Below are positions 1 to 64,000 of a DNA stretch of 64,000 bases, one piece after another. The number at the start of each line of letters is the position of its first letter. The stretch's first letter is position 1. Both the position numbers and the translations under genes were made by a program. Source of the DNA: Gemmatimonadales bacterium (GTDB lineage Bacteria > Gemmatimonadota > Gemmatimonadetes > Gemmatimonadales > GWC2-71-9). The stretch spans positions 1 to 64,000 of the forward strand of contig JAHBVU010000007.1 in NCBI GenBank assembly GCA_019637315.1, given 5' to 3'. The notes beneath the pieces were generated by a model, which was given only the letters and a program-made list of their open reading frames with translations, did not search any database and was not told the origin of the DNA.

Positions 1-1001
1 ATGACCGGGCCGCTGCCAAGGCGAAAGCGGATGAGTTGGCCGCCGAGCTGCGGCGCTTCGCCTCGACCCGGACGGTTCGCCTGACGCTCGGCGCGCTCTT
101 TGACAAGTATCTGCAGGAAGTCACCCCGACCAAGACGGTGACGACCCAAGGGCACGATCGCCGCAGCGTGCGGCTCTTCCTCACCGTGTTTGGTGCGGAC
201 CAGCCGGCGGCCGAACTCTCGCGGCGTGATCTCGAGCGGTTCGTGCAGTGGCGCCGCACGACGGGCGACACGCGCAGCGGGGCCCGGAAAGGCCAACGCA
301 TCGGCCCCCGGGTGATCGGGTATGATCTGGCGCTACTGCGGGCGATGCTCAGCTGGGCGGTCGGGGCGAAGTGGCTCGATCGGCATCCGCTCGACGGGGT
401 GAAGGTCCCCCTCGGGGCCCATACGCCGAATAGTCCGGTCCTCAGCCTCGAGCACTACGAGGCGATGCGGTCGGTCGCCGCGTCGATCGATCCCGGTTTC
501 GAATTGGCGCTGATCCTGGCCCGCGAGACCGGGCACCGGATCAATGCCATTCGGCAGCTGCGCTGGTCCGATGTCGATTTCACGGCCCGGTCGGTGCAGT
601 GGGCGGGCGGGCACGATAAGCTGCGGTTCGCCCATGCCACACCGCTGACGCCGGCCGCGCTCGCGGCCCTGGAGGCCCACCAGCAGGCGACGGCGGCGAT
701 CGGCAACGCCTGGGTCTTTCCCGCCCCAGGGGACGCCACAACGCCCGTCTCGCGCGATCAGGTGCGCGGCTGGTGGCAACGCGGGGAATTGCTCGCCCGG
801 ATTCCCCCGCATCCTGGGCGCGGCTGGCATAGCCTCCGGCGCGCGTTCGCGACCGACCTCAAGCATATCCCGCTGGTCGATCTCGCGGCGCTTGGCGGGT
901 GGAAGAGCGCGCAGACGATTCTGAAGTGCTATCAGAAACCGGATGCCGACACGATGGAGGCCGCGCTCGCGAGCCGCAGCAGTCGCGCGGCGCTCGGCTG
1001 A
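1..1001 (+). CDS. Tyrosine recombinase (phage-type integrase), 5' end outside window
   Basis: The frame is open to the left edge with no stop, so the start lies outside the window. Counting from the TTG at 36, about 321 residues are visible. An N-terminal SAM-like core-binding region precedes a catalytic domain with the family's key residues: Arg in TGHRIN (about 168), HSLRR (His 265, Arg 268) and the nucleophile Tyr in KCYQK (about 299). The motif LGGWKS has Trp where many members have His, which is a known variant. The enzyme would catalyse site-specific DNA integration and excision. It ends 92 bp before the 3' end of an oppositely oriented tRNA-Ile gene, the classical arrangement for an element inserted in a tRNA. 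The target site itself is inferred. Confidence 0.9.
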   Translation, partial: DRAAAKAKADELAAELRRFASTRTVRLTLGALFDKYLQEVTPTKTVTTQGHDRRSVRLFLTVFGADQPAAELSRRDLERFVQWRRTTGDTRSGARKGQRIGPRVIGYDLALLRAMLSWAVGAKWLDRHPLDGVKVPLGAHTPNSPVLSLEHYEAMRSVAASIDPGFELALILARETGHRINAIRQLRWSDVDFTARSVQWAGGHDKLRFAHATPLTPAALAALEAHQQATAAIGNAWVFPAPGDATTPVSRDQVRGWWQRGELLARIPPHPGRGWHSLRRAFATDLKHIPLVDLAALGGWKSAQTILKCYQKPDADTMEAALASRSSRAALG

Positions 1002-1038
1002 ACGGACACCATTACGGACACCATCGGGCGTGGTGTCC
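1002..1038. repeat. Direct and inverted repeats between integrase and tRNA-Ile
   Basis: ACGGACACCAT occurs at 1002-1012 and again at 1014-1024, a 12-bp period. An inverted partial copy, TGGTGTCC, lies at 1031-1038 and can pair with 1016-1023. No U-run follows on the plus strand, so it is not a convincing terminator. Between a recombinase gene and its likely attachment tRNA, these could be arm-type binding sites; that role is inference. Confidence 0.55.
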
Positions 1039-1040
1039 AC

Positions 1041-1079
1041 AAAAAAAGTCCCGCTCGACTCCGTAAGTCGTTGCGGGAC
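1041..1079 (-). terminator. Rho-independent terminator of tRNA-Ile
   Basis: Read on the minus strand, GTCCCGC (1079-1073) and CGACT pair with AGTCG and GCGGGAC, giving a 12-bp interrupted stem with a five-base loop. It is followed directly by seven T residues (1047-1041). It lies 14 nt past the tRNA 3' end and fits an intrinsic terminator for that transcript. Confidence 0.8.
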
Positions 1080-1093
1080 AGTGCCTAACGAAA

Positions 1094-1167
<74 letters not shown>

Positions 1168-1202
1168 CAACACACACTGCCCCCGACCAGGAACAGCCCT
1201 TC

Positions 1203-1232
1203 AGGATAGCTACCAACCGTCCAGTTGCGCAA
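1203..1232 (-). promoter_or_regulatory. Candidate promoter for tRNA-Ile
   Basis: On the minus strand TTGCGC (1232-1227) is separated by 18 nt from TATCCT (1208-1203), upstream of the tRNA 5' end at 1167. This is a sigma70-like pattern only; the start site would lie roughly 30 nt before the mature tRNA. Confidence 0.3.
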
Positions 1233-1276
1233 CCCGACGCCGGAACCACACAGATCCGGAGCCGGGACGCATCCGA

Positions 1277-1489
1277 CTACTCCTCGTTGTCGTCGTCGAC
1301 GTCGAAACCGAAGTCTTCATCGAGTTCGTCCTCATCCTCGAACTCGTCACTGTCGCCATCGAGTTCGTCGTCGAACTCGTCGTCCTCGTCTTCATCATCG
1401 AACGAGAAACCGTCGCCGTCTTCATCCTCGTCTTCATCGAACCGACGACGCAGCTCCACGTCTTCAAATGACGCCCACACGGCCGACAT
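1277..1489 (-). CDS. Highly acidic small protein downstream of typA
   Basis: This 70-residue protein begins MSAVWASFEDVELRRRF. After that it is almost entirely Asp and Glu with scattered Phe, Gly and Ser; about 40 of 70 residues are acidic. I chose the ATG at 1489 because AGGCAGGAG precedes it at good spacing; a longer frame reaching 1534 lacks this. It lies 44 bp past the end of typA on the same strand, so co-transcription is likely. I do not recognise a family. The short N-terminal segment with RRR is the only part that looks foldable. A nucleic-acid or ribosome mimic is possible but unproven. Confidence 0.65.
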   Translation of the reverse strand: MSAVWASFEDVELRRRFDEDEDEDGDGFSFDDEDEDDEFDDELDGDSDEFEDEDELDEDFGFDVDDDNEE

Positions 1490-1533
1490 GGGAACTCCTG
1501 CCTTCCTAGAGATTGAGGGTAGTACGGTACGCA

Positions 1534-3378
1534 TTACGCATTCGCCTCCCGAGCCATGGCACGGGCCACCTTCCGACGCTCCGTCTGCGGCAAGATCCGC
1601 TTTCGAAGCCGAATCGTTTCCGGCGTGACTTCGATCAACTCGTCATCCTCGATGTACTCGAGCGCGTACTCCAGCGTGATCTCTCGCGGCGGCTCGAGCA
1701 TGACGTTCTCGTCCGACGCCGTGGTCCGCATGTTCGTCAACTTCTTTTCCTTGGCTACGTTGACGTCCATGTCCTCGGGCCGCGAGTTTTCTCCGACGAT
1801 CATCCCCTCATAGACATCCGTACCAGGCGCAATGAACAAGGAGGCACGCTCCTGCAGATTGCCGAGGGCGAATGCCACTGTTTTGCCCTCCCGATCCGCC
1901 ACCAGCACGCCCCGCTTCCGCCCGGCGAGCGGGCCAGCCCAGGGACCGTACTCCAGGTACCGGTGATGCAACGTGCCCGTGCCCCGAGTGTCAGTCAGAA
2001 ACTCGGACCGATAGCCGAAGAGACCGCGGGCCGGGATTTTGAACATCAGCCGAACCGTTCCCTGCCCCGAGTTGCGCATCTCGACCATCTCGGCCCGACG
2101 CGGACCGAGCTTCTCCATGACCGCCCCCATGTACGTTTCGGGAACGTCGATCATCAGCTCTTCATACGGCTCGAGCCGCTGCCCATCCTCACCCTCTCGG
2201 GTTATGACCCGGGGCCTCGAGACCTGAAACTCGTACCCCTCACGCCGCATCGTTTCCATCAGGATGCCGAGGTGGAGTTCACCACGGCCGCTGACGGCCA
2301 GCGTGTCCGGCGAGTCCGTCTCTTCGACCTTGAGCGCCACATTGCGCTCGAGCTCCTTGAACAGCCGGTCCCGCACCTGACGACTCGTGACGAACTTGCC
2401 CTCCCGCCCGGAAAACGGCGAATTGTTGAGCGCAAAGTCGACCGAAATGGTCGGCAGCTCCACCGCGATGCCCGCCAGACGCTCCGGATGCTCGACATCC
2501 GTCAGCGTCTTGCTGATGTCGATGCCGTCGAACCCGGACACGACCACGATGTCGCCGGCGGCGGCCTCGGGAACCTCGACCCGGGCAAGACCCTCGAACG
2601 CAAAGAGCTTGCTGATCCGGCTCCGCTCGATGCCTTCCGTCACCAGACCGGGCTCGCCCAGCGGCAAGAGGGCGATCGGATCGCCCACCTTGACCCGGCC
2701 CCGCTCGATCCGGCCGATCCCCAACCGACCCAGGAAGGTCGAGTGGTCGAGGGTCGAAATCAGCATCTGGAACGGCCCCTCGGGGTCGCCCTTGGGCGGA
2801 GGAACATGGGCCACGATAGCGTCAAAGAGCGGCTCCAGATCGACCCCGGCCGTTTCCAGGTCCTTCGAGGCGGTTCCATGCCGACTCGAGGTGTACAGGA
2901 ACGGAGCCTCCAACTGCTCATGCGAGGCCTCCAGATCGATGAAGAGACCCAGAACCTCGTCGTGTACCCTGTACGGCTCGGCGTCAGCCCGGTCGATCTT
3001 GTTGATCGCCACGATCGGAGTGAGGCCCAGGCCCAGGGCTTTCCGGGTCACGAAACGGGTCTGGGGCATCGGCCCCTCCGCCGCATCGACCAGGATGAGC
3101 ACCCCGTCGACCATGCGCAGAATCCGCTCGACTTCCCCTCCGAAGTCGGCGTGACCGGGCGTATCGACGATGTTGATTTTGGTGCCCTTCCACCGAACGG
3201 CCGTGTTCTTCGCGAGAATGGTGATCCCGCGCTCCCGTTCCAGCGGATTGGAATCCATCACCCGCTCTTCGACCTGTTGATTCTCGCGGAAGACGCCCGC
3301 CTGGCGGAGCATCTGGTCCACCAACGTGGTCTTCCCGTGGTCTACGTGCGCGATGATTGCGATGTTCCGAATTTCCAC
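1534..3378 (-). CDS. typA: Ribosome-associated translational GTPase TypA/BipA
   Basis: Translational GTPase of the elongation-factor superfamily that binds the ribosome and supports growth under stress and subunit assembly (family knowledge). The G-domain shows AHVDHGKTT (about residues 10-18), switch [12 protein letters not shown] and NKIDR, followed by EF-Tu domain 2, EF-G-like domains and the BipA C-terminal domain. The length of 614 residues is normal. I use the GTG at 3378 rather than the upstream ATG at 3402. The GTG start gives the usual family N-terminus, AAGGGGG precedes it, and the 3402 ATG lies inside a TATATA promoter-like element. It follows the CDF exporter on the same strand with a 72-bp gap. 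Confidence 0.96.
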
Positions 3379-3401
3379 AGCCCAGCCCCCTTGCGCGGCC
3401 A

Positions 3402-3407
3402 TATATA
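3402..3407 (-). promoter_or_regulatory. Candidate -10 element for typA
   Basis: TATATA on the minus strand, in otherwise GC-rich DNA, sits 24 nt before the GTG start. A start site about 7 nt downstream would leave a short leader carrying the ribosome binding site AAGGGGG. No clear -35 box is visible. Confidence 0.4.
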
Positions 3408-3450
3408 GGGGTAGCCCCGGAGGGGCGCAAGGGATGGGCCAGACGAGCGC

Positions 3451-4458
3451 CTAGTGGCGGTGGGACTCGTGCCAGGCTCCGTGGAGGTGGTGATCATGAT
3501 CGCCGTGCTCGGCCAGCGTTCGATCGGCTCCCCGCAGCAGGCAGTCGAGGCCCTCGCAATGGTCCTCGATCTCGAGCTGGAGGGTCGAGTGCTGGATTCC
3601 GAGATCGGCCAGATGGTGAAGCATTTCCCGCAGCGCAACCGGGTGCCGGGCGAGGTCCGGCACCAGGGCGTGTCCGCTCATGGCGACCACCCCGCTGGTC
3701 ACGGTCCAGACATGCAGGTCGTGGATGTCCTGAACCCCGTCCACGCCCAGCAGGCGGGCCCGGACCTGATCGAGCGATACATGGGGCGGCGCCGCCTCGA
3801 GCAGGACCGAAGTGCTCTCCCGGAGTAAGCGCCAAGCCGCCCAGAAAATGACCACGGACAGGATGATCGAGACGATCGGGTCCGCGGCAGTCCACCCGGT
3901 CAGCCAGACCACGAGCGCCGCCAGCAACGCACCGACCGAGCCCAAGGCGTCGCTCACCACATGCAGATAGGCGCCCCGCACGTTGAGACCACCATGCCGG
4001 ACATCATGCAGGACCCGAAGGCTGACCAGATTGATCAGAAGCCCGGCCGCCGCCGCGGCCAGGAAGATTCCCACCCGAATCGGCTGCGGGTTGCCCAGCC
4101 GCTCGATTGCCTCGAAGATGACGGCGATGGCAATCCCGATCAGCGCAACGCTGTTGACGACCGCGGCAAAGACCTCGAGCCGGAGGTAACCGAACGTCTT
4201 CGACGGGGTGGCAGGCCGCCGAGCCAGCCACGCCGTGAACGCGGCCAGCGAGAGCGCCCCGACGTCGACCAGCATATGACCGGCATCGGCCAGGAGCGCC
4301 AGTGACCCGCTGATCCACCCGGCAATGGCCTCGATCACCATGAAAATCGAGGCCAGTACCAGGACCAGAATCAGCTTGCGCGATACGACCTCTCGCTCCG
4401 GCCGGGTTGCGGTACTAACGTTGTGGCGTATGGAACCCCCAGAATCCACCGGCGTCAT
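3451..4458 (-). CDS. Cation diffusion facilitator family metal exporter
   Basis: Inner-membrane proton-coupled exporter of divalent cations such as Zn, Co or Cd. Six transmembrane helices are evident. The metal-site motifs DAGHMLVD in helix 2 (about residues 57-64) and HVVSD in helix 5 (about 166-170) are both intact, matching CzcD/ZitB-type members. A cytoplasmic ferredoxin-like dimer domain follows, then a His-rich tail (EHGDHDHHLHG). The start is uncertain. The ATG at 4458 overlaps the 5' end of the divergent gene by 29 nt and has no strong ribosome binding site, and no better ATG or GTG precedes helix 1. Confidence 0.88.
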   Translation of the reverse strand: MTPVDSGGSIRHNVSTATRPEREVVSRKLILVLVLASIFMVIEAIAGWISGSLALLADAGHMLVDVGALSLAAFTAWLARRPATPSKTFGYLRLEVFAAVVNSVALIGIAIAVIFEAIERLGNPQPIRVGIFLAAAAAGLLINLVSLRVLHDVRHGGLNVRGAYLHVVSDALGSVGALLAALVVWLTGWTAADPIVSIILSVVIFWAAWRLLRESTSVLLEAAPPHVSLDQVRARLLGVDGVQDIHDLHVWTVTSGVVAMSGHALVPDLARHPVALREMLHHLADLGIQHSTLQLEIEDHCEGLDCLLRGADRTLAEHGDHDHHLHGAWHESHRH

Positions 4459-5761
4459 CTCAGGCCTGATCGGCGTCGTTGCCCTCGTGCTGGCCAATGC
4501 CTTCTTCGTTGCCGCCGAATTTGCCCTCGTCGGCGCCCGAAGGACCCGGCTCGAGGAAATGGTCCGGACCGGCGACCGCAAAGCTATCCTGGCCCGCCGC
4601 GCCGTTCAATCACTCGACCGCTACATCTCCGCGACCCAGCTGGGCATCACCCTGTCGTCGCTGGGCCTGGGCTGGATCGGCGAACCGGCGCTAGCACACC
4701 TGATCCAGGACCTGTTTGCCTTCCTGCCGAGTGCCGTCCAACCGGTCGCGGTCCACTCGATCGCGATTGCCATCGCCTTTACCATCATCTCCGTCCTCCA
4801 CATCGTGCTGGGCGAGCTGATGCCCAAGGCCGTCGCACTCCTGTTCCCGGAGGAAGTCAGTCGCTGGACCGCCGGACCACTGATGGGCTTTGCCTGGTTC
4901 ATGACTGTTCCGATCCGGATCCTGAACGGGTCCGCCAACACCCTCCTCCGCCTGCTCGGCGTGCGGCAGCCCTCCGAACACGCCCGGGTCCACAGCGCCG
5001 AAGAAATCCGGATGCTGATCGAACAGAGCGAGGTCGGGGGTCAGGTCAGCCGGGAGGATGCTCGCCTGATCGAGGGTGTCTTCGAGTTTACCGAGAAGAC
5101 CGCGCACGACGTGATGACCCCGCGGACCGAAATCGTGGCTCTGGAAGCGGGTCTGACGGTCGACGAGGCCGCCGGGATCGTCGCCGCCGCGGGGCGATCC
5201 CGCTATCCCGTCTATCACGACTCACTCGATGAAATCGTCGGCATTACCCACGCCAAGGACATCCTGAAGGCGCTGCGGGAGAATCCTTCGCATCCGATCC
5301 ACAGCATCGTTCGACCGCCGCACCTGGTACCAGGCACCCGGGAGGTCGAAGACGTCCTGGCTGACATGAAGCGGCTCAAGGTCCATATGGCCATCGTGCT
5401 CGATGAGTTCGGCGGTACGGCAGGACTGGTCACCATGGAAGATCTGCTCGAAGAAATCGTCGGACCGATCTTCGATGAGCACGACGTGGCCGAGCAGCCG
5501 CTCGACACCGCGGCGGCGCCGCTGATCGATGGCGCCATGCCGATCGACGAATTCAACGATGCGTACCAGGCCGAGCTCGACGACACCGACTATACCACGA
5601 TCGGCGGTCTGCTCTTCGGCGAGTTGGGGCGCCTGCCCGTTTCAGGCGACCGGGTCAGCGTCGGCGGATTGACCTTCGAGATTACCGCGATGGAAGGACG
5701 GCGGGTCAAGACGGCCCGGCTGAGCAGCCGCCAGGACGCCACGGCAGAATCGAAGGGCTAG
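4430..5761 (+). CDS. CNNM/CorC-HlyC family membrane protein with CBS pair
   Basis: This 443-residue protein has a DUF21/CNNM membrane domain (residues about 8-200), a cytoplasmic CBS pair starting near DVMTPRTEIV, and a C-terminal CorC_HlyC domain. The family is linked to Mg or Co efflux and stress tolerance; older annotations call it hemolysin, which is misleading. The ATG at 4430 opens directly into the first membrane helix. TACTAA at 4413-4418 lies 11 nt before it and could be a -10 box giving a very short leader. It is divergent from the CDF exporter, so the two may form a metal-homeostasis pair (inference). Its last 4 nt overlap pdxA convergently. Confidence 0.9.
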   Translation: MEPPESTGVISGLIGVVALVLANAFFVAAEFALVGARRTRLEEMVRTGDRKAILARRAVQSLDRYISATQLGITLSSLGLGWIGEPALAHLIQDLFAFLPSAVQPVAVHSIAIAIAFTIISVLHIVLGELMPKAVALLFPEEVSRWTAGPLMGFAWFMTVPIRILNGSANTLLRLLGVRQPSEHARVHSAEEIRMLIEQSEVGGQVSREDARLIEGVFEFTEKTAHDVMTPRTEIVALEAGLTVDEAAGIVAAAGRSRYPVYHDSLDEIVGITHAKDILKALRENPSHPIHSIVRPPHLVPGTREVEDVLADMKRLKVHMAIVLDEFGGTAGLVTMEDLLEEIVGPIFDEHDVAEQPLDTAAAPLIDGAMPIDEFNDAYQAELDDTDYTTIGGLLFGELGRLPVSGDRVSVGGLTFEITAMEGRRVKTARLSSRQDATAESKG

Positions 5762-6684
5762 GGTTTGCGCAGCGAAGCCAGCCGGACGGCCAGTTCGAGC
5801 GACTCCCGCATGCTGCCCGGATCGGCCCGATCGAGCCCGGCAATATCGAACGCGGTACCGTGGTCGGGCGAGGTTCGCGGAAACGGCAGACCGAGCGTGA
5901 CGTTGACCCCCTGCCCGAATCCCGCGACCTTGACGGCCGTCATCCCGACATCGTGGTACGGAGCGAGCACCGCGTCGAACTCACCGCGCATCGCTCGGAC
6001 GAAGACGGTGTCCGCCGGGTAGGGCCCGTGGGCGCCCAGCGCGGCAATCGCCGGTGCCAGCACCCGGGCTTCCTCGTCGCCAAACAGACCCTGCTCGCCC
6101 GCATGCGGATTGAGGGCACACACCGCCAGACGCGGCTGGTCGATCCCGAACCAGGCTCTGAGTCCGGCTGCGGTCACCCGACCGGTTCGGATGATCCGCT
6201 CCGTCGTCAACACGGCCGGCACGTCCCGAAGCGCGATGTGGGTCGTGACCAGCACCACCCGAAGCGCACCGGCGGCAAGCATCATCGCGACATCGACATC
6301 ACCTGCCAGGTGCGCAAGCCACTCGGTGTGTCCGGGATACCGGAAGCCGGCGAGATGCAAGGCATGTTTTTCGACCGGAGCCGTCACGATCGCGTCGACC
6401 GCCCCGGCCTTGGCCAGCGCCACCGCCCGCTCGACCGCGTGACCCGCCAGCTGCCCCGCGCGAGCCACCCGCCGCCGGTCCTCCGGGCGGGCCCCCGAAC
6501 CCGCACCCCAGGGGCCCAGCCCGACCGTTGCGACACCCGGAACAGCCGCGACCTGGTCGTCGGCGCCGATCAGGGTGAGATCGGCGTCGAGCGGCAGGGC
6601 CAGCGCTTTGGCTACGATTTCGGGACCGATGCCCCGGGGATCACCCAGGGTGACGGCCAGGCGGGGACGGCGTTGCGAGGTCAC
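5758..6684 (-). CDS. pdxA: 4-hydroxythreonine-4-phosphate dehydrogenase
   Basis: Oxidises 4-phosphohydroxy-L-threonine to the precursor of the pyridoxine ring in DXP-dependent vitamin B6 synthesis. The N-terminal TLGDPRGIGPEI is diagnostic. Metal-binding His residues lie in GHTEWL, PYHDVG and SPDHGTAFD. At 308 residues it is slightly shorter than typical. The start is GTG at 6684 and overlaps the stop of the upstream SurA-like gene (GTGA), indicating translational coupling. It is the last gene of the DUF58-to-pdxA operon. Window-internal users of its product include ilvE, the PLP lyase and the PLP decarboxylase. Confidence 0.95.
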   Translation of the reverse strand: MTSQRRPRLAVTLGDPRGIGPEIVAKALALPLDADLTLIGADDQVAAVPGVATVGLGPWGAGSGARPEDRRRVARAGQLAGHAVERAVALAKAGAVDAIVTAPVEKHALHLAGFRYPGHTEWLAHLAGDVDVAMMLAAGALRVVLVTTHIALRDVPAVLTTERIIRTGRVTAAGLRAWFGIDQPRLAVCALNPHAGEQGLFGDEEARVLAPAIAALGAHGPYPADTVFVRAMRGEFDAVLAPYHDVGMTAVKVAGFGQGVNVTLGLPFPRTSPDHGTAFDIAGLDRADPGSMRESLELAVRLASLRKP

Positions 6685-8030
6685 ACGTCGTGAATCAGGA
6701 CAAAACTCGCCTTGCGCATCCGCTCGAGGTGGCGCCCTTCGCCCAGTCGGCGGGCCAGACTGCGTCGGATCTGTTCACGAACATCTTCGAACCGCACTTC
6801 ACCGGCGGGAATCCGACGGGTCAGCTGAACGATGGCCCACTTGGACCGGATCGGATCGGGCGACGGCAACTGGAATACGGGCCCCACGCCGCCCTCGGCC
6901 AAACCGGCAAAGGCCTGACCGTATCCCGGCGCCTGCTGCGCCAGCTGACCGACGGGATACTGCTGGATCTCGCGCTCTTCCATCCGATCGTGGTAGACCC
7001 GCTGCAAGCTGTCGAACGAGGCTCCGGCAACCAGCGCAGCGCGAACTCGCTCAGCCAGCGTGTACGCGCTGTCCGCGTTGGTCGAGTCGATCACGGGCAT
7101 GATCAGGATGTGCCGAACATGCACTTCGGCCGCCTGGACCCGCTCGACCTGAATCAGATGGAATCCAAAGCCCGTCTCGACCGGATCGGAGATCTGTCCC
7201 GGACGCAGCGAAAACGCCACCGACTCGAAGCGCGGGTCGTACCCCTGGCCACGCCGGATCCAGTTGAGCGATCCCCCCTGCTCACGAGTGCCAGGATCCA
7301 TCGAAAACCGGCGCGCCGCAGTCGCAAAGTCCGCCCCTTTCCGCAACTCGACCAGAATCGAGTCGATCAGCTGGCGCGCGGCGGCCTTGGCCGTGTCACT
7401 CGGCTGCGGAGCAATCACGATCTGCTTGAACGACACCAGCTCTGGCCGGGGTTCGAAATTACCCTTCTGCTGGTCGAAATACTGCCGCATCTCCTCATCG
7501 GTAGGCGGAACGTCCTTGACCCGTCCGCGCTGGCGGAGATTGTCCCAGAACCGGTTGGCCAGGAAGGTCCGACGCTGTTGCTCCGCACTGAAGGTGCGCC
7601 ACTCTTCGAGCGTCTGAAAGCCGGTCCGCTGCAACTCGGTCCGGAACTGCTCTTCGGACTGATACTGGCCTCGGACGTTGCGGTAAAGCTGATCCACCGA
7701 CTGGGTAATCTCCTCGTCGGTGACCTTGATGGTGGTATCGCGCGAGGCCTGCTGGATCACCAGTTCCTCATTGACCAGCGACTCGAGGATGCCGCGCTGC
7801 AGCTGGCGAAGCACCGACTGGTCGGTGGGCGCCGGACGCCCGCGGAGTTCGATCAGGATCCGCTCCTGCACCTCCGACAGCAGGATCGGACGAGTCCCGA
7901 CCACGGCCACGATCCGATCGATCGTGGTCGCCGAATCGGCCGTCTGGGCGGCGGCGCTGCCGGCGGGCGCACCAACCATGGCGCCCACCAGCCCGAGCCA
8001 CACCAACCGCGCTACCGGCAACTGTCGCAT
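6681..8030 (-). CDS. SurA-like periplasmic peptidyl-prolyl isomerase
   Basis: Periplasmic folding factor for outer-membrane proteins (family role). The start at 8030 gives MRQLPVARLVWLGL and a signal peptide ending near AAAQ; the longer frame to 8129 adds an unlikely N-terminus overlapping the preceding gene. A SurA N-terminal region (VVGTRPILLSEVQERI) is followed by two parvulin-like domains: LVSFKQIVIAP to GFGFHLIQVERV, and the more divergent VHVRHILIMP onward. It sits 28 bp downstream of another parvulin gene and overlaps pdxA by 4 nt. Confidence 0.9.
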   Translation of the reverse strand: MRQLPVARLVWLGLVGAMVGAPAGSAAAQTADSATTIDRIVAVVGTRPILLSEVQERILIELRGRPAPTDQSVLRQLQRGILESLVNEELVIQQASRDTTIKVTDEEITQSVDQLYRNVRGQYQSEEQFRTELQRTGFQTLEEWRTFSAEQQRRTFLANRFWDNLRQRGRVKDVPPTDEEMRQYFDQQKGNFEPRPELVSFKQIVIAPQPSDTAKAAARQLIDSILVELRKGADFATAARRFSMDPGTREQGGSLNWIRRGQGYDPRFESVAFSLRPGQISDPVETGFGFHLIQVERVQAAEVHVRHILIMPVIDSTNADSAYTLAERVRAALVAGASFDSLQRVYHDRMEEREIQQYPVGQLAQQAPGYGQAFAGLAEGGVGPVFQLPSPDPIRSKWAIVQLTRRIPAGEVRFEDVREQIRRSLARRLGEGRHLERMRKASFVLIHDV

Positions 8031-8058
8031 CCAGACACCTTCCACGTTCCTCACGTCG

Positions 8059-9504
8059 TCAGGGCCGCGGCGGCGCGGCGGGTTCCGCACCTTCGATCGG
8101 CGGGCCACCAGGCGCCTGCTGAATCGCACCCGGGGCCGGGCGAGCGCTCGCCTCGGCCGAGTCCTTCTTGAATTGCGTGGTGGCCAACTCGACCGAGCGG
8201 GCGATCCCGGGCTGATGGACCTTGCCCAGCTTGAGCCCGCGGAGGTAGGACGCCAGCTCTGGCGGCAACTGGATCATCTGAGCCTGGCCCTCGAGCAGCC
8301 GATTGAAGAAAGCATCGATCTTCTCGCTGGCCAGCTTGGCCTTCGCATCCGCGGCAAGCGTCGACGAATCCGAGAGCTCGGGCACATCGAGGCCCAGTTC
8401 GCTCTCGATCTGCGTGACGAGCTGGTTGTACCGCACCAACGCAAATTGCTTCATCTGCGGCTCGGGGTTGATCCCGGCCGAGTCGGCGGCTCGAAGCAGC
8501 AGCGTGCGCAGCCCCAAATCCTTGGCAAACGCCGTGAGCAGGCTGTCCGGCGCGCTCCGGATCGACATCTTCGCCTGCACGTTGAACATGGCGCCCCACT
8601 TGGCAAAGTCGCCGACGGTGACGTTGCCGCTCTTCGCCTTGACGAGCACCTTGCTCGATCCTCGCGCTCCTTCGATGTCCGCAACGGCACTCTTGATGGC
8701 CGCCGGAGCTCCGCCGGTGACCTCGAGATTATTGGCCGCGATCAGTTCAGCCTGGTAGGTCGAGTCGACCGACGAGAGCCCGAACTGGGCAAATCCGGTC
8801 TGGAACCGGTCCTGCGCCTCACGGAACGAGGGGCGCCGGATCAGGTGGTACCCGAACTGGGTGGTGATCACGTCCGTCACCGCTCCTGGAGCGAGCTCCC
8901 AGGCCGGGGCCTCGAACTCAGGCACGAACTGTCCCCGCGGACCGAACGGGAGATAGCCTCCGTCGTTCTTGCTGCCATCGGCGCTCAGCTGCGACGCGAT
9001 CTGGCCGAAATCGGCACCGCCGCGAATCCGCGCCAGCGCAGCGGTGAGCTGCTGCCGGGCCGCGGCGCTGTCGCGAGCAGTCGGCCCGGACGGAATGACG
9101 ATGATGTGCTGGAAAACGCGGTAGGTCGGTTCGTTGTAGGCAGCCTCGAGCGCCTCCGGCGTCATCGAGAAACGCTTTGCGCGCACCGAGTCACGCAGCA
9201 GATTGAGCCGGATCGTCGCCATGGTCGGCCACAGCAGCGCCTCGACCGCGGCAGAATCGGTCGGGATCTTGTTCTCGGCCACAGCGCGGCCCACCAGCGA
9301 ATAGTCGAGCCACAGGTTCGAGATGAACTCCGCGGCTTCGACCGTCGGGGTTCCGCCGCCCGACTGGTTCATGATCGACGCCACCCGTTCGGCGGTCAGC
9401 TGATGCTCACCCACCTGCGCTGCGACGTCCGATCGCGCCGAGAAGCGCTCACACCCTCCGAGGAGCGCGCTTCCGACTACCAGTCCCAACACCAAACGGC
9501 TCAT
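8059..9504 (-). CDS. PpiC-type peptidyl-prolyl isomerase lipoprotein
   Basis: Predicted periplasmic lipoprotein of 481 residues: MSRLVLGLVVGSALLGGC forms a lipobox with Cys18. A SurA/PrsA-like helical region precedes one parvulin domain (YRVFQHIIVIPSG to TTQFGYHLIRRP), then a long helical C-terminal part. The start at 9504 is chosen because it begins the signal peptide; the frame extends to 9558. It lies 50 bp after mfd and 28 bp before a second, soluble SurA-like gene. The pair may divide labour between membrane-tethered and free chaperones; that is inference. Confidence 0.85.
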   Translation of the reverse strand: MSRLVLGLVVGSALLGGCERFSARSDVAAQVGEHQLTAERVASIMNQSGGGTPTVEAAEFISNLWLDYSLVGRAVAENKIPTDSAAVEALLWPTMATIRLNLLRDSVRAKRFSMTPEALEAAYNEPTYRVFQHIIVIPSGPTARDSAAARQQLTAALARIRGGADFGQIASQLSADGSKNDGGYLPFGPRGQFVPEFEAPAWELAPGAVTDVITTQFGYHLIRRPSFREAQDRFQTGFAQFGLSSVDSTYQAELIAANNLEVTGGAPAAIKSAVADIEGARGSSKVLVKAKSGNVTVGDFAKWGAMFNVQAKMSIRSAPDSLLTAFAKDLGLRTLLLRAADSAGINPEPQMKQFALVRYNQLVTQIESELGLDVPELSDSSTLAADAKAKLASEKIDAFFNRLLEGQAQMIQLPPELASYLRGLKLGKVHQPGIARSVELATTQFKKDSAEASARPAPGAIQQAPGGPPIEGAEPAAPPRP

Positions 9505-9554
9505 GTCCACTCCATTCAAGTTGCTTGGATGACCGGCGCGGCGCACCGGTCGTA

Positions 9555-12500
9555 TCACTGCGTGACGACTTGCCTCAACGCCCGCACGACGGCGGGAATG
9601 ATTGCCTCACCGCCCAGGCGAACCAGCCGGAGCGACAACGGTACCGTCCGCCGCACGTCGGCGGACAACTGCACCCGATCGAGCGCGGCCGTGAGGCGAG
9701 CCATCCGCGGGGTCGTCCCCGCCCGAAAGCTGACTCGTGCCTCCTCGCCACGCACCAGAATGTGCTGGATGCCGAGCGCCGCCCCGACGACCCGAAGACG
9801 GGTCAGGTCGAGCAGATTCTCAGCCTCATCCGGTGGGGCCCCGAAACGTTCCCGAAGCTCCTGGCGTAACTCATCAATTTCGCCAGGCGAGGCCGCCCGC
9901 GCCAGTCGCCGATAGACATCCAGCTTGGTGTCGTCATCTGCGACGTACTCGTCCGGGAGGTGCGCGGGTCGGTCAAACACGACATCCGGCGGTGCCGGCG
10001 CCTCGACGACCCCGCCCGACGCCCGGAGCGATTTGACAGTCTCCTCGAGCCACCGCAGGTACAGATCGAACCCGATGGCGTGGGCGTGCCCCGATTGCTC
10101 ACCTCCCAGGAGATTCCCGGCGCCCCGGATCTCCATGTCTTTCAGCGCAATCCGGTACCCGGCCCCGAGTTCGGTGTGGTGCTCCAGCACCTTGAGCCGA
10201 TCCTCGGCGTCCTGATCCATCAAATCCGGCGTCAGCAGGTAGCAGTAGGCGCGGCGGTGGCTGCGACCGACTCGACCGCGCAACTGATACAGTTGGGCCA
10301 GGCCAAAGCGATGCGCATCGTGCACCACCATCGTGTTGGCGTTCGGCACATCGATACCGGACTCGACGATCATGGTCGACACCAGGATGTCGATCTCGCC
10401 CAGGACGAAGCGACGCATCACGGCCTCGAGCGAATCGGCAGACATCTGACCATGCGCAACGCCGACCCGGGCGCGCGGGGCCAGAGTGCGCACCCGCTCC
10501 GCAATCGTCTCGATCGTCTCGATCCGATTGTGAATGAAAAAGACCTGACCGCCACGATCGAGTTCCCGGGCGAACGCCTCTTCCAGGAGTCCATCGTCCC
10601 AGGGCTCGAGAAAGGTCAGGATGGGCGAGCGATCGCGGGGAGCCGTCTCGATCAGGCTCAGATCCCGAATCCCCGCGAGCGACATGTGCAGGGTCCGCGG
10701 AATCGGCGTCGCCGTCAGGGTCAGCACGTCGACCGCCAGCCGCAGCGCCTTGATCTGCTCCTTGTGCTTGACGCCGAACCGGTGCTCTTCATCGACGATC
10801 AGCAGGCCCAGATCTTTGAAGTGGACATCCGGCGACAACAGCCGGTGGGTGCCGATCGTGATGTCCACCACGCCGGCGGCCACCTCGGCGAGCACCGCCT
10901 TCTGCTCCTTCGCAGTCCGGAAGCGCGAGACGACCTCGACCCGAAGCGGAAAATCCGCCAGTCGCTCCGCAAAGGTCCGCCCATGCTGCTCGGCAAGTAC
11001 GGTGGTCGGAACCAGCACCACGACCTGTTTGCCGCCCTGGACCGCCTTGAAGGCGGCCCGGACGGCGATTTCCGTCTTGCCGTAGCCGACATCACCGACC
11101 AGCAGTCGATCCATCGGCACGGGGCGTTCCATGTCCCGCTTGACGTCGTCGGTCGACCTGCGCTGATCGGGAGTATCCTCGTAGAGAAAACTCGACTCGA
11201 GCTCCCGCTGCCATTTGGTGTCCGGTGGAAAGGCAAAGCCGGCCTGGACCTGCCGCCGCGCATACAGCTCGAGCAGTTCGGCGGCCATCTTCTGGATCGC
11301 CTCGCGGGCCTTCTCGCGAATTCGCTTCCAGCTCGTGCTCCCGAGGCGATGGATCCGGGGCGGTGCCGCGTCGCCGTCGTCGCCCGCGCTGCGATACCGC
11401 TCGACCTGGTCGAGCCGATAGAGCGGGACGTGGAGGCGGTCGCCCCCCTCATACTCCAGCACGGCTACCTCGAGCAGGCCACCTTCGACTTCGATGGTCC
11501 GGATGCCCCGATAAATCCCGATTCCGTGATCGAGATGGACCACGTAGTCTCCGTTGGCCAGCGCTCCCGCCGCCGCCACCGGCGCCGCCTGGCGGTAGCG
11601 CCGCGGCCGTCGCAGCCGCCGGGCCCGCCGGAAGATTTCATGGTCGGTCATGACCCGGAGCGACGGCATCACGAAGCCGCCATCGAGCGCACCAACCGTC
11701 AGCGCCGCGGCCGAGGCGCGGCCATGCTCCTCGAGCAGCTCCGAGAGGCGCTCGAGCTGTCCCTCGTTGTCGCAGAGAATCAGGGTGGGAAGGCCGCCAT
11801 CGAGCAGCGAGCGGAGCCGTTTGATGTCGCGGTCGACCCGCTCGGGCGGAAAGAAGCCAGCCTGGAGATCGACCGGCTCATCCGCCAAGGCAAGCTGCGC
11901 ATATCGGGTCGCGAGCGGCCGCCACTGCTCCGGATCGAGGAACAGGTCGCTCCGGGCCGGCACCTCCTCGCCCGTCCGCCGGGCCACCTCCAGATGGTGC
12001 TCCGCCTCGCGCCAGGCCCGGCTGACCTCCTCGCCAGCTGCGCTGATCGAATCGACCAGGAGCAACGCGCCGGCCGGCAGCAGTTCGAGCAGCGAGCGGC
12101 GGACTGGCGGCCCCAGGCCCGGCCCCGCTGCCTCGTAGGGCTTGGTTCGCACAGGCAGCACTGTGACCACGTCGAGCAGCTCGCCGCTCCGCTGGGTGGT
12201 CAAGTCGAAGCTGCGGAGGCTCTCGATCACGTCGCCCCACCACTCGGCCCGGGTTGGGGCACTCATGCCGAAGCCGTAGAGGTCGACGATGCCACCGCGG
12301 ACACTGAACTGCCCGACTTCCAGCACCGTCGCCACTCGCTCATAGCCCATGGCCAGCAGCTGATCGACCGTTGCGGACAGCGGCTGATCCTCGGCCCGGC
12401 GCAGTTCCAGGCGCATCGCGGCAAGCGCCGCCGGCACCGCGGTCCGCTCCGCGGTGGCGCGGGCCGTCGTCACCAGGATGTCGAGGCGCCCTCCCAGCAG

Positions 12501-12824
12501 CGCCTCGATGGTCTCGGTTCGCTCGCCCGCGATCTCGACGTGGTGCTCCTCCTCGCCGAGGGCTTCCCGCTGCGGGTAGAGCGCGATCGGTCGATCGGTG
12601 AGCTGGCTCAGGTCTGCCAGCCAGCGCTCGGCCTCCGCGGGCGTGGTCGCCACCACGGTAATGAGCCGATTGGTCCGCTGTTCCGCGAGCCAGGCCGCCA
12701 GCACCGCGGCGCTCGACCCGGCCAGCCCGCCCACTCGGACCAGGCCACTGCCCACCGGCAGCCGTTCGAGCATCTCCGCTGCAAAGCGAGTGCGACCGAA
12801 TGCGTCGAGAACGGCACGCAACAT
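9555..12824 (-). CDS. mfd: Transcription-repair coupling factor Mfd
   Basis: ATP-dependent translocase that removes stalled RNA polymerase and recruits UvrA to damaged DNA. The N-terminal UvrB-like module is followed by the CarD-like RNA polymerase interaction domain (NGDYVVHLDHGIGIYRGI). The RecG-like motor has Walker A GDVGYGKTE (about residues 575-582), DEEHRFGVKHKE, LTATPIPRTLH and VSTMIVESGIDVPNANT, and a C-terminal TRCF domain closes the protein. At 1089 residues it is near the usual 1150. Its ATG overlaps the TGA of the upstream VWA gene. uvrA lies about 30 kb away in the same window. Confidence 0.97.
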   Translation of the reverse strand: MLRAVLDAFGRTRFAAEMLERLPVGSGLVRVGGLAGSSAAVLAAWLAEQRTNRLITVVATTPAEAERWLADLSQLTDRPIALYPQREALGEEEHHVEIAGERTETIEALLGGRLDILVTTARATAERTAVPAALAAMRLELRRAEDQPLSATVDQLLAMGYERVATVLEVGQFSVRGGIVDLYGFGMSAPTRAEWWGDVIESLRSFDLTTQRSGELLDVVTVLPVRTKPYEAAGPGLGPPVRRSLLELLPAGALLLVDSISAAGEEVSRAWREAEHHLEVARRTGEEVPARSDLFLDPEQWRPLATRYAQLALADEPVDLQAGFFPPERVDRDIKRLRSLLDGGLPTLILCDNEGQLERLSELLEEHGRASAAALTVGALDGGFVMPSLRVMTDHEIFRRARRLRRPRRYRQAAPVAAAGALANGDYVVHLDHGIGIYRGIRTIEVEGGLLEVAVLEYEGGDRLHVPLYRLDQVERYRSAGDDGDAAPPRIHRLGSTSWKRIREKAREAIQKMAAELLELYARRQVQAGFAFPPDTKWQRELESSFLYEDTPDQRRSTDDVKRDMERPVPMDRLLVGDVGYGKTEIAVRAAFKAVQGGKQVVVLVPTTVLAEQHGRTFAERLADFPLRVEVVSRFRTAKEQKAVLAEVAAGVVDITIGTHRLLSPDVHFKDLGLLIVDEEHRFGVKHKEQIKALRLAVDVLTLTATPIPRTLHMSLAGIRDLSLIETAPRDRSPILTFLEPWDDGLLEEAFARELDRGGQVFFIHNRIETIETIAERVRTLAPRARVGVAHGQMSADSLEAVMRRFVLGEIDILVSTMIVESGIDVPNANTMVVHDAHRFGLAQLYQLRGRVGRSHRRAYCYLLTPDLMDQDAEDRLKVLEHHTELGAGYRIALKDMEIRGAGNLLGGEQSGHAHAIGFDLYLRWLEETVKSLRASGGVVEAPAPPDVVFDRPAHLPDEYVADDDTKLDVYRRLARAASPGEIDELRQELRERFGAPPDEAENLLDLTRLRVVGAALGIQHILVRGEEARVSFRAGTTPRMARLTAALDRVQLSADVRRTVPLSLRLVRLGGEAIIPAVVRALRQVVTQ

Positions 12825-14611
12825 CAGGCTCGCCCCTTACCTCGAACCGCGCTCGCCAGCGCCGCCTCGGCCAGACCCAACAAGAGCGCAGCAAGCAACA
12901 ACAGGCCGCGCAGATCACTGGTGGCGCCGGCATGGAACGCCAGCGCGCCGGCGCGATCGGGCTCGCCGATCCGGGCTGCGGGCCAGAGGGCCCGGATCTC
13001 ACTGTCGGTGGCCCGGGCGAGATCGGATTCCCGCGGATCCGGATTGACGTTGAGCACGCCAATCGTGTCGCTGCCGGCGAGCAGGAAATGCGGCCCGGGA
13101 TGCTGCGGCCGGAACCAGGCTCCGCCCTCGATCGGCCAGCGCTGATCGCCCTGGGCCAACGAGGTGACCCGGTCGGGCACCGCGACGGCATCGCCAGGTG
13201 CGGACTCGAGCTGGGTTCCTTCGCCGCGGCTGGCGCGATTGAGCACGCCGTCCAGGAACGGTACGAAGGCCGCCGATACCGGCAGGGCGGTCCACTCCGG
13301 CTCCAGCCGGCTGGCGATCAGCACGAGGCGCCCGCTGCGCACCATCCAGGGTTCTCCTCCCGCCGTCACCAGCACGTCGGTCGGGGCGCCGCCCTGAAAG
13401 GTCAGGCGGTAGCGCCGAGAGACCCCGACTCGGCCGACCCAGGGACCGCTGTCGGTCGCGGTCGGCAGGACGGTCAGGTCGCCGTATCGCCAGGAGGAAC
13501 CACGCGCGGCCAGGGCGCGATTGACCGCGCCGATCCCGGCCGGGTCCCGAGGCGGGATTACCACCGATGCCCCGGCGGTGACCGGTCCGAGAGCCACCTC
13601 ACCCCCAGGCACGATCCGCCCGTTCTGCACCAGCACCTCGGCCGCCGTGGCAATGAACCGGTCCTCGACCGACCATTGCACCCGCGCCGCCGGGGCCACC
13701 CGAACGGCTACTCGGCGCGCATCGTCGGCGCGCAGCTCGTCCGGATCGAGTTCGGCTTCGACCGCCCACCACCCGGCCGGCAAGCCGGCGATCCGATGGG
13801 TTCCCTGCCCGCCAACCGGAACGAGCAGCTGCCGAACCGGCCGACTGCCGGCGACCACGGTGACTGGCCTCGGTGCCGTCCCGACCCCGGTCACCGTGAT
13901 TCCGACCGTACCCCCGTCGGCGCCCCACGGCTGCGCACCGACCGTGAGCGTGCTCAAGCCCGCGTTGGCCGGCGGAGGCTCGGCCGGTCGCAGTACGGTC
14001 ATGGGAACCGAGACCACCGAGCCCGCCAGGGCCGAGCGCTGCAGATCCGACACGACGACGATCTCGCCTGGAAGGGCCTGAGCGGTCACGATGTCAGACG
14101 CCCGGGCCACGACGGCCCCGAGATCGAGCCGGTGAGACGAGGGCACGACCGAGTCGAGCTGCGCGGCCAGCGCTGCTGCCGTGCCGGCGCGGGGTACCCC
14201 GTCGGCCGTGATGAGCCAGAGCTGATCATCGGGCGTGGCCCGATCGAGCACAGCCCGGGCCGCCGCGACCAGCCCGTCGAGCACCGGCACCCCACCCTGA
14301 ATCGCGCCGCTCGACAGTGAGTTGTCGAGGACCAGGACCAGCGCCGCGGGAGGATGCGCGCCGAGTCCGGCCTTGGGCCACCGGGGTCCCGCCGCGGCCA
14401 GGACCAGCGCGACGATCAGCAAGGTCCGCAGCACCAGCAGCACCAGATGCTCGAGCTGCAAGCGGCGCTGGTGAAGCCGGGTCGCATCGGCGAGGTAGCG
14501 GGTGGCCGGAAATACCACCGTCGGCGGCTCCCGGCGGGCCAGCAGATGCAGAATGATCGGGATGCCGGCAAGCACGAGCCCGGCCAGGGCCAACGGAGTC
14601 GTGAAGATCAT
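12824..14611 (-). CDS. BatA/VWA-domain membrane protein
   Basis: Inner-membrane protein of 595 residues with a BatA N-terminal region: two membrane helices (about 5-25 and 55-75). A von Willebrand A-type fold follows with MIDAS-like LVLDNSLSSG (about 93-101), then a long periplasmic region and a C-terminal helix (LRGLLLLAALLLGLAEAA). Such proteins accompany DUF58 proteins and MoxR ATPases in putative chaperone or metal-insertion systems. Here DUF58 is immediately upstream with a 1-nt overlap, and mfd starts inside its stop. No MoxR gene is adjacent. Confidence 0.82.
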   Translation of the reverse strand: MIFTTPLALAGLVLAGIPIILHLLARREPPTVVFPATRYLADATRLHQRRLQLEHLVLLVLRTLLIVALVLAAAGPRWPKAGLGAHPPAALVLVLDNSLSSGAIQGGVPVLDGLVAAARAVLDRATPDDQLWLITADGVPRAGTAAALAAQLDSVVPSSHRLDLGAVVARASDIVTAQALPGEIVVVSDLQRSALAGSVVSVPMTVLRPAEPPPANAGLSTLTVGAQPWGADGGTVGITVTGVGTAPRPVTVVAGSRPVRQLLVPVGGQGTHRIAGLPAGWWAVEAELDPDELRADDARRVAVRVAPAARVQWSVEDRFIATAAEVLVQNGRIVPGGEVALGPVTAGASVVIPPRDPAGIGAVNRALAARGSSWRYGDLTVLPTATDSGPWVGRVGVSRRYRLTFQGGAPTDVLVTAGGEPWMVRSGRLVLIASRLEPEWTALPVSAAFVPFLDGVLNRASRGEGTQLESAPGDAVAVPDRVTSLAQGDQRWPIEGGAWFRPQHPGPHFLLAGSDTIGVLNVNPDPRESDLARATDSEIRALWPAARIGEPDRAGALAFHAGATSDLRGLLLLAALLLGLAEAALASAVRGKGRA

Positions 14612-15528
14612 CAGGCGACGTGCGCCGACCGAACCAGCGCCTGGCGGAGCGCCAGACCAAACGGCAAGTCGGTACTGACCCGCTCGTAGCCAATGCCGTG
14701 GCGGCGACAGGCGAGCTGCCAGTCATGCACCACGCCCTCGACCGTTCGGGCATAGACGCCGGCCCAGTCGGCAGGACGCAGCGTCACGTGCTGACCGGTT
14801 TCCGGATCCTCGTACCGGGATTCGGTCGCACCTTCGAGGGTCATCTCGCTCGGATCCATCAGATGCAGCACCAGCACCTGGTGGCCACGGTGGCGCAGGA
14901 ACCGGAGCGCCTTGATGGCCAGATCCCGATCGAGCAGCAGATCGGACACAAAGATGACCAGGCCGCGCCGTTGCAGCTGATCCATGACCCGGCGGAGCGC
15001 CGGCTCAGCCGCCGTGGCGCGTCCGGCCGTCGTGCGGTGAATCGCACCGAGCAGCTGCTGCCAGTGCGCCATCCGAGCCCGGGGAGGAAGCACAGCGCGA
15101 ACGGATTCGTCGAACGTGATCAGTCCGGTCGCGTCTCGCTGGCGCAGCAGCACCAGTACCATGGCCGCGACCAGCCGCTTGGCGTACTCCAGCTTGGTGA
15201 GACGAACTGCGGCGTTGCCGGTCCAGCCCATCGACTTGCTGGCGTCGAGAACAACCATGGCCCGCAGGTTGGTTTCCTCTTCGAACTGCTTGACATAGAG
15301 GCGGCCAGTCCGCGCCAGCACCTTCCAGTCGACGTAGCGAAGTTCGTCCCCTGGCTGATAGGCACGATGCTCGGCAAACTCGACCGAAAAGCCCCGCCGA
15401 GGTGAGCGATGCAGGCCGGTGAGAAAACCCTCTACGATGCCCGGCGTCAACACCTCGATGCCGCCCAGGCGGGCAACCTCGAGAGGATCGAGCAGATCGA
15501 GTCGTTCAGCGCCGCGGGAGCTGGACAT
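14611..15528 (-). CDS. DUF58 domain protein (VWA-like)
   Basis: Cytosolic protein of 305 residues. The DUF58 hallmark lies near residues 50-80 (HRAYQPGDELRYVDWKVLAR), followed by a VWA-like MIDAS motif VVLDASKSM (about 94-102). The family normally works with a MoxR AAA+ ATPase and BatA-like membrane proteins. It is the first gene of a six-gene minus-strand operon ending at pdxA. Its partner is the VWA membrane protein that starts at its stop codon. A MoxR gene would be expected at 15529-16500 but is not there. Confidence 0.88.
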   Translation of the reverse strand: MSSSRGAERLDLLDPLEVARLGGIEVLTPGIVEGFLTGLHRSPRRGFSVEFAEHRAYQPGDELRYVDWKVLARTGRLYVKQFEEETNLRAMVVLDASKSMGWTGNAAVRLTKLEYAKRLVAAMVLVLLRQRDATGLITFDESVRAVLPPRARMAHWQQLLGAIHRTTAGRATAAEPALRRVMDQLQRRGLVIFVSDLLLDRDLAIKALRFLRHRGHQVLVLHLMDPSEMTLEGATESRYEDPETGQHVTLRPADWAGVYARTVEGVVHDWQLACRRHGIGYERVSTDLPFGLALRQALVRSAHVA

Positions 15529-15720
15529 AAGCCGGGGGCAACGTACGGGAGGATGGAATCGGAGTCAACGTAAGTGTCACCAGTGTCCTGTTCCGAGGAC
15601 GGATCAGGAGGGTCGAATCTCAGACACAATTCACATCTACTTGTAGTGACACGACTTAGCACAGTCACCCTGATGGCACGGCACCTGCTTCCCTGACCAC
15701 GCGTTGGGAGGTAGGCAGAC

Positions 15721-15927
15721 GTGAGAGTGATTCGTTGGGCTGTTCCCGTGTTGGTCGCCACGCTGTTGATCGGAGCTCGCTCCCCCCGAGAGCCGATCGC
15801 AGCGGAGGCGGCCGCACTGGTTCAGTCACAAGACCCACCCAAGACTGACAAAAAGAAGAAACCGACCCGCGAGCCCGAACTGCGGCGTCGGAAACCCCCG
15901 CCGCCCAAGCCGCCCAACGACAGCTGA
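15721..15927 (+). CDS. Small secreted Lys/Pro-rich protein, unknown function
   Basis: A 68-residue frame starting at GTG 15721 behind GGGAGG. The first 25 residues (MRVIRWAVPVLVATLLIGA) form a signal peptide or membrane anchor. The remainder is charged and proline-rich (KTDKKKKPTREPELRRRKPPPPKPPNDS in part). I do not recognise a family. It stands alone between the DUF58 operon (divergent) and the M28 peptidase. The good ribosome binding site and plausible export signal argue that it is real, but low complexity makes this uncertain. Confidence 0.5.
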   Translation: MRVIRWAVPVLVATLLIGARSPREPIAAEAAALVQSQDPPKTDKKKKPTREPELRRRKPPPPKPPNDS

Positions 15928-16092
15928 TAACCGGACGCTCGCGTTCCTCCTCAGGTTTCATCCGAATCACACCATGAATCAGGTCCGTAGTTTGTCCAAC
16001 GGTCCTGCCACACCGGTTGCAGGACAGCGGCCGGTCAGTTTGACTTCCGGCCAGTCGACCCAATCGGTCGGCCTCGATCTGGAGGTGGTGAC

Positions 16093-17640
16093 GTGAAGAC
16101 TCGGCTTCTGGCAGCTCTGCTGCTTGCTGCGCCCCTGTGCCTCGCGGCCCAGGTAGGGCCACGCTCGGACCTCAAATCGGCCGCGGCACGCATCACGGCC
16201 GCCGAGATCCAGCATCGGATCGACATCCTTGCCCATGATTCCATGGGCGGGCGCGATACCCCGAGCCCGGGCCTCGAAAAGGCGGCCGAATGGCTGGCCC
16301 GTGAGTTCGCCCGTTTCGGCCTCAAACCCGCCGGCGACTCGGGCACCTACCTGCAGCGGTACGAGGTCAACGTCGCGGTGCCGGATCCCGATTCCACCTT
16401 TCTCGAGTTGCGGATTCCCGGCAGCGCACCGGCCCGGCTGGCCATCGGCCCCGACGTGCACATCGAAGGTGTGGCACCCCGCACCGCGACACAGTACGAG
16501 GTCGTTCTCCTGGGGGGCAAAAGCCTCGATCCGGGCGCGATCAAAGCCGAAGCGGTGCGTGGCAAACTGGCGATCATCGTTACCGACTGGACCGGCGGCA
16601 TGGGGCCGCAGATTCAGGAGGCCGCCGTTACCGCCGTGACGCGCGGCGCCCTTGGTGTCCTGCTTCCGATCAACAACGATTCACTTGCTGCGCAAATGGG
16701 GCTGGGCACTCCGGCGGGGCCAACCGTCCGCCTGGGGCCGCCCCGACCGGCTGGTCCGTCCAACGGCCGGTTCTTTGCCCTGACGTCGGATGCCGCGCTG
16801 GCGCGGGCGCTGCCTGATGTCCGCCAGCAGATTGCCTTCTTGCGCAACTCACCGCGCACCACGGTCGCGCCGGTCACGGATTGGCGGGCCACGCTCGTAT
16901 CCAAGGAAGGCGAGGCACGCTCCGTCCTGGTGCCCAACACGGTCGGGCTCCTCGAAGGCACCGACCCGAAGCTCCGCAATGAGTATCTGGTCATCACGGC
17001 CCATATGGATCACGTCGGTTCGTCCTGCGGCGGCGTGACTCCGGAGAATCAGGTCTGCAACGGCGCCGACGACAACGCTTCAGGCACGGTTGGCCTGATC
17101 GCCCTCGCCAAAGCGTTCGAACAGGCGCCCCCCGCACGATCCGTCCTGTTCGTGGCCGTGAGTGGGGAGGAAAAGGGACTCTGGGGCAGCGCGCATTTTG
17201 CCGAGCGGCCTCCTGTGCCCATCAGCGCCATGGTTGCCAACCTCAACATGGACATGATCGGGCGGAACTGGACCGACAGCATCGTTGCGGTCGGCAAACC
17301 ACATTCGAGCCTCGGCGCATTAGTCGATCGCCTTGCCGCCGAGCACCCCGAACTGGGTATGACGGTGGTGGACGACCTCTGGCCCGACGAGAACCTCTTC
17401 ATGCGATCGGACCAGTACAACTTTGCGCGCAAAGGGATACCGGCCCTGTTCTTTACCAGCGGCCTCCACGGCGATTACCACGCCGCTTCCGACACACCCG
17501 ACAAGATCGACGCCGAAAAGCAGGCCCGGCTGCTCCAGCTGATCTTCTATCTCGGCCATGAGATCGCCAGCGCACCGGAACGGCCGGTCTGGGACCAGGC
17601 CAGCTATCAACGAATCGTGAGACCGGCGGGGCAACCCTGA
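16093..17640 (+). CDS. Secreted M28-family zinc aminopeptidase with PA domain
   Basis: Exported co-catalytic zinc peptidase of 515 residues. A signal peptide ends near LCLAAQ. A protease-associated insert (about 130-250: GKLAIIVTDWTGG to GALGVLLPINND) precedes the catalytic domain. The M28 ligand set is present: AHMDHVG, GADDNASG, SGEEKGLWG, NMDMIGRN and DYHAASDT. The start is GTG at 16093, preceded by GGAGGTGG. Its TGA overlaps the ATG of the AhpD-like gene, so the two are translationally coupled. Substrates are probably peptides from the environment (family inference). Confidence 0.93.
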   Translation: MKTRLLAALLLAAPLCLAAQVGPRSDLKSAAARITAAEIQHRIDILAHDSMGGRDTPSPGLEKAAEWLAREFARFGLKPAGDSGTYLQRYEVNVAVPDPDSTFLELRIPGSAPARLAIGPDVHIEGVAPRTATQYEVVLLGGKSLDPGAIKAEAVRGKLAIIVTDWTGGMGPQIQEAAVTAVTRGALGVLLPINNDSLAAQMGLGTPAGPTVRLGPPRPAGPSNGRFFALTSDAALARALPDVRQQIAFLRNSPRTTVAPVTDWRATLVSKEGEARSVLVPNTVGLLEGTDPKLRNEYLVITAHMDHVGSSCGGVTPENQVCNGADDNASGTVGLIALAKAFEQAPPARSVLFVAVSGEEKGLWGSAHFAERPPVPISAMVANLNMDMIGRNWTDSIVAVGKPHSSLGALVDRLAAEHPELGMTVVDDLWPDENLFMRSDQYNFARKGIPALFFTSGLHGDYHAASDTPDKIDAEKQARLLQLIFYLGHEIASAPERPVWDQASYQRIVRPAGQP

Positions 17641-17996
17641 TGAGCAACGAAACGAAATCGCTGGAGCAGTTCCACGCCTTCCGGACGGCGATGAACGAGA
17701 AGATCTTCGCCGCGGGCAATCTGACGACGAATCGGTTCTTCAACCTCGACACTCGTGCCTACGAAGCAGGCGCGCTGGACGTCAAGACGAAGGAACTACT
17801 CGGCCTGGTGGCGTCCCTGGTGCTTCGCTGCGACGACTGCGTCACCTATCATGTCGAGCGCTGCGCCCAGGAAGGGGCAACCGACCCGGAGATCCATGAG
17901 GTCTTTTCGATCGGACTCCTGATCGGGGGCTCGATCGTGATTCCTCACCTGCGCCGCGCCGTGGCCCGCCTCGAGGAGGTCCGGACCGCCGGTTAA
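17640..17996 (+). CDS. AhpD-like carboxymuconolactone decarboxylase family protein
   Basis: A 118-residue cytosolic helical protein of the AhpD/CMD fold. The redox pair is present in LRCDDCVTYHVERC, the CxxC-x3-His arrangement of AhpD-type alkylhydroperoxidase partners, so a peroxidatic or disulfide-reductase role is more likely than decarboxylation. It has no signal peptide, unlike the coupled M28 peptidase in front of it. The functional link between the two is unclear. Its last 4 nt overlap the convergent EamA transporter gene. Confidence 0.88.
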   Translation: MSNETKSLEQFHAFRTAMNEKIFAAGNLTTNRFFNLDTRAYEAGALDVKTKELLGLVASLVLRCDDCVTYHVERCAQEGATDPEIHEVFSIGLLIGGSIVIPHLRRAVARLEEVRTAG

Positions 17997-18886
17997 ACCT
18001 CCTCGGCCTGCGCCGGTGCGCGGCTGACCAGAATTCCCGCAATCACCAGCGCCGCCCCGACTCCCTGGAGCGGCGTAGGTCGCTCGCCGAGCAGCAGCCA
18101 GGCCACCAGGGCAGCAAACACCGGTGTGACGCAGTTGTACAGGGCCGTTCGGCTGCCGCCCAGCGCCTTGAGGCCGCGGGTCCACAGCACCATGGCGACG
18201 AGCGAGGAAAAAACCGCAGAATAGATCAGGGCAATCCAAACGATCGGTGAGAGGGCTGGCAGATCGACCGCCACGAGCCCGGGCGTTGCCGCGAGCACCA
18301 GCCCCGGGGTTCCTCCGACATGCGTGATCGCCGCGACCTCGAGTGAACTGCGGGACATCGCCACCGTTCGAACCCCGACCAGGAACGAGGCCCAGCAGAT
18401 CACGGCTCCAATGGTGAGCGCATCGCCCCGGAGTGTGTCGACCGTAAAGTGCGCACCTTGCGCTGCCACCACCAGCACGACGCCCAGGGTTCCCAGCCCG
18501 ATCCCGGCCCAGACCCGCGCCTCCGGCCGTTCCCTGCCGCTCGCGATCCCGAACAGCGCGACGACCACCGGCAGGGTCGCAAAGATCAGGGCGCTGTTGG
18601 TGGCCGTGGTGTGCCGCAGACCGTAGAGAAAGAACCCCTGATTGAAGGTATGGCCAACGATGCCCCAGGCCAGCAAGCGCCACAACACCGACCGAGGGAT
18701 TCGGCCTGGGCGCTCGACACTCCAGAACACGGCCACCAGCAGCGCGCTGCTCAGCACGAACCGCATCGCCGCAAAGGGCAAAGGACCCAGGTGCCCCAGA
18801 GCCAGCTTGGAGATGCTGAAGTTGGTGCCCCAGATCAGGGAGACGCCCAGCATGCCAGCGTCGTAGCGTGAGAAACCGCGACCCAT
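17993..18886 (-). CDS. EamA (DMT) family transporter, copy 2
   Basis: Drug/metabolite-type transporter with ten predicted membrane helices in two EamA repeats (297 residues), typical length for this family of amino-acid, metabolite or drug exporters. The substrate cannot be told from sequence. It follows a paralogous EamA gene at 18888 with one base between them; the shared segments GTNFSISKLAL versus GANFSANKYAL and TALYNCVTPVFAALVAW versus TALYNCVVPVVAALVAW point to a tandem duplication. The two may act as separate carriers or as a heterodimer. Confidence 0.88.
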   Translation of the reverse strand: MGRGFSRYDAGMLGVSLIWGTNFSISKLALGHLGPLPFAAMRFVLSSALLVAVFWSVERPGRIPRSVLWRLLAWGIVGHTFNQGFFLYGLRHTTATNSALIFATLPVVVALFGIASGRERPEARVWAGIGLGTLGVVLVVAAQGAHFTVDTLRGDALTIGAVICWASFLVGVRTVAMSRSSLEVAAITHVGGTPGLVLAATPGLVAVDLPALSPIVWIALIYSAVFSSLVAMVLWTRGLKALGGSRTALYNCVTPVFAALVAWLLLGERPTPLQGVGAALVIAGILVSRAPAQAEEV

Positions 18887-18887
18887 G

Positions 18888-19805
18888 CTAGCGGCCGTGC
18901 GGTGCGCGCACAGCGGGTCGTACCATGCCCTGACTCAAGAAGACCCCCGCAAACACCAGGGCCGCGCCGAGCCCCTGAACCGGCAGGGGCCGTTCGCCAA
19001 GCACGAGCCAGGCAACCAGCGCGGCAACGACTGGCACGACGCAGTTGTACAGCGCGGTCCGATTTCCGCCGATGCGCTGGACGGCGACGCTCCAGATGGC
19101 GTAGGCCACCACGATAGCGAGGACGGCGGAGTACAGCAGCGCACCCCAGGTCCACGCGCCCAGCTGCAGCCACTCGGTTCGGACCAACTCAGGCCAGGCG
19201 AGGAGCACCAGGAGCGGTGTTCCGCCCGTGGTGGTGAGCAATACCACGCGCAAGGGATGGACCCCCCGACCGACCTGGCGAACACCCACGGTAAAGATCG
19301 ACCAGCAGAGACAGGCGAGCAGGGCCAGCAGATCGCCACGGAGGGTGGCGGAGGAGAAGTCGAGGCCGCGCGCGGCGATGACCATGACCACGCCAACGGT
19401 CGCGACCAGGATGCCAACCCAGAGCCGCGGGCTGGCGCGCTCGACGCGGAAGACTGTTCCCAACACCGCGACGGAAACCGGCATGGCTCCCAGAATGAGT
19501 GCCGCGTTGGTCGCGGTGGTTGAAACCAGCCCGGTCATCAGGGTTGCCTGATAGGCGGTGTTGCCGATCAGGCCAAGACCGGCGAGCAACCACGCCGTGC
19601 GCCCGGGCACGCCCTCACCAGGCCTCAAGACGGCAACCACCGTCCAGAGGAGGCCGCTCGCGATCAGGAATCGAACGGCCGAAAAGGCGAGCGGGGGCAC
19701 TGAGACGAGTGCGTACTTGTTCGCGCTGAAGTTGGCGCCCCAGATCAGGGCGACGAGCAGCATTCCGAGATCGGACTTGGAGAGTGGCGGCGCTGAGGAG
19801 GCCAT
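18888..19805 (-). CDS. EamA (DMT) family transporter, copy 1
   Basis: Ten-helix EamA transporter, paralogue of the next gene downstream. I chose the ATG at 19805; a TTG at 19817 in frame would add four residues, and neither has a strong ribosome binding site. Two EamA domains are visible (about 10-145 and 155-290). It is divergent from lepA with about 90 bp between. The substrate is unknown. Heterodimeric paired DMT proteins exist in the small-multidrug-resistance branch; for ten-helix EamA proteins pairing is less usual, so simple duplication is the safer reading. Confidence 0.87.
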   Translation of the reverse strand: MASSAPPLSKSDLGMLLVALIWGANFSANKYALVSVPPLAFSAVRFLIASGLLWTVVAVLRPGEGVPGRTAWLLAGLGLIGNTAYQATLMTGLVSTTATNAALILGAMPVSVAVLGTVFRVERASPRLWVGILVATVGVVMVIAARGLDFSSATLRGDLLALLACLCWSIFTVGVRQVGRGVHPLRVVLLTTTGGTPLLVLLAWPELVRTEWLQLGAWTWGALLYSAVLAIVVAYAIWSVAVQRIGGNRTALYNCVVPVVAALVAWLVLGERPLPVQGLGAALVFAGVFLSQGMVRPAVRAPHGR

Positions 19806-19884
19806 TGCGGCGTACAATCTAGCAGCCCCCCTGAGCCGCCGCCCGGATTCTCCGAGGCACGGGGGAACACGCTGGGCACCCGAC

Positions 19885-19890
19885 TATATT
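19885..19890 (+). promoter_or_regulatory. Candidate leaderless -10 element for lepA
   Basis: TATATT ends 7 nt before the lepA ATG at 19898, placing the expected transcription start on or next to the A of the start codon. No ribosome binding site precedes this ATG. This matches the arrangement of leaderless transcripts; no clear -35 box is seen. Confidence 0.5.
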
Positions 19891-19897
19891 CGGGCCC

Positions 19898-21703
<1,806 letters not shown>

Positions 21704-21714
21704 GGATCGGATCC

Positions 21715-22728
21715 GTGTCGCAGAGTGGCTCCGGCCCGATCGACGGCGGCACGCTGGTGATTCAAACGGCCTTCCTCGGCGACGTGGTCCTGACCACAGG
21801 ACTGATCAGCCGTCTCGCGACGCAGTTCGGCCCGGTCGACATGCTCGTCACGCCCGGCGCCGTACCACTGGTGGAAACCCACCCTGCCGTTCGCGAGGCA
21901 CTTGCCTACGACAAGAAGGGGCGCGATCGCGGTCTGCGCGCCTGGTGGCGACTCGTTGGCACCCTCCGCGACCGGCACTACGCCCGCGCCTACCTGCCGC
22001 ATCGATCGGCCCGCAGCGCTGCGCTGGCATTGGCCGCTCGGATCCCGATTCGGATCGGCTTCGAGGGCTCGGCCGGCGCACCGCTTTACACCCACCGCGT
22101 GGCACGGCCGGACGCTGCGCACGAGGCCGAGCGGCTGCTGGCGCTGGCGTCACCAGCGCCGGGCGAGATTGCCGAGTTGCAGGTGGCGCTGACCGACGAC
22201 GACCGTGCCGTGGCCTACGCGTGGCTCGCAGCGCGCGGCATCGGTGATGGCTTCGTCGTGATGGCACCCGGCTCGGTCTGGGGCACCAAGCGGTGGCCCT
22301 ACTATCCGGAACTGATCAAACGGCTTCCCGGCCGGATCGTGGTGATCGGCGGCCCCGGCGACCGCGAGTTGGCCCAGACCCTGGTCGATGCCGCGCCCGA
22401 CCGGGTGGCCGATGCCACCGGTGCGATGTCACTCCGTGAATCGGCGGCCCTGCTCGAACGGGCCCAGCTCCTGATCACCAACGACTCCGCCCCGCTCCAT
22501 CTCGCCAGTGCACTCGGCACCCCAACCGTGGCGATTTTCGGTCCGACCGTGCCGGCCTTCGGCTTCGGCCCCCGAGCGCCGCAATCGGCCTTGATCGAGC
22601 GTGAGCTCGACTGCCGCCCCTGTTCGCTCCACGGCCCGGCACGCTGCCCGCTTGGTCATCATCGCTGTATGCGCGAGATTCCACCGGACAGCGTACGGGA
22701 CGCGATTCACCAGCTGACGGGATCGTGA
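21715..22728 (+). CDS. Family 9 glycosyltransferase (heptosyltransferase II-like)
   Basis: GT-B glycosyltransferase of 337 residues resembling ADP-heptose:LPS heptosyltransferases. LVIQTAFLGDVVLTTGL at the N-terminus is the family acceptor-side signature. SVWGTKRWPYY and ITNDSAPLHLASALGTPTVA form the nucleotide-sugar site. The C-terminal Cys-rich end (CRPCSLHGPARCPLGHHRC) is typical of WaaF-like members. It acts at the inner membrane in lipopolysaccharide core synthesis, if the organism makes heptose-containing LPS. The GTG at 21715 is chosen because GAGGAT precedes it; an open frame extends upstream inside lepA. It overlaps the ROK kinase by 4 nt. Confidence 0.87.
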   Translation: MSQSGSGPIDGGTLVIQTAFLGDVVLTTGLISRLATQFGPVDMLVTPGAVPLVETHPAVREALAYDKKGRDRGLRAWWRLVGTLRDRHYARAYLPHRSARSAALALAARIPIRIGFEGSAGAPLYTHRVARPDAAHEAERLLALASPAPGEIAELQVALTDDDRAVAYAWLAARGIGDGFVVMAPGSVWGTKRWPYYPELIKRLPGRIVVIGGPGDRELAQTLVDAAPDRVADATGAMSLRESAALLERAQLLITNDSAPLHLASALGTPTVAIFGPTVPAFGFGPRAPQSALIERELDCRPCSLHGPARCPLGHHRCMREIPPDSVRDAIHQLTGS

Positions 22729-23696
22729 CGCGAATGGAATACGTCCTCGGCATCGACATCGGAGGCACCAACCTGGTCGTGGCGGCGGTTGCGACCGACG
22801 GCAGCCGGATCGAGGGGTTGCGATCGGAGCCGACGGAGGCGGGCCGAGGCGCTGACGACGTGATCAGCCGCCTGGTGGCCATGGCTCGGCGCACCATCGA
22901 CGATACTCGGGCCGCCGATCCCTCCAGCCGCCTGACCGGGATCGGCATCGGATCGCCAGGACCGGTCGATGTCGGGGCTGGAGTGGTGCTGCTGACGCCC
23001 AACCTCGGCTGGGTCGACATGCCGGTCCGAGACCTGATCGCCAACCCGCTCGGCTTGCCGGCGACCCTGGACAACGACGCTACCTGCGCAATGGCGGGGG
23101 AATGGTGGCTCGGGGCGGCCCGCGGGGCGCGTCACGCGGTGACCTTCACGCTTGGCACGGGTATCGGCGGCGGATTGGTGGTCGACGGTAAGGTCGTCCA
23201 CGGCGCCTCGGACGTGGCGGGCGAAATCGGCCACATCACGATCGAAACCAACGGGCGCCGCTGCGGCTGCGGCAACGACGGATGCCTCGAAGCCTATGCC
23301 TCGGGAACCGCTATTGCGCGGCGGATGACGGAGGCAATCGGCGCGGGTGGGGAATCGTTGCTAGCCGGCCCTGGTGATCGTGGCCCGCTGACGGCGCAAG
23401 CCGTTTACGAGGCCGCGGCGTCCGGAGACGCGCTGGCCCTCGAGGTTGTGCACGACACCGCCAAGTACCTCGGCGTCGGGGTCGCCAACCTGATCAACAT
23501 CCTCAATCCGGAAATCGTGGTCATCTGCGGTGGCGTGACGCAGGCCGGCGAACGGCTGTTCACCCCGCTTCGCCGTGAGGTGACCCGGCGGGCCTTCAAG
23601 CCGGCGGTCGAGGTGTGTCGGATCGTACCCGGCGAGCTGCCCGGCACGGCGGGCGTCGTCGGCGCTGCCAAAATCTTCTTGGAAACCCATGCCTAA
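22725..23696 (+). CDS. ROK family sugar kinase (glucokinase-like)
   Basis: ATP-dependent sugar kinase of 323 residues. Phosphate-1 motif GIDIGGTN lies near the N-terminus, GTGIGGGLV follows, and the ROK zinc site is intact: GEIGHITIE with CGCGNDGCLEAY. Glucose or an amino sugar is the likely substrate; glucokinase is the best single guess. The GTG at 22725 overlaps the previous stop; an ATG three codons later is an alternative. It is followed with an 8-nt overlap by a PfkB-like kinase, so two sugar kinases of unrelated folds sit side by side. Confidence 0.9.
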   Translation: MTRMEYVLGIDIGGTNLVVAAVATDGSRIEGLRSEPTEAGRGADDVISRLVAMARRTIDDTRAADPSSRLTGIGIGSPGPVDVGAGVVLLTPNLGWVDMPVRDLIANPLGLPATLDNDATCAMAGEWWLGAARGARHAVTFTLGTGIGGGLVVDGKVVHGASDVAGEIGHITIETNGRRCGCGNDGCLEAYASGTAIARRMTEAIGAGGESLLAGPGDRGPLTAQAVYEAAASGDALALEVVHDTAKYLGVGVANLINILNPEIVVICGGVTQAGERLFTPLRREVTRRAFKPAVEVCRIVPGELPGTAGVVGAAKIFLETHA

Positions 23697-24618
23697 AGTC
23701 GGGGTCATCGGCTCACTGGTCTGGGATGAGATCCATGGCCGAGACCCCGGCCGCGCCGCGGTGGAAGAATGGGGCGGAATCGCCTACGCACTGGCCGGTT
23801 TCGATGCGGCTCTCGCTGACGATTGGGAAATCGTCCCGCTCATCAAAGTGGGGCGCGACCTGGCGGGGCCGGCGGAGCAGTTGCTGCGCTCACTGAGCCA
23901 TGTGGCGCGGTCGGTTCGGTTCATCGAAGTCCCCGCCCCCAACAATCGGGTGGTACTGCGGTACACCTCCACGGAGCGCCGGACCGAGCGAATGCAGGGA
24001 GGCGTCCCCGGTTGGACTTGGGCAGAGCTCGGGCCGCTGGTCCGCGATCTCGATGCGATCTACGTCAACTTCATCTCGGGTTTCGAGCTGAGCCTCGGCA
24101 CCGCCGCCGCGCTTCGGGATGGATTCCGGGGGCTCATCTATGCCGACCTTCACAGCCTCTTCCTGGCCATGGGCCGCGATGGGATGCGAGCGATGCAGCC
24201 GCTGCCGGACGCCGCCGGCTGGTACCGGTGCTTCGATCTGATCCAGCTCAACGAGGACGAGATGGCGGAGCTCTCGACCGACCCAATCAGCCTGGCCGCC
24301 GCGATGATGTCGGTTGGCGTCAGCACGGTTCTGGTTACCTTGGGAGCTCGGGGAGCCGTGTACCTCACCGACGGCAGGGTCGGTGGCGGCGAGCCGGGTC
24401 CGCTGCGTACGGCGCTGATACCGTCGCCTGCGGTGGACGACGCGGATCCGACGGGGTGTGGCGATGTCTTCGGCGCAACGACCTTTGCCCGAATCCTCGC
24501 GGGTGAGCCGCTCGACCGCGCTGTCGCGGCCGGCACGCGCGCCGGCGCCCGCAACGCGGGGTATCGCGGTGCCACCGGCCTGGCGCATCATCTCAGGGGC
24601 TCTCTCGTCTCACTATGA
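23689..24618 (+). CDS. PfkB-family carbohydrate kinase
   Basis: Ribokinase-fold kinase of 309 residues. The C-terminal PfkB signature carries the catalytic base and anion hole, DDADPTGCGDVFGA (about 246-259). N-terminal GSLVWDEIHGR and a shortened lid are unlike fructokinases or ADP-dependent enzymes, and the substrate could be a sugar, nucleoside or sugar phosphate. It overlaps the ROK kinase by 8 nt. Its end carries a -10-like box for the next gene. I cannot name the substrate. Confidence 0.86.
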   Translation: MPKVGVIGSLVWDEIHGRDPGRAAVEEWGGIAYALAGFDAALADDWEIVPLIKVGRDLAGPAEQLLRSLSHVARSVRFIEVPAPNNRVVLRYTSTERRTERMQGGVPGWTWAELGPLVRDLDAIYVNFISGFELSLGTAAALRDGFRGLIYADLHSLFLAMGRDGMRAMQPLPDAAGWYRCFDLIQLNEDEMAELSTDPISLAAAMMSVGVSTVLVTLGARGAVYLTDGRVGGGEPGPLRTALIPSPAVDDADPTGCGDVFGATTFARILAGEPLDRAVAAGTRAGARNAGYRGATGLAHHLRGSLVSL

Positions 24619-24619
24619 T
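24614..24619 (+). promoter_or_regulatory. Candidate leaderless internal promoter for the GHKL gene
   Basis: TATGAT, a near-consensus -10 hexamer, overlaps the end of the PfkB gene and lies 6 nt before the ATG at 24626. Transcription would start at the start codon. The ATG has no ribosome binding site, which fits a leaderless message and suggests that the downstream module can be expressed apart from the long operon. Confidence 0.5.
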
Positions 24620-24625
24620 TGATCC

Positions 24626-25534
24626 ATGATTCACGTCGCGCCGGTTCCGGCATCCTTTGATGATCGCGGTCTCGACACGCTGGCGCAGTCACTGGGCGGA
24701 TGGCCGCCGCCCGAACGCCTCCTGCTCGATGCGCGGGGTACCACCTGGGCCTCGCCGTACGGCCTTGCTGCGCTGCTCACGCTCGGGCAGTCCATCAAGG
24801 AGCTCGGCCTGCCCCGCCCCAAGTTCGCCGCGCCCGACTCCGACGACACTCGCGGCTACTGGGCCCGGACCGGATTCTTTGCCTATGCAGCGGAGTACTA
24901 CGATCTGGTGGGCAAGATTCCCCGCCGGAGCAGCGAAGCAGCCAGCGACACCCTGCTGCCGCTGACACCGATCCGAGATGCAGAAGACGTGCACGAGGTC
25001 GTCGGCAAGCTTCAGGAAGTTGCCACCCGGATCCTCACCTCCGAGCTCAAACTCGAGGCCAAAGCCACGATGGGTTTTGCCATGGCATTGTCGGAAGCCT
25101 GCCAGAATGTCGTCGAGCATGCCGAAACCGGCGGGTGGGTTGCTGCGCAGACCTATTTCTGGAAACGTCGGCTCGGTCGCAAGGTCGCGGTCATTGCCGT
25201 CAGCGATGGAGGCATCGGGTTCCGTCGCTCGCTCGAGGCCACCGAGGCCAAGAAGGTCGGCGAGCGCTGGGGCGACGGCGCCGCGCTCGAGTCGGCCGTG
25301 CTGCACTCGGTCAGCCGCTTCCGCGACAAGGAAAAGGGCCGCGGCCAGGGCATCGCCGGCATCAAGCGCTACATTTTCCGGTGGCATGGCAAGCTGTCGG
25401 TTCGAAGCGGCTCAGCCCGCATTGCGTTGCTGCCGGAGTGGGATGACGACGTCCCGCTGGCCGAGCATCTGCCGTTCTTTCCCGGTGCTCAGCTCCAACT
25501 CACGATTCCAGCGCAGGAAGCGGTGTCCCGATGA
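24626..25534 (+). CDS. GHKL ATPase with N-terminal STAS-like segment (anti-sigma/kinase-like regulator)
   Basis: A 302-residue cytosolic protein. Residues about 25-60 (RLLLDARGTTWASPYGLAAL) look like a STAS or SpoIIAA-like segment. The C-terminal half is a GHKL ATP-binding domain: N-box SEACQNVVEHAE (about 155-166), G1 box VSDGGIGF (about 192-199), and Gly-rich GRGQGIAGIKR (about 238-248). No His phospho-acceptor or membrane segment is seen, so it resembles an RsbW-type serine kinase or anti-sigma factor rather than a sensor kinase. It overlaps the STAS-like/winged-helix gene by 4 nt, which is probably its partner. The output is unknown. Confidence 0.75.
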   Translation: MIHVAPVPASFDDRGLDTLAQSLGGWPPPERLLLDARGTTWASPYGLAALLTLGQSIKELGLPRPKFAAPDSDDTRGYWARTGFFAYAAEYYDLVGKIPRRSSEAASDTLLPLTPIRDAEDVHEVVGKLQEVATRILTSELKLEAKATMGFAMALSEACQNVVEHAETGGWVAAQTYFWKRRLGRKVAVIAVSDGGIGFRRSLEATEAKKVGERWGDGAALESAVLHSVSRFRDKEKGRGQGIAGIKRYIFRWHGKLSVRSGSARIALLPEWDDDVPLAEHLPFFPGAQLQLTIPAQEAVSR

Positions 25535-26073
25535 GAGAGCACATCGACCTCGCTCCGATCCTCCGTGACAGTGTCCGGACCAGCTACTCCGACCTCGTGA
25601 CGCGACCGACCGGCGCCAATGTCCGTTCCCGGATCCAGGCGGTCATCGAGGCGAGCCCGTACCCTACGACGCAGCTCGATTTTCGCGCCATCGGCTTGCT
25701 CGACTTCAGCTGTGCCGACGAAATCGTGGCCAAGCTGCTGCTGCTCGAGGACTTCGACCGCCCCCGCTACATGGTGCTGCTCAACGTGTCCGAAACGCAC
25801 CGCGAGACGATCGACCACGTGCTCGAGACGCACAACCTGACGGTGGTCGCGCTCCTGTCCGACGGACCGGGGCCCGTCATTCTCGGCTGGCGAACGCCCG
25901 ATCTCGTGGCGGTATTCGATGCCGTGATGCGGCTCGGACCAGGGGATGCGAGCCGGGTGGCCGACGCATTAGGTTGGACGGTAGAACGTGCCGCTGATGC
26001 GCTCCAGTCGCTGGCGCTCAGGCGCCTGGTTCAGGCAGCATCAGGAACCTATTGCCCTGTACCGATCCGATGA
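25531..26073 (+). CDS. STAS-like (DUF4325-type) protein with C-terminal winged helix
   Basis: A 180-residue protein. The segment TTQLDFRAIGLLDFSCADEIVAKLLL (in parts, about 48-73) matches the core strand-helix of STAS-like DUF4325 proteins, which often sit beside GHKL ATPases. After a strand-rich middle, residues about 130-178 (DASRVADALGWTVERAADALQSLALRRLVQ in part) read as a winged-helix DNA-binding fold. It could therefore join the ATPase to transcription directly. The start codon overlaps the GHKL stop. Function is inferred from architecture only. Confidence 0.65.
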   Translation: MREHIDLAPILRDSVRTSYSDLVTRPTGANVRSRIQAVIEASPYPTTQLDFRAIGLLDFSCADEIVAKLLLLEDFDRPRYMVLLNVSETHRETIDHVLETHNLTVVALLSDGPGPVILGWRTPDLVAVFDAVMRLGPGDASRVADALGWTVERAADALQSLALRRLVQAASGTYCPVPIR

Positions 26074-27227
26074 CATCGCCACGTCCGGGCCGCTCCACCA
26101 TTGCCGTTCACGGCACCCCGCATCGGATTCCCGATGGGGCGCCGGTGGTGCAGCCGGTCTATCAGAGCACGACGTACGCGCTCCCTGTCGGTGGCGGCAG
26201 TGAGGTGTTGTATGAGCGCTACGGCAACACGCCGAATCAAACGGCCCTGGCGCGGAAGTACGCCCTGCTCGAGGGTGCGGAGGCGGCGATCGTGGTGGGC
26301 AGCGGTGCGGCCGCGACCGCACTGGCCCACCTTGCGGTGCTCCGACCGGGAGACCACTTGCTTGCCAGCGCCTGGATCTACGGCGGCACCAAGTTGTTCT
26401 TCGACGAAGAGCTGGGCCGCTTCGGCATCGACGTTACCTATGTCGATCCAAGCCAACCTCGCGCCTGGCGGCGGGCCGTCCGCAAAAACACCCGGGCCGT
26501 CTTTCTCGAATCCCCGACCAACCCGTTGATGCGAGTGGTCGACCCCGCTCCGATCGCCGCGATTGCACGGGAATCAGGGCTGGCGCTCCTGGTCGACAGC
26601 ACCTTCGCGAGCCCGATCAATTTCCGTCCACTCGAGCATGGCGCCGATGTCGTCATTACCAGCGCGACCAAATACCTCAACGGGCATTCCGATGTAACGG
26701 GCGGGGCGGTGGCAGGAGCGCAGGCGGTCATCGACGAAGTCGCTCGCCTGGCGCGGATCTGGGGCCCCGCTCTCAGTTCGCATGCGGCGTGGCTGCTCGA
26801 CCGGGGCCTCAAGACCCTGGCCCTCCGGATGGCTCGACACAATACCAATGGCCTGGCCGTCGCAACCTGGGCCAGCCGGCAGGCGGGCATCAGTGCGGTG
26901 TTCTACCCCGGGCTTCCTGACCACCCGGATCAAGCGGTCGCGTCGCGCCTGCTGGACGGGTACGGCGGCATGGTGGGTATTGCGCTGGCCGGCGGGGTTC
27001 GTGCCGCCGAGACCGTGCTTCGCAGGCTGCGCATTTTTTCCCATGCTCCAAGCCTGGCAGGCGTCGAGAGTCTCGTCTCAGAGCCACGACTCACGTCTCA
27101 TGCGGCCATGTCGTCGGAGCAGCGGAGTGCCATCGGAATCCCGGACGGGTTCCTGCGGCTGAGTTGCGGTATCGAAGACGCCGATGACCTGATCGCCGAT
27201 CTGCGACACGGACTCGATGGACTATGA
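26070..27227 (+). CDS. Cys/Met metabolism PLP enzyme (cystathionine gamma-synthase/lyase family)
   Basis: Fold-type I PLP enzyme of 385 residues. The Schiff-base Lys is in ITSATKYLNGHSDVTGG (about 206-222), and substrate motifs YERYGNTPN, SPTNPLMRV and DSTFASP are canonical. It could be cystathionine gamma-synthase, cystathionine gamma-lyase, O-acetylhomoserine sulfhydrylase or methionine gamma-lyase; sequence alone does not separate them. The ATG at 26070 overlaps the preceding stop (ATGA); an upstream TTG at 26052 is less likely. It overlaps ftsE by 4 nt although its role seems unrelated to cell division. Confidence 0.9.
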   Translation: MTSPRPGRSTIAVHGTPHRIPDGAPVVQPVYQSTTYALPVGGGSEVLYERYGNTPNQTALARKYALLEGAEAAIVVGSGAAATALAHLAVLRPGDHLLASAWIYGGTKLFFDEELGRFGIDVTYVDPSQPRAWRRAVRKNTRAVFLESPTNPLMRVVDPAPIAAIARESGLALLVDSTFASPINFRPLEHGADVVITSATKYLNGHSDVTGGAVAGAQAVIDEVARLARIWGPALSSHAAWLLDRGLKTLALRMARHNTNGLAVATWASRQAGISAVFYPGLPDHPDQAVASRLLDGYGGMVGIALAGGVRAAETVLRRLRIFSHAPSLAGVESLVSEPRLTSHAAMSSEQRSAIGIPDGFLRLSCGIEDADDLIADLRHGLDGL

Positions 27228-27910
27228 TCCGGTTCAATCACGTTACGAAATCCTATCCCAACGGCGTGGTCGGCCTCGCTGACGTCACCTTCCATATTCC
27301 GAAGGGTCAGTTCGTCTTCCTGACCGGCCACTCGGGCGCAGGCAAGTCGTCGATTCTGTCGCTCATCTTTGCGGAGCAGCGACCGACGGAGGGCGAGGTC
27401 CGGGTTTCCGGGTATCAGATTGCCAAGCTGACGAGCAAGGAAATTCCGCGACTCCGCCGTCGCCTGGGCGTGGTGTTTCAGGACTTTCGACTGCTCGAGT
27501 ATCGCACCGTGGAAGAAAATGTCGCCTTTGCGCTCGAGGTTACCGGCGCCCGTCGCGAGGGCATCCCCAACCGGGTCATGCGGGTCCTGACCCAGGTCGG
27601 GCTCGCCTCGAAAGCGCGCGCTTACCCGAAGGAGCTGTCGGGCGGTGAGCAGCAGCGGGTCGCGATTGCGCGCGCACTCGTCAACGATCCGCACATCCTG
27701 ATCGCCGACGAACCGACGGGTAACCTGGACGAGCGCGCCACCCGGGGCGTCTTTCAGCTGCTGCGCGAAATCAACGCGGGCGGCACGGTCGTCGTCATGG
27801 CAACGCACAATATGGACCTGGTTCACGACACCGGGTATCGCACCATCGAACTTCGCGGCGGTCGGATCGTGTACGACAGCGCGGTCGATGTACCGGAGAG
27901 CGCATCATGA
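27224..27910 (+). CDS. ftsE: Cell-division ABC transporter ATPase FtsE
   Basis: Cytosolic ATPase of the FtsEX complex, which transmits ATP-driven changes to periplasmic murein hydrolase activation at the septum. Walker A is GHSGAGKSS (35-43), the Q-loop lies in GVVFQDFRLL, the signature is LSGGEQQR (about 139-146), Walker B LIADEP and the H-loop ATHN. The 228-residue length is typical. It overlaps ftsX by 4 nt. Confidence 0.96.
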   Translation: MIRFNHVTKSYPNGVVGLADVTFHIPKGQFVFLTGHSGAGKSSILSLIFAEQRPTEGEVRVSGYQIAKLTSKEIPRLRRRLGVVFQDFRLLEYRTVEENVAFALEVTGARREGIPNRVMRVLTQVGLASKARAYPKELSGGEQQRVAIARALVNDPHILIADEPTGNLDERATRGVFQLLREINAGGTVVVMATHNMDLVHDTGYRTIELRGGRIVYDSAVDVPESAS

Positions 27911-28782
27911 AGCAGCGAACCCCGGTCCGCGAGGCCATGCTCACCTTTCGACGCACCCCGCTGCTCTCCGCTCTTTCGGTGGCGTCGATCGGCTTCTCGC
28001 TCTTTACGGTTGGCCTCTTTGCGCTGGTCGCCCTCAACTTCCGGCAAGCCCTGGATACCCTGGCCGAGCGGGTCGAGGTGGTCGCCTTCGTGCTGCGGGG
28101 CACACCCACCGAGGCCGTCAGCCAGGCCACCCAGGACATCGAAGCCTTTCCCGAGGTGCTGTCCGTCCACTACGTGACCTCCGATGAAGCGTTGAGTCGG
28201 GCGCGCCGGGAACTGGTCGAGTTCCGGGAGGCGTACCAGGAGCTGGAGGTCAATCCGCTCCCGCCGTCGTTTGAGATTCGGCTGCAACCGGCATTCCGAG
28301 ATGCGGCGCATGCGCAGGCGGTCGCCGAGCGATTGCGCGGCTTTCCGTTCATCGAGGATGTCCGCTATGGTCGAGACTGGGTGGAACGGCTCGACAAGAT
28401 TCGCAACATCGCCGCCGTGGTCGGTCTCGTCATCGGCTTCGCGTTTGCGGCGGTCGCGGTCGTCATCATCGGTGTGACGATCCGGATCACGGTGCTGCAG
28501 CGAGCCAAGGAGATCGCCATCATGCGCCTGGTCGGCGCCACCAACGGCTACATTCGGGGACCCTTTCTGATCGAAGGGGCAGTCAAAGGCGTGCTCGGCG
28601 GCTTGCTGGCGGTCCTGATGTCGTGGCTCATGTTCACGATCTTCCAGCGCACCGTGGGCGACGCCGGAACGACACTGGCCTTTTTCCGGGTCCCGGAGAT
28701 TCTGTTGATGCTCGTCTTCGGCACTACGATCGGTCTGGCCGGCAGCATCATGTCGGTCGGCAGGCAGCTCAAAAGTGTCTGA
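27907..28782 (+). CDS. ftsX: Cell-division protein FtsX
   Basis: Inner-membrane partner of FtsE, 291 residues with four predicted helices: one near residues 20-42 and three in the C-terminal half (about 175-200, 220-245 and 260-280). The periplasmic loop between helices 1 and 2 (about 45-165) carries a ferredoxin-like ECD, the docking site for EnvC-type activators. It overlaps ftsE and the EnvC-like gene by 4 and 8 nt. The order ftsE-ftsX-activator supports a physical complex. Confidence 0.95.
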   Translation: MKQRTPVREAMLTFRRTPLLSALSVASIGFSLFTVGLFALVALNFRQALDTLAERVEVVAFVLRGTPTEAVSQATQDIEAFPEVLSVHYVTSDEALSRARRELVEFREAYQELEVNPLPPSFEIRLQPAFRDAAHAQAVAERLRGFPFIEDVRYGRDWVERLDKIRNIAAVVGLVIGFAFAAVAVVIIGVTIRITVLQRAKEIAIMRLVGATNGYIRGPFLIEGAVKGVLGGLLAVLMSWLMFTIFQRTVGDAGTTLAFFRVPEILLMLVFGTTIGLAGSIMSVGRQLKSV

Positions 28783-30004
28783 GACCCGCCGGGTCCGGTA
28801 TCGGCAGGCCGCGCTGCTCGTGCTGCTGGCGGTCGGCTTGGGTCTTGCCGAGCCGGCCACTGCGCAGCAACCCACAGATCTGGAGAAAAGCCGGCAGCGC
28901 CTCGAGGAGATTCGCGCGGAGCGGGAACGGCTGCGGCGCGATCAGGAGCGGCTGCAGGGGCAGGTCCGAGACGCGGGTCGCGAACTCGACAATCTCGAAC
29001 GGCAGCGCGATGTCACCAACCGGATCGTCAACGAACTCGAACGGCAGATTGGCGGGCTCGGCTCGCAGCTGGATGGAACGGCGACGCAACTGGCCCTGGC
29101 GCAGGACAATCTGATCGACCGTCGCGCCGTCCTCGAGCGTCGCCTGGTCGACATCTACAAGCGCGGCTCACTCCACACGTTTCAGGTCCTCTTGGCGGCC
29201 GAATCGTTTTCGGATCTGCTCTCCCGCTACAAGTACCTCTTCCTGACCAGCCGACAGGACCGCGCGCTGGTGCGCGACGTCGAACGACTCCGCAACCGGA
29301 TTCAGGCGCAGCGAGGGGAGCTGGTCCTGGTTCAGGAGCAGCTCGACCGCCGCCGGGCCGATCGCGAGACCGAGCTCCGGAGCTATCGCTCCCTTGCCGA
29401 CGAGCGAGCGGCCCAGATCCGACGACTCCGGCAGAGCACCCAGACGACCGCGCGCCGGCTGACCGTGCTGGCCCGCGACGAAGAACAGCTCAACGAAGTC
29501 CTGGCGGCATTGGAGCGAAGTCGCGCCGCAGCCGGGCGGGCCCCTGCTCGTCCCGCTCCGGGGGCCGCACCGTCGGCGGCGCGTACTACCGGCGTGTCGA
29601 CGGCCGACCTGGGCCGGCTCGACTGGCCGGTTGCCGGACGGATCCTTCACAACTTCGGCCCCGACACGCTGACGAGCGGGGCCCGGGTAACCCGCCACGG
29701 CATTTCCATCGCGGCGGCCGCCGGAACACCGGTCACGGCCGTGTCGCCGGGTCGCGTGGTCATGGTGCAGCGGCTCGGTACCTACGGACTCTCGGTCATT
29801 CTGGAGCACCCGAGCGGCTACTTCTCGCTGTATATGCAGCTGGCTTCGTCGGTCGTGAACGTGGGTGACGAGATCGGCAAGGGTCAGACGATCGGAACGG
29901 TCGGTGGTGAGAACACCGAGTTCGGTCCTCACCTCTACTTCGAGATTCGCGGCGACAAGCAAATCGCCATGGATCCGACCGCCTGGCTCAGGCGCCGGAA
30001 CTGA
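28775..30004 (+). CDS. EnvC-like murein hydrolase activator with degenerate LytM domain
   Basis: Exported protein of 409 residues: signal peptide to about AEPATAQQ, long coiled coils (about 30-240, rich in Arg, Glu and Leu), a Pro/Ala linker and a C-terminal LytM/M23 fold (about 285-405). Zinc ligands of active M23 peptidases are missing: the first motif reads RHGISIAAAAGTPV without the usual Asp, and the YxH motif reads LYMQLAS; only HLYFEIRG keeps a His. This matches EnvC, which activates amidases rather than cutting murein itself. It overlaps ftsX, completing a FtsEX-EnvC set. No AmiA/B gene is visible here. Confidence 0.9.
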   Translation: MSETRRVRYRQAALLVLLAVGLGLAEPATAQQPTDLEKSRQRLEEIRAERERLRRDQERLQGQVRDAGRELDNLERQRDVTNRIVNELERQIGGLGSQLDGTATQLALAQDNLIDRRAVLERRLVDIYKRGSLHTFQVLLAAESFSDLLSRYKYLFLTSRQDRALVRDVERLRNRIQAQRGELVLVQEQLDRRRADRETELRSYRSLADERAAQIRRLRQSTQTTARRLTVLARDEEQLNEVLAALERSRAAAGRAPARPAPGAAPSAARTTGVSTADLGRLDWPVAGRILHNFGPDTLTSGARVTRHGISIAAAAGTPVTAVSPGRVVMVQRLGTYGLSVILEHPSGYFSLYMQLASSVVNVGDEIGKGQTIGTVGGENTEFGPHLYFEIRGDKQIAMDPTAWLRRRN

Positions 30005-30024
30005 GCCCCGTGCTGAAGCGCCGG

Positions 30025-31410
30025 CTAGGCTGCGTGGCTGGCCGGCTTGGCCTTCCGTTCGATCAGCCCGGCCTCCGCCGCCGCAAAGAGATCTTCGGGT
30101 GTCAGCACCGTTGCCGCCGGATAGCTGACCCACCCTCCTGAAATCGACAGGTTCTGACCTGCGTCATCGAAGGTGTGACTCGCGATCGCGCTGCGCAGAC
30201 GAGCCAGCATATCCCGGGCGCCCGCCTCGTCCGTTTCCGGAAGTATGAAAGCAAACTCATCCCCGCCGTAGCGCGCCACGAAGTCGGGAGACCGCAGTTC
30301 CCGCTGAAACAGGCCACCCAACTCACGCAGAATCTGGTCGCCCGCTTCAATACCGTGCTGCTGATTGATGAACCGGAGGCCATCAACGTCGACCAAGAGC
30401 AGCGAGAACCGGCGGCCATACCGGTCGGACCGCTGGGTCTCATCGCGCACCCGGCGATCGAGCGCATCCAGCCCGCCACACCCGGTCAGCGGATCGATCA
30501 CGCCCGCGCTGGCCTGACGGCGGTAGACGGTGGCTCGGCGGTCTTCCTGCTCGAGCAGGCGGGCAGTTGCAGCGACCAGGGCTTCGATGAAGGCCACATC
30601 GTCGATCGTCAGATTCGGCTGCGGCAGCGCGGTCCGAACGACCAGGACGCCGACCGTACGACCTTGAAAGGCGATCGGGACTGCCGCGGCGCTGGTCGGC
30701 ACCTGCGCCTTCCAGGCGGAGTCCGGTGAATCACCGAAGAGCGGATGCTGCGCGACATTCGGCACGAACGCCGTGCGTCCGGTGCGCACGGCATGCCTCA
30801 CCTCAGGGTACTCCTGCAGATCCACTTCGAGGTTGCGAACCTCGGGACGTTCGGCGACCGAGATGACCCGACCCCGCGCGGCATCGATCGTAAAGATGCA
30901 GGCGCAGTGTGCCGCGCCCAGCGACGCCGCAATCCCGCGCACCAGCAGCTGCAGCATCTCCTCGGGCCGAGCCGCCATTGCCACGTCTTGAAAGACGGCA
31001 AAGAGCTGGGCCTGCCCGTTGGCCGACCGCATCGAACGGAAGCCGTCACGGACGCCGCGGAGCCGCGCCACCACCCGCGCAACGAGCTCCGGCAGGTAGA
31101 CGGGCCCGACCATAACGTCGAGCGCCCCCAGCGAGAGGACCCGCTCGACGGCGTCCGTGGTGCCTTCGGGAAGCAGCACGATGGCGGGCACGTTGCGCCA
31201 GGCCTCGTTCGTAATCGGCAGCAACTGGGCCGTCAGTTCTTCACCGACACACCCGAGCGACAGAATCACCAAGTCCGGCGAGCCGGCATCACCCGGCGCC
31301 TCGGGCAGGAAGCCAGCCTCGCCCAAACCAAAGCCCGCGCTGATCAAGGATCGCTCGAGCCCAGGGGGACGGGCATCTGCATTGCCAAGCAAGAGAACGC
31401 GAGTATGCAC
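30025..31410 (-). CDS. GAF-GGDEF diguanylate cyclase with receiver-like N-terminus
   Basis: Makes cyclic di-GMP from two GTP. Residues 1-115 resemble a receiver (RVLLLGNADARPP, DLVILSLG) but the phospho-acceptor Asp is not convincing. A GAF domain covers about 130-295. The C-terminal GGDEF domain has an intact active site in RYGGDEF (about 376-382), preceded by RSPD at the proper spacing for an inhibitory I-site. The start is GTG. It has no membrane segment and is convergent with the FtsEX operon. Confidence 0.9.
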   Translation of the reverse strand: MHTRVLLLGNADARPPGLERSLISAGFGLGEAGFLPEAPGDAGSPDLVILSLGCVGEELTAQLLPITNEAWRNVPAIVLLPEGTTDAVERVLSLGALDVMVGPVYLPELVARVVARLRGVRDGFRSMRSANGQAQLFAVFQDVAMAARPEEMLQLLVRGIAASLGAAHCACIFTIDAARGRVISVAERPEVRNLEVDLQEYPEVRHAVRTGRTAFVPNVAQHPLFGDSPDSAWKAQVPTSAAAVPIAFQGRTVGVLVVRTALPQPNLTIDDVAFIEALVAATARLLEQEDRRATVYRRQASAGVIDPLTGCGGLDALDRRVRDETQRSDRYGRRFSLLLVDVDGLRFINQQHGIEAGDQILRELGGLFQRELRSPDFVARYGGDEFAFILPETDEAGARDMLARLRSAIASHTFDDAGQNLSISGGWVSYPAATVLTPEDLFAAAEAGLIERKAKPASHAA

Positions 31411-31825
31411 GCTGGGTTTCTGTAATCCGCAAAAGTCAGGTTCGCAAACGCCCCCGATCCGAGTGACCGGGCAATCGCGGAATTCGCACGATCTGTACCC
31501 ACTTGTGCCAGCCGGCGACTAGCGAAGCAAAACCTTACCCTGCAACAAGATACACGTCGGCAACGCAAGAAAATGCAGTCCGGGAGAACCGTTGGATTGT
31601 CGCACTGAAGCCACTACCGCCCGGCCACCACGGCCCGATCCCTGAACCTCCGGACGTCGAGCACCAGTACGACAAAGGCCTGCCTCTGGCTCGAGGATGG
31701 CACAGTCCTTGTCTGGTAGGACCATACGGTCGATCTTTAGCAACTAGTCGCTAACTTCGCACGTTTCAGTTTGCTACAACGCTAATGACGGGCGTGATTC
31801 GCGTCCCTTTCATTTTTAAAGGCCT
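31411..31825. other. Intergenic region, diguanylate cyclase to pckA
   Basis: About 415 bp without a convincing gene between the divergent diguanylate cyclase and pckA. It must hold promoters for both. The only structured element I see is the 18-bp palindrome at 31737-31754. AAAGG at 31818-31822 is a weak ribosome binding site for pckA. Confidence 0.6.
31737..31754. promoter_or_regulatory. 18-bp imperfect palindrome upstream of pckA (candidate operator)
   Basis: TTAGCAACTAGTCGCTAA pairs with itself at eight of nine positions; only the sixth pair is mismatched. It lies 71 bp before the pckA ATG in DNA of otherwise high GC. This is the size and symmetry of a dimeric repressor or activator site; the binding protein is unknown. 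Confidence 0.5.
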
Positions 31826-33403
31826 ATGAACGCACCCCTGAATCTGTCGGCCCACGGTATCACCACGAAGACCGTATGGGCCAACCTCACGAACCCCGCG
31901 CTGTACGAGCATGCGGCCCGGCGGAACGAAGGCAGCTTCACCGATCACGGCGCGTTTGCCGTCAATACGACCCCGCACACAGGGCGATCCCCCAAGGACA
32001 AGTTCGTCGTCGATGAACCGGACTCGACCGGCCGGATCTGGTGGGAGAAGAACGAGCGAATCTCCGAAGCGCACTTCGACCGCCTGCTGGCCGACGTCAA
32101 ACAGTACCTGAACGGACTACCGGAGCTGTTCGTGCAGGATCTCTACGGCGGCGCCGATCCGGCGTACCGGCTGCCGGTCCGGTTTCTGACGCCGAATGCC
32201 TGGCAAGCCATGTTCGTTCGCAACATGTTCATCCGGCCCGGCGCTGCCGACCTGCCCGCGTTCTCACCGTCGTTTACCGTCTACCACGCGCCTGAGTTCC
32301 AGGCGGACCCCGCGACGCACGGCACCCGGACCGGGACCTTCATCGTCCTCAACTTCGCCAAGCGGACCGTGCTGATCGGCGGAACCCGCTATGCGGGTGA
32401 GATGAAGAAGTCGATCTTTACCGTCCTCAACTACCTGTTGCCCCAGCAGGGCGTCCTCCCGATGCACTGCTCGGCCAACATCGGCAGCGGCGGCGATACG
32501 GCCATTTTCTTCGGCCTGTCGGGCACCGGCAAGACGACCCTCTCGGCCGACCCGAACCGCAAGCTGATCGGCGACGATGAGCACGGTTGGAGCGACCGCG
32601 GCACTTTCAACTTCGAAGGTGGTTGCTACGCCAAGGTCATTCGACTCTCCGCGAGCGGTGAGCCCGAGATCTACGCCGCGAGCCATCGGTTCGGCACCGT
32701 GCTCGAGAACGTCGTGATCGACCCGACCACCCGACGCGTCGACTTCGACAGCCAGGATATTACCGAGAATACGCGTTCGAGTTACCCGATCCATTTCATA
32801 CCCAACTTCGAACCGAGCGGGGTTGGCGGGCATCCCAGGAACATCGTGTTCCTGACGGCCGATGCCTTCGGCGTCATGCCCCCCATTGCGCGGCTGACAC
32901 CAGAACAGGCGATGTACCACTTCCTCTCCGGCTATACGGCCAAAGTGGCCGGTACGGAGCGAGGGGTGACGGAGCCGACGGCCACCTTCTCGTCCTGCTT
33001 CGGAGCGCCCTTCCTGCCGCTTCACCCGGGTGAGTACGCCAGGATGCTGGGAGAACGAATCGCCAAGCACGCGGCCAACGTCTGGCTCGTCAACACGGGA
33101 TGGACCGGCGGCGCCTACGGGGTCGGGTCGCGGATGAAGCTCGGGAACACTCGCGCCATGGTCACGGCCGCCCTGTCCGGAGGCCTCGACAAGGCATCCT
33201 ACCGCAAGGACCCGGTCTTCGGTTTCGACGTCCCGACGGCCGTCCCTGGCGTCACCGACAAGGTGCTCGACCCGCGGTCCACCTGGGCCGATGCGGCGGC
33301 CTACGATGCCCAGGCCGCGAAGTTGGCCGCCATGTTCAGAGATAACTTCAAAGGATTTGCCGGTCAGGTGCCGGATGCGGTGACCAGCGCTGGCCCCGCC
33401 TGA
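31826..33403 (+). CDS. pckA: Phosphoenolpyruvate carboxykinase (ATP)
   Basis: Converts oxaloacetate and ATP to phosphoenolpyruvate and CO2, the first committed step of gluconeogenesis. At 525 residues it fits the ATP-dependent class. It has the kinase-1a P-loop [11 protein letters not shown] (about 230-240), kinase-2 motif LIGDDEHGW and the substrate-binding TGRSPKDKF near the N-terminus. It stands alone behind a long upstream region, which fits carbon-source control. An HD-domain gene follows after 10 bp and may be co-transcribed. Confidence 0.97.
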
Positions 33404-33413
33404 CGAATCCGGA

Positions 33414-34724
33414 ATGACGGGAGGCTCGGCGCCCGCCGGCCTCCCCTCGTTTGAGATGCCCGAGATCATTCGCGATCCCCTCTGGGACAACATCGAACTC
33501 GACGCGACCATGATGTCGGTCGTCGACACCGCGCCGATGCAGCGGCTCCGCTACATCCGCCAGCTCGGCCACGCCTTTCTGGTCTATCCCGGCGCAACCC
33601 ACACCCGCTTCGAACACGCGCTTGGCGCGTACCATCTGACCGCTCGGGCGCTGGCGATCCTGGGCCGGCGGGGCGAACTGGAGGGCATTGCCGCGGTGGA
33701 CCAGCAGGCAGTCCTGCTGGCCGCGCTGCTCCACGATGTCGGTCACTATCCCTTTTCGCACGGGCTCGAAGAGGCCGGCTTTGCCCACCACGAAGAGCTC
33801 GGCGTTGCCCGCCTGCGGACCGGTGAGCTGCGCACCGTCCTGGACGGATTGGGCGGACCGGCTCTGATCTCGGATATCGGCGCACTGATTCAGGGGCGCA
33901 GCACCAACCCGCTCCAGGGCCTGATCTCGGGCACGCTCGACCTCGACAAGGTGGACTACCTGAGTCGTGATGCCAGAGGCTGCGGCGTTTCCTACGGCAC
34001 TTTGGATGTCGACCGCATGCTGGCGACCCTGACCCTGGTACGGAACGACGCGGGACAGCTCGAGGTCGGGATTCTCGACAAGGGCATCAGCGCACTCGAG
34101 ACCATGCTGTTCGGCAAGTATCAGATGTACCGCAACGTCTACTGGCACCATGCGGTTCGGTCGGCCACTTGCATGTTCAAGCGGGCCGTACGGTCCGCAG
34201 TCGCGACCGGGCGCATCATGGCGGTCCAACTCGCCGACGCCACCGACGGAGCGCTGATGGAACGACTCCTGGCATCAGAACCAACCGGCCTTGCCCGCGC
34301 CGTGCACGAGCGGCGCCTCTACAAACGGGCGCTCGACCTGCCCGCCAGCGACGTTCCAGCCAACGCGGGAGATTGGATTGATCGCGACCCTGACCTGCTC
34401 GAGCAGGTCGAGAACGCGCTCGCGAAGGAGCTCGATCTCTCCCCGGGCGAGCTGCTGCTCGACTATCCCGCCCGCAGCAACATGCTCGCGGTCGACCTGG
34501 CCCTCAAAACGCGCGACGGGCGGACCGAGCGGTTGACCGGTGCGGGGCGAGCCGGCCAGTTGGGCTTGCCCAGGATTGCGGCGGAGTTGTATCAGAGCGC
34601 TCGGCGCCTCCGGATTTTCACGGCACGCTCGCCGCGGAAGGAGCTGAAGGGCATCGTTGGAATGCTGACCTTGCCAGAGGACGAGATCCTTCGCCGACTC
34701 CAGACCGGAGCACCGCTCCAGTAG
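33414..34724 (+). CDS. HD-domain phosphohydrolase (SAMHD1/dGTPase-like)
   Basis: A 436-residue member of the HD superfamily most like SAMHD1 and YdhJ-type proteins: NTP or deoxynucleotide hydrolases. Metal ligands are visible in THTRFEHALGAYHL (about 62-75) and LLHDVGHYPFSHG (about 104-116), and the Asp in TLDLDKVDYLSRDA completes the set. An in-frame ATG at 33456 is an alternative start. The C-terminal region (about 300-436) has no named domain. Substrate is not determined by sequence. Confidence 0.85.
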   Translation: MTGGSAPAGLPSFEMPEIIRDPLWDNIELDATMMSVVDTAPMQRLRYIRQLGHAFLVYPGATHTRFEHALGAYHLTARALAILGRRGELEGIAAVDQQAVLLAALLHDVGHYPFSHGLEEAGFAHHEELGVARLRTGELRTVLDGLGGPALISDIGALIQGRSTNPLQGLISGTLDLDKVDYLSRDARGCGVSYGTLDVDRMLATLTLVRNDAGQLEVGILDKGISALETMLFGKYQMYRNVYWHHAVRSATCMFKRAVRSAVATGRIMAVQLADATDGALMERLLASEPTGLARAVHERRLYKRALDLPASDVPANAGDWIDRDPDLLEQVENALAKELDLSPGELLLDYPARSNMLAVDLALKTRDGRTERLTGAGRAGQLGLPRIAAELYQSARRLRIFTARSPRKELKGIVGMLTLPEDEILRRLQTGAPLQ

Positions 34725-35063
34725 CCCCCTGGCGCCGATAGCGGCTGCGGGGCCTTGCCTCCGACCCTGTGGTCTCGGTGCGCTGGCCATGTGGACCACG
34801 CAAGGCTCGACCGTCCGTAGAGGTTCCGGTCGACAACATCAATTTCAATGTCACCGCCATCCGTCAGTACGCGGCAATCGAGATCCACCAGTGGCGTTCG
34901 GCCGTTCTGATCGAATACACGGCCACGGGCTTCCGTTGCGGTGCTATCTTCCTCCAGACCAGGACCTGACCGCTCGACCGGCCCGGACCTTCCGGCGCCC
35001 CGATTCCGCAGCCCGACAACCGGGCGGCAGCTGATGGCACCCCGCCATGAAGAGGCACATAAC
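34725..35063. other. Intergenic region before amidohydrolase gene
   Basis: About 339 bp. Frames across it are short, mutually overlapping and lack family features. The only functional element I can support is AGAGG about 9 nt before the ATG at 35064. I see no clear promoter or hairpin. Confidence 0.5.
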
Positions 35064-36911
35064 ATGTCGACTCGTCCCATCTTCGCGTTGATTCCGATGC
35101 TGGTGCCGCTGCTGGCGGCGAGCGGAGGCCCGCTTACGCTCCGTTCGTCAGCGGCTGACGCATCGGTCGCTCCGCAAGGCAACGGCAGCTTCGCGTTACG
35201 AGACGTCCGTGTCTTCGACGGCGAACGTGTCATCGCCCGCGCCAACGTGATCGTCAGGGATGGCATGATCCAGACGGTGGGTCCGGATCTGGCGATTCCC
35301 GCCGGCCTTGCTGTCACGGATGGTACAGGCAAGACCCTGCTGCCCGGCTTCCTCGATGCGCACACCCACAGCTGGGGCGATGCGCAGCGTGATGCGCTTC
35401 GTTTCGGTGTGACCACCCAGTTCGACATGCTGGGGGACTGGAACCGAATCCCCTCGCTGGCAGCTCAGCGCAGCTCGACTGCACCCACCGCGCTTGCGGA
35501 TCTGTGGACCGCCGGAGCGGCCGTCACGGCGCCCGGCGGGCACGGAACTCAGTTCGGGATGCGAGTGCCAACCCTGCCTGCCGACGCCGATGCCTCCACT
35601 TTCGTTCGGGCGCGGTTGGCCGAGGGCTCCGACTACGTCAAGATCATCGTCGAAGACATGAGCGTGTACGGTGCTCCAACCCGAATGCCGACGCTCTCAC
35701 CTGCGCAGGTTACCGCCGCGATTGCCGCGACCCGCTCCGGCGGAAAGCTCGCGGTGGTGCACGTCGCCGCCCAGCGAGATGCCCGACACGCCGTGGCATC
35801 CGGCGCGAGCGGTCTGGTCCACATCTTCCAGGACGAGATCGCTGATGCCGCGTTCGTCGCCGATGCCAAGCGCCGAGATGTGTTTGTGATTCCGACACTT
35901 TCGGTCATCGCGACTATGGCCGGCAACGGCGCCGGCCCGGCCCTCGCGGCGGATGCTGCGCTCACCCCGCTCCTCACCCCGGATCAAACCGCCGGCCTGG
36001 CCCGCACCTTCGGCTCGTTGAAGCAGCCGGCATTCCTCGAGCGAGCGCTCGCGTCGGTCCGCGCGCTGCACCAGGCTGGTGTCACGGTGCTTGCCGGCAC
36101 CGACGCGCCCAATCCAGGCACGGCGCACGGTGTCAGTATCCACGGGGAGCTGCTGCTGCTTACGGAGGCCGGCATGACCCCTGCACAGGCGCTGTCCGCT
36201 GCCACGGCACGGGTGGCCGATCGTTTCGGCGTGCCTGACCGCGGCCGAATCGCGCCAGGGAAGCGGGCCGACCTGATCCTCGTCACCGGTGACCCGACCA
36301 CCGATATCCGAGCCACCCGCGCGATCGAGGCCGTCTGGAAGAACGGCTATGCCATCGATCGGAGACTGCCCGCGCCTGTGGCTGCCACGGCCACCGGAGC
36401 CCTCATTCCGGCCGATGGCCTGATCAGCGATTTCGACGGGGAGCGGATCGAGGCACGGTTCGGAGCCGGATGGCAGCCGACCACCGATGCGATGATGGGT
36501 GGAACCTCGTCGGTGACGCACCGCCTCGTACGGAGCGGCGCAAACGGCTCCCCAGGTGCGCTCGAGGTCGCCGGCGAGATCATGGCGAATGCGGCATTTC
36601 CCTGGGCCGGAGTCATCTTCTTTCCCGCCGCGCAGCCGATGCAGCCGGCCGATCTCTCGGCGCACGGTGAGCTCGTCTTCCAGGCCAAGGGTGATGGGCG
36701 AACCTATCAGGTAATGCTTTTCTCGGGCGAGGCGGCCCAGGGCGCCCCGGCCGTGCAGACCTTCACGGCGGGGCCGGAGTGGGCTCAGGTGCGCATTCCG
36801 CTCACCGCCTTCGGTGGCGGCAACCCGGCCCTCGTCCGCGGGTTGGTTTTCGCTGCCGGGCAGCCGGCAGGGGCGTTCCGGTTTCAGCTCGATGAGGTTC
36901 GCCTGCGCTGA
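35064..36911 (+). CDS. Exported amidohydrolase fused to a CIA30-like domain
   Basis: A 615-residue protein starting at ATG 35064 behind AGAGG. A signal peptide (ALIPMLVPLLAASGG) leads into an amidohydrolase TIM barrel (about 35-430): metal motif GFLDAHTHSWG (about 93-103), HVAAQRDARHAV, and GTDAPNPG carrying the catalytic Asp. The C-terminal 160 residues (from ISDFDGERIEARFG) match the CIA30 fold, including DAMMGGTSS and the closing FQLDEVRLR. CIA30 is known from mitochondrial complex I assembly and from bacterial fusions of unclear role. The fusion suggests carbohydrate- or peptide-binding aid to an extracytoplasmic hydrolase (inference). Confidence 0.85.
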   Translation: MSTRPIFALIPMLVPLLAASGGPLTLRSSAADASVAPQGNGSFALRDVRVFDGERVIARANVIVRDGMIQTVGPDLAIPAGLAVTDGTGKTLLPGFLDAHTHSWGDAQRDALRFGVTTQFDMLGDWNRIPSLAAQRSSTAPTALADLWTAGAAVTAPGGHGTQFGMRVPTLPADADASTFVRARLAEGSDYVKIIVEDMSVYGAPTRMPTLSPAQVTAAIAATRSGGKLAVVHVAAQRDARHAVASGASGLVHIFQDEIADAAFVADAKRRDVFVIPTLSVIATMAGNGAGPALAADAALTPLLTPDQTAGLARTFGSLKQPAFLERALASVRALHQAGVTVLAGTDAPNPGTAHGVSIHGELLLLTEAGMTPAQALSAATARVADRFGVPDRGRIAPGKRADLILVTGDPTTDIRATRAIEAVWKNGYAIDRRLPAPVAATATGALIPADGLISDFDGERIEARFGAGWQPTTDAMMGGTSSVTHRLVRSGANGSPGALEVAGEIMANAAFPWAGVIFFPAAQPMQPADLSAHGELVFQAKGDGRTYQVMLFSGEAAQGAPAVQTFTAGPEWAQVRIPLTAFGGGNPALVRGLVFAAGQPAGAFRFQLDEVRLR

Positions 36912-37015
36912 GGCAGCAATCGCGAGGACCAGGATTCCTCCGCGCCGTGAGCGGCGGAACTTCCGCTCGGTACCAGGCGAGGTACCTTATGGCATACCAT
37001 CCCCGGGAGCGTTCC

Positions 37016-37546
37016 ATGCGTCGCATTGCCACCGCCATGTTCGCCGCGGCCATCGCGGTAAGTGCACCGGGCGCTCGGGCTCAGGCTGTGCCTGAGGGCT
37101 TCGCGTCCGAGTTGCTCAGACAGTTCGACGGATCGATGCAGAAGTTCATCGCGCTGGCTGAAGCCATGCCAGCGTCGGCCTACGGCTGGAGCCCGGGTCC
37201 GGGCGTGATGACCGTTGCCCGGGTATACGGCCACGTCGTTCGTTACAACTACCTGTACCCTGCCACCTCGCTCGGCGTTCCCGCGCCGAGCAATCGGGAC
37301 GCCGCAGCCACTGAGGACATCACGGACAAAGCCCAGCTGGTCGCGCTGCTGCGGGAATCCCGAGAACACGTTCAGCGCGCCATCCGAGGCCTGCCAGCAG
37401 ACCTGGCCCAGCCGACGAGGCTCTACGGGCGGGAGGTGACCCAGGCAGCCGTGCTGCTGCAACTCGTTGCTCACATGAATGAACACCTGGGTCAGTCGAT
37501 CGCCTACGCCAGATCGAACAACGTCGTGCCGCCGTGGTCTCGCTAG
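37016..37546 (+). CDS. Secreted DinB-like four-helix protein
   Basis: A 176-residue protein with signal peptide (MRRIATAMFAAAIAVSA, cleavage near ARAQ) and a DinB/YfiT-like helical fold. Candidate metal His residues are in YGHVVRYNYL and LVAHMNEHLGQ. The start at 37016 has GGGAG at suitable spacing; a longer frame to 36947 would bury the signal peptide. DinB-superfamily proteins include thiol transferases and metal-dependent hydrolases, but exported members have no assigned role. Confidence 0.82.
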   Translation: MRRIATAMFAAAIAVSAPGARAQAVPEGFASELLRQFDGSMQKFIALAEAMPASAYGWSPGPGVMTVARVYGHVVRYNYLYPATSLGVPAPSNRDAAATEDITDKAQLVALLRESREHVQRAIRGLPADLAQPTRLYGREVTQAAVLLQLVAHMNEHLGQSIAYARSNNVVPPWSR

Positions 37547-37677
37547 GGGGGAACCTCAGCCGGACGACAGCGGCAGAGCCCGCCCGGCGCGGGCACCTCG
37601 ATGATCTAGTCCAGGGAGGCTCTGGCGGACGGAGACGGGTCAGGGTCGCCGGGCAGCGGGAGTAGCGACCGCCACGG

Positions 37678-38907
37678 TCACTCGTGGCGGATGGCCTCGA
37701 TGGGGTCCAGGTTGGCTGCGCGCCGCGCGGGATAGAGGCCGAAGACGAGACCGATGACCATCGAAGCCCCGACGGCAAAGACAAGCGTCCCCGCACTCGT
37801 CGCTGCGTGTACCTCAACGCCCGCCATCCTGCGCATCAAGCTGGAACCGGCGTACGCAATGGTCAGCCCCAACGCGATTCCCAATCCGGCGCCCACTCCG
37901 GTTATGGTCACCGACTCGGCGAGAAACTGAAGCAGGATATCGCCCCGACGAGCTCCAGCCGCCTTGCGGATGCCGATCTCACGGGTCCGCTCAGCCACCG
38001 AAGCAAGCAACACGTTCATGATCCCAATGCCGCCGACGAGCAACGAGACCCCGGTGATGGTTCCCATCAGGACCTTGAACACCATGACACCGCGCTCGAC
38101 CTGCGCCACCCGCGCCGCGTTGGTTTCGACTCGGACCGACGCCCGCCAGACCGGCCCCTGCTGATCACGCCATTGCTCGGCCACCCGCTGCGCAGGCAGG
38201 ACGTCCTCGATCCGAGCGAGCCGCACCACCAGCGTATCCGGTCGCGGCCGTCCAACCGCGGTCATGACCCGCGCAGCCAGTCCCGGTGGCACGAGCACCT
38301 CGTGCAGCGAACCAACATCCTGGCCCGAACGGTGCACGCCAACGACTTCGAGGTCCGTCGCTTCGAGCCGGATCCGACGCCCCAGCGCCGAGCGACCATC
38401 CGCAACGAGCGCGCGCGCCAGGCTCTCGTTGATCGTGGCCACGAGCTGCTCGCTCCGCACCTCGTCCTCTGACAGCGCCCTGCCCTCCACCAGCGGCAGC
38501 ATCGTCGGACCCGCGTGCCCGGTCACGAGAACACCGAGCGGACGCGCGAGCCCCTCGGCGGAGGCGACGCCCGAACCGCGCGCATACAGCGTGACTTCGG
38601 CGTCGGACGGCAAGCGTCCGATCAGCGAATCGCGATCGGCCATGGTGAAGACGGGATAGGAATCGAGCGGAACGGTGATGCCATCGACTCTGGTCGTCGT
38701 GGCCGCGGTGATCGAAAGGAACTGCAGACCGGTGGTCGAGCCAACTTCGCGGCGGCCGTACTGCTCGACCCCGTCGCCGATGGCCAGGACCGATACCAGC
38801 GCGGCAACACCCATGACAATGCCCAGGGTCGACAGCATGGTGCGCATCGGATTCGCGCGTAAGGCGTCGAACCCGGTCAGCAATGCGATGAGATCGCGCG
38901 ATCGCAC
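37678..38907 (-). CDS. MacB-like ABC transporter permease without adjacent ATPase
   Basis: A 409-residue membrane protein with a MacB periplasmic core domain between helix 1 (about 20-45) and a C-terminal FtsX-type three-helix block (about 285-405, with the hallmark RTREIGIRKAAGARRGDIL in part). Such permeases drive LolC- or MacB-type mechanotransmission for lipoprotein, peptide or toxin export. An ATPase is normally next door; none is found here, so a partner must be encoded elsewhere. The GTG start is 3 bp after the PP2C gene. Confidence 0.87.
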   Translation of the reverse strand: MRSRDLIALLTGFDALRANPMRTMLSTLGIVMGVAALVSVLAIGDGVEQYGRREVGSTTGLQFLSITAATTTRVDGITVPLDSYPVFTMADRDSLIGRLPSDAEVTLYARGSGVASAEGLARPLGVLVTGHAGPTMLPLVEGRALSEDEVRSEQLVATINESLARALVADGRSALGRRIRLEATDLEVVGVHRSGQDVGSLHEVLVPPGLAARVMTAVGRPRPDTLVVRLARIEDVLPAQRVAEQWRDQQGPVWRASVRVETNAARVAQVERGVMVFKVLMGTITGVSLLVGGIGIMNVLLASVAERTREIGIRKAAGARRGDILLQFLAESVTITGVGAGLGIALGLTIAYAGSSLMRRMAGVEVHAATSAGTLVFAVGASMVIGLVFGLYPARRAANLDPIEAIRHE

Positions 38908-38910
38908 AGG

Positions 38911-39654
38911 TTAGGTCGTCGGGCCGACTTCGTCGATCCGAACGATGATGGCCGTGATGTTGTCGAGTCCGCCGCGCCGGTTGGCCTCGGCGATCAGCCG
39001 GTTGACGACCACCTCGGGTGGATCGCCGCCCTGGAGGAGTTTGGCCAGCTGCTCGTCCTCGAGCATGCCCGTGAGGCCGTCGGAGGCGAGCAGAATGATG
39101 TCATCCCGTTGCAGGGTCCCGAAGTACACGTCGGGCACCACATCCTCGTTGGCACCGACACAACGCGTGATCACGTTGCTGTACGGGTGGGTCCGAGCTT
39201 GCTCCGCAGTCAGCAGACCAGCGTCGACCTGTTCCTGCACATAACTGTGATCTTTGGTCAGCTGGATCAGGTGGCGACTGCGGAGGAGGTAGGCCCGGCT
39301 GTCTCCCACCTGACCGATCAGATAGCGGCTTCCCGAAAGCACCAGCACCGTGGTCGTCGTGCCCATGCCGCGCTTATCGGCTTCGGCCAGGGTACGCTCA
39401 AAGATCGACTGGTTGGCGGTGCGGATTGCCAGGCGAATCCGCTCGTAGGCATCGCCATCCGGAAGCCCGCGCAGATTGCCGATCTCGCGAGCGATGATCT
39501 CGACCGCCATCTCACTCGCGACCTCGCCGGCGGCATGCCCACCCATCCCGTCGGCCACGATGAATACACCGTGCTTGTAGTCGAGCAGAAAGCTGTCCTC
39601 ATTACCACTTCGCACCACACCGACGTGGGTGTCGCCAGCACACGAGATCAACAT
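38911..39654 (-). CDS. PP2C-type serine/threonine protein phosphatase (Stp1-like)
   Basis: Metal-dependent cytosolic phosphatase of 247 residues. The PP2C core is complete: GNEDSFLL, VADGMGGHAAGE, VGDSRAYLLR, ASDGLTGML and GGLDNITAIIV. It would reverse Hanks-type kinase phosphorylation. It lies between the triple-FHA protein (3 bp upstream) and the MacB-like permease. No kinase is encoded in this window, so its substrates and counter-enzyme are elsewhere. Confidence 0.95.
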   Translation of the reverse strand: MLISCAGDTHVGVVRSGNEDSFLLDYKHGVFIVADGMGGHAAGEVASEMAVEIIAREIGNLRGLPDGDAYERIRLAIRTANQSIFERTLAEADKRGMGTTTTVLVLSGSRYLIGQVGDSRAYLLRSRHLIQLTKDHSYVQEQVDAGLLTAEQARTHPYSNVITRCVGANEDVVPDVYFGTLQRDDIILLASDGLTGMLEDEQLAKLLQGGDPPEVVVNRLIAEANRRGGLDNITAIIVRIDEVGPTT

Positions 39655-39657
39655 GCG

Positions 39658-40989
39658 TTAGACGACGAAGGCGAGGAGCGCGAGGGACACGATCAGAACC
39701 GCGATCGCGACGTGCATCAGGAGATTCGGCCGGGCCGCAATCGGTGCGAGCAGGACCATTGCCCGCTCACCGGCCCGGCGGCGGCGCCGGTCGGCCTCAA
39801 CCTCGGGAGAATCGACACTGGAGTCGACGTCGACGACGACGTGGTGCGGTCGCTGCCGCCCGCCGGGTGCCGCGAGTTGAGCCGGATAACTGCGGCCTGA
39901 CGTACGACCAGACCCTTCTGCCGTGCGGCCCGCGGCGACAGGCTCAGGGCGCCGCACCGGTTCATCCTGCGGCTCGAATGAAACGACCACGCCGCCCAAC
40001 AGCAGCGTCGATCCGGGCGAGAGTGGCGCGTCATCCTCAACGACGACCCCATCCACCCAGGTACCGTTGGCCGAGCCGAGGTCGCTGATCGACCAGACGC
40101 CATCCCGCAGCAGAAGCTTGGCGTGGGCCAAGCTGACCGTCGGATCGTTGAACCGCACCTCACAAACGTCGGCCCGACCGATCGTGACCGACGGCGACCA
40201 GACCGGGATCCGCCCACCCTTATTGAGACCGCTCTTGATCCGCAACGAGGCGAGCGGCCGAGCGGTCGGATTGGACAGGGGTACCGGCTGCGCTCGAACC
40301 GTTAAACCCACCAGCGTGTCGCGAAGGCGCAACTCAGCACCCAGGGCGGGCATGGACGCGGTGAACTCGCCGGGGTGGTACCTGAACTCGGAGGTTCCGA
40401 TTCGCAGAACGTCGAGCGGCTGGAGCCGGTGCCGGCCGCTGATCCGCTCACCGTTGACAAAGGTGCCGCTCGACGACAGGTCAACCAGAATGTCGCCATC
40501 AGGGCGCGACACGATTTCGGCGTGACGGCGGGCAACGTTCGGCGCGTCGACCACGACCTGAGCGGAGGCATCCCACCCGAGCGTGAAGGGAACGACGGCA
40601 ATCCGATACTCGCGGCCATCGGTCTGGCTGATCAGTCGCCCGGCCCCCTCGACAAGCGCGGGGTCCAGGCGCGTGGGAGCCTCATCCGGAGCCCACTCAC
40701 TGTCATTCCGACTCGGGCCCAGAACGATCACCTCATGCTCTCCGATCCGGAGTCGGTCACCATGCAGCAAGGGCGTAGGCTCGGGACCCACTGCCGTGCC
40801 GTTGACCAGAACGAGCGCTCCCGACACCGCCGGGCGAATGGCCAGGTGGCCACCCGAGAGTCGGGATACGACGGCATGCCGAGGCAATACGGTCTCCCCT
40901 TCAAGACGGAGATCGGCCTGCGCAACGGAACCGATTGAACACTCACCGGCGGCGACGGAGACCCGCTGCCCGCCGTACTCGAGCTGCAT
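39658..40989 (-). CDS. Triple-FHA-domain membrane-anchored protein
   Basis: A 443-residue protein with three FHA domains: about 10-85 (VLPRHAVVSR), 135-215 (NVARRHAEIV to GTFVNGERI) and 255-340 (SLAHAKLL to SANGTWVDG). Each is a phosphothreonine-binding module. A hydrophobic C-terminal helix (MHVAIAVLIVSLALLAFVV) anchors it to the membrane. The start at 40989 has AGGA upstream; an earlier ATG at 41025 is possible. It is transcribed with the flippase-like gene before it and the PP2C phosphatase after it, so it probably reads a phosphorylation state in the envelope (inference). Confidence 0.87.
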   Translation of the reverse strand: MQLEYGGQRVSVAAGECSIGSVAQADLRLEGETVLPRHAVVSRLSGGHLAIRPAVSGALVLVNGTAVGPEPTPLLHGDRLRIGEHEVIVLGPSRNDSEWAPDEAPTRLDPALVEGAGRLISQTDGREYRIAVVPFTLGWDASAQVVVDAPNVARRHAEIVSRPDGDILVDLSSSGTFVNGERISGRHRLQPLDVLRIGTSEFRYHPGEFTASMPALGAELRLRDTLVGLTVRAQPVPLSNPTARPLASLRIKSGLNKGGRIPVWSPSVTIGRADVCEVRFNDPTVSLAHAKLLLRDGVWSISDLGSANGTWVDGVVVEDDAPLSPGSTLLLGGVVVSFEPQDEPVRRPEPVAAGRTAEGSGRTSGRSYPAQLAAPGGRQRPHHVVVDVDSSVDSPEVEADRRRRRAGERAMVLLAPIAARPNLLMHVAIAVLIVSLALLAFVV

Positions 40990-41059
40990 GCGCCGTGTTT
41001 CCTGTTCGAGCGTCGTGGGCCACAAACGTAGGCCGAGCCTCGCGGCTTAGCAAGCAATT

Positions 41060-42133
41060 TCAGCCGGTCGGGCTGGGGTCCTGCTCGATTCCCCGAAGCC
41101 CCTGACGGACCCATCGGGAGAACACGATGGAGCCGAAAACAATGGTATAACCGCTCACGACCAGGCGCCAAAGGAGCACGTACAGCGGCGCCAGCGGTCG
41201 CGGCACATAAATCGACATCACCGCCGTCGACAGGAGCTCTCCGATCCCAGAACCGCCCGGTGTCGGTGCGAAGAAATAGAGAACGAAGGTGATGAACGTC
41301 TGGAGCAGCAGAACGTCGACGAACTGCGCCTCGACACCAATGGCCCGGAGCGCGACATAGCCAGCCAGGAGCTTGTTGGCATGTGACGGCCCCGAAAGCA
41401 CAGTCGCAACGGCCAGGGCCATCCACCCGCGCGGGGAATTGAAGCGCTCCACCGCCTCATGCGTCTGATCGATACCGCGTTCCAGGGCCTCGAGCCGATG
41501 GCCCACCCACTTGCTGCGGCGGCCGAGCAGGAGTGCCAGCTTGCGAACGACGTCTCGAATGGCCTTCGGAAAGAGGATAATGACGAGGAAGAGGACGCCA
41601 AGTGCGCAGAATATCGCCAGGCTGCCGATGAACAGGTCGTACAGCGAAATCCCCAACGCCACGCCATGGCTACCAAGCGACTTCCCGGCCCCGAAGGCAA
41701 TCGCAATCGGCCCGGCAATCGCAAAGAACGCGACGGTGGCGATAAAGCTCATGAACGTGATGGTGAAGCCGACCGGAACCGGCACACCATAACGCTTCAT
41801 GGTGTAGACCATCATCGGACCAGCCCCCGACATGACCGGCGTCAGGTATCCCGCCCAGGCACTCATCCCGCCGGAAAGCACCATCCCCTTCATCGAGGGG
41901 TTGGGCATGATGTTGCGGGCCAAGACGTAGTTGCGCAGTCCTCCGCCGAACCAGTCCATCGATGCCAGCCCCACCCCAACCAGGAGCCATTCGAGCCGAA
42001 TCTGCGGAATGGCCTCGAGGAAAGCCGAGGTCCCTTTGCTGTACCAGAGTACCGCCCCGAAACTGATGAGCGATATCAGGAGGAATAGTTCGAGCCCGCG
42101 AAGCAGGACCTTGGGGGTAAGGAGTTTGGCCAT
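41060..42133 (-). CDS. YbhN/UPF0104 lysylphosphatidylglycerol synthase-TM (flippase-like) protein
   Basis: Integral membrane protein of 357 residues with about eight helices and the family signature FFAPTPGGSGIGE (about 285-297). Related proteins include the flippase part of MprF and GtrA-independent lipid transporters; substrates are lipid-linked but unknown here. It is the first gene of the flippase-FHA-PP2C-permease series and is divergent from uvrA with 18 bp between start codons. No MprF synthase domain is attached. Confidence 0.88.
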   Translation of the reverse strand: MAKLLTPKVLLRGLELFLLISLISFGAVLWYSKGTSAFLEAIPQIRLEWLLVGVGLASMDWFGGGLRNYVLARNIMPNPSMKGMVLSGGMSAWAGYLTPVMSGAGPMMVYTMKRYGVPVPVGFTITFMSFIATVAFFAIAGPIAIAFGAGKSLGSHGVALGISLYDLFIGSLAIFCALGVLFLVIILFPKAIRDVVRKLALLLGRRSKWVGHRLEALERGIDQTHEAVERFNSPRGWMALAVATVLSGPSHANKLLAGYVALRAIGVEAQFVDVLLLQTFITFVLYFFAPTPGGSGIGELLSTAVMSIYVPRPLAPLYVLLWRLVVSGYTIVFGSIVFSRWVRQGLRGIEQDPSPTG

Positions 42134-42151
42134 GGATTCCTGGTCAAGTTA

Positions 42152-45004
42152 ATGGGGCCCGAGGGGGTAAACGAGCCAATCCGGCTGCAAGATCCGACTC
42201 GGCGTTATTTTGCCCCGGTGCCGGAACCGTTCCTTCGCGTCGTCAACGCCCGCCAACACAACCTGAAAGGCGTCACGGTCGAGCTTCCCCATCGAAAGCT
42301 GATCGTGATTACGGGCCCATCCGGGTCGGGCAAGAGCTCACTGGCCTTCGACACGATCTACGCCGAGGGTCAGCGCCGATATATCGAGTCCCTCTCGACC
42401 TATGCGAAGCAATTCCTCGAGCGGATGCCCAAGCCCCTGGTCGACCGGATCGAGGGTATCGCGCCGGCCATTGCCATCGAGCAGCGCAACCCGACGGTCT
42501 CGAGCCGCTCGACGGTTGGGACCGCAACGGAGGTCTATGACTACCTCCGCTTGCTTTGGGCCCGGGTCGGGGTCCAGTACTGTCGAGTCTGCGGCGCCCG
42601 GGTGGTCCGGGACAGTCCGGCCACGGCCGCCGATGGGGCCCGGGGCTTGGGCCAGACGCCGATTCAGATCGCTTTCCCGCTTCCCGACTCGGCCCGACAG
42701 TCTCATGCCGCAATTGCCGACAACCTACGAGCGATGGGGTTCGTCAGGATTCAACTCGGCGGGGTCGCGACCCATCTCGACGACCTGCCGACTGGTGCGG
42801 ACCTGAGCACCGCCCCGGATCTGCTGATCGTCGTCGATCGCCTGACGGACCCGACCTCGGCCGGTCCGCGACTCGAGGAGGCAATTGCGCAGGCCATGGC
42901 CGAGGGTGACGGCGTCGCCGTGGTGCTGCACTCGGAGGGCCGACTTCGATTCACCGAGCACCCGGCCTGCTCGACCTGCGACACACCGGCGTTTACGCTG
43001 AGCCCGGGCCTGTTCTCGTTCAACAACCCGCGCGGCGCCTGCGCCGGTTGCAACGGGTTCGGCGCGGTCCTCGAGTACGACGAGTCCCTGATCGTGCCCG
43101 ACCCGAAACGCTCACTACTGAACGGCGCGATCGACCCCTGGACCAAACCCCGCTACGAGAGCCGCCGGCGGCTGCTCTACGATACGGCCCGAAAGCTGGG
43201 CGCCGACCCTTCGGCCCCGTGGGATAGCCTCAAAGCCACGGTCAAGCGCGAACTTCTCTATGGCAGGCAGGGCCGCTTCCTGGGCGTATTCCCGTTCCTG
43301 ACCAGCCTCGAGGAAAAGCGCTACAAGCAGTACGTCCGCGTGTTTCTCAGGCGGTACCAGTTGGCGAAGGAATGCCCGGCATGCCATGGGTCCCGGCTCA
43401 ATGAGCAAGCACTGGCGGTGCGGATCGGCAGCAACACGATTGCGGAGGTCGGGTCGTTGGCGCTAACCGAGATGCGAGACTGGCTCGCGCGGTTGGAGTT
43501 GAACGAGACCCAGCGTCGGATTGCGCAGGACGTCCTGACGGAACTGGTCGCCCGGGTGGAGTATCTGACTCAGGTCGGGCTCGGCTACCTCACCCTCGAT
43601 CGGCAGACCCGAACATTGTCCGGCGGTGAGGCCCAGCGAATCTCTCTTGCCAACGCGCTGGGCGCCCGGCTGGTCGATTCGCTCTACGTGCTCGACGAGC
43701 CGTCGATCGGCCTTCATCCGCGCGACACCGATCGCCTGCTCGGCATTCTCGAACGGCTCCGCGATGCGGGCAACACCGTCGTCGTGGTCGAACACGATCT
43801 CGAGGCGATTCGTCGGGCCGACCATATGGTGGAACTCGGTCCCGCATCGGGAGAACGCGGCGGCCGCCTGGTCTATGCAGGCCCGCCGACCGCGTCGACC
43901 GAAACCGTGACCGGCCAGTACCTCACCGGAACCAAGCGAATCGGCGTGCCCAGCGGCCGTCGCCCGCTGGGTGCACGCAGGCTGCGCATAACCGGCGCCC
44001 GGCTCCACAATCTGGCCAGCGTCGACGTCGAGATCCCGTTGGGCACTCTCGTCGCGGTCACCGGCGTTTCCGGCTCTGGCAAGAGCACCCTGGTCCACGA
44101 CGTCATCTACCGGCAGCTCGAATCCCAGCTGACCGGCGAGTCGTCAGTCAAGGCCCACCTGGGCGAGGTTGCCGGCGCCATCGACACGATGTCGGGGCAC
44201 GAATGGATTCAGTCGGTCGTCATGATCGACCAGTCGCCCATCGGCAGGACACCTCGTTCGAATCCGATTACCTACGTCAAGGGATTCGACGAGATCCGTG
44301 AGTTGTTTGCCGACCAGCCCCTGTCGCGGTCTCGGCGATACACGCCCGCGACGTTCTCCTTCAATACCGCCGGTGGTCGCTGCGAACAATGTGACGGCGC
44401 CGGTCAGGTCATGGTGGAGATGGTCTTTCTGGCCGACGTCTTCGTGCCGTGCGAAGCATGCGGCGGGACCCGTTTCAAGCGCGAGGTGCTCGACGTCAAG
44501 GTGCGCGGCCACTCGATTCACGATGTGCTGCAATGGACGGTCGACGAGGCCATCGGGCGGTTTCGGCATCAGCCGAAGCTGGGCGCCGCGCTTTGGCAGG
44601 TGCAACAGGTGGGACTCGGCTACCTGCGCCTGGGTCAGGCCGCCACCACCCTGTCGGGCGGCGAGGCCCAACGGCTCAAGATTGCCCGTGAACTGATTCA
44701 GGCCAGCAAGCGGTCCGGTCGCAAGCTGTACCTGCTCGACGAGCCGACGACCGGTCTGCACCTCGACGACGTTCGCCAGCTCATCACGGTGCTCGACCGC
44801 CTGGTCGATGCCGGCAACACCGTGCTGGTCATCGAGCACCACCTCGACGTCGTCAAGCGGGCCGATTGGGTCATCGACCTGGGACCCGACGCTGGCCCCG
44901 CAGGTGGTCGAATCGTCGTCCAGGGCCCGCCCGAACTTGTCGCCGCCACCCCAGGGTCGGAAACTGGCCGATTCCTGAAGCCGCTGCTGGCGTCGGCGCC
45001 CTGA
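42152..45004 (+). CDS. uvrA: Excinuclease ABC subunit A
   Basis: DNA-damage recognition ATPase of nucleotide excision repair. Both ABC halves are complete: Walker A GPSGSGKSSLAFD (about 52) and GVSGSGKSTLVHD (about 640), and signatures TLSGGEAQRISLA and TLSGGEAQRLKIA. Zinc modules are visible as CSTCDTP...CAGCNG and CEQCDGAG...CEACGG. Length 950 is normal. The ATG at 42152 lacks a strong ribosome binding site. It works with UvrB and with Mfd, which is in the same window. Confidence 0.97.
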   Translation: MGPEGVNEPIRLQDPTRRYFAPVPEPFLRVVNARQHNLKGVTVELPHRKLIVITGPSGSGKSSLAFDTIYAEGQRRYIESLSTYAKQFLERMPKPLVDRIEGIAPAIAIEQRNPTVSSRSTVGTATEVYDYLRLLWARVGVQYCRVCGARVVRDSPATAADGARGLGQTPIQIAFPLPDSARQSHAAIADNLRAMGFVRIQLGGVATHLDDLPTGADLSTAPDLLIVVDRLTDPTSAGPRLEEAIAQAMAEGDGVAVVLHSEGRLRFTEHPACSTCDTPAFTLSPGLFSFNNPRGACAGCNGFGAVLEYDESLIVPDPKRSLLNGAIDPWTKPRYESRRRLLYDTARKLGADPSAPWDSLKATVKRELLYGRQGRFLGVFPFLTSLEEKRYKQYVRVFLRRYQLAKECPACHGSRLNEQALAVRIGSNTIAEVGSLALTEMRDWLARLELNETQRRIAQDVLTELVARVEYLTQVGLGYLTLDRQTRTLSGGEAQRISLANALGARLVDSLYVLDEPSIGLHPRDTDRLLGILERLRDAGNTVVVVEHDLEAIRRADHMVELGPASGERGGRLVYAGPPTASTETVTGQYLTGTKRIGVPSGRRPLGARRLRITGARLHNLASVDVEIPLGTLVAVTGVSGSGKSTLVHDVIYRQLESQLTGESSVKAHLGEVAGAIDTMSGHEWIQSVVMIDQSPIGRTPRSNPITYVKGFDEIRELFADQPLSRSRRYTPATFSFNTAGGRCEQCDGAGQVMVEMVFLADVFVPCEACGGTRFKREVLDVKVRGHSIHDVLQWTVDEAIGRFRHQPKLGAALWQVQQVGLGYLRLGQAATTLSGGEAQRLKIARELIQASKRSGRKLYLLDEPTTGLHLDDVRQLITVLDRLVDAGNTVLVIEHHLDVVKRADWVIDLGPDAGPAGGRIVVQGPPELVAATPGSETGRFLKPLLASAP

Positions 45005-45025
45005 CGCCAGCCGCGCACCGCACGA

Positions 45026-46426
45026 TCAGGCCGGGCTCAGGCCCTCGATCGAACTGAGGACCCGGTCCCAGACGCGTCGGACGATCGCTTCGTCGGTCGA
45101 GAGATGACCAAGCGCGAGCCGGAGGGTATACTGCCCGTCCAGCACGGTGTGGGTCAGGAAGAGATCGCCATCGGCGTTGATCCGTTCGAGCAGCCGGCGA
45201 TTGGCGTCATTGACTTCCTCCTGTGCCAGCCGACCGTCGACTGGCCGCCACCGGAAGCAGACCAGCCCGACCGGCGCCGGCGCCGCCAGTTCGACCTCCG
45301 GGTGCGCCTCCACCCAGCCGGCAAAGAGCAACCCCAGCCGCACGTGCTCGCGAATCATGGCGCGGAGTCCCTCGACCCCGTAGCTCCGGATCACGAACCA
45401 GAGCTTGAGGGCGCGGAACCGCCGGCCAAGCGGAATGCCCCAGTCGCGATAGTTGACGACCTCGGCGTCATGCTTGGTCTTGAGATACTCGGGCGAGGTG
45501 CCCATCGAGCGTACCAGAGCCGCCGGATCCCGAACGAAGTAGGCCGAGAAGTCATGGTTGACCAGCAGCCACTTGTGGGGATTGACGACCAGGCTGTCGG
45601 CGTGTTCCACACCATCGAGCACCCAGCGCAGCTCCGGCGCCACGGCGGCCGAGCCGGCAAAGGCCGCGTCGACGTGAAGCCAGGCGCCTTCGCGCTGCGC
45701 AATCGGCGCAATCTCCGAAATCGAATCGAAGCCCGTCGTCGAGGTGGTGCCCCGCGTCGCGATGATGACCGACGGCACCAGCCCCGCAGCACGATCGGCC
45801 CGAATGGCGGCGTCGAGGGCATCGATCCGCATGGCAAAGTTCTCATCGACGGGAACGGCGCGAATCAGCTCGGGACGATAGCCTGCAAGCCGCGCACCCT
45901 TGGCAACCGACGAGTGCGCCTCACGCGAGGTGTACACCGTGGCGCGATCGAGTTCGTTGCGATGCCGATCGCGAGCGGTGATCAGCGCCACCAGCGTGGA
46001 GCTCGAGGCATAGTCCTGAATCACGCCGGTGAATCGGTCGGACAAGCCGAGCATCTGCCGCAACCAGTCCATCACGACCTGCTCGACTTCGGTGCCCGCC
46101 GGGGACGTCTGCCACGACATGCATTGCGCACCGATCGCGGCCATCATCATCTCCGCCAGAATCGAGGGCGGGCTGTGATTCGACGGGAAGTAGCCGAAGA
46201 ACCCGGGATGACCCCAATGGGTCGTGCCCGGAAGCACGATCCCGTCGACGTCCTCACGAATCCGCGCGAAGGGCTCCGGAGCCTCCGGAGGAGTCGACGG
46301 CAACGCTCGCCTGACGGTACCGGGTTCGACCAGCGGAACGACGCGGCGGTCGTCGACCGTCGCGAGATAGTCCGCCATCCAATCCGCGAGGCGGTGCGCC
46401 TCGAGCCGGAACTGCTCCAAGTCCAT
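45026..46426 (-). CDS. Group II PLP-dependent amino acid decarboxylase (AADC-like)
   Basis: Fold-type I PLP decarboxylase of 466 residues similar to aromatic-L-amino-acid and related decarboxylases. The Schiff-base Lys lies in VVNPHKWLLVNHD (about 272-284), with HVDAAFAGSA in the cofactor site and the N-terminal HPGFFGYFPSNHSP substrate region. Substrate may be an aromatic amino acid, but plant-type aldehyde synthases share this family. It is convergent with uvrA (21 bp between) and shows no operon partner. Confidence 0.88.
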   Translation of the reverse strand: MDLEQFRLEAHRLADWMADYLATVDDRRVVPLVEPGTVRRALPSTPPEAPEPFARIREDVDGIVLPGTTHWGHPGFFGYFPSNHSPPSILAEMMMAAIGAQCMSWQTSPAGTEVEQVVMDWLRQMLGLSDRFTGVIQDYASSSTLVALITARDRHRNELDRATVYTSREAHSSVAKGARLAGYRPELIRAVPVDENFAMRIDALDAAIRADRAAGLVPSVIIATRGTTSTTGFDSISEIAPIAQREGAWLHVDAAFAGSAAVAPELRWVLDGVEHADSLVVNPHKWLLVNHDFSAYFVRDPAALVRSMGTSPEYLKTKHDAEVVNYRDWGIPLGRRFRALKLWFVIRSYGVEGLRAMIREHVRLGLLFAGWVEAHPEVELAAPAPVGLVCFRWRPVDGRLAQEEVNDANRRLLERINADGDLFLTHTVLDGQYTLRLALGHLSTDEAIVRRVWDRVLSSIEGLSPA

Positions 46427-46546
46427 GGGTCTGCCTGAGCTGAGACGTTCGGGCGTGTCCGCTACCGGATCGGGACGGTCCGGCGGGACGGAGTTGCGGC
46501 CCCCGCAGATCCCGCCCCAACGGGTGGGATCTGTGGCGGCCTCAAT

Positions 46547-46981
46547 CTATTCGTTTGATCGCTGCGCGGTATGTTTCAGAACCCGGGCGAGCCGTCGCTC
46601 GATGGCCGGTAACTCGAAGGGCTTGCGGAGATAGTCGACCACGCCGAGGTCGATCATCCGCATCACCGTGGCACGCTCGACCGTGGCCGTGATCGCCATC
46701 ACGGGCAGTTGCGCGAAGGCGGGGTCCGCTCGAAGTTCCGCGAGGACTTGAACTCCATCCGTGGCGGGCATCGAAATGTCGAGGAGCAGCAGGTCGGGTG
46801 CCTCCTGCCGACACGCTTCGAGGGCCTGCGCACCGTCGGCCGCTTCCCGGACCACGGCACGGAAACGCCGCTCCAACACCCGGCGGACCAGCAGCCGCGC
46901 AGTTGGATCGTCGTCGGCAATCAGAACTCGCGGCCCAGCTTGGGCAACTCCAGATCTTACCGGTTGAACCGACAATGACAC
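46547..46981 (-). CDS. Single-domain response regulator (receiver only)
   Basis: A 144-residue CheY-like receiver with no output domain. Acidic pair ADDDP, phospho-acceptor Asp in LLLDISMP, Thr in AITATVE and Lys in YLRKPFE are all present. The first 17 residues are poorly defined; the GTG start at 46981 overlaps the divergent AlkA-type gene by 7 nt. A second stand-alone receiver lies 1.4 kb away. No sensor kinase is encoded nearby, so the partner is unknown. Confidence 0.85.
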   Translation of the reverse strand: MSLSVQPVRSGVAQAGPRVLIADDDPTARLLVRRVLERRFRAVVREAADGAQALEACRQEAPDLLLLDISMPATDGVQVLAELRADPAFAQLPVMAITATVERATVMRMIDLGVVDYLRKPFELPAIERRLARVLKHTAQRSNE

Positions 46982-47652
46982 CCTCGGCGTTTCCTGTCCT
47001 TGCTCGACTGTGGCGCGACGACCCGGGCCCGATCGTCGACCGGGACGTTGCGCTCCGAAACCTCAGCGATCGCGACCCGGAACTGGGACGCATCATCGCG
47101 CGGGTTGGTCCGCTGAACCTCGCCCCGCCGGCCATCAGAACCCCGCACCACTATCTCCAACGCGCCATCGTGTACCAGCAGCTATCGGGCCGCGCTGCGG
47201 AAACGATCTACGGTCGCTTCGCTGGCCTCTACCCCGGTGGCCGCCTGCCCTCTCCCTCGAGGATTCTGGCCACGCAGGAAGCGGTTCTCCGATCTGCCGG
47301 GCTCTCGTCGGCCAAAGCGCGGGCCATCATCGATCTGGCAAAGCACACGAAGTCGGGCACCGTGCCGAGCAGGCGGGTATTGGCGCGACTCGACCCTGAG
47401 GCCGTCATCGAACGACTGACCCGGGTCCGCGGCGTCGGGCGGTGGACGGTCGAGATGCTGCTGATCTTCTACCTGGGCCACCCCGATATCCTGCCCACCA
47501 GCGACCTCGGGATCCGCAAGGGATTCAGCCGAAGCTTCGGCGTCAAACGGCTGGCCAGTGAGCGGACCGTGGCCCGCCGGGCCGAGCGGTGGCGGCCCTG
47601 GCGCTCGATTGCCTGCTGGTACCTGTGGCGGTCGCTCGATCTCGAGCTGTAG
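46975..47652 (+). CDS. AlkA-type DNA-3-methyladenine glycosylase
   Basis: HhH-GPD base-excision glycosylase of 225 residues that removes alkylated purines from DNA. The helix-hairpin-helix with catalytic Asp is VRGVGRWTVEMLLIF to LPTSDLGIRKGF (about 146-183). A YQQLSGRAA segment (about 64-72) matches the usual N-terminal half. It lacks the N-terminal AlkA beta domain, as is common for bacterial MAG-type enzymes. The ATG at 46975 has no clear ribosome binding site and overlaps the divergent receiver gene. Confidence 0.88.
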   Translation: MTPSAFPVLARLWRDDPGPIVDRDVALRNLSDRDPELGRIIARVGPLNLAPPAIRTPHHYLQRAIVYQQLSGRAAETIYGRFAGLYPGGRLPSPSRILATQEAVLRSAGLSSAKARAIIDLAKHTKSGTVPSRRVLARLDPEAVIERLTRVRGVGRWTVEMLLIFYLGHPDILPTSDLGIRKGFSRSFGVKRLASERTVARRAERWRPWRSIACWYLWRSLDLEL

Positions 47653-47664
47653 CGGCCAGCCCCG

Positions 47665-48261
47665 TCACCGCGCCCGAGCCAAGATGACCGAGGCGTCTTC
47701 CGGCAAGCGTCCGAGGCCGCCTGCAATTCGCTCGATCATCGATTCGAGCGGGCTGTGCCGGTGGCGCCAAAGGGCTGCCAGTTCCCAGACGTCCACGACG
47801 CCATCGGCAGCCAGGGCCAAGGCCCCACCTCGCGGCCACGGCAGGGTCCTGACCGTCGGCACTTTGGGAAGCCCGAGACCGACCGTACCAGGCTCGCTGG
47901 TCAGGACGGCCGGGACGTCGCCCGCGACGAAGCCGTAGACGCTGCCGATACCCGCAAACTGAAGTTCGCCGCGGTCCGGGTCGATGCGGACGATTCCCAG
48001 CGAAACGCCGCCCCCGCCGCCGAGGGCCCGGTGGGCCGGCTCGAAGACCGAGGCCGGATGGTTGTCCGCCTGCCGACGGACCACCCCTTCGACCACCCGA
48101 ACAGCGGCCTCCGCCTCGGCGCTGCGCCCCGTAGCGTCGATCAAGGCGAGAATGACGTCGTCGCCGCGGTCGATCACGACCGCCGCGTCACCCGAATGCG
48201 CCGTACCGGCCAGGGGTACGCAGCGCGTCAGGCTCTCGATCCTCGTCAGAGCGGATATCAT
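47665..48261 (-). CDS. RsbX/SpoIIE-like phosphatase domain protein
   Basis: A compact 198-residue PP2C-superfamily protein in the SpoIIE/RsbX style. It has HSGDAAVVI (metal-site Asp), LALIDATGRSAEAEAAV instead of the usual DGHG segment, GGGGGVSLGIVRID, FAGIGSV and ALAADGVVD. RsbX-type enzymes reset stressosome proteins by dephosphorylation. The missing His and altered metal box raise the chance of low or altered activity. It is convergent with the AlkA-type gene and divergent from the second receiver. Confidence 0.65.
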   Translation of the reverse strand: MISALTRIESLTRCVPLAGTAHSGDAAVVIDRGDDVILALIDATGRSAEAEAAVRVVEGVVRRQADNHPASVFEPAHRALGGGGGVSLGIVRIDPDRGELQFAGIGSVYGFVAGDVPAVLTSEPGTVGLGLPKVPTVRTLPWPRGGALALAADGVVDVWELAALWRHRHSPLESMIERIAGGLGRLPEDASVILARAR

Positions 48262-48370
48262 GGCTCAACTATCGGCCGGACCTGACGATAGCTCAAATCT
48301 GGGGATGCGTGACTCGCATCTCGACACTATGTTTCGAGACTTGTTCAACAGGGAAGGCCCGGACATCCTG

Positions 48371-48739
48371 ATGCGGATCCTGCTTGTCGATGACGATGAT
48401 ATGAGCCGCCGGACCATTGACCAGATGCTGACTCGAGCCGGTCACGAGGTCACCAGCACTGGCAGTGGCTCCGAAGCGCTGACGCTGTTTCGGGAAAGCA
48501 GCGTGGACCTGATCGTTACAGACCTGATCATGCCGGACACGGATGGCCTGGAACTGATCCAGGAACTCCGTAAGCTCGACCCGAAGGTCCGAATTCTGGC
48601 CATTTCCGGGGGCGGGCGCGTCAACGCCAATGAGTACCTCACGGTCGCGCGTAAGTTCGGCGCCGCCGGCATTCTGGCCAAGCCGTTTTCCAATCAGGAG
48701 TTCAAGGACGCCATCAACGCCTTGATGAGCGCCAAGTAG
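48371..48739 (+). CDS. Single-domain response regulator, copy 2
   Basis: A 122-residue receiver starting MRILLVDDDDM. Phospho-acceptor Asp sits in VTDLIMPD, followed by AISGGGR and LAKPFSN. No output domain is present. The frame is open farther upstream with ATGs at 48305 and 48329, but the family start at 48371 is preferred. It ends in front of a strong hairpin and tRNA-Asn. With the RsbX-like gene next to it, it may belong to a partner-switching or phosphorelay network (inference). Confidence 0.85.
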   Translation: MRILLVDDDDMSRRTIDQMLTRAGHEVTSTGSGSEALTLFRESSVDLIVTDLIMPDTDGLELIQELRKLDPKVRILAISGGGRVNANEYLTVARKFGAAGILAKPFSNQEFKDAINALMSAK

Positions 48740-48759
48740 CGGAGGGGCTCGAGACGCGA

Positions 48760-48797
48760 AACGCCCCGGTTGCATCGAACGATGCGACCGGGGCGTT
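48760..48797. terminator. Strong hairpin between response regulator and tRNA-Asn
   Basis: The arm AACGCCCCGGTTGCATCG (48760-48777) is complementary to 48780-48797 apart from one G-T wobble, leaving only a tiny loop. It lies 20 bp after the receiver stop on one side and 20 bp past the tRNA 3' end on the other, so it can stop both convergent transcripts. No T-run is present, so termination would rely on the stem alone or on Rho. Confidence 0.6.
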
Positions 48798-48817
48798 GCC
48801 TTAAAGACTTTCAAGTA

Positions 48818-48890
48818 CTCCCGAGACAGGACTCGAACCTGTGACCCGCTGATTAACAGTCAGCTGCTCTACCAACTGAGCTACTCGGGA
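48818..48890 (-). tRNA. tRNA-Asn (anticodon GUU)
   Basis: The reverse complement gives a 73-nt cloverleaf: acceptor TCCCGAG/CTCGGGA with discriminator G, D-arm GCTCAGTTGGTAGAGC, anticodon stem CTGAC pairs around loop CTGTTAA (anticodon GTT), and T-arm GGTTCGAGTCC. CCA is not encoded. No tRNA neighbours are present. Confidence 0.97.
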
Positions 48891-48913
48891 TCGTGCGCTT
48901 GCGCGCGACGCAT

Positions 48914-48942
48914 AAAGTACCCGGGGCCCTCCCGACGAGCAA
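48914..48942 (-). promoter_or_regulatory. Candidate promoter of tRNA-Asn
   Basis: On the minus strand TTGCTC (48942-48937) and TACTTT (48919-48914) are separated by 17 nt, followed by the tRNA 5' end 24 nt later. The spacing is that of a sigma70-type promoter; the hexamers match only partly. Confidence 0.4.
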
Positions 48943-49203
48943 CCACCCGGGCGGACCCCGCCAAGTTGGCCCCTGATCGATTCCGATCCAGTCGGTTTTC
49001 ACCGTATCTGCAGGATCATGCATTTGCCCGAGCCTCGGACCTGACACCTGGCAAGAACTTCCGACCCGGTCAAAACCCAACAGGACAAAGACTTACTGGC
49101 ACCCCCCACGACCGGGGGTCGAATAGTGAACAGTAGCTGCCGTTGAGACGCGGGACCAGGCTGCAATGATCGGCACGATTCGAGTCCTCGACCCTGGTGC
49201 TTA

Positions 49204-49215
49204 AAATCATGATTT
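49204..49215. promoter_or_regulatory. Perfect 12-bp palindrome upstream of holB
   Basis: AAATCATGATTT reads the same on both strands and sits 66 bp before the holB ATG. In DNA of this GC content an A/T-rich perfect palindrome of this length is unusual, which suggests an operator, but no regulator is identified. Confidence 0.4.
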
Positions 49216-49281
49216 GAAACAACTTACACGGTCGCAGACCCCTTCTTTCCCGCTGCCGGTCCGGTTAACTTTTCACCCCGT

Positions 49282-50367
49282 ATGAGCGACCCGTTCATCA
49301 TCGGACACGAGCAGGCGCGGACCAACCTGGCCGCGGCGCACCAAGCCGGCCGGCTGCCGCAAGTCCTCCTGGTTACCGGAGAGCGCGGGGTTGGTAAGCA
49401 GACCTTGGGGCGCTGGCTCGCTGCGCTGACGTTATGCGAGAATGCCGGCGCCCCGTGTGGCACCTGCCGGGGCTGCCGGCTGGTTGCCGGGCTCAGTCAT
49501 CCGGATTTCCACTGGTTCGTCCCGATACCGCGCCCCAAGGCATCAGATCCCGACAAGCAGGTCGAGGAGGTCCGCGAAACGCTGGGCGAAGTCATGGCGG
49601 GCCGCCGGGAAAACTCCGCCTATCTGCCCCCAGACGGTCTGGCGATGCACGGGGTTGCCTCGGCACGCCTGATTCTCCGAACGGGAACCCTGACCACGGT
49701 CCACGGCGGGCGCCGGGTCATTCTGATCGGTGGAGCCGAGCGCCTGGTTCCCCAGGAAGCCAATCAGGAGGCGGCCAACGCGCTGCTCAAGTTCCTGGAA
49801 GAGCCGACCGCCCAGACGATCGTGGTCCTGACCACGACCGATCCCTCGCGGGTCCTGCCGACGATTCGCTCGAGAGCGGTTCCGATTCGGCTCGGGCGAC
49901 TCACGCCGGACCAGGTCGAGGCCGGGCTGACCCGCCTGGCGCCCACCCTCTCAGCGGCGGAGCGCCGCCAGCGGGCCGCCCACGCCGACGGATCGATCGG
50001 GCGCGCCCTGGCGGTCGAGGGCGGAGCAGCGATCAACGACGAGGTCGAGCAGCTGCTCACCGCCACGCGCGACGGTGGCAGCGCCCGCTTCGAGCGGGTG
50101 CTCAAGCAAGGACCTTGGGCGGCCCGGGGCGATTTCAGCCTGCTGCTCGACGGCCTGACCCAGGTGTTGAGCAATGCCGCCCGGGCAACCGCGGGAGGCC
50201 CCGCCGAGCCGGTTCCGGCCATGCTCAGGGACGTCCGAGTACCGGGTCGTTTCCTCCGGGCCCTCGACCGAATCGAGGCAGTGCGGGAAGCCGCGCGAGT
50301 CAACGTCAACCCGCAGTTGCTCCTGGCCACCCTCACTGCGGAGCTATCGGACGCGCTATGGGCTTGA
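49282..50367 (+). CDS. holB: DNA polymerase III subunit delta prime
   Basis: Clamp-loader subunit of the AAA+ family, 361 residues. It has a modified P-loop GERGVGKQT (33-41), the zinc module [14 protein letters not shown] (about 53-66) seen in delta-prime and Dna[16 protein letters not shown], and RSRAVPI near the sensor-1 region. It is the first gene of holB-moaC-lytic transglycosylase; its end overlaps moaC by 10 nt. The genes share no evident pathway. Confidence 0.9.
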
Positions 50368-50843
50368 GCCATATCGACGCCGAGGGACGCGCCAACATGG
50401 TCGACGTCTCCGCGAAAACGCCGACCGAGCGGACCGCCACTGCCGAAGGATGGGTCAGGATGTCGGCTGTCGGGTTCGACCAGGTCCGGACCAACAGTCT
50501 TGCCAAAGGCGACGTGCTCGGCACCGCGCGGCTGGCGGGGATTGCGGGAGCCAAGCGCACGGCAGACCTGATTCCGCTGTGTCACCAGCTCCCTCTCGAT
50601 AAGGTCAGCGTCGAAATCGTGTTAGATGAGGCCCTTCCAGGCGTCCATATAACGGCGACCGCGAAGGTCACGGCCCGAACCGGGGTGGAAATGGAAGCCC
50701 TGACCGCGGTTTCAGTCGCCGCTCTGACAGTGTACGACATGGTAAAGGCAGTCGATCGGGCCATGGAGATCGGTCCGATCCGCCTGGTTGCCAAACAGGG
50801 GGGGCGCAGCGGGGTCTACCACCGCGACGCCACGCCCGAATAG
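50358..50843 (+). CDS. moaC: Cyclic pyranopterin monophosphate synthase
   Basis: Second step of molybdenum cofactor synthesis: converts the MoaA product to cPMP. At 161 residues it has the full family pattern: [37 protein letters not shown] (in part, about 50-78), [21 protein letters not shown] and the active-site Lys in [11 protein letters not shown]. The ATG at 50358 lies inside the end of holB, indicating coupled translation. No other moa gene is in the window. Confidence 0.95.
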
Positions 50844-50858
50844 ACGAAGGAGACACCA

Positions 50859-51542
50859 ATGCAGCGGATACGACGGACAGCAGGCCTGATTCTACAGCGC
50901 GGCACCCTGCTCCTGGCAAGCGGGTTGCTCCTGGGGGTCGGCATGAGCGTGTCGGAGCGGTTGACGGCGGCGCGGGACGTCCCGCCGGCCCCGCCGGCCG
51001 ATGTCGATCACGAGCTGTCCCGACTCAGCAGGCTGGTCGAGGAACTGGAGGGAAAGTTGTCGGTCACTGATCTCAAGCTCGATCGGCTGACGCGGGTGGC
51101 GCAGTACTCGACGGCATACCGCATTCCTGCGAACTTGGCGGGGCAGATCTATGATGCCGCGGTCGCGGAAGGGCTGCATCCCTCCCTCGGCTTCCAGCTG
51201 GTCAAGGTCGAAAGCAGCTTCCGCTCAAATGCACAGTCGTCCATGCAGGCACTCGGGCTGACCCAGGTCCGTCTCGCCACCGCCCAGGAAGTCGACCCGA
51301 CGATCACCCGGCGGGACCTGCTCGTTCCGGAGACCAATCTGCGGATCGGCTTCCGGGTCCTGCGCCGGTTGCTGGCCAAGTACGATCACGATCTGGAAAT
51401 GGCGCTGCGGGCGTATAACCTGGGACCGACGGGTGCGATGATGTCGTTCGAGGATACCACCTCCAACGCCCGCGTTGCCGTCTACGCGGATAAGGTCATG
51501 CGCGGCGTGCGGGGAGCTCCCGTCACGCCGCGCCGACCCTGA
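50859..51542 (+). CDS. Membrane-anchored lytic transglycosylase (SLT domain)
   Basis: A 227-residue protein with an N-terminal membrane helix (about 8-30), a short coiled coil (DHELSRLSRLVEELEGKL) and an SLT domain (about 85-220). The catalytic Glu lies in LVKVESSFRSNA (about 115-126), followed by ALGLTQVRLATA and RAYNLGP. It cleaves peptidoglycan glycan strands. The ribosome binding site AAGGAG is strong. It is convergent with an MltD-like gene one base away, so two murein transglycosylases face each other. Confidence 0.9.
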   Translation: MQRIRRTAGLILQRGTLLLASGLLLGVGMSVSERLTAARDVPPAPPADVDHELSRLSRLVEELEGKLSVTDLKLDRLTRVAQYSTAYRIPANLAGQIYDAAVAEGLHPSLGFQLVKVESSFRSNAQSSMQALGLTQVRLATAQEVDPTITRRDLLVPETNLRIGFRVLRRLLAKYDHDLEMALRAYNLGPTGAMMSFEDTTSNARVAVYADKVMRGVRGAPVTPRRP

Positions 51543-53228
51543 TCACTTCGGAATGGTCAGGCGCTGTCCCGCCCGGAGTGCGGAGGCCGACGACAGCTGG
51601 TTGGCCGCCATCAGTTGCTGCACCGACACCCCGTAGCGCCGCGAAATGGCCGACAGGGTGTCGCCGCGACGAACGAGGTACACCGTGGGGGTTGCCGCCG
51701 CGGTCCTCGCGGGCGCCTGCGCAGCAGTTGCGCGCCCCGATTCCGAACCGCTGACCCGGATCCGCTGACCCACCCGAATCACACTGCTGGCCCGAATCCC
51801 GTTGAGACGCTGGATCTGGCTGAGCGACATCCCGTACCGCCGCGCAATTCCGCCCAACGTTTCGCCCTGACGAACGACATGGACTCCAGCTGAGGCCGGT
51901 TCGGCCCCGCGCAGGCGCGCGATGCCGGGAATCCTGAGCACCGTGCCCCGCTTGAGCGGGCCGCTGGCAATCTCGGGATTGTAGCGGGTCAGCTCGGCGG
52001 TCGTCATACCATAGCGACGTCCGATGGCGCGAAGGGTTTCGTTGGGGCGCACGGTGTGTGCGATGGTCGGCAGGCGTTCGGCGCTCGGCAGCGCAGCAAG
52101 CGCTTCACTGGCCGCCACGCCGGCCCCAACCGGCACTCGAACCCACCAGGTGGACGATCCGGGCGGCGTCACCCCGCGCAGGTAGTGTGGATTGAGGCCG
52201 GTAATGACGCTGGCCTCGGCCCCGCTGGCCGTCGCCACGACCTCGAGGCTGGTCGGCTCACTGACCGCGACCGAGTCGTAGGCGTACGGCTCGACCTTCG
52301 GAATCGGGTCGAAACCGTACTTCTCCGGCTGCTTCGCGATCATCGCGGCCGCAATCAGCTTCGGAACGTAGTCCTTGGTTTCCTGATGCAGGTAATTCGA
52401 CTCACGGAGGTGGAAGAAGCGATCGTCGCCCGTGGTGTCGGCAGCGAGTTCGCCGGCGAAGTCGGCCGGGTTGAAGTACTCCACATCGGCACCCGCACCG
52501 AGCATCCGCAGGCCGCGAGACACCCGGCCTCCGCCACCATTGTACGCCGCCGCCGCGAGGTAGTGGGATCCGGAGAACCGACGGGTCAGGTCAGCGAGAT
52601 ACCGGGTGGCCGCCAGGGTGGCTTTCACCGGGTCTCGCCGCTCGTCGACCCAGCCATCGACCCGCAGCCCGTACTCCCGAGCGGTCGGCCGCATGAACTG
52701 CCACATTCCGACTGCGTAGGAGCGGCTCACGGCGGTGTTCGAATACCCCGACTCGATCAGGGCGAGATACAGCAGGTCTCGCGGCAGCGAATGCGCAGCG
52801 AGCGCGTTATGGATCATCGGCTCGTAGACGGGCAGCCGTTCGAGCCAGACCGCCATCCGTTCGCGGGCGCGGGTCTGGAAGAAATCGAGGTAGAACTGGA
52901 CCCGAGAATGTTCGGCGTACCGGGCCACATTGATGTCGAAGAGAGCACTCAGGCTGACTTCAGCCTCGGTCTCGGCTGCAGACACGTCGTGCAGCTCATC
53001 GAGCATCGCCATGTCCTTCTCGTCCTGCACCGAGTCGGCTGCGAGCCTGCGCAACAATCCGGTGTCCGAGGCAGCACCCTTGGCACCAAGCTCAGCAGCC
53101 TGGGCGCCGGGCGCCTGATCGGCCGCCACGGGTGCCGGACGGAGCACCGGGTTTCCACCATTGGGAGCAACGGAGGCACACCCCGCCCCTCCTCCGACCA
53201 CGAATACGACAGCGAGCCAGCGCTTCAT
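51543..53228 (-). CDS. MltD-like lytic transglycosylase lipoprotein with three LysM repeats
   Basis: A 561-residue lipoprotein (Cys17 after MKRWLAVVFVVGGGAG). The SLT domain (about 120-300) carries catalytic Glu in LYLALIESGYSN, then SYAVGMWQFMRPTA and LAAAAYNGG. Three LysM repeats follow: HTVRPNETLRAIG, HVVRQGETLGGIA and YLVRRGDTLSAIS, each about 45 residues. LysM repeats bind peptidoglycan and position the enzyme. Architecture and length match MltD. Confidence 0.93.
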   Translation of the reverse strand: MKRWLAVVFVVGGGAGCASVAPNGGNPVLRPAPVAADQAPGAQAAELGAKGAASDTGLLRRLAADSVQDEKDMAMLDELHDVSAAETEAEVSLSALFDINVARYAEHSRVQFYLDFFQTRARERMAVWLERLPVYEPMIHNALAAHSLPRDLLYLALIESGYSNTAVSRSYAVGMWQFMRPTAREYGLRVDGWVDERRDPVKATLAATRYLADLTRRFSGSHYLAAAAYNGGGGRVSRGLRMLGAGADVEYFNPADFAGELAADTTGDDRFFHLRESNYLHQETKDYVPKLIAAAMIAKQPEKYGFDPIPKVEPYAYDSVAVSEPTSLEVVATASGAEASVITGLNPHYLRGVTPPGSSTWWVRVPVGAGVAASEALAALPSAERLPTIAHTVRPNETLRAIGRRYGMTTAELTRYNPEIASGPLKRGTVLRIPGIARLRGAEPASAGVHVVRQGETLGGIARRYGMSLSQIQRLNGIRASSVIRVGQRIRVSGSESGRATAAQAPARTAAATPTVYLVRRGDTLSAISRRYGVSVQQLMAANQLSSASALRAGQRLTIPK

Positions 53229-53371
53229 ATCACCTCGCCCACGGTGATTGGAAATCGACCGTTGATTCAGAGTCCAGGTTGCAAGTTAACCGTGTGAGCG
53301 GGTCCAGTGAGACCCAATCAGAAGTTTGATGCCCGAACCGGGCAAACCGTTGCAATGTATGAAATTGGCCA

Positions 53372-53779
53372 CTAATGCCTCAACTCGCTCGACGAACCGA
53401 TCAGGCGGTTCGTGGCATTCAGGACCGCAAGGGCCGCGCCGCGAGGGGAGTCCTCCTGAACCAGGGCCGACCCGACGACCCGCGGGCCGTCCATCCGTCC
53501 CTGCGTGGCAAGCGATGCGATCACCACGGTCGCATCGAACGCCCTGACGGCCTTGACCCCAACGAGTTCGAAGACGGCCTCCGGCATTGCCCGGGAGATC
53601 GCCGCCAGGCACGCCTGGGCGGCACAGCGCATTTCCCCGGCGGGTGAGGACAGGCCCGCGGCCTCGCCTACGAAGGGCGTGCTGGTCGGCCACGACAGCA
53701 CCACGCGGGCGCGGCACAACCCGGTTGCGTCCCGGTCGAGAACGAACTCCGCAAACTTGAGACGGCCGCGGCCCTCCAC
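53372..53779 (-). CDS. Conserved-looking small protein, unknown function
   Basis: A 135-residue soluble protein with regular alternation of strands and helices; the C-terminal end contains AALAVLNATNRLIG. I do not recognise a domain. The start is GTG at 53779, directly after the stop of the preceding 85-residue gene (no gap). The region 53372-54292 thus forms a three-gene block read toward the left edge, downstream of ilvE. The codon pattern and lack of internal stops favour a true gene. Confidence 0.6.
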   Translation of the reverse strand: MEGRGRLKFAEFVLDRDATGLCRARVVLSWPTSTPFVGEAAGLSSPAGEMRCAAQACLAAISRAMPEAVFELVGVKAVRAFDATVVIASLATQGRMDGPRVVGSALVQEDSPRGAALAVLNATNRLIGSSSELRH

Positions 53780-54037
53780 TCAGGCGGCCCCGGAATCGAG
53801 ATTGACCTCGAGCTGCGGACCGAGCTCGTCGAGCGGCAAAGCCACGTCGACCGAGAGGTGCGGACGCCCGGCATCGTCGAGCTCGATGGCCACGACCAGG
53901 ATTCGACCGTCGTCCAGCTCGACTTTGAGCTGACGAAGATCGGACCGCATCACACAATCACCGATGGTCTCGCCCTTGAGTGCCTGGAGCGTTCCAGCCA
54001 CCCGGCGGAGATCCTGGAGCGGAATCTGCTGCAACAT
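53780..54037 (-). CDS. Small unknown protein (85 aa), ilvE-downstream block
   Basis: This acidic 85-residue protein has a helical start (LQQIPLQDLRRVAGTLQAL) followed by strand-rich DLRQLKVELDDGRILVVAIELD. No family is recognised. It lies 9 bp after the previous small gene and directly abuts the next one, which suggests one transcript. The LDDGRILVVAIELDD segment resembles a small beta-sandwich edge, without a motif that would assign function. Confidence 0.55.
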   Translation of the reverse strand: MLQQIPLQDLRRVAGTLQALKGETIGDCVMRSDLRQLKVELDDGRILVVAIELDDAGRPHLSVDVALPLDELGPQLEVNLDSGAA

Positions 54038-54046
54038 GATACTCGC

Positions 54047-54292
54047 CTATCGCCGCGCCAGATACTCAGTGAGCACTTCCTGCAGCTCCCGATTTGAGAG
54101 CTTCTCGGCCTGAGCGTAGATGGTCGCCTTGGAAGTCGACTGCATGGGGACGGGCGCCCAGAACCGCTTGGGAACCGGACCGGAGGATCGGAACGAGAGG
54201 ACCAGGCCCCACTGCTCCGAGTTGGCCCGGCGCTCCGCAGCCATCGAGATGTTCCAGGTTTCGTCGCCTACCTCGAGCACGCGCCAGGGCAC
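54047..54292 (-). CDS. Small unknown protein (81 aa), ilvE-downstream block
   Basis: An 81-residue protein starting at GTG 54292 behind GGAGG. The fold looks like a small strand-rich domain (WRVLEVGDETWNISMAAE, WGLVLSFRSSG) followed by a C-terminal helix (SNRELQEVLTEYL). I do not recognise it. It begins the three-gene block 103 bp after ilvE and a perfect 10-bp hairpin, so it may have a separate promoter or be attenuated. Confidence 0.6.
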   Translation of the reverse strand: MPWRVLEVGDETWNISMAAERRANSEQWGLVLSFRSSGPVPKRFWAPVPMQSTSKATIYAQAEKLSNRELQEVLTEYLARR

Positions 54293-54355
54293 GGGACGGC
54301 CTCCAAGAATAACCCGTGAATAATGAAGCCAGCCGCGTCGAGCGGCAATCCCGCA

Positions 54356-54381
54356 GTCCGCCCGGATATCGCCGGGCGGAC
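54356..54381 (-). terminator. Perfect 10-bp hairpin after ilvE
   Basis: GTCCGCCCGG (54356-54365) pairs exactly with CCGGGCGGAC (54372-54381) around a six-base loop. On the minus strand it begins 13 nt after the ilvE stop and is followed by no T-run. It may terminate or process the ilvE transcript before the three small genes. Confidence 0.5.
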
Positions 54382-54394
54382 CGCGGACCTGGCG

Positions 54395-55252
54395 CTACTC
54401 TCCGCGCACCAGGGCGCGATAACGCCGCATGATCTCCTGCGTTACCGGTCCGGGCCTGCCGGTGCCGATGGTGCGGCCGTCATAGAGCCGAACCGGGGCA
54501 ACCTCGGCTCCCGTCCCGCAGAGAAAGATCTCATCGGCGGTGTAGAGGTCATACCGGTTGAGCATGGCTTCGCGCGCGTCATATCCGGCGGCTGCGGCCA
54601 CCTCAAAAATGACCTGGCGCGTCACGCCAAGCAGAATTCCGGCGTGCGGCGGCGGGGTCTTGAGCACACCGTCCTTGACCATCCAGACGTTCATGCCCGA
54701 CCCCTCGCAGACGTGACCTGCCGAGTCGAGCATGATGGCGTCGTCGGCACCGGCGACGTTGGCCTCGTGCTTGGCGAAGACATGCGGGAGATAGTTGAGC
54801 GACTTGATCCGAGGCGACAACGCCTCGCGCTGCGGAATCGGGGTCCCGGCCGTGACCAACGCCAGGCCGTTCTCGTACCGATCGGACGGCCACATCTTGA
54901 TACCGTCGACGATAATGATCACCGTCGGCGAGGTGCACTTCTTGGGATCGATGCCGAGATCGCCGTCACCACGAGTGACGATAGGACGGATATAGGCTTC
55001 GGAAATGCCAAGCTTCGCGACACCCTCCTCGATCAGCCGCGCCATCTCTTCGCGCGGCATCGGGATGGTCATCGCAATCGCCTGTGCTGAATCGTACAGG
55101 CGATCGACATGTTCTTTGTTGCGAAACACCTTGCCGTTGTAGGCGCGGATGCCCTCAAATACCCCATCACCGTACAGCAGACCGTGATCGAACACGGATA
55201 CTTTGGCGGCGCTGCGATCGACCCAGGCGCCGTTCATCCAGATAATGGCCAT
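54395..55252 (-). CDS. ilvE: Branched-chain amino acid aminotransferase
   Basis: PLP fold-type IV transaminase of 285 residues that interconverts Val, Leu and Ile with their 2-oxo acids. The catalytic Lys is in SPRIKSLNYLPHVFAK (about 148-163), FDHGLLYGDGVFEGIRAY marks the N-terminal domain and SGMNVWMV and GVTRQVIFEVA the cofactor region. D-amino acid transaminase or aminodeoxychorismate lyase share the fold, but NYLPHVFAKHEAN is IlvE-like. Three small genes follow on the same strand. Confidence 0.92.
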   Translation of the reverse strand: MAIIWMNGAWVDRSAAKVSVFDHGLLYGDGVFEGIRAYNGKVFRNKEHVDRLYDSAQAIAMTIPMPREEMARLIEEGVAKLGISEAYIRPIVTRGDGDLGIDPKKCTSPTVIIIVDGIKMWPSDRYENGLALVTAGTPIPQREALSPRIKSLNYLPHVFAKHEANVAGADDAIMLDSAGHVCEGSGMNVWMVKDGVLKTPPPHAGILLGVTRQVIFEVAAAAGYDAREAMLNRYDLYTADEIFLCGTGAEVAPVRLYDGRTIGTGRPGPVTQEIMRRYRALVRGE

Positions 55253-55323
55253 CAGACCGTCTCGTCTCGAGTTACCGTTTCACATTCGTTAGCGGACCCG
55301 GACAACTTAACCCTGCGAGTTAC

Positions 55324-55611
55324 TCACTGCAGAGCGGCGGGCCATTCTCGCGTCAGGTGTTCGCGTCGGATGATCAGATGGTGCCGGTTCAGCCAGTTGA
55401 GGGCCCGGTCGCGCGTGGTCATCCCGGTCTCGACCGGATCGAACGGGAAACCGTAATAGGTGATTCCATCGAGCTCATAGCACCAGACCGCCCCGTCCAA
55501 CCTGTGATCCGGCTGCTGCGGCCGCGCTTCCGGATCGTCCGCAGCGATGGCCCGCCACTCGATTGACTTATTGCACCAGCGAACCGTGTGCCGACCGACC
55601 GTTTTCGCCAC
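55324..55611 (-). CDS. Small unknown Trp-rich protein (95 aa)
   Basis: A 95-residue soluble protein rich in Trp, His and Arg (VRWCNKSIEWRAI, LDGAVWCYELDGITYYGF, LNWLNRHHLI). No family is recognised. The GTG at 55611 is chosen because AAGGAG precedes it with 7 nt spacing; a longer frame to 55689 has no such site. It stands alone upstream of ilvE on the same strand, 71 bp away. Confidence 0.55.
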   Translation of the reverse strand: MAKTVGRHTVRWCNKSIEWRAIAADDPEARPQQPDHRLDGAVWCYELDGITYYGFPFDPVETGMTTRDRALNWLNRHHLIIRREHLTREWPAALQ

Positions 55612-55798
55612 AACGACGCTCCTTTCTTGAGCCACGAGCGTTCTACCCGGGCATCCAGAGCCCCCAGGGACCATGGGGCGGGTCGGCATTCGATGCCGAC
55701 CCTCGGCGCTGTTCCAGCAATCAGAGTGCCAGATAATCAGACAGTCAAAAAATCAGACAGCAAATTGCCATTTTTACCTGTATGACCGGCTCAACTGA

Positions 55799-57718
55799 CT
55801 AGATTTTCCACCCCAGCAAGTTGAAGGTCGAGAGGGACCAAAAGAACAGCAGTGCCAGTACAACTACGGCGCTGTGCCTGACTCGCGCCATCACCGTTCC
55901 GGCGCCCTCCCGCCATTGCCCGATAGCCACCCACCCTGCCAGGAGCGTCAGGACTGCGCCAAGAACTGGCAGGACCAGAGCCACCTTGAGGCTGGTTGGC
56001 GTCTCCTGGAAGATCGCCTCGGCACCTTTGGCGAAGATCGATACCAGCACCAGGACAAACACGATCTGACTCAGGGCAATCAGCACGGTCAGGCGCCGCC
56101 CCCGGCCAATCAGGTCGGGAACCGGCTGGCGTCCCGGGTTCCCACGATTCGCGAAGCGAACCAGCGCGATGATCAGGATCAGGACGAAGACGACGAGCCC
56201 GGCAATCAACACGTTCCGGTGGAAGGCGATGCCACCCAACCCCTCGTAACGTTCGATGGCCATCATCGGCCCGGCACCCATGAAGCCGTGGGTGATGACC
56301 CCACGATCATTCTCCCGGAAAGCGAAGAGACCACCGGACACCATGTCACGAAACAAGAGTGAATCGACAGGCACCAGCCGCGCACCGATGCTCGGCAGAT
56401 ACAGCGATCCGTCCTCATCGGCCTGAATCACCACCGGACTCGCCAGGTCGAAGACTGCCATGTAGGTGGAGTAGTTGCGGCGGTTCATCAGATACTCACC
56501 GGCGTAGCGCTTGGCGCCCGTCTTGGCCCCCTCGCTGAGCACCGGGAACGGCGTGGTGTCGGGATAGAAGCGATCGAGCACGGTCTGCAGAAACGGAGCA
56601 AAACTGACCGCGCCACCTGTGCTCGTGTTGGTCGACATGAAGATGCCGACGTTGTCCTCGAGGATCAGCGCCAGGTCCGAATGAAACCACTGGGTGTCGC
56701 CACCGTGACCAATGATGCGAACGCCGTGGCTCGACTTCTCATAGAAGCCGTGGGCAAAGCCAGGAATCCTCGGGTCATGCCCCTGCAAACGGCTGTACAT
56801 CAACGCGGCCGTGGCCGGCGAAAAGATCGTGGCCGAGCCGGACGTGCCATTGCCGAGGTAGGCAATCATCAGTTTGGCCATATCGTTGGCCGAAGCGGAG
56901 ATCGAACCGGCGGGCGCTGCACCTGTGACGATCTCGAAAGGTCGCGGCTCGTACCGGTGCGCCTTCCACTCGTAGCCTTCCGACATGTAGGGCACCAGGT
57001 TGGCTGGCAGCGGCTGCCGTCCGGTGGTGTGCGCCATGCCCAGCGGCTGGAAGATGTGCTGTTCGATGTAGTCATCCCAGCTCAGACCAGAAACCCGCTC
57101 CACGATGTAGCCGGCCAGCGCGGTCCCCCAGTTCGAATAGGCAGAAAAGGCACCCGGCGGCCTGACGCGCGCCGGCATATGACTGGGCAGCCATTCGCTC
57201 ATCGGCCGAATGGCGGTGGAGTCCGTAGTGAAGAGCCCGCGCGGATCTTCTTCGAGCCCTGGCGTATGCGCCAGGATATGCCGCAGCGTGATTGGCTCGG
57301 CGAAGGTGTCCGGAATCTTGAAGTCGAGGTACTCGTTGACGTCCCTGTCGAGATCGAGTTTGCCCTGCTCGACGAGCTGCATCACGGCCGTCCAGGTCAC
57401 CAGCTTGGTGACCGAACCGATTCGGAACATCGTGGTGGCCGGATCGACGGGGGTCCGCTTGGCTATGTCCGCGTAGCCATAGCCCCGGGAAAAGAACAGC
57501 GCCCCATCCTTGACGACCGACACGGTCACGCCCGCGATATTCTTCTCGCGCATGTAGACCCGCACCACACCGTCCAGGTAGGTCTCCAACTCTGCCACAC
57601 TGTGAATCCCGCGCGGTGGGGCCGACGCCGCAACGGGAACCGACTGTCCTGCCGCTCCGGTCTGGCCAGCCACCAGCAGAGCCATCACCGCCAACACGAA
57701 ACCTGCGAGAGCCGGCAC
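55799..57718 (-). CDS. Beta-lactamase-family serine hydrolase with C-terminal membrane domain
   Basis: An exported protein of about 639 residues. A signal peptide precedes a class C/penicillin-binding fold with Ser-x-x-Lys in IGSVTKLVTW (about 100-104), Tyr-Ser-Asn in FSAYSNWG and HGG in IIGHGGDT. The last 150 residues contain four membrane helices (such as LIAGLVVFVLILIIALVRF). It may be an esterase, D-aminopeptidase or penicillin-binding-like enzyme rather than a resistance enzyme. I prefer the GTG at 57718, behind GGGAGG; a TTG at 57760 would add 14 residues but lies in a promoter-like palindrome. Confidence 0.85.
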   Translation of the reverse strand: MPALAGFVLAVMALLVAGQTGAAGQSVPVAASAPPRGIHSVAELETYLDGVVRVYMREKNIAGVTVSVVKDGALFFSRGYGYADIAKRTPVDPATTMFRIGSVTKLVTWTAVMQLVEQGKLDLDRDVNEYLDFKIPDTFAEPITLRHILAHTPGLEEDPRGLFTTDSTAIRPMSEWLPSHMPARVRPPGAFSAYSNWGTALAGYIVERVSGLSWDDYIEQHIFQPLGMAHTTGRQPLPANLVPYMSEGYEWKAHRYEPRPFEIVTGAAPAGSISASANDMAKLMIAYLGNGTSGSATIFSPATAALMYSRLQGHDPRIPGFAHGFYEKSSHGVRIIGHGGDTQWFHSDLALILEDNVGIFMSTNTSTGGAVSFAPFLQTVLDRFYPDTTPFPVLSEGAKTGAKRYAGEYLMNRRNYSTYMAVFDLASPVVIQADEDGSLYLPSIGARLVPVDSLLFRDMVSGGLFAFRENDRGVITHGFMGAGPMMAIERYEGLGGIAFHRNVLIAGLVVFVLILIIALVRFANRGNPGRQPVPDLIGRGRRLTVLIALSQIVFVLVLVSIFAKGAEAIFQETPTSLKVALVLPVLGAVLTLLAGWVAIGQWREGAGTVMARVRHSAVVVLALLFFWSLSTFNLLGWKI

Positions 57719-57750
57719 CTGGTGCCTCCCGGGGAGAACGGTTCGCTGCT

Positions 57751-57760
57751 TTGTATACAA
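57751..57760 (-). promoter_or_regulatory. TTGTATACAA palindrome, -10-like element for the serine hydrolase
   Basis: The perfect 10-bp palindrome TTGTATACAA includes TATACA, a good -10 match, 33 nt before the chosen GTG. Transcription from it would give a short leader with the GGGAGG ribosome binding site. The 10-mer GTATACAATT within it recurs at 60817-60826 on the opposite strand. Confidence 0.45.
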
Positions 57761-57897
57761 TTATTGGAAATCATACGTTGCATCCTGCCGGCAGGTTTCG
57801 CAAGCCTGGCGGTCACCGCTGGCCGGGCGAGCAGGTAGCGTAGTACTTTGGGATCCGTCCTCCTTCACTTCCCCAAGACGCCGGAGCAACCCCGACG

Positions 57898-58935
57898 GTG
57901 CGAATCGCCGTAGTCTTCGACACCCCCTATACCGGGTGGACGGCCGAACGACATCGCAAGCAGATGCAGGACGAAATGGCCGGTACCGTCGACGTGCCTG
58001 ACGTGGAGGTCGAGTATCAGGTGACGGCGGCGCTGGAGGCCAACGGCCACGAGACGCTGATGATCGGGGTTTACGACGATCTGCGTGTCGTCCTGGACGC
58101 ATGCCTCGAGTGGAAGCCCGACCTCGTGGTCAATTGTGCCGAGGCGTTTCGCGATCCGCGGAACGACTATGTCTTCCCTGCGCTGCTCGATTCGATCGGG
58201 GTCCGCTATACCGGCTCGCCAGCACAGGGGCTCCTGGTCTCGCGAGACAAGGCGATGAGCAAGAAGGTGCTCGCCTACCACGGCATCAGGGTGCCGGGCT
58301 TCACCACGTTTCGCCTGGGAGAAACGGTGAGCGAAGCCCCGACCATGCCCTTTCCGCTGATCGTCAAGCCGCTCTCGTCGGATGCGTCGGTTGGGATTGC
58401 GCAGGCTTCCGTGGTCAACGACGTGGCCAGCCTGGCCGAGCGGGTGGGGTTTGTTCATCAGCGCTACCAGCAGCCGGCCATCGTCGAGGAGTTCGTGGCG
58501 GGTCGCGAGTTGTACGCCGGGGTGCTCGGCAACGGCCCAGGTCTCCAGGTGCTGCCGCTCACCGAGCTCGTGTTCGACAAGGAAATGAACGCGCCCGAAG
58601 AACGGATTGCGACGTCGTCCACCAAATGGGACGAGCCGTACCGACTCCGGCGGCGGATCCGTTATCAGTTTGCCAGGCCGGTGTCGGCAGCTGCGCGAGA
58701 GCAGATCGAATGGATTTGCCGCACCGCCTGCCGCGCATTGTGGCTCTGCGACTATGCCCGAATCGACGTTCGGCTCACCGACAACGACGAAGTCTGGGTG
58801 CTCGAGGCCAACGCGAACCCGTATATCTCGGAAGGGCACGAGTTTGCCAACTCCGCGGAGAAGATCGGCCTCGACTACCATCAGTTGATCGAGCGGATCG
58901 TCACCGACGCCATGGCCCGGTACGCCAATGCCTAG
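57898..58935 (+). CDS. ATP-grasp ligase (D-Ala-D-Ala ligase-like)
   Basis: A 345-residue ATP-grasp enzyme most similar in layout to D-alanine-D-alanine ligase: N-terminal RIAVVFDTPYTGW, DKAMSKKVLAYHGIRVPGF, nucleotide-site PLIVKPLSSDASVGI, VEEFVAGRELYAGVLGN, and metal-site WVLEANANPYIS near the C-terminus. True Ddl proteins have N-P-G in this last motif; here it is N-P-Y, so a different substrate is likely. The start is GTG at 57898. Its end overlaps the zinc-ribbon HELGH gene by 8 nt, and a 57-residue gene follows, hinting at a peptide- or cell-wall-modifying cassette. Confidence 0.82.
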   Translation: MRIAVVFDTPYTGWTAERHRKQMQDEMAGTVDVPDVEVEYQVTAALEANGHETLMIGVYDDLRVVLDACLEWKPDLVVNCAEAFRDPRNDYVFPALLDSIGVRYTGSPAQGLLVSRDKAMSKKVLAYHGIRVPGFTTFRLGETVSEAPTMPFPLIVKPLSSDASVGIAQASVVNDVASLAERVGFVHQRYQQPAIVEEFVAGRELYAGVLGNGPGLQVLPLTELVFDKEMNAPEERIATSSTKWDEPYRLRRRIRYQFARPVSAAAREQIEWICRTACRALWLCDYARIDVRLTDNDEVWVLEANANPYISEGHEFANSAEKIGLDYHQLIERIVTDAMARYANA

Positions 58936-59911
58936 GGTGCCGCCGGACGATCCGCGCTGTCGGTGCGGCTACCCGCTCAAGCGGTACTGGTGGTATTGCC
59001 CCGACTGCGGCCGATCGCAGCGCTGGCCGGAGATGAGCGAAATCACCGGCAAGCGCTGCCCCGAGTGCAGCTGGGCCGTTTCGCCCAAGTTCTCCTATTG
59101 CCCTTGGTGCGCATCCGACATCGCGGAATCCCGATCGTCGCCGGAACCGCTCAAAGCCCCGGCCGGCTTTCGCATGGACGCCCGCTGCGATGGGGGGTGC
59201 GGCGGCGGGGTGCAGTACCCGATGGCCTACTGCCCTTGGTGCGCCGCGGAACAGGAGTGGAACGAGGACAGCAAGTTCGAAGGCGACTGCGCCCACTGCG
59301 CGCGGGGGGTGGACGACTGGATGGATCACTGCCCTTGGTGCGGTGAGGATGCCACGGGCCGAGATCTGATTCCGCGCGCGCTGCTCCGGGTTCGCCGCCT
59401 GCTCAAAGTGTCCCGGGTACCGAGCTGGGGCTATCGGGTGCTGCTCCGACCCGGAGTGTCAGGGGTCGATCCGGCCTATCCCAAGATCGTCGAGATCGAG
59501 CAGAAGTATGTCTCGGGCCGTCGGCGTGACGAGATACCCTGGACGATGCTGGTGGGCCTGATCAGCCATGAGCTGGGCCACAGTTTCCTCTATCACCATT
59601 GGCATTGGACCCAGTCCGCCGCGTTTCGGCGCGTCTTTGGCGAGGCCAAGAAGGCCTATCGCGTCAACGACGATGCCTGGGTCGATTTTCAGCGGCGGCG
59701 GGTCGCCATCAATCCCGTCGATCACGTCAGCGGCTATGCCGCCCGGCACCCGCAGGAAGACTTCGCCGAGACGTTCCGGTACTATGTCACTCGGGGCGGC
59801 CGCCTGCGGGAGCTGTTTGCCGAACTGGGCCAGAAGCGCAAAGGGGTCCCGGTCTACGAGAAGTTCCTGGTGCTGCAGTCCTTGATCCGATCGGTCAACG
59901 CCTCGCGCTGA
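58928..59911 (+). CDS. Four-zinc-ribbon protein with HELGH metallopeptidase-like domain
   Basis: A 327-residue soluble protein. The first 140 residues contain four Cys4 ribbons: CRCG...CPDCG, CPEC...CPWCAS, CDGGCGG...CPWCAA and CAHC...CPWCGE. The C-terminal domain has a zincin helix ISHELGHSFLYHH (about 217-229) and a likely third ligand in HPQEDFAETFRYY (about 275-287). Zinc peptidase activity is a motif-based guess. It overlaps the ATP-grasp gene by 8 nt and precedes the 57-residue gene by 94 bp. I know no named family with this exact combination. Confidence 0.75.
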   Translation: MPRVPPDDPRCRCGYPLKRYWWYCPDCGRSQRWPEMSEITGKRCPECSWAVSPKFSYCPWCASDIAESRSSPEPLKAPAGFRMDARCDGGCGGGVQYPMAYCPWCAAEQEWNEDSKFEGDCAHCARGVDDWMDHCPWCGEDATGRDLIPRALLRVRRLLKVSRVPSWGYRVLLRPGVSGVDPAYPKIVEIEQKYVSGRRRDEIPWTMLVGLISHELGHSFLYHHWHWTQSAAFRRVFGEAKKAYRVNDDAWVDFQRRRVAINPVDHVSGYAARHPQEDFAETFRYYVTRGGRLRELFAELGQKRKGVPVYEKFLVLQSLIRSVNASR

Positions 59912-60005
59912 GGGGGGCTGCCGGCCCAGGCCCTTTCTCGCCGGGTGGCACCCCGTTACCATCCGGGGCGGAAGCTGCTGTCCAACGCGGAAACCGGGAG
60001 GTCAT

Positions 60006-60179
60006 GTGGGCAAGAAGGAAGACGCGATGATCGCGAAGCTGGTCAAAAAGGCCAACGCGAAAGTCGCTCCGCCGAAAGATCGTTCGTCGCAATACGATGA
60101 CACGCTTCGGGTCCGGCAGAACGACGAAAATTCCGAGACGAAGCAACTGTTCAAAGAGATGCGGCGCCGCGAGTTCTGA
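60006..60179 (+). CDS. 57-residue highly charged protein in ATP-grasp/HELGH cassette
   Basis: A small gene missed by length filters. GTG 60006 follows GGGAGG at 59996-60001. The protein begins MGKKEDAMIAKLVKKANAK and ends LFKEMRRREF; it is rich in Lys, Arg, Glu, Asp and Gln with a predicted helical first third. No Cys, signal peptide or Gly-Gly motif is seen. It could be a substrate, an adaptor or a stand-alone regulatory peptide. Its place after the ATP-grasp and HELGH genes makes it the prime candidate partner, but the link rests on proximity. Confidence 0.6.
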   Translation: MGKKEDAMIAKLVKKANAKVAPPKDRSSQYDDTLRVRQNDENSETKQLFKEMRRREF

Positions 60180-60207
60180 CGGCGCCGTTGTCGTTTGTCG
60201 GACTGAA

Positions 60208-60603
60208 TCAGGGCTCGGTGTTACGCTGCAGGTGCAGCCAGGCCTTCGCTTCGCGATAGGCGTCCTTCCCGAACCGGCTGTCCGAAAAGTACTTACTCCG
60301 ACCGCGATAGCGGGCCTGCCATCCGCAGGTCGTCGCAGAGTCGAGCCGAACCACGCATCCTCCCGCCGCCTTGCTCGTTGGCCCGTGAAACGGCGCCGCA
60401 ACCCGGTCGACATGAGAATAGGTCAAGCCGCGTAACGCGTCGCGGAGTGTCTTATAAGAAACACGATTCGCCCGGGCCATGCGCGCAATGGGATAGTAAC
60501 CCATCCCGTGCGCGGCACGTCGGATTTCCATCACGAAATCTTCGGACAGGCGAGCGGAGCCGTGTCGACTGCCGCGCTTCGGTGGCACAGTTATCGTTGG
60601 CAT
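60208..60603 (-). CDS. Small HTH plus AP2-like DNA-binding protein
   Basis: A 131-residue protein. Residues about 18-60 (LSEDFVMEIRRAAHGMGYYPIARMARANRVSYKTLRDALRG in part) form a helix-turn-helix resembling those attached to HNH homing enzymes. Residues about 92-125 (CGWQARYRGRSKYFSDSRFG, EAKAWL) match the AP2-like integrase-type fold of homing endonucleases. No HNH or GIY-YIG nuclease is present, so it may be a decayed homing endonuclease or a captured regulator. The ATG has no strong ribosome binding site. Confidence 0.6.
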   Translation of the reverse strand: MPTITVPPKRGSRHGSARLSEDFVMEIRRAAHGMGYYPIARMARANRVSYKTLRDALRGLTYSHVDRVAAPFHGPTSKAAGGCVVRLDSATTCGWQARYRGRSKYFSDSRFGKDAYREAKAWLHLQRNTEP

Positions 60604-60955
60604 CGAGGCAGATCAGTTTCCAGGTACGACATGACGGTGACGTGCAACCCCTGTATCTCGTGAGGACGATCGAGCAACGAACCGCCAACACGCGCGGATC
60701 GACCGCAATGAAGAACGACCGTTGCCGAAACCACGAGGCTCGAGAACACCGGAACGACAGGACGAGTGAATCAGCACGGCAGAGGCCCCGTCTCGGCAAA
60801 GCAAATGCGAATACACAATTGTATACGAACTTCGGGGATACTAAGGGTCTCTCGGGCTGTTGTCCATCGGCCAGTTGCAACAAAACTGCTTCGATACGGG
60901 CGACGAGTGAGGAGTCGCCGCGAGGTCACCCCGTTTCATGTAGCAAACGCGACGA
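60604..60955. other. Compositionally distinct intergenic stretch
   Basis: About 352 bp with lower GC than the flanks and no credible gene; longer frames here are shadows of the AP2-like and DUF4249 genes. The structured element ATACACAATTGTATAC at 60811-60826 contains the 10-mer shared with the serine-hydrolase promoter region. Other features are not seen. Confidence 0.5.
60811..60826. promoter_or_regulatory. Near-palindromic site sharing a 10-mer with 57751-57760
   Basis: ATACACAATTGTATAC is a near-palindrome around ACAATTGT. Its minus-strand form contains GTATACAATT, which also occurs at 57754-57763. It lies about 210 bp upstream of the AP2-like start. It may be a -10 element or a regulator site; this is suggested by sequence only. 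Confidence 0.35.
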
Positions 60956-61834
60956 TTACCTGATCGGAGGCGGAACCACCGCCGAGGCGCCAAACGACTC
61001 TGCCGCGAGGAAGTACCCGAGGGGGACGCGACTCGGCGTGGTCAGATTCACGACATTACCTCGGACCGAGACCGGCGGGGCAGCGAAAGGATTGCCGCCT
61101 CCGGTCATTTGCTCGAGCAGCACGAAGTAGTAACGATATGCATCCTCAGAGAGGGCAACCTGTCGGATCTGGACGTGTTGACCCGGCAGAAGGACCTCTT
61201 CGTCGAATGGCGTGTAACCAACTATTCGCCCCCCGTCGTAGAAGCGGTCGGCGCTGAGAATCCGGAATCGCGTTCCGGGGTCGATCTGAGCACGGCGACG
61301 ACCATCGACGCTCAGTTCCCAAAAGTAGAAGTTGTTGACGCCCGGCGGGTCGGCGTAATCGATCGTCGCGCGATACCCGGCTTCGCTTCCGAGCGAGGCT
61401 TCCTGATAGACGAAGTAGAGCTCCTCGATCGGGGCGACCGGCAAGAGGGTCGAGGTGGCGCGATAGCGATCGCCTTGATAGTCGATCAGCAGCGTGTACC
61501 GACGACCCACCACCGGTGTGAAGCTCCCATGCAGGTACTCGCCGCTGCCCCGTTGACGCTCCGTGAAGAGATAGCTCTCGCCAGGCTGGCCTTCGACTCT
61601 GACCACAGCGCCGGTGGCTGCGGGAGTGGCGCCGACTCCGGTGACCGCATCGGTCGTGGTCAGCACGATCCGCTGCTCGCCGGGGTTGCCCCAGTTGCGG
61701 AGCTCGATCCGGGCATCGACGACCAGACGACGCGGCCCTTCCGGCAAGTCGAGCTCGACCACGCGCGTGCATCCCGGCAGCGCCAGGAGTGCGAGGAGCG
61801 CGAGCAACCGGAACGGCGAATCGAGACGCGGCAT
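60956..61834 (-). CDS. DUF4249 outer-membrane-associated lipoprotein
   Basis: A 292-residue predicted lipoprotein, lipobox LALPGC with Cys22, and a beta-rich DUF4249 domain over nearly the whole length (VVDARIELRNWGN near the start, DPPGVNNFYFWEL in the middle). The family is found next to TonB-dependent receptors in Bacteroidota and relatives and is thought to be a surface or periplasmic partner. It directly follows the receptor gene here (3 bp between), on the same strand. Confidence 0.85.
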   Translation of the reverse strand: MPRLDSPFRLLALLALLALPGCTRVVELDLPEGPRRLVVDARIELRNWGNPGEQRIVLTTTDAVTGVGATPAATGAVVRVEGQPGESYLFTERQRGSGEYLHGSFTPVVGRRYTLLIDYQGDRYRATSTLLPVAPIEELYFVYQEASLGSEAGYRATIDYADPPGVNNFYFWELSVDGRRRAQIDPGTRFRILSADRFYDGGRIVGYTPFDEEVLLPGQHVQIRQVALSEDAYRYYFVLLEQMTGGGNPFAAPPVSVRGNVVNLTTPSRVPLGYFLAAESFGASAVVPPPIR

Positions 61835-61837
61835 CGA

Positions 61838-64000
61838 TCAGAACCGGAAGGAGAACGAGGCGCTGGGAACCAGACCAAAGATCGAAGTCTGCACCGCCTC
61901 GAGCTGGGTCGGGTTGCCTTCGACTTGCTGAAATGCGATCGACTGAGCGTTGAACCTGTTGTACGCGTTGAAGAGACCGAGCTGGAGCTGCTTCCCGCCC
62001 CAGCTGCGGGTAAAGGTCAAATCAAGCCGATGATAGGCCGGGAGCCGCGCCGCATTCCGGTCGCCGTACTGGAGCAGCCAGAGGCCATCGTAGACACCGC
62101 GCGATACCGGGTAGGTAACCGGCAACCCGCTGCGGAGGACGAAGGTGCCGCCGACCGACCAGCGGCCACCCAGCGGATGCAGCGCCACGACTGCGAGATC
62201 GTGGGTCTTGTCGAACGGTGAAGGATAGAAGCGGCCCTGGTTGATGCCGGCATCACCCGCTCCGAGTCCGGTCAGCTGTCGTTCCGATCGACTCAAGGTG
62301 TAGCTGACCCAGCCCGTCAGCCGGCCGGACCGCTTCCGAGCATGGACTTCGAGACCATACGCGCGCCCTCTTCCCTGCAACATCTCCGTTTCCAGCCGTT
62401 CGTTGAGCGCGAGATCCGCACCATCGACGAAGTCGGTGACATTGCTGAGCCGCTTGTAGTAGCCCTCGACCGACAGCTCGTACTGGTCGCCGCCGAGCGT
62501 CGCGGCGTAACCCAGTGCGACCTGATCTGCTTGCTGCGGATCGAGATAGGGCCCCACCGGCTCCCAGACGTCGACCGGCGTCGGGGCGTTGCTGTTCGAG
62601 ACGAGATGGAGATACTGACGGGTCCGGGTGTAGCTCGCTTTGAGACTGGCCGTCGGACTGACACCGACCCTGAGTGAGACGCGTGGTTCGAGGCCGGCAA
62701 ACCCTGCAATCCGTTCCCCAGTGCCATAACGCACACTGTCGATGGGCTCGCCGCGCTGGTACCGTTCGAGCACCCGATCGTACACCACCGGCGCGTTGTC
62801 GGCGTACTGATACAAGGTTCCCGGTCCGTTGCGATGAAAGCCCGCATACCGGATTCCGTAGCGAACCGAGACTGCCGGGGTGAGGTCGATCTCGTGACTG
62901 AGATGAACCGCCCGGCTCGTCCCTCGACGTTCGTCGAGCCGAAACGGCACCACGGGCGACGCGCCGACCGGATCGACGCTGCCCGGTTCGATCCGATGCC
63001 AGACGAGCTCGGCGCCAGCTTCGACCGTGTTGCCGTTGCCGATGTAAAAGGTCTCGTTCACCTCGAAGGTGGTGCCACCGATCCGCGAGGCCCAGCGCAA
63101 ATCTCGGCCCGTGCCGAGGAAATCCAGGGCATAGTCGTATTCACTGCTGGCCAGCACCACCTTGGAGAAGATCCGATTGCCGACCGCCTGATTCCAGACA
63201 GCGCTCCCTGCGGTGTTGCCCCACCCTGCCTGAAACCGATCGATCAGGCCCAGGCGGTCGCGGCCGCGGTATCCGGCCAGCATGAGCGAGCCGTTCGAGC
63301 CCAGGCGCAGCGTGGTCTTGACATTGAGGTCATAGAAGTAGGCCGTGTTGCGGTTGAGCTCCGGATTGCTCGACAATCGCAGAAACAGATCGGCATAGGT
63401 GCGCCGACCGGCAACCAGGAACGAGCCCAGCTCGTTGGGCAGCGGTCCTTCCACCGCCAGTCGACTGGCCAGCACACCGACCGACCCGGTTCCTTCGACC
63501 CGGTTGCGGCTGCCCTCACGCTGCCGCACATCGAGTACCGAGGAGAGTCGCCCGCCGAAACGGGCCGGGATAGCACCCTTATATAGCTTGACGTCGTCGA
63601 CCGCGTCGCCGTTGAAGACGGAAAAGAAACCGAAGACGTGTGACGGGTTGTAAATGGTCGCCTCGTCGAGCCGAATCAGGTTCTGGTCGACGGTGCCGCC
63701 ACGAACGCTGAACCCGGTCGTGAAGTCGCTGGCGTTGCTGACACCGGGAAGCAGTGTCAGAGTACGGATCGGGTCGACCTCACCAAGCACGGCGGGAATC
63801 AGTCGGACCGTCCGGATGTCGACCCGTGCAGTGCTCATCTCCACGGTTCCGGGATCGATATCGGAGCTGTCGCGTCCGCCCTGCACGGCGACTTCCTCCA
63901 GTTCGTACGGGCGCGGAGTAAGCAGGAAGTCTCGAGAGAGCGACGTCGTCAGTTCGACCGTCGTGGTATCGGGGTAGTAGCCCACCGCGCGAATCCGGAT
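61838..64000 (-). CDS. TonB-dependent receptor with carboxypeptidase-like N-terminal domain, 5' end outside window
   Basis: An outer-membrane transporter; 720 residues are visible and the frame continues past the right edge. The visible N-terminal part (IRIRAVGYYPDTTTVELTTS) is the end of a CarboxypepD_reg-like domain. A plug domain follows (LTLLPGVSNASDFTTGF, VRGGTVDQNLIRLDEATI) and then a 22-strand-type barrel ending in a terminal Phe (SASFSFRF), as expected for outer-membrane proteins. It likely imports a siderophore, glycan or peptide together with the DUF4249 lipoprotein. No SusD is visible. Confidence 0.88.
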   Translation of the reverse strand: MRIRAVGYYPDTTTVELTTSLSRDFLLTPRPYELEEVAVQGGRDSSDIDPGTVEMSTARVDIRTVRLIPAVLGEVDPIRTLTLLPGVSNASDFTTGFSVRGGTVDQNLIRLDEATIYNPSHVFGFFSVFNGDAVDDVKLYKGAIPARFGGRLSSVLDVRQREGSRNRVEGTGSVGVLASRLAVEGPLPNELGSFLVAGRRTYADLFLRLSSNPELNRNTAYFYDLNVKTTLRLGSNGSLMLAGYRGRDRLGLIDRFQAGWGNTAGSAVWNQAVGNRIFSKVVLASSEYDYALDFLGTGRDLRWASRIGGTTFEVNETFYIGNGNTVEAGAELVWHRIEPGSVDPVGASPVVPFRLDERRGTSRAVHLSHEIDLTPAVSVRYGIRYAGFHRNGPGTLYQYADNAPVVYDRVLERYQRGEPIDSVRYGTGERIAGFAGLEPRVSLRVGVSPTASLKASYTRTRQYLHLVSNSNAPTPVDVWEPVGPYLDPQQADQVALGYAATLGGDQYELSVEGYYKRLSNVTDFVDGADLALNERLETEMLQGRGRAYGLEVHARKRSGRLTGWVSYTLSRSERQLTGLGAGDAGINQGRFYPSPFDKTHDLAVVALHPLGGRWSVGGTFVLRSGLPVTYPVSRGVYDGLWLLQYGDRNAARLPAYHRLDLTFTRSWGGKQLQLGLFNAYNRFNAQSIAFQQVEGNPTQLEAVQTSIFGLVPSASFSFRF

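Follow-up and report, generated by a model that had tools for sequence, protein, structure and literature searches.

A Ddl-like ATP-grasp ligase and a Peptidase_Mx metallopeptidase form a conserved gene pair in Gemmatimonadota and Myxococcota

The window analyzed here is a stretch of 64,000 nucleotides from a Gemmatimonadales bacterium (genome G000, contig C7; phylum Gemmatimonadota). We focused on three open reading frames of its forward strand, which code for a Ddl-like ATP-grasp ligase, hereafter type 1 (positions 57898..58935, GTG start, 345 aa), a zinc-ribbon metallopeptidase with a Peptidase_Mx core (58928..59911, ATG start, 327 aa), and a small protein (60006..60179, GTG start, 57 aa). 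A sequence-only reading had described them as a cassette, with 8 nt between the first two genes and 94 bp before the third. All three reading frames are present, and their coding status is backed by conservation, with related peptidase genes at 53 loci and the small protein encoded by 105 genomes out of 249. The ORF coordinates place the start of the small ORF 94 nt past the peptidase stop, as had been stated, but the 8 nt are an overlap of the ligase and peptidase reading frames (58928..58935, forward strand) and not a spacing. This arrangement probably reflects translational coupling of the two genes. Of 36 homologous pairs, 33 have a possible peptidase start between -20 and +5 nt relative to the stop codon of the ligase. 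The outer flanks of the pair differ from lineage to lineage. In one clade (L028:551-4975 and most of L020 to L050), the same-strand genes upstream of the pair encode a LOG/lysine-decarboxylase-like protein, a member of the deoxyhypusine-synthase family (PF01916, 2.8e-68 at L028), and an MFS-like transporter.

The best Pfam family for the ligase was Dala_Dala_lig_C (PF07478, 1.7e-24), while the match to RimK (PF08443) was partial and reached 19 bits, below the cut-off of 21. Against TIGR01205 the protein scored 98 bits, compared to a cut-off of 246, and it fell far under all NCBI Ddl cut-offs; the true Ddl of the same genome, encoded on contig C1, scored 280 bits and thus exceeded the TIGR01205 cut-off. 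The AF2 model of the ligase had a pLDDT of 92, and the nearest solved folds were D-Ala-D-Ala ligases, matched over the whole length with TM-scores of 0.71 to 0.76 (query length). The residues of the ATP site are conserved (K118, K157, E197, E204, D290, E303, and N305), and alignment with the genome's own Ddl showed that both enzymes share the lysines that bind ATP, the E..GRE strand, Y-x-R-x-D-x-R, and E-x-N. In Ddl, the SAER, LHG..GEDG, KY, and PG(L/M)T..SLLP motifs are assigned to the two D-Ala pockets. The genome's own Ddl has all of them, whereas the window ligase lacks the SAER loop, LHG..GEDG, and PG(L/M)T..SLLP and carries KW at the KY position. Because the Ddl fold and the ATP site are kept and the Ddl substrate motifs are gone, sequence and model together indicate that the window ligase is a Ddl-fold enzyme with substrates other than those of Ddl. 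The sub-cut-off scores, the absent substrate motifs, and the separate true Ddl of this genome rule out an ordinary Ddl, in agreement with the earlier description of an ATP-grasp ligase with an altered Ddl motif. Genes annotated here as "D-alanine-D-alanine ligase" are thus evidently not cell-wall enzymes. The same genome also harbors two tandem Ddl-like ATP-grasp genes on contig C23 (positions 18118-19931; seen at L098, L110, and L111), with a short gene of acetyltransferase type and then one that by eye resembles lysine 2,3-aminomutase behind them, and similar tandem pairs recur in other Gemmatimonadota genomes.

The four zinc ribbons and the metallopeptidase-like HELGH core that had been noticed in the second protein both held up. 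Residues 11 to 138, approximately, contain eight cysteine knuckles with 16 cysteines, corresponding to four ribbons, and the knuckle cysteines are nearly all invariant among 32 homologues. The core, in the C-terminal half, harbors the motifs HELGH (214 to 218) and HPQEDFAE (274 to 281), of which H214, E215, H218, and E281 are invariant in the same set; HELGH is kept in all of the homologues but one, which has HELAH. Pfam searches returned Peptidase_Mx (PF15887, 5.4e-12, 46 bits, cut-off 27) and the DZR double zinc ribbon (3.9e-7). This protein is the sole Peptidase_Mx match in its genome, and the family was absent from all 14 control genomes. Structure prediction of the peptidase was only partly informative: the search pointed to a zincin-type fold, with weak similarity to zincins of the PPEP-1/lethal-factor type (best E = 0.02), but the model itself was mediocre (pLDDT 66). 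Because of this low confidence and the weak best match, we used the structure only for a general zincin assignment. No hydrophobic signal sequence was found at the N terminus, and the peptidase presumably acts in the cytosol.

To see how far the two genes occur together, we counted them in 249 Gemmatimonadota genomes. The zinc-ribbon peptidase was found in 38 and the ligase orthologue in 37, all 37 of which also carried the peptidase (Fisher p about 2e-43, a statistic that ignores shared ancestry). Moreover, 36 of the 38 peptidase genes lie directly downstream of the ligase gene on the same strand, and the ligase is likewise directly upstream at most of the 53 related peptidase loci of the GTDB collection. 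Both type-1 genes are also found together at three Myxococcota loci (L013, L025, and L049), but a sample of 189 genomes from that phylum yielded the pair just once. The trees of the two proteins are congruent, and their pairwise distances correlate within type 1 (r = 0.93) as well as within the type 2 described below (r = 0.90). Since both trees nest the Myxococcota loci inside the Gemmatimonadota sequences, the type-1 pair was transferred as a unit. These sequence comparisons support the view that the two genes belong together functionally and are conserved and inherited as a pair. Plasmid-borne copies were found for neither peptidase type. We dropped a role in anti-phage defense, there being no match in PADLOC-DB.

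The pairing is not without exceptions. At six loci (L016, L018, L019, L021, L022, and L027), the peptidase gene has no adjacent ligase; it is flanked by fpg on one side and a GIY-YIG/UVR-motif gene on the other, and purD is found upstream. The 25 to 28% ligase match upstream of these peptidases proved to be purD itself, an unrelated ATP-grasp gene. Locus L017, with the order purD-fpg-ligase-peptidase, resembles this site, but with a ligase in place. Among the six genomes in which the ligase is not adjacent, three encode a window-type ligase elsewhere and three (G440, G442, and G444) have none. The one distant ligase whose full sequence was read (L099) clusters in the branch of the window ligase, apart from its own peptidase. 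Since G440, G442, and G444 have the peptidase and no type-1 ligase, the peptidase can also serve a purpose independent of the ligase.

A second version of the pair, here called type 2, came from ligases 38 to 45% identical to that of the window, which are common elsewhere in Gemmatimonadota. Their neighbor is a gene of about 340 codons that matches Peptidase_Mx and has no zinc ribbons. Searching with this peptidase gave 66 matches in 64 Gemmatimonadota genomes, and the ligase adjoins the peptidase at 61 of the 66 loci, either behind it on the same strand (52 loci) or convergently (9 loci). In Myxococcota, the phylum of G249, 24 of 189 genomes have the type-2 peptidase; when 20 of the loci were read, the ligase was directly downstream in 18 and two genes away in 1, and in the remaining one the contig ends before the place of the ligase. 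Between the two types, the ligases are about 39% and the peptidases about 23% identical, and both peptidases share HExxGH and HPxED(F/W)AETF. The type-2 pairing is ancient and independently linked; the same two partners in differing orders and orientations are hard to explain through inherited gene order alone. Peptidase_Mx, a "putative" family, thereby gains a consistent partner gene, and the conservation of the pair in two distinct forms across phyla makes one question applicable to many strains.

The type-2 pairing also has its exceptions, as four genomes have an intact type-2 ligase with no recognizable peptidase beside it. Given both ligase-only and peptidase-only genomes, neither partner is strictly obligate; they occur together usually but not always. 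The argument that an eraser is obligatory, drawn from type 1, where no ligase was found without the peptidase, fails for type 2 on account of these four genomes. At L096 (2099-3628), a DUF885 gene (PF05960) lies beside the type-2 ligase, and a gene similar to it by eye lies beside the type-2 peptidase at L146 (3827-4999). DUF885 is not an alternative partner of the ligase at L096, where a convergent Peptidase_Mx gene is present on the other side of the ligase, but it is possibly a third partner in the L096/L146 subgroup. Another ligase-peptidase neighborhood was seen at L103 (2728-4836), where a Ddl-like ATP-grasp gene has a divergent neighbor with a Peptidase_C39 match.

The third gene of the supposed cassette behaved differently. 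The small protein (57 to 58 aa, charged) is conserved in one copy in each of the 105 Gemmatimonadota genomes that have it, and the homologues read (among L061 to L089) share the C terminus F[KS][ED][MV][KR][KR][RK][ED]F; neither Pfam nor NCBIfam gave a match. Its gene adjoins the pair only in the window genome, its congener G040, and the GTDB loci L005 and L006. In G132 it is found 1.2 kb upstream of the ligase, and in G108, which belongs to the same genus, and almost everywhere else it is on a separate contig. Its contexts vary, and at L082, L085, and L088 the genes on its two sides resemble panB and panC, as judged by eye. Additionally, 35 genomes encode the small protein with neither pair and 38 with the second pair only, and the protein is missing from 6 of the 38 genomes with the zinc-ribbon peptidase. 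Across the phylum, the small protein and the pair are associated (Fisher p about 1e-8, again ignoring ancestry); the simplest explanation is that a single family is rich in both. The small protein is genuine and phylum-wide, but its gene, which adjoins the pair in only a few close relatives and is unlinked in most genomes, is an unrelated neighbor and not a member of the module. This distribution rules out the three-gene cassette and does not support the proposed ligase-peptidase-substrate set; the separation of the small gene from the pair in most relatives is an outcome that the sequence-only reading had itself named as refuting. One could still argue that the protein serves the pair as substrate within the window's genus, given that it is small and charged, has a strongly conserved C terminus as expected of a recognized tail, and adjoins the pair in a few genomes. 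We consider this very unlikely in view of its single-copy, phylum-wide occurrence, of the genomes in which it is present without either pair or absent despite the peptidase, and of its unlinked position even in the congener G108. We saw no conserved small ORF accompanying the pair, the small gene being unlinked and the flanks variable, in a survey that was systematic only for ORFs of at least 40 aa.

We therefore propose, with about even confidence, that ligase and peptidase constitute a two-gene module with a single peptide or protein as common substrate, the ligase most likely being the writer and the peptidase the eraser; the small protein is outside this module. The ligase would activate a carboxylate as an acyl phosphate at the expense of ATP and then join it to an amine; both of its substrate pockets appear to be rebuilt, so that the product would be other than D-Ala-D-Ala. 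The co-translated peptidase would work in the cytosol on the substrate of the ligase, where its most likely task would be to remove or trim whatever the latter has added. Because the type-2 peptidases manage without ribbons, the four zinc ribbons may be read as a recognition module for a protein or nucleoprotein substrate. We infer that both enzymes share one substrate, and our guess, by analogy, is that the peptidase opposes the ligase.

Alternatively, the peptidase could free a substrate from a cellular protein or peptide, to which the ligase would then add an amino acid or join another molecule, without any dedicated precursor gene. Such a forward pathway would fit the peptidase-first order, the commonest in type 2 (52 of 66), and the occurrence of both ligase-only and peptidase-only genomes. 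It would also have a parallel among graspetide-type ATP-grasp enzymes, of which branches 7 and 8 are tied to several peptidase families with no detectable precursor, the authors proposing that the peptidases supply the peptides (PMC8939145). Since no conserved transporter, precursor, or biosynthetic gene accompanies the pair and its flanks are lineage specific, we regard this pathway as possible but rather doubtful. The writer/eraser relation seems more likely than peptide supply because of the analogy with RimK-RimB and RloC-RloA; in Pseudomonas, loss of the RloC-RloA protease is rescued by loss of the ATP-grasp gene (PMC12239564).

The six loci with fpg and the GIY-YIG/UVR-motif gene, together with L017, could suggest that the peptidase is mainly a DNA-repair protease, acting for example on DNA-protein cross-links, with ribbons that bind nucleic acid and the ligase as an accessory. 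This is improbable, as the neighbors at most loci are unrelated to DNA repair, no SprT/Spartan family match was obtained up to E = 1, and the type-2 peptidases are equally linked to a ligase yet have no ribbons. A Van-like cell-wall system, in which the altered ligase would make D-Ala-D-X and the zinc peptidase would destroy D-Ala-D-Ala as VanA and VanX do, would account for the order in principle (a Ddl-like ligase, then a zinc peptidase) and for a Ddl-fold ligase present in addition to a true Ddl. We give it hardly any credence: the window ligase has lost the motifs of both D-Ala sites, every one of which the genome's own Ddl retains; the peptidase, with its four zinc ribbons, matches Peptidase_Mx and not VanX/VanY; and no plasmid copies were found.

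If the writer/eraser reading is right, the pair could represent a reversible peptide- or protein-tagging system new to the literature, with a Ddl-derived writer, a Peptidase_Mx eraser, and at least two ancient subtypes in Gemmatimonadota and Myxococcota, one of them with a four-ribbon recognition module; we advance this only tentatively. No published account of a Ddl-like ligase paired with Peptidase_Mx turned up in the literature searched, which included few subscription papers. A 2009 survey of ATP-grasp amidoligases by Iyer and colleagues could mention the pair.

An ATP-grasp ligase encoded with a peptidase is a recurring means of modifying peptides and proteins, and few such pairs have a known substrate. 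RimK-RimB, which acts in RpsF glutamylation, and RloC-RloA resemble the window pair in that an ATP-grasp ligase is encoded with a peptidase of the same process. Unlike RimK, the window ligase belongs to the Ddl branch and scores under the RimK cut-off; its peptidase is a zincin with ribbons rather than a retropepsin-like aspartic protease of the RimB type, and the pair has no RimA- or RloB-like partner. The ligase shares its fold and ATP site with the Ddl and Van ligases, but every substrate-site motif is replaced, and unlike in VanA-VanX, there is no VanX/M15 D,D-dipeptidase, the peptidase matching only a Peptidase_Mx-type zincin and zinc ribbons. The HExxGH and HPxEDFAE core is also that of the TIGR04549 substrate-import-associated zinc metallohydrolase lipoproteins and of Peptidase_Mx, and weak sequence matches were obtained to the solved proteins 9urd (a TIGR04549-type lipoprotein) and 4l7a (uncharacterized). 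However, in contrast to these lipoproteins, the window peptidase has four N-terminal ribbons, no signal sequence, and an ATP-grasp partner instead of TonB-linked import genes. Similarly, graspetide branches 7 and 8 share the link of ATP-grasp genes to peptidases without a recognizable precursor, although their ligases are of the graspetide type and that of the window is Ddl-like. Overall, ligase-peptidase pairs as such are already known, and what appears to be new is the combination of a Ddl-like ligase with Peptidase_Mx.
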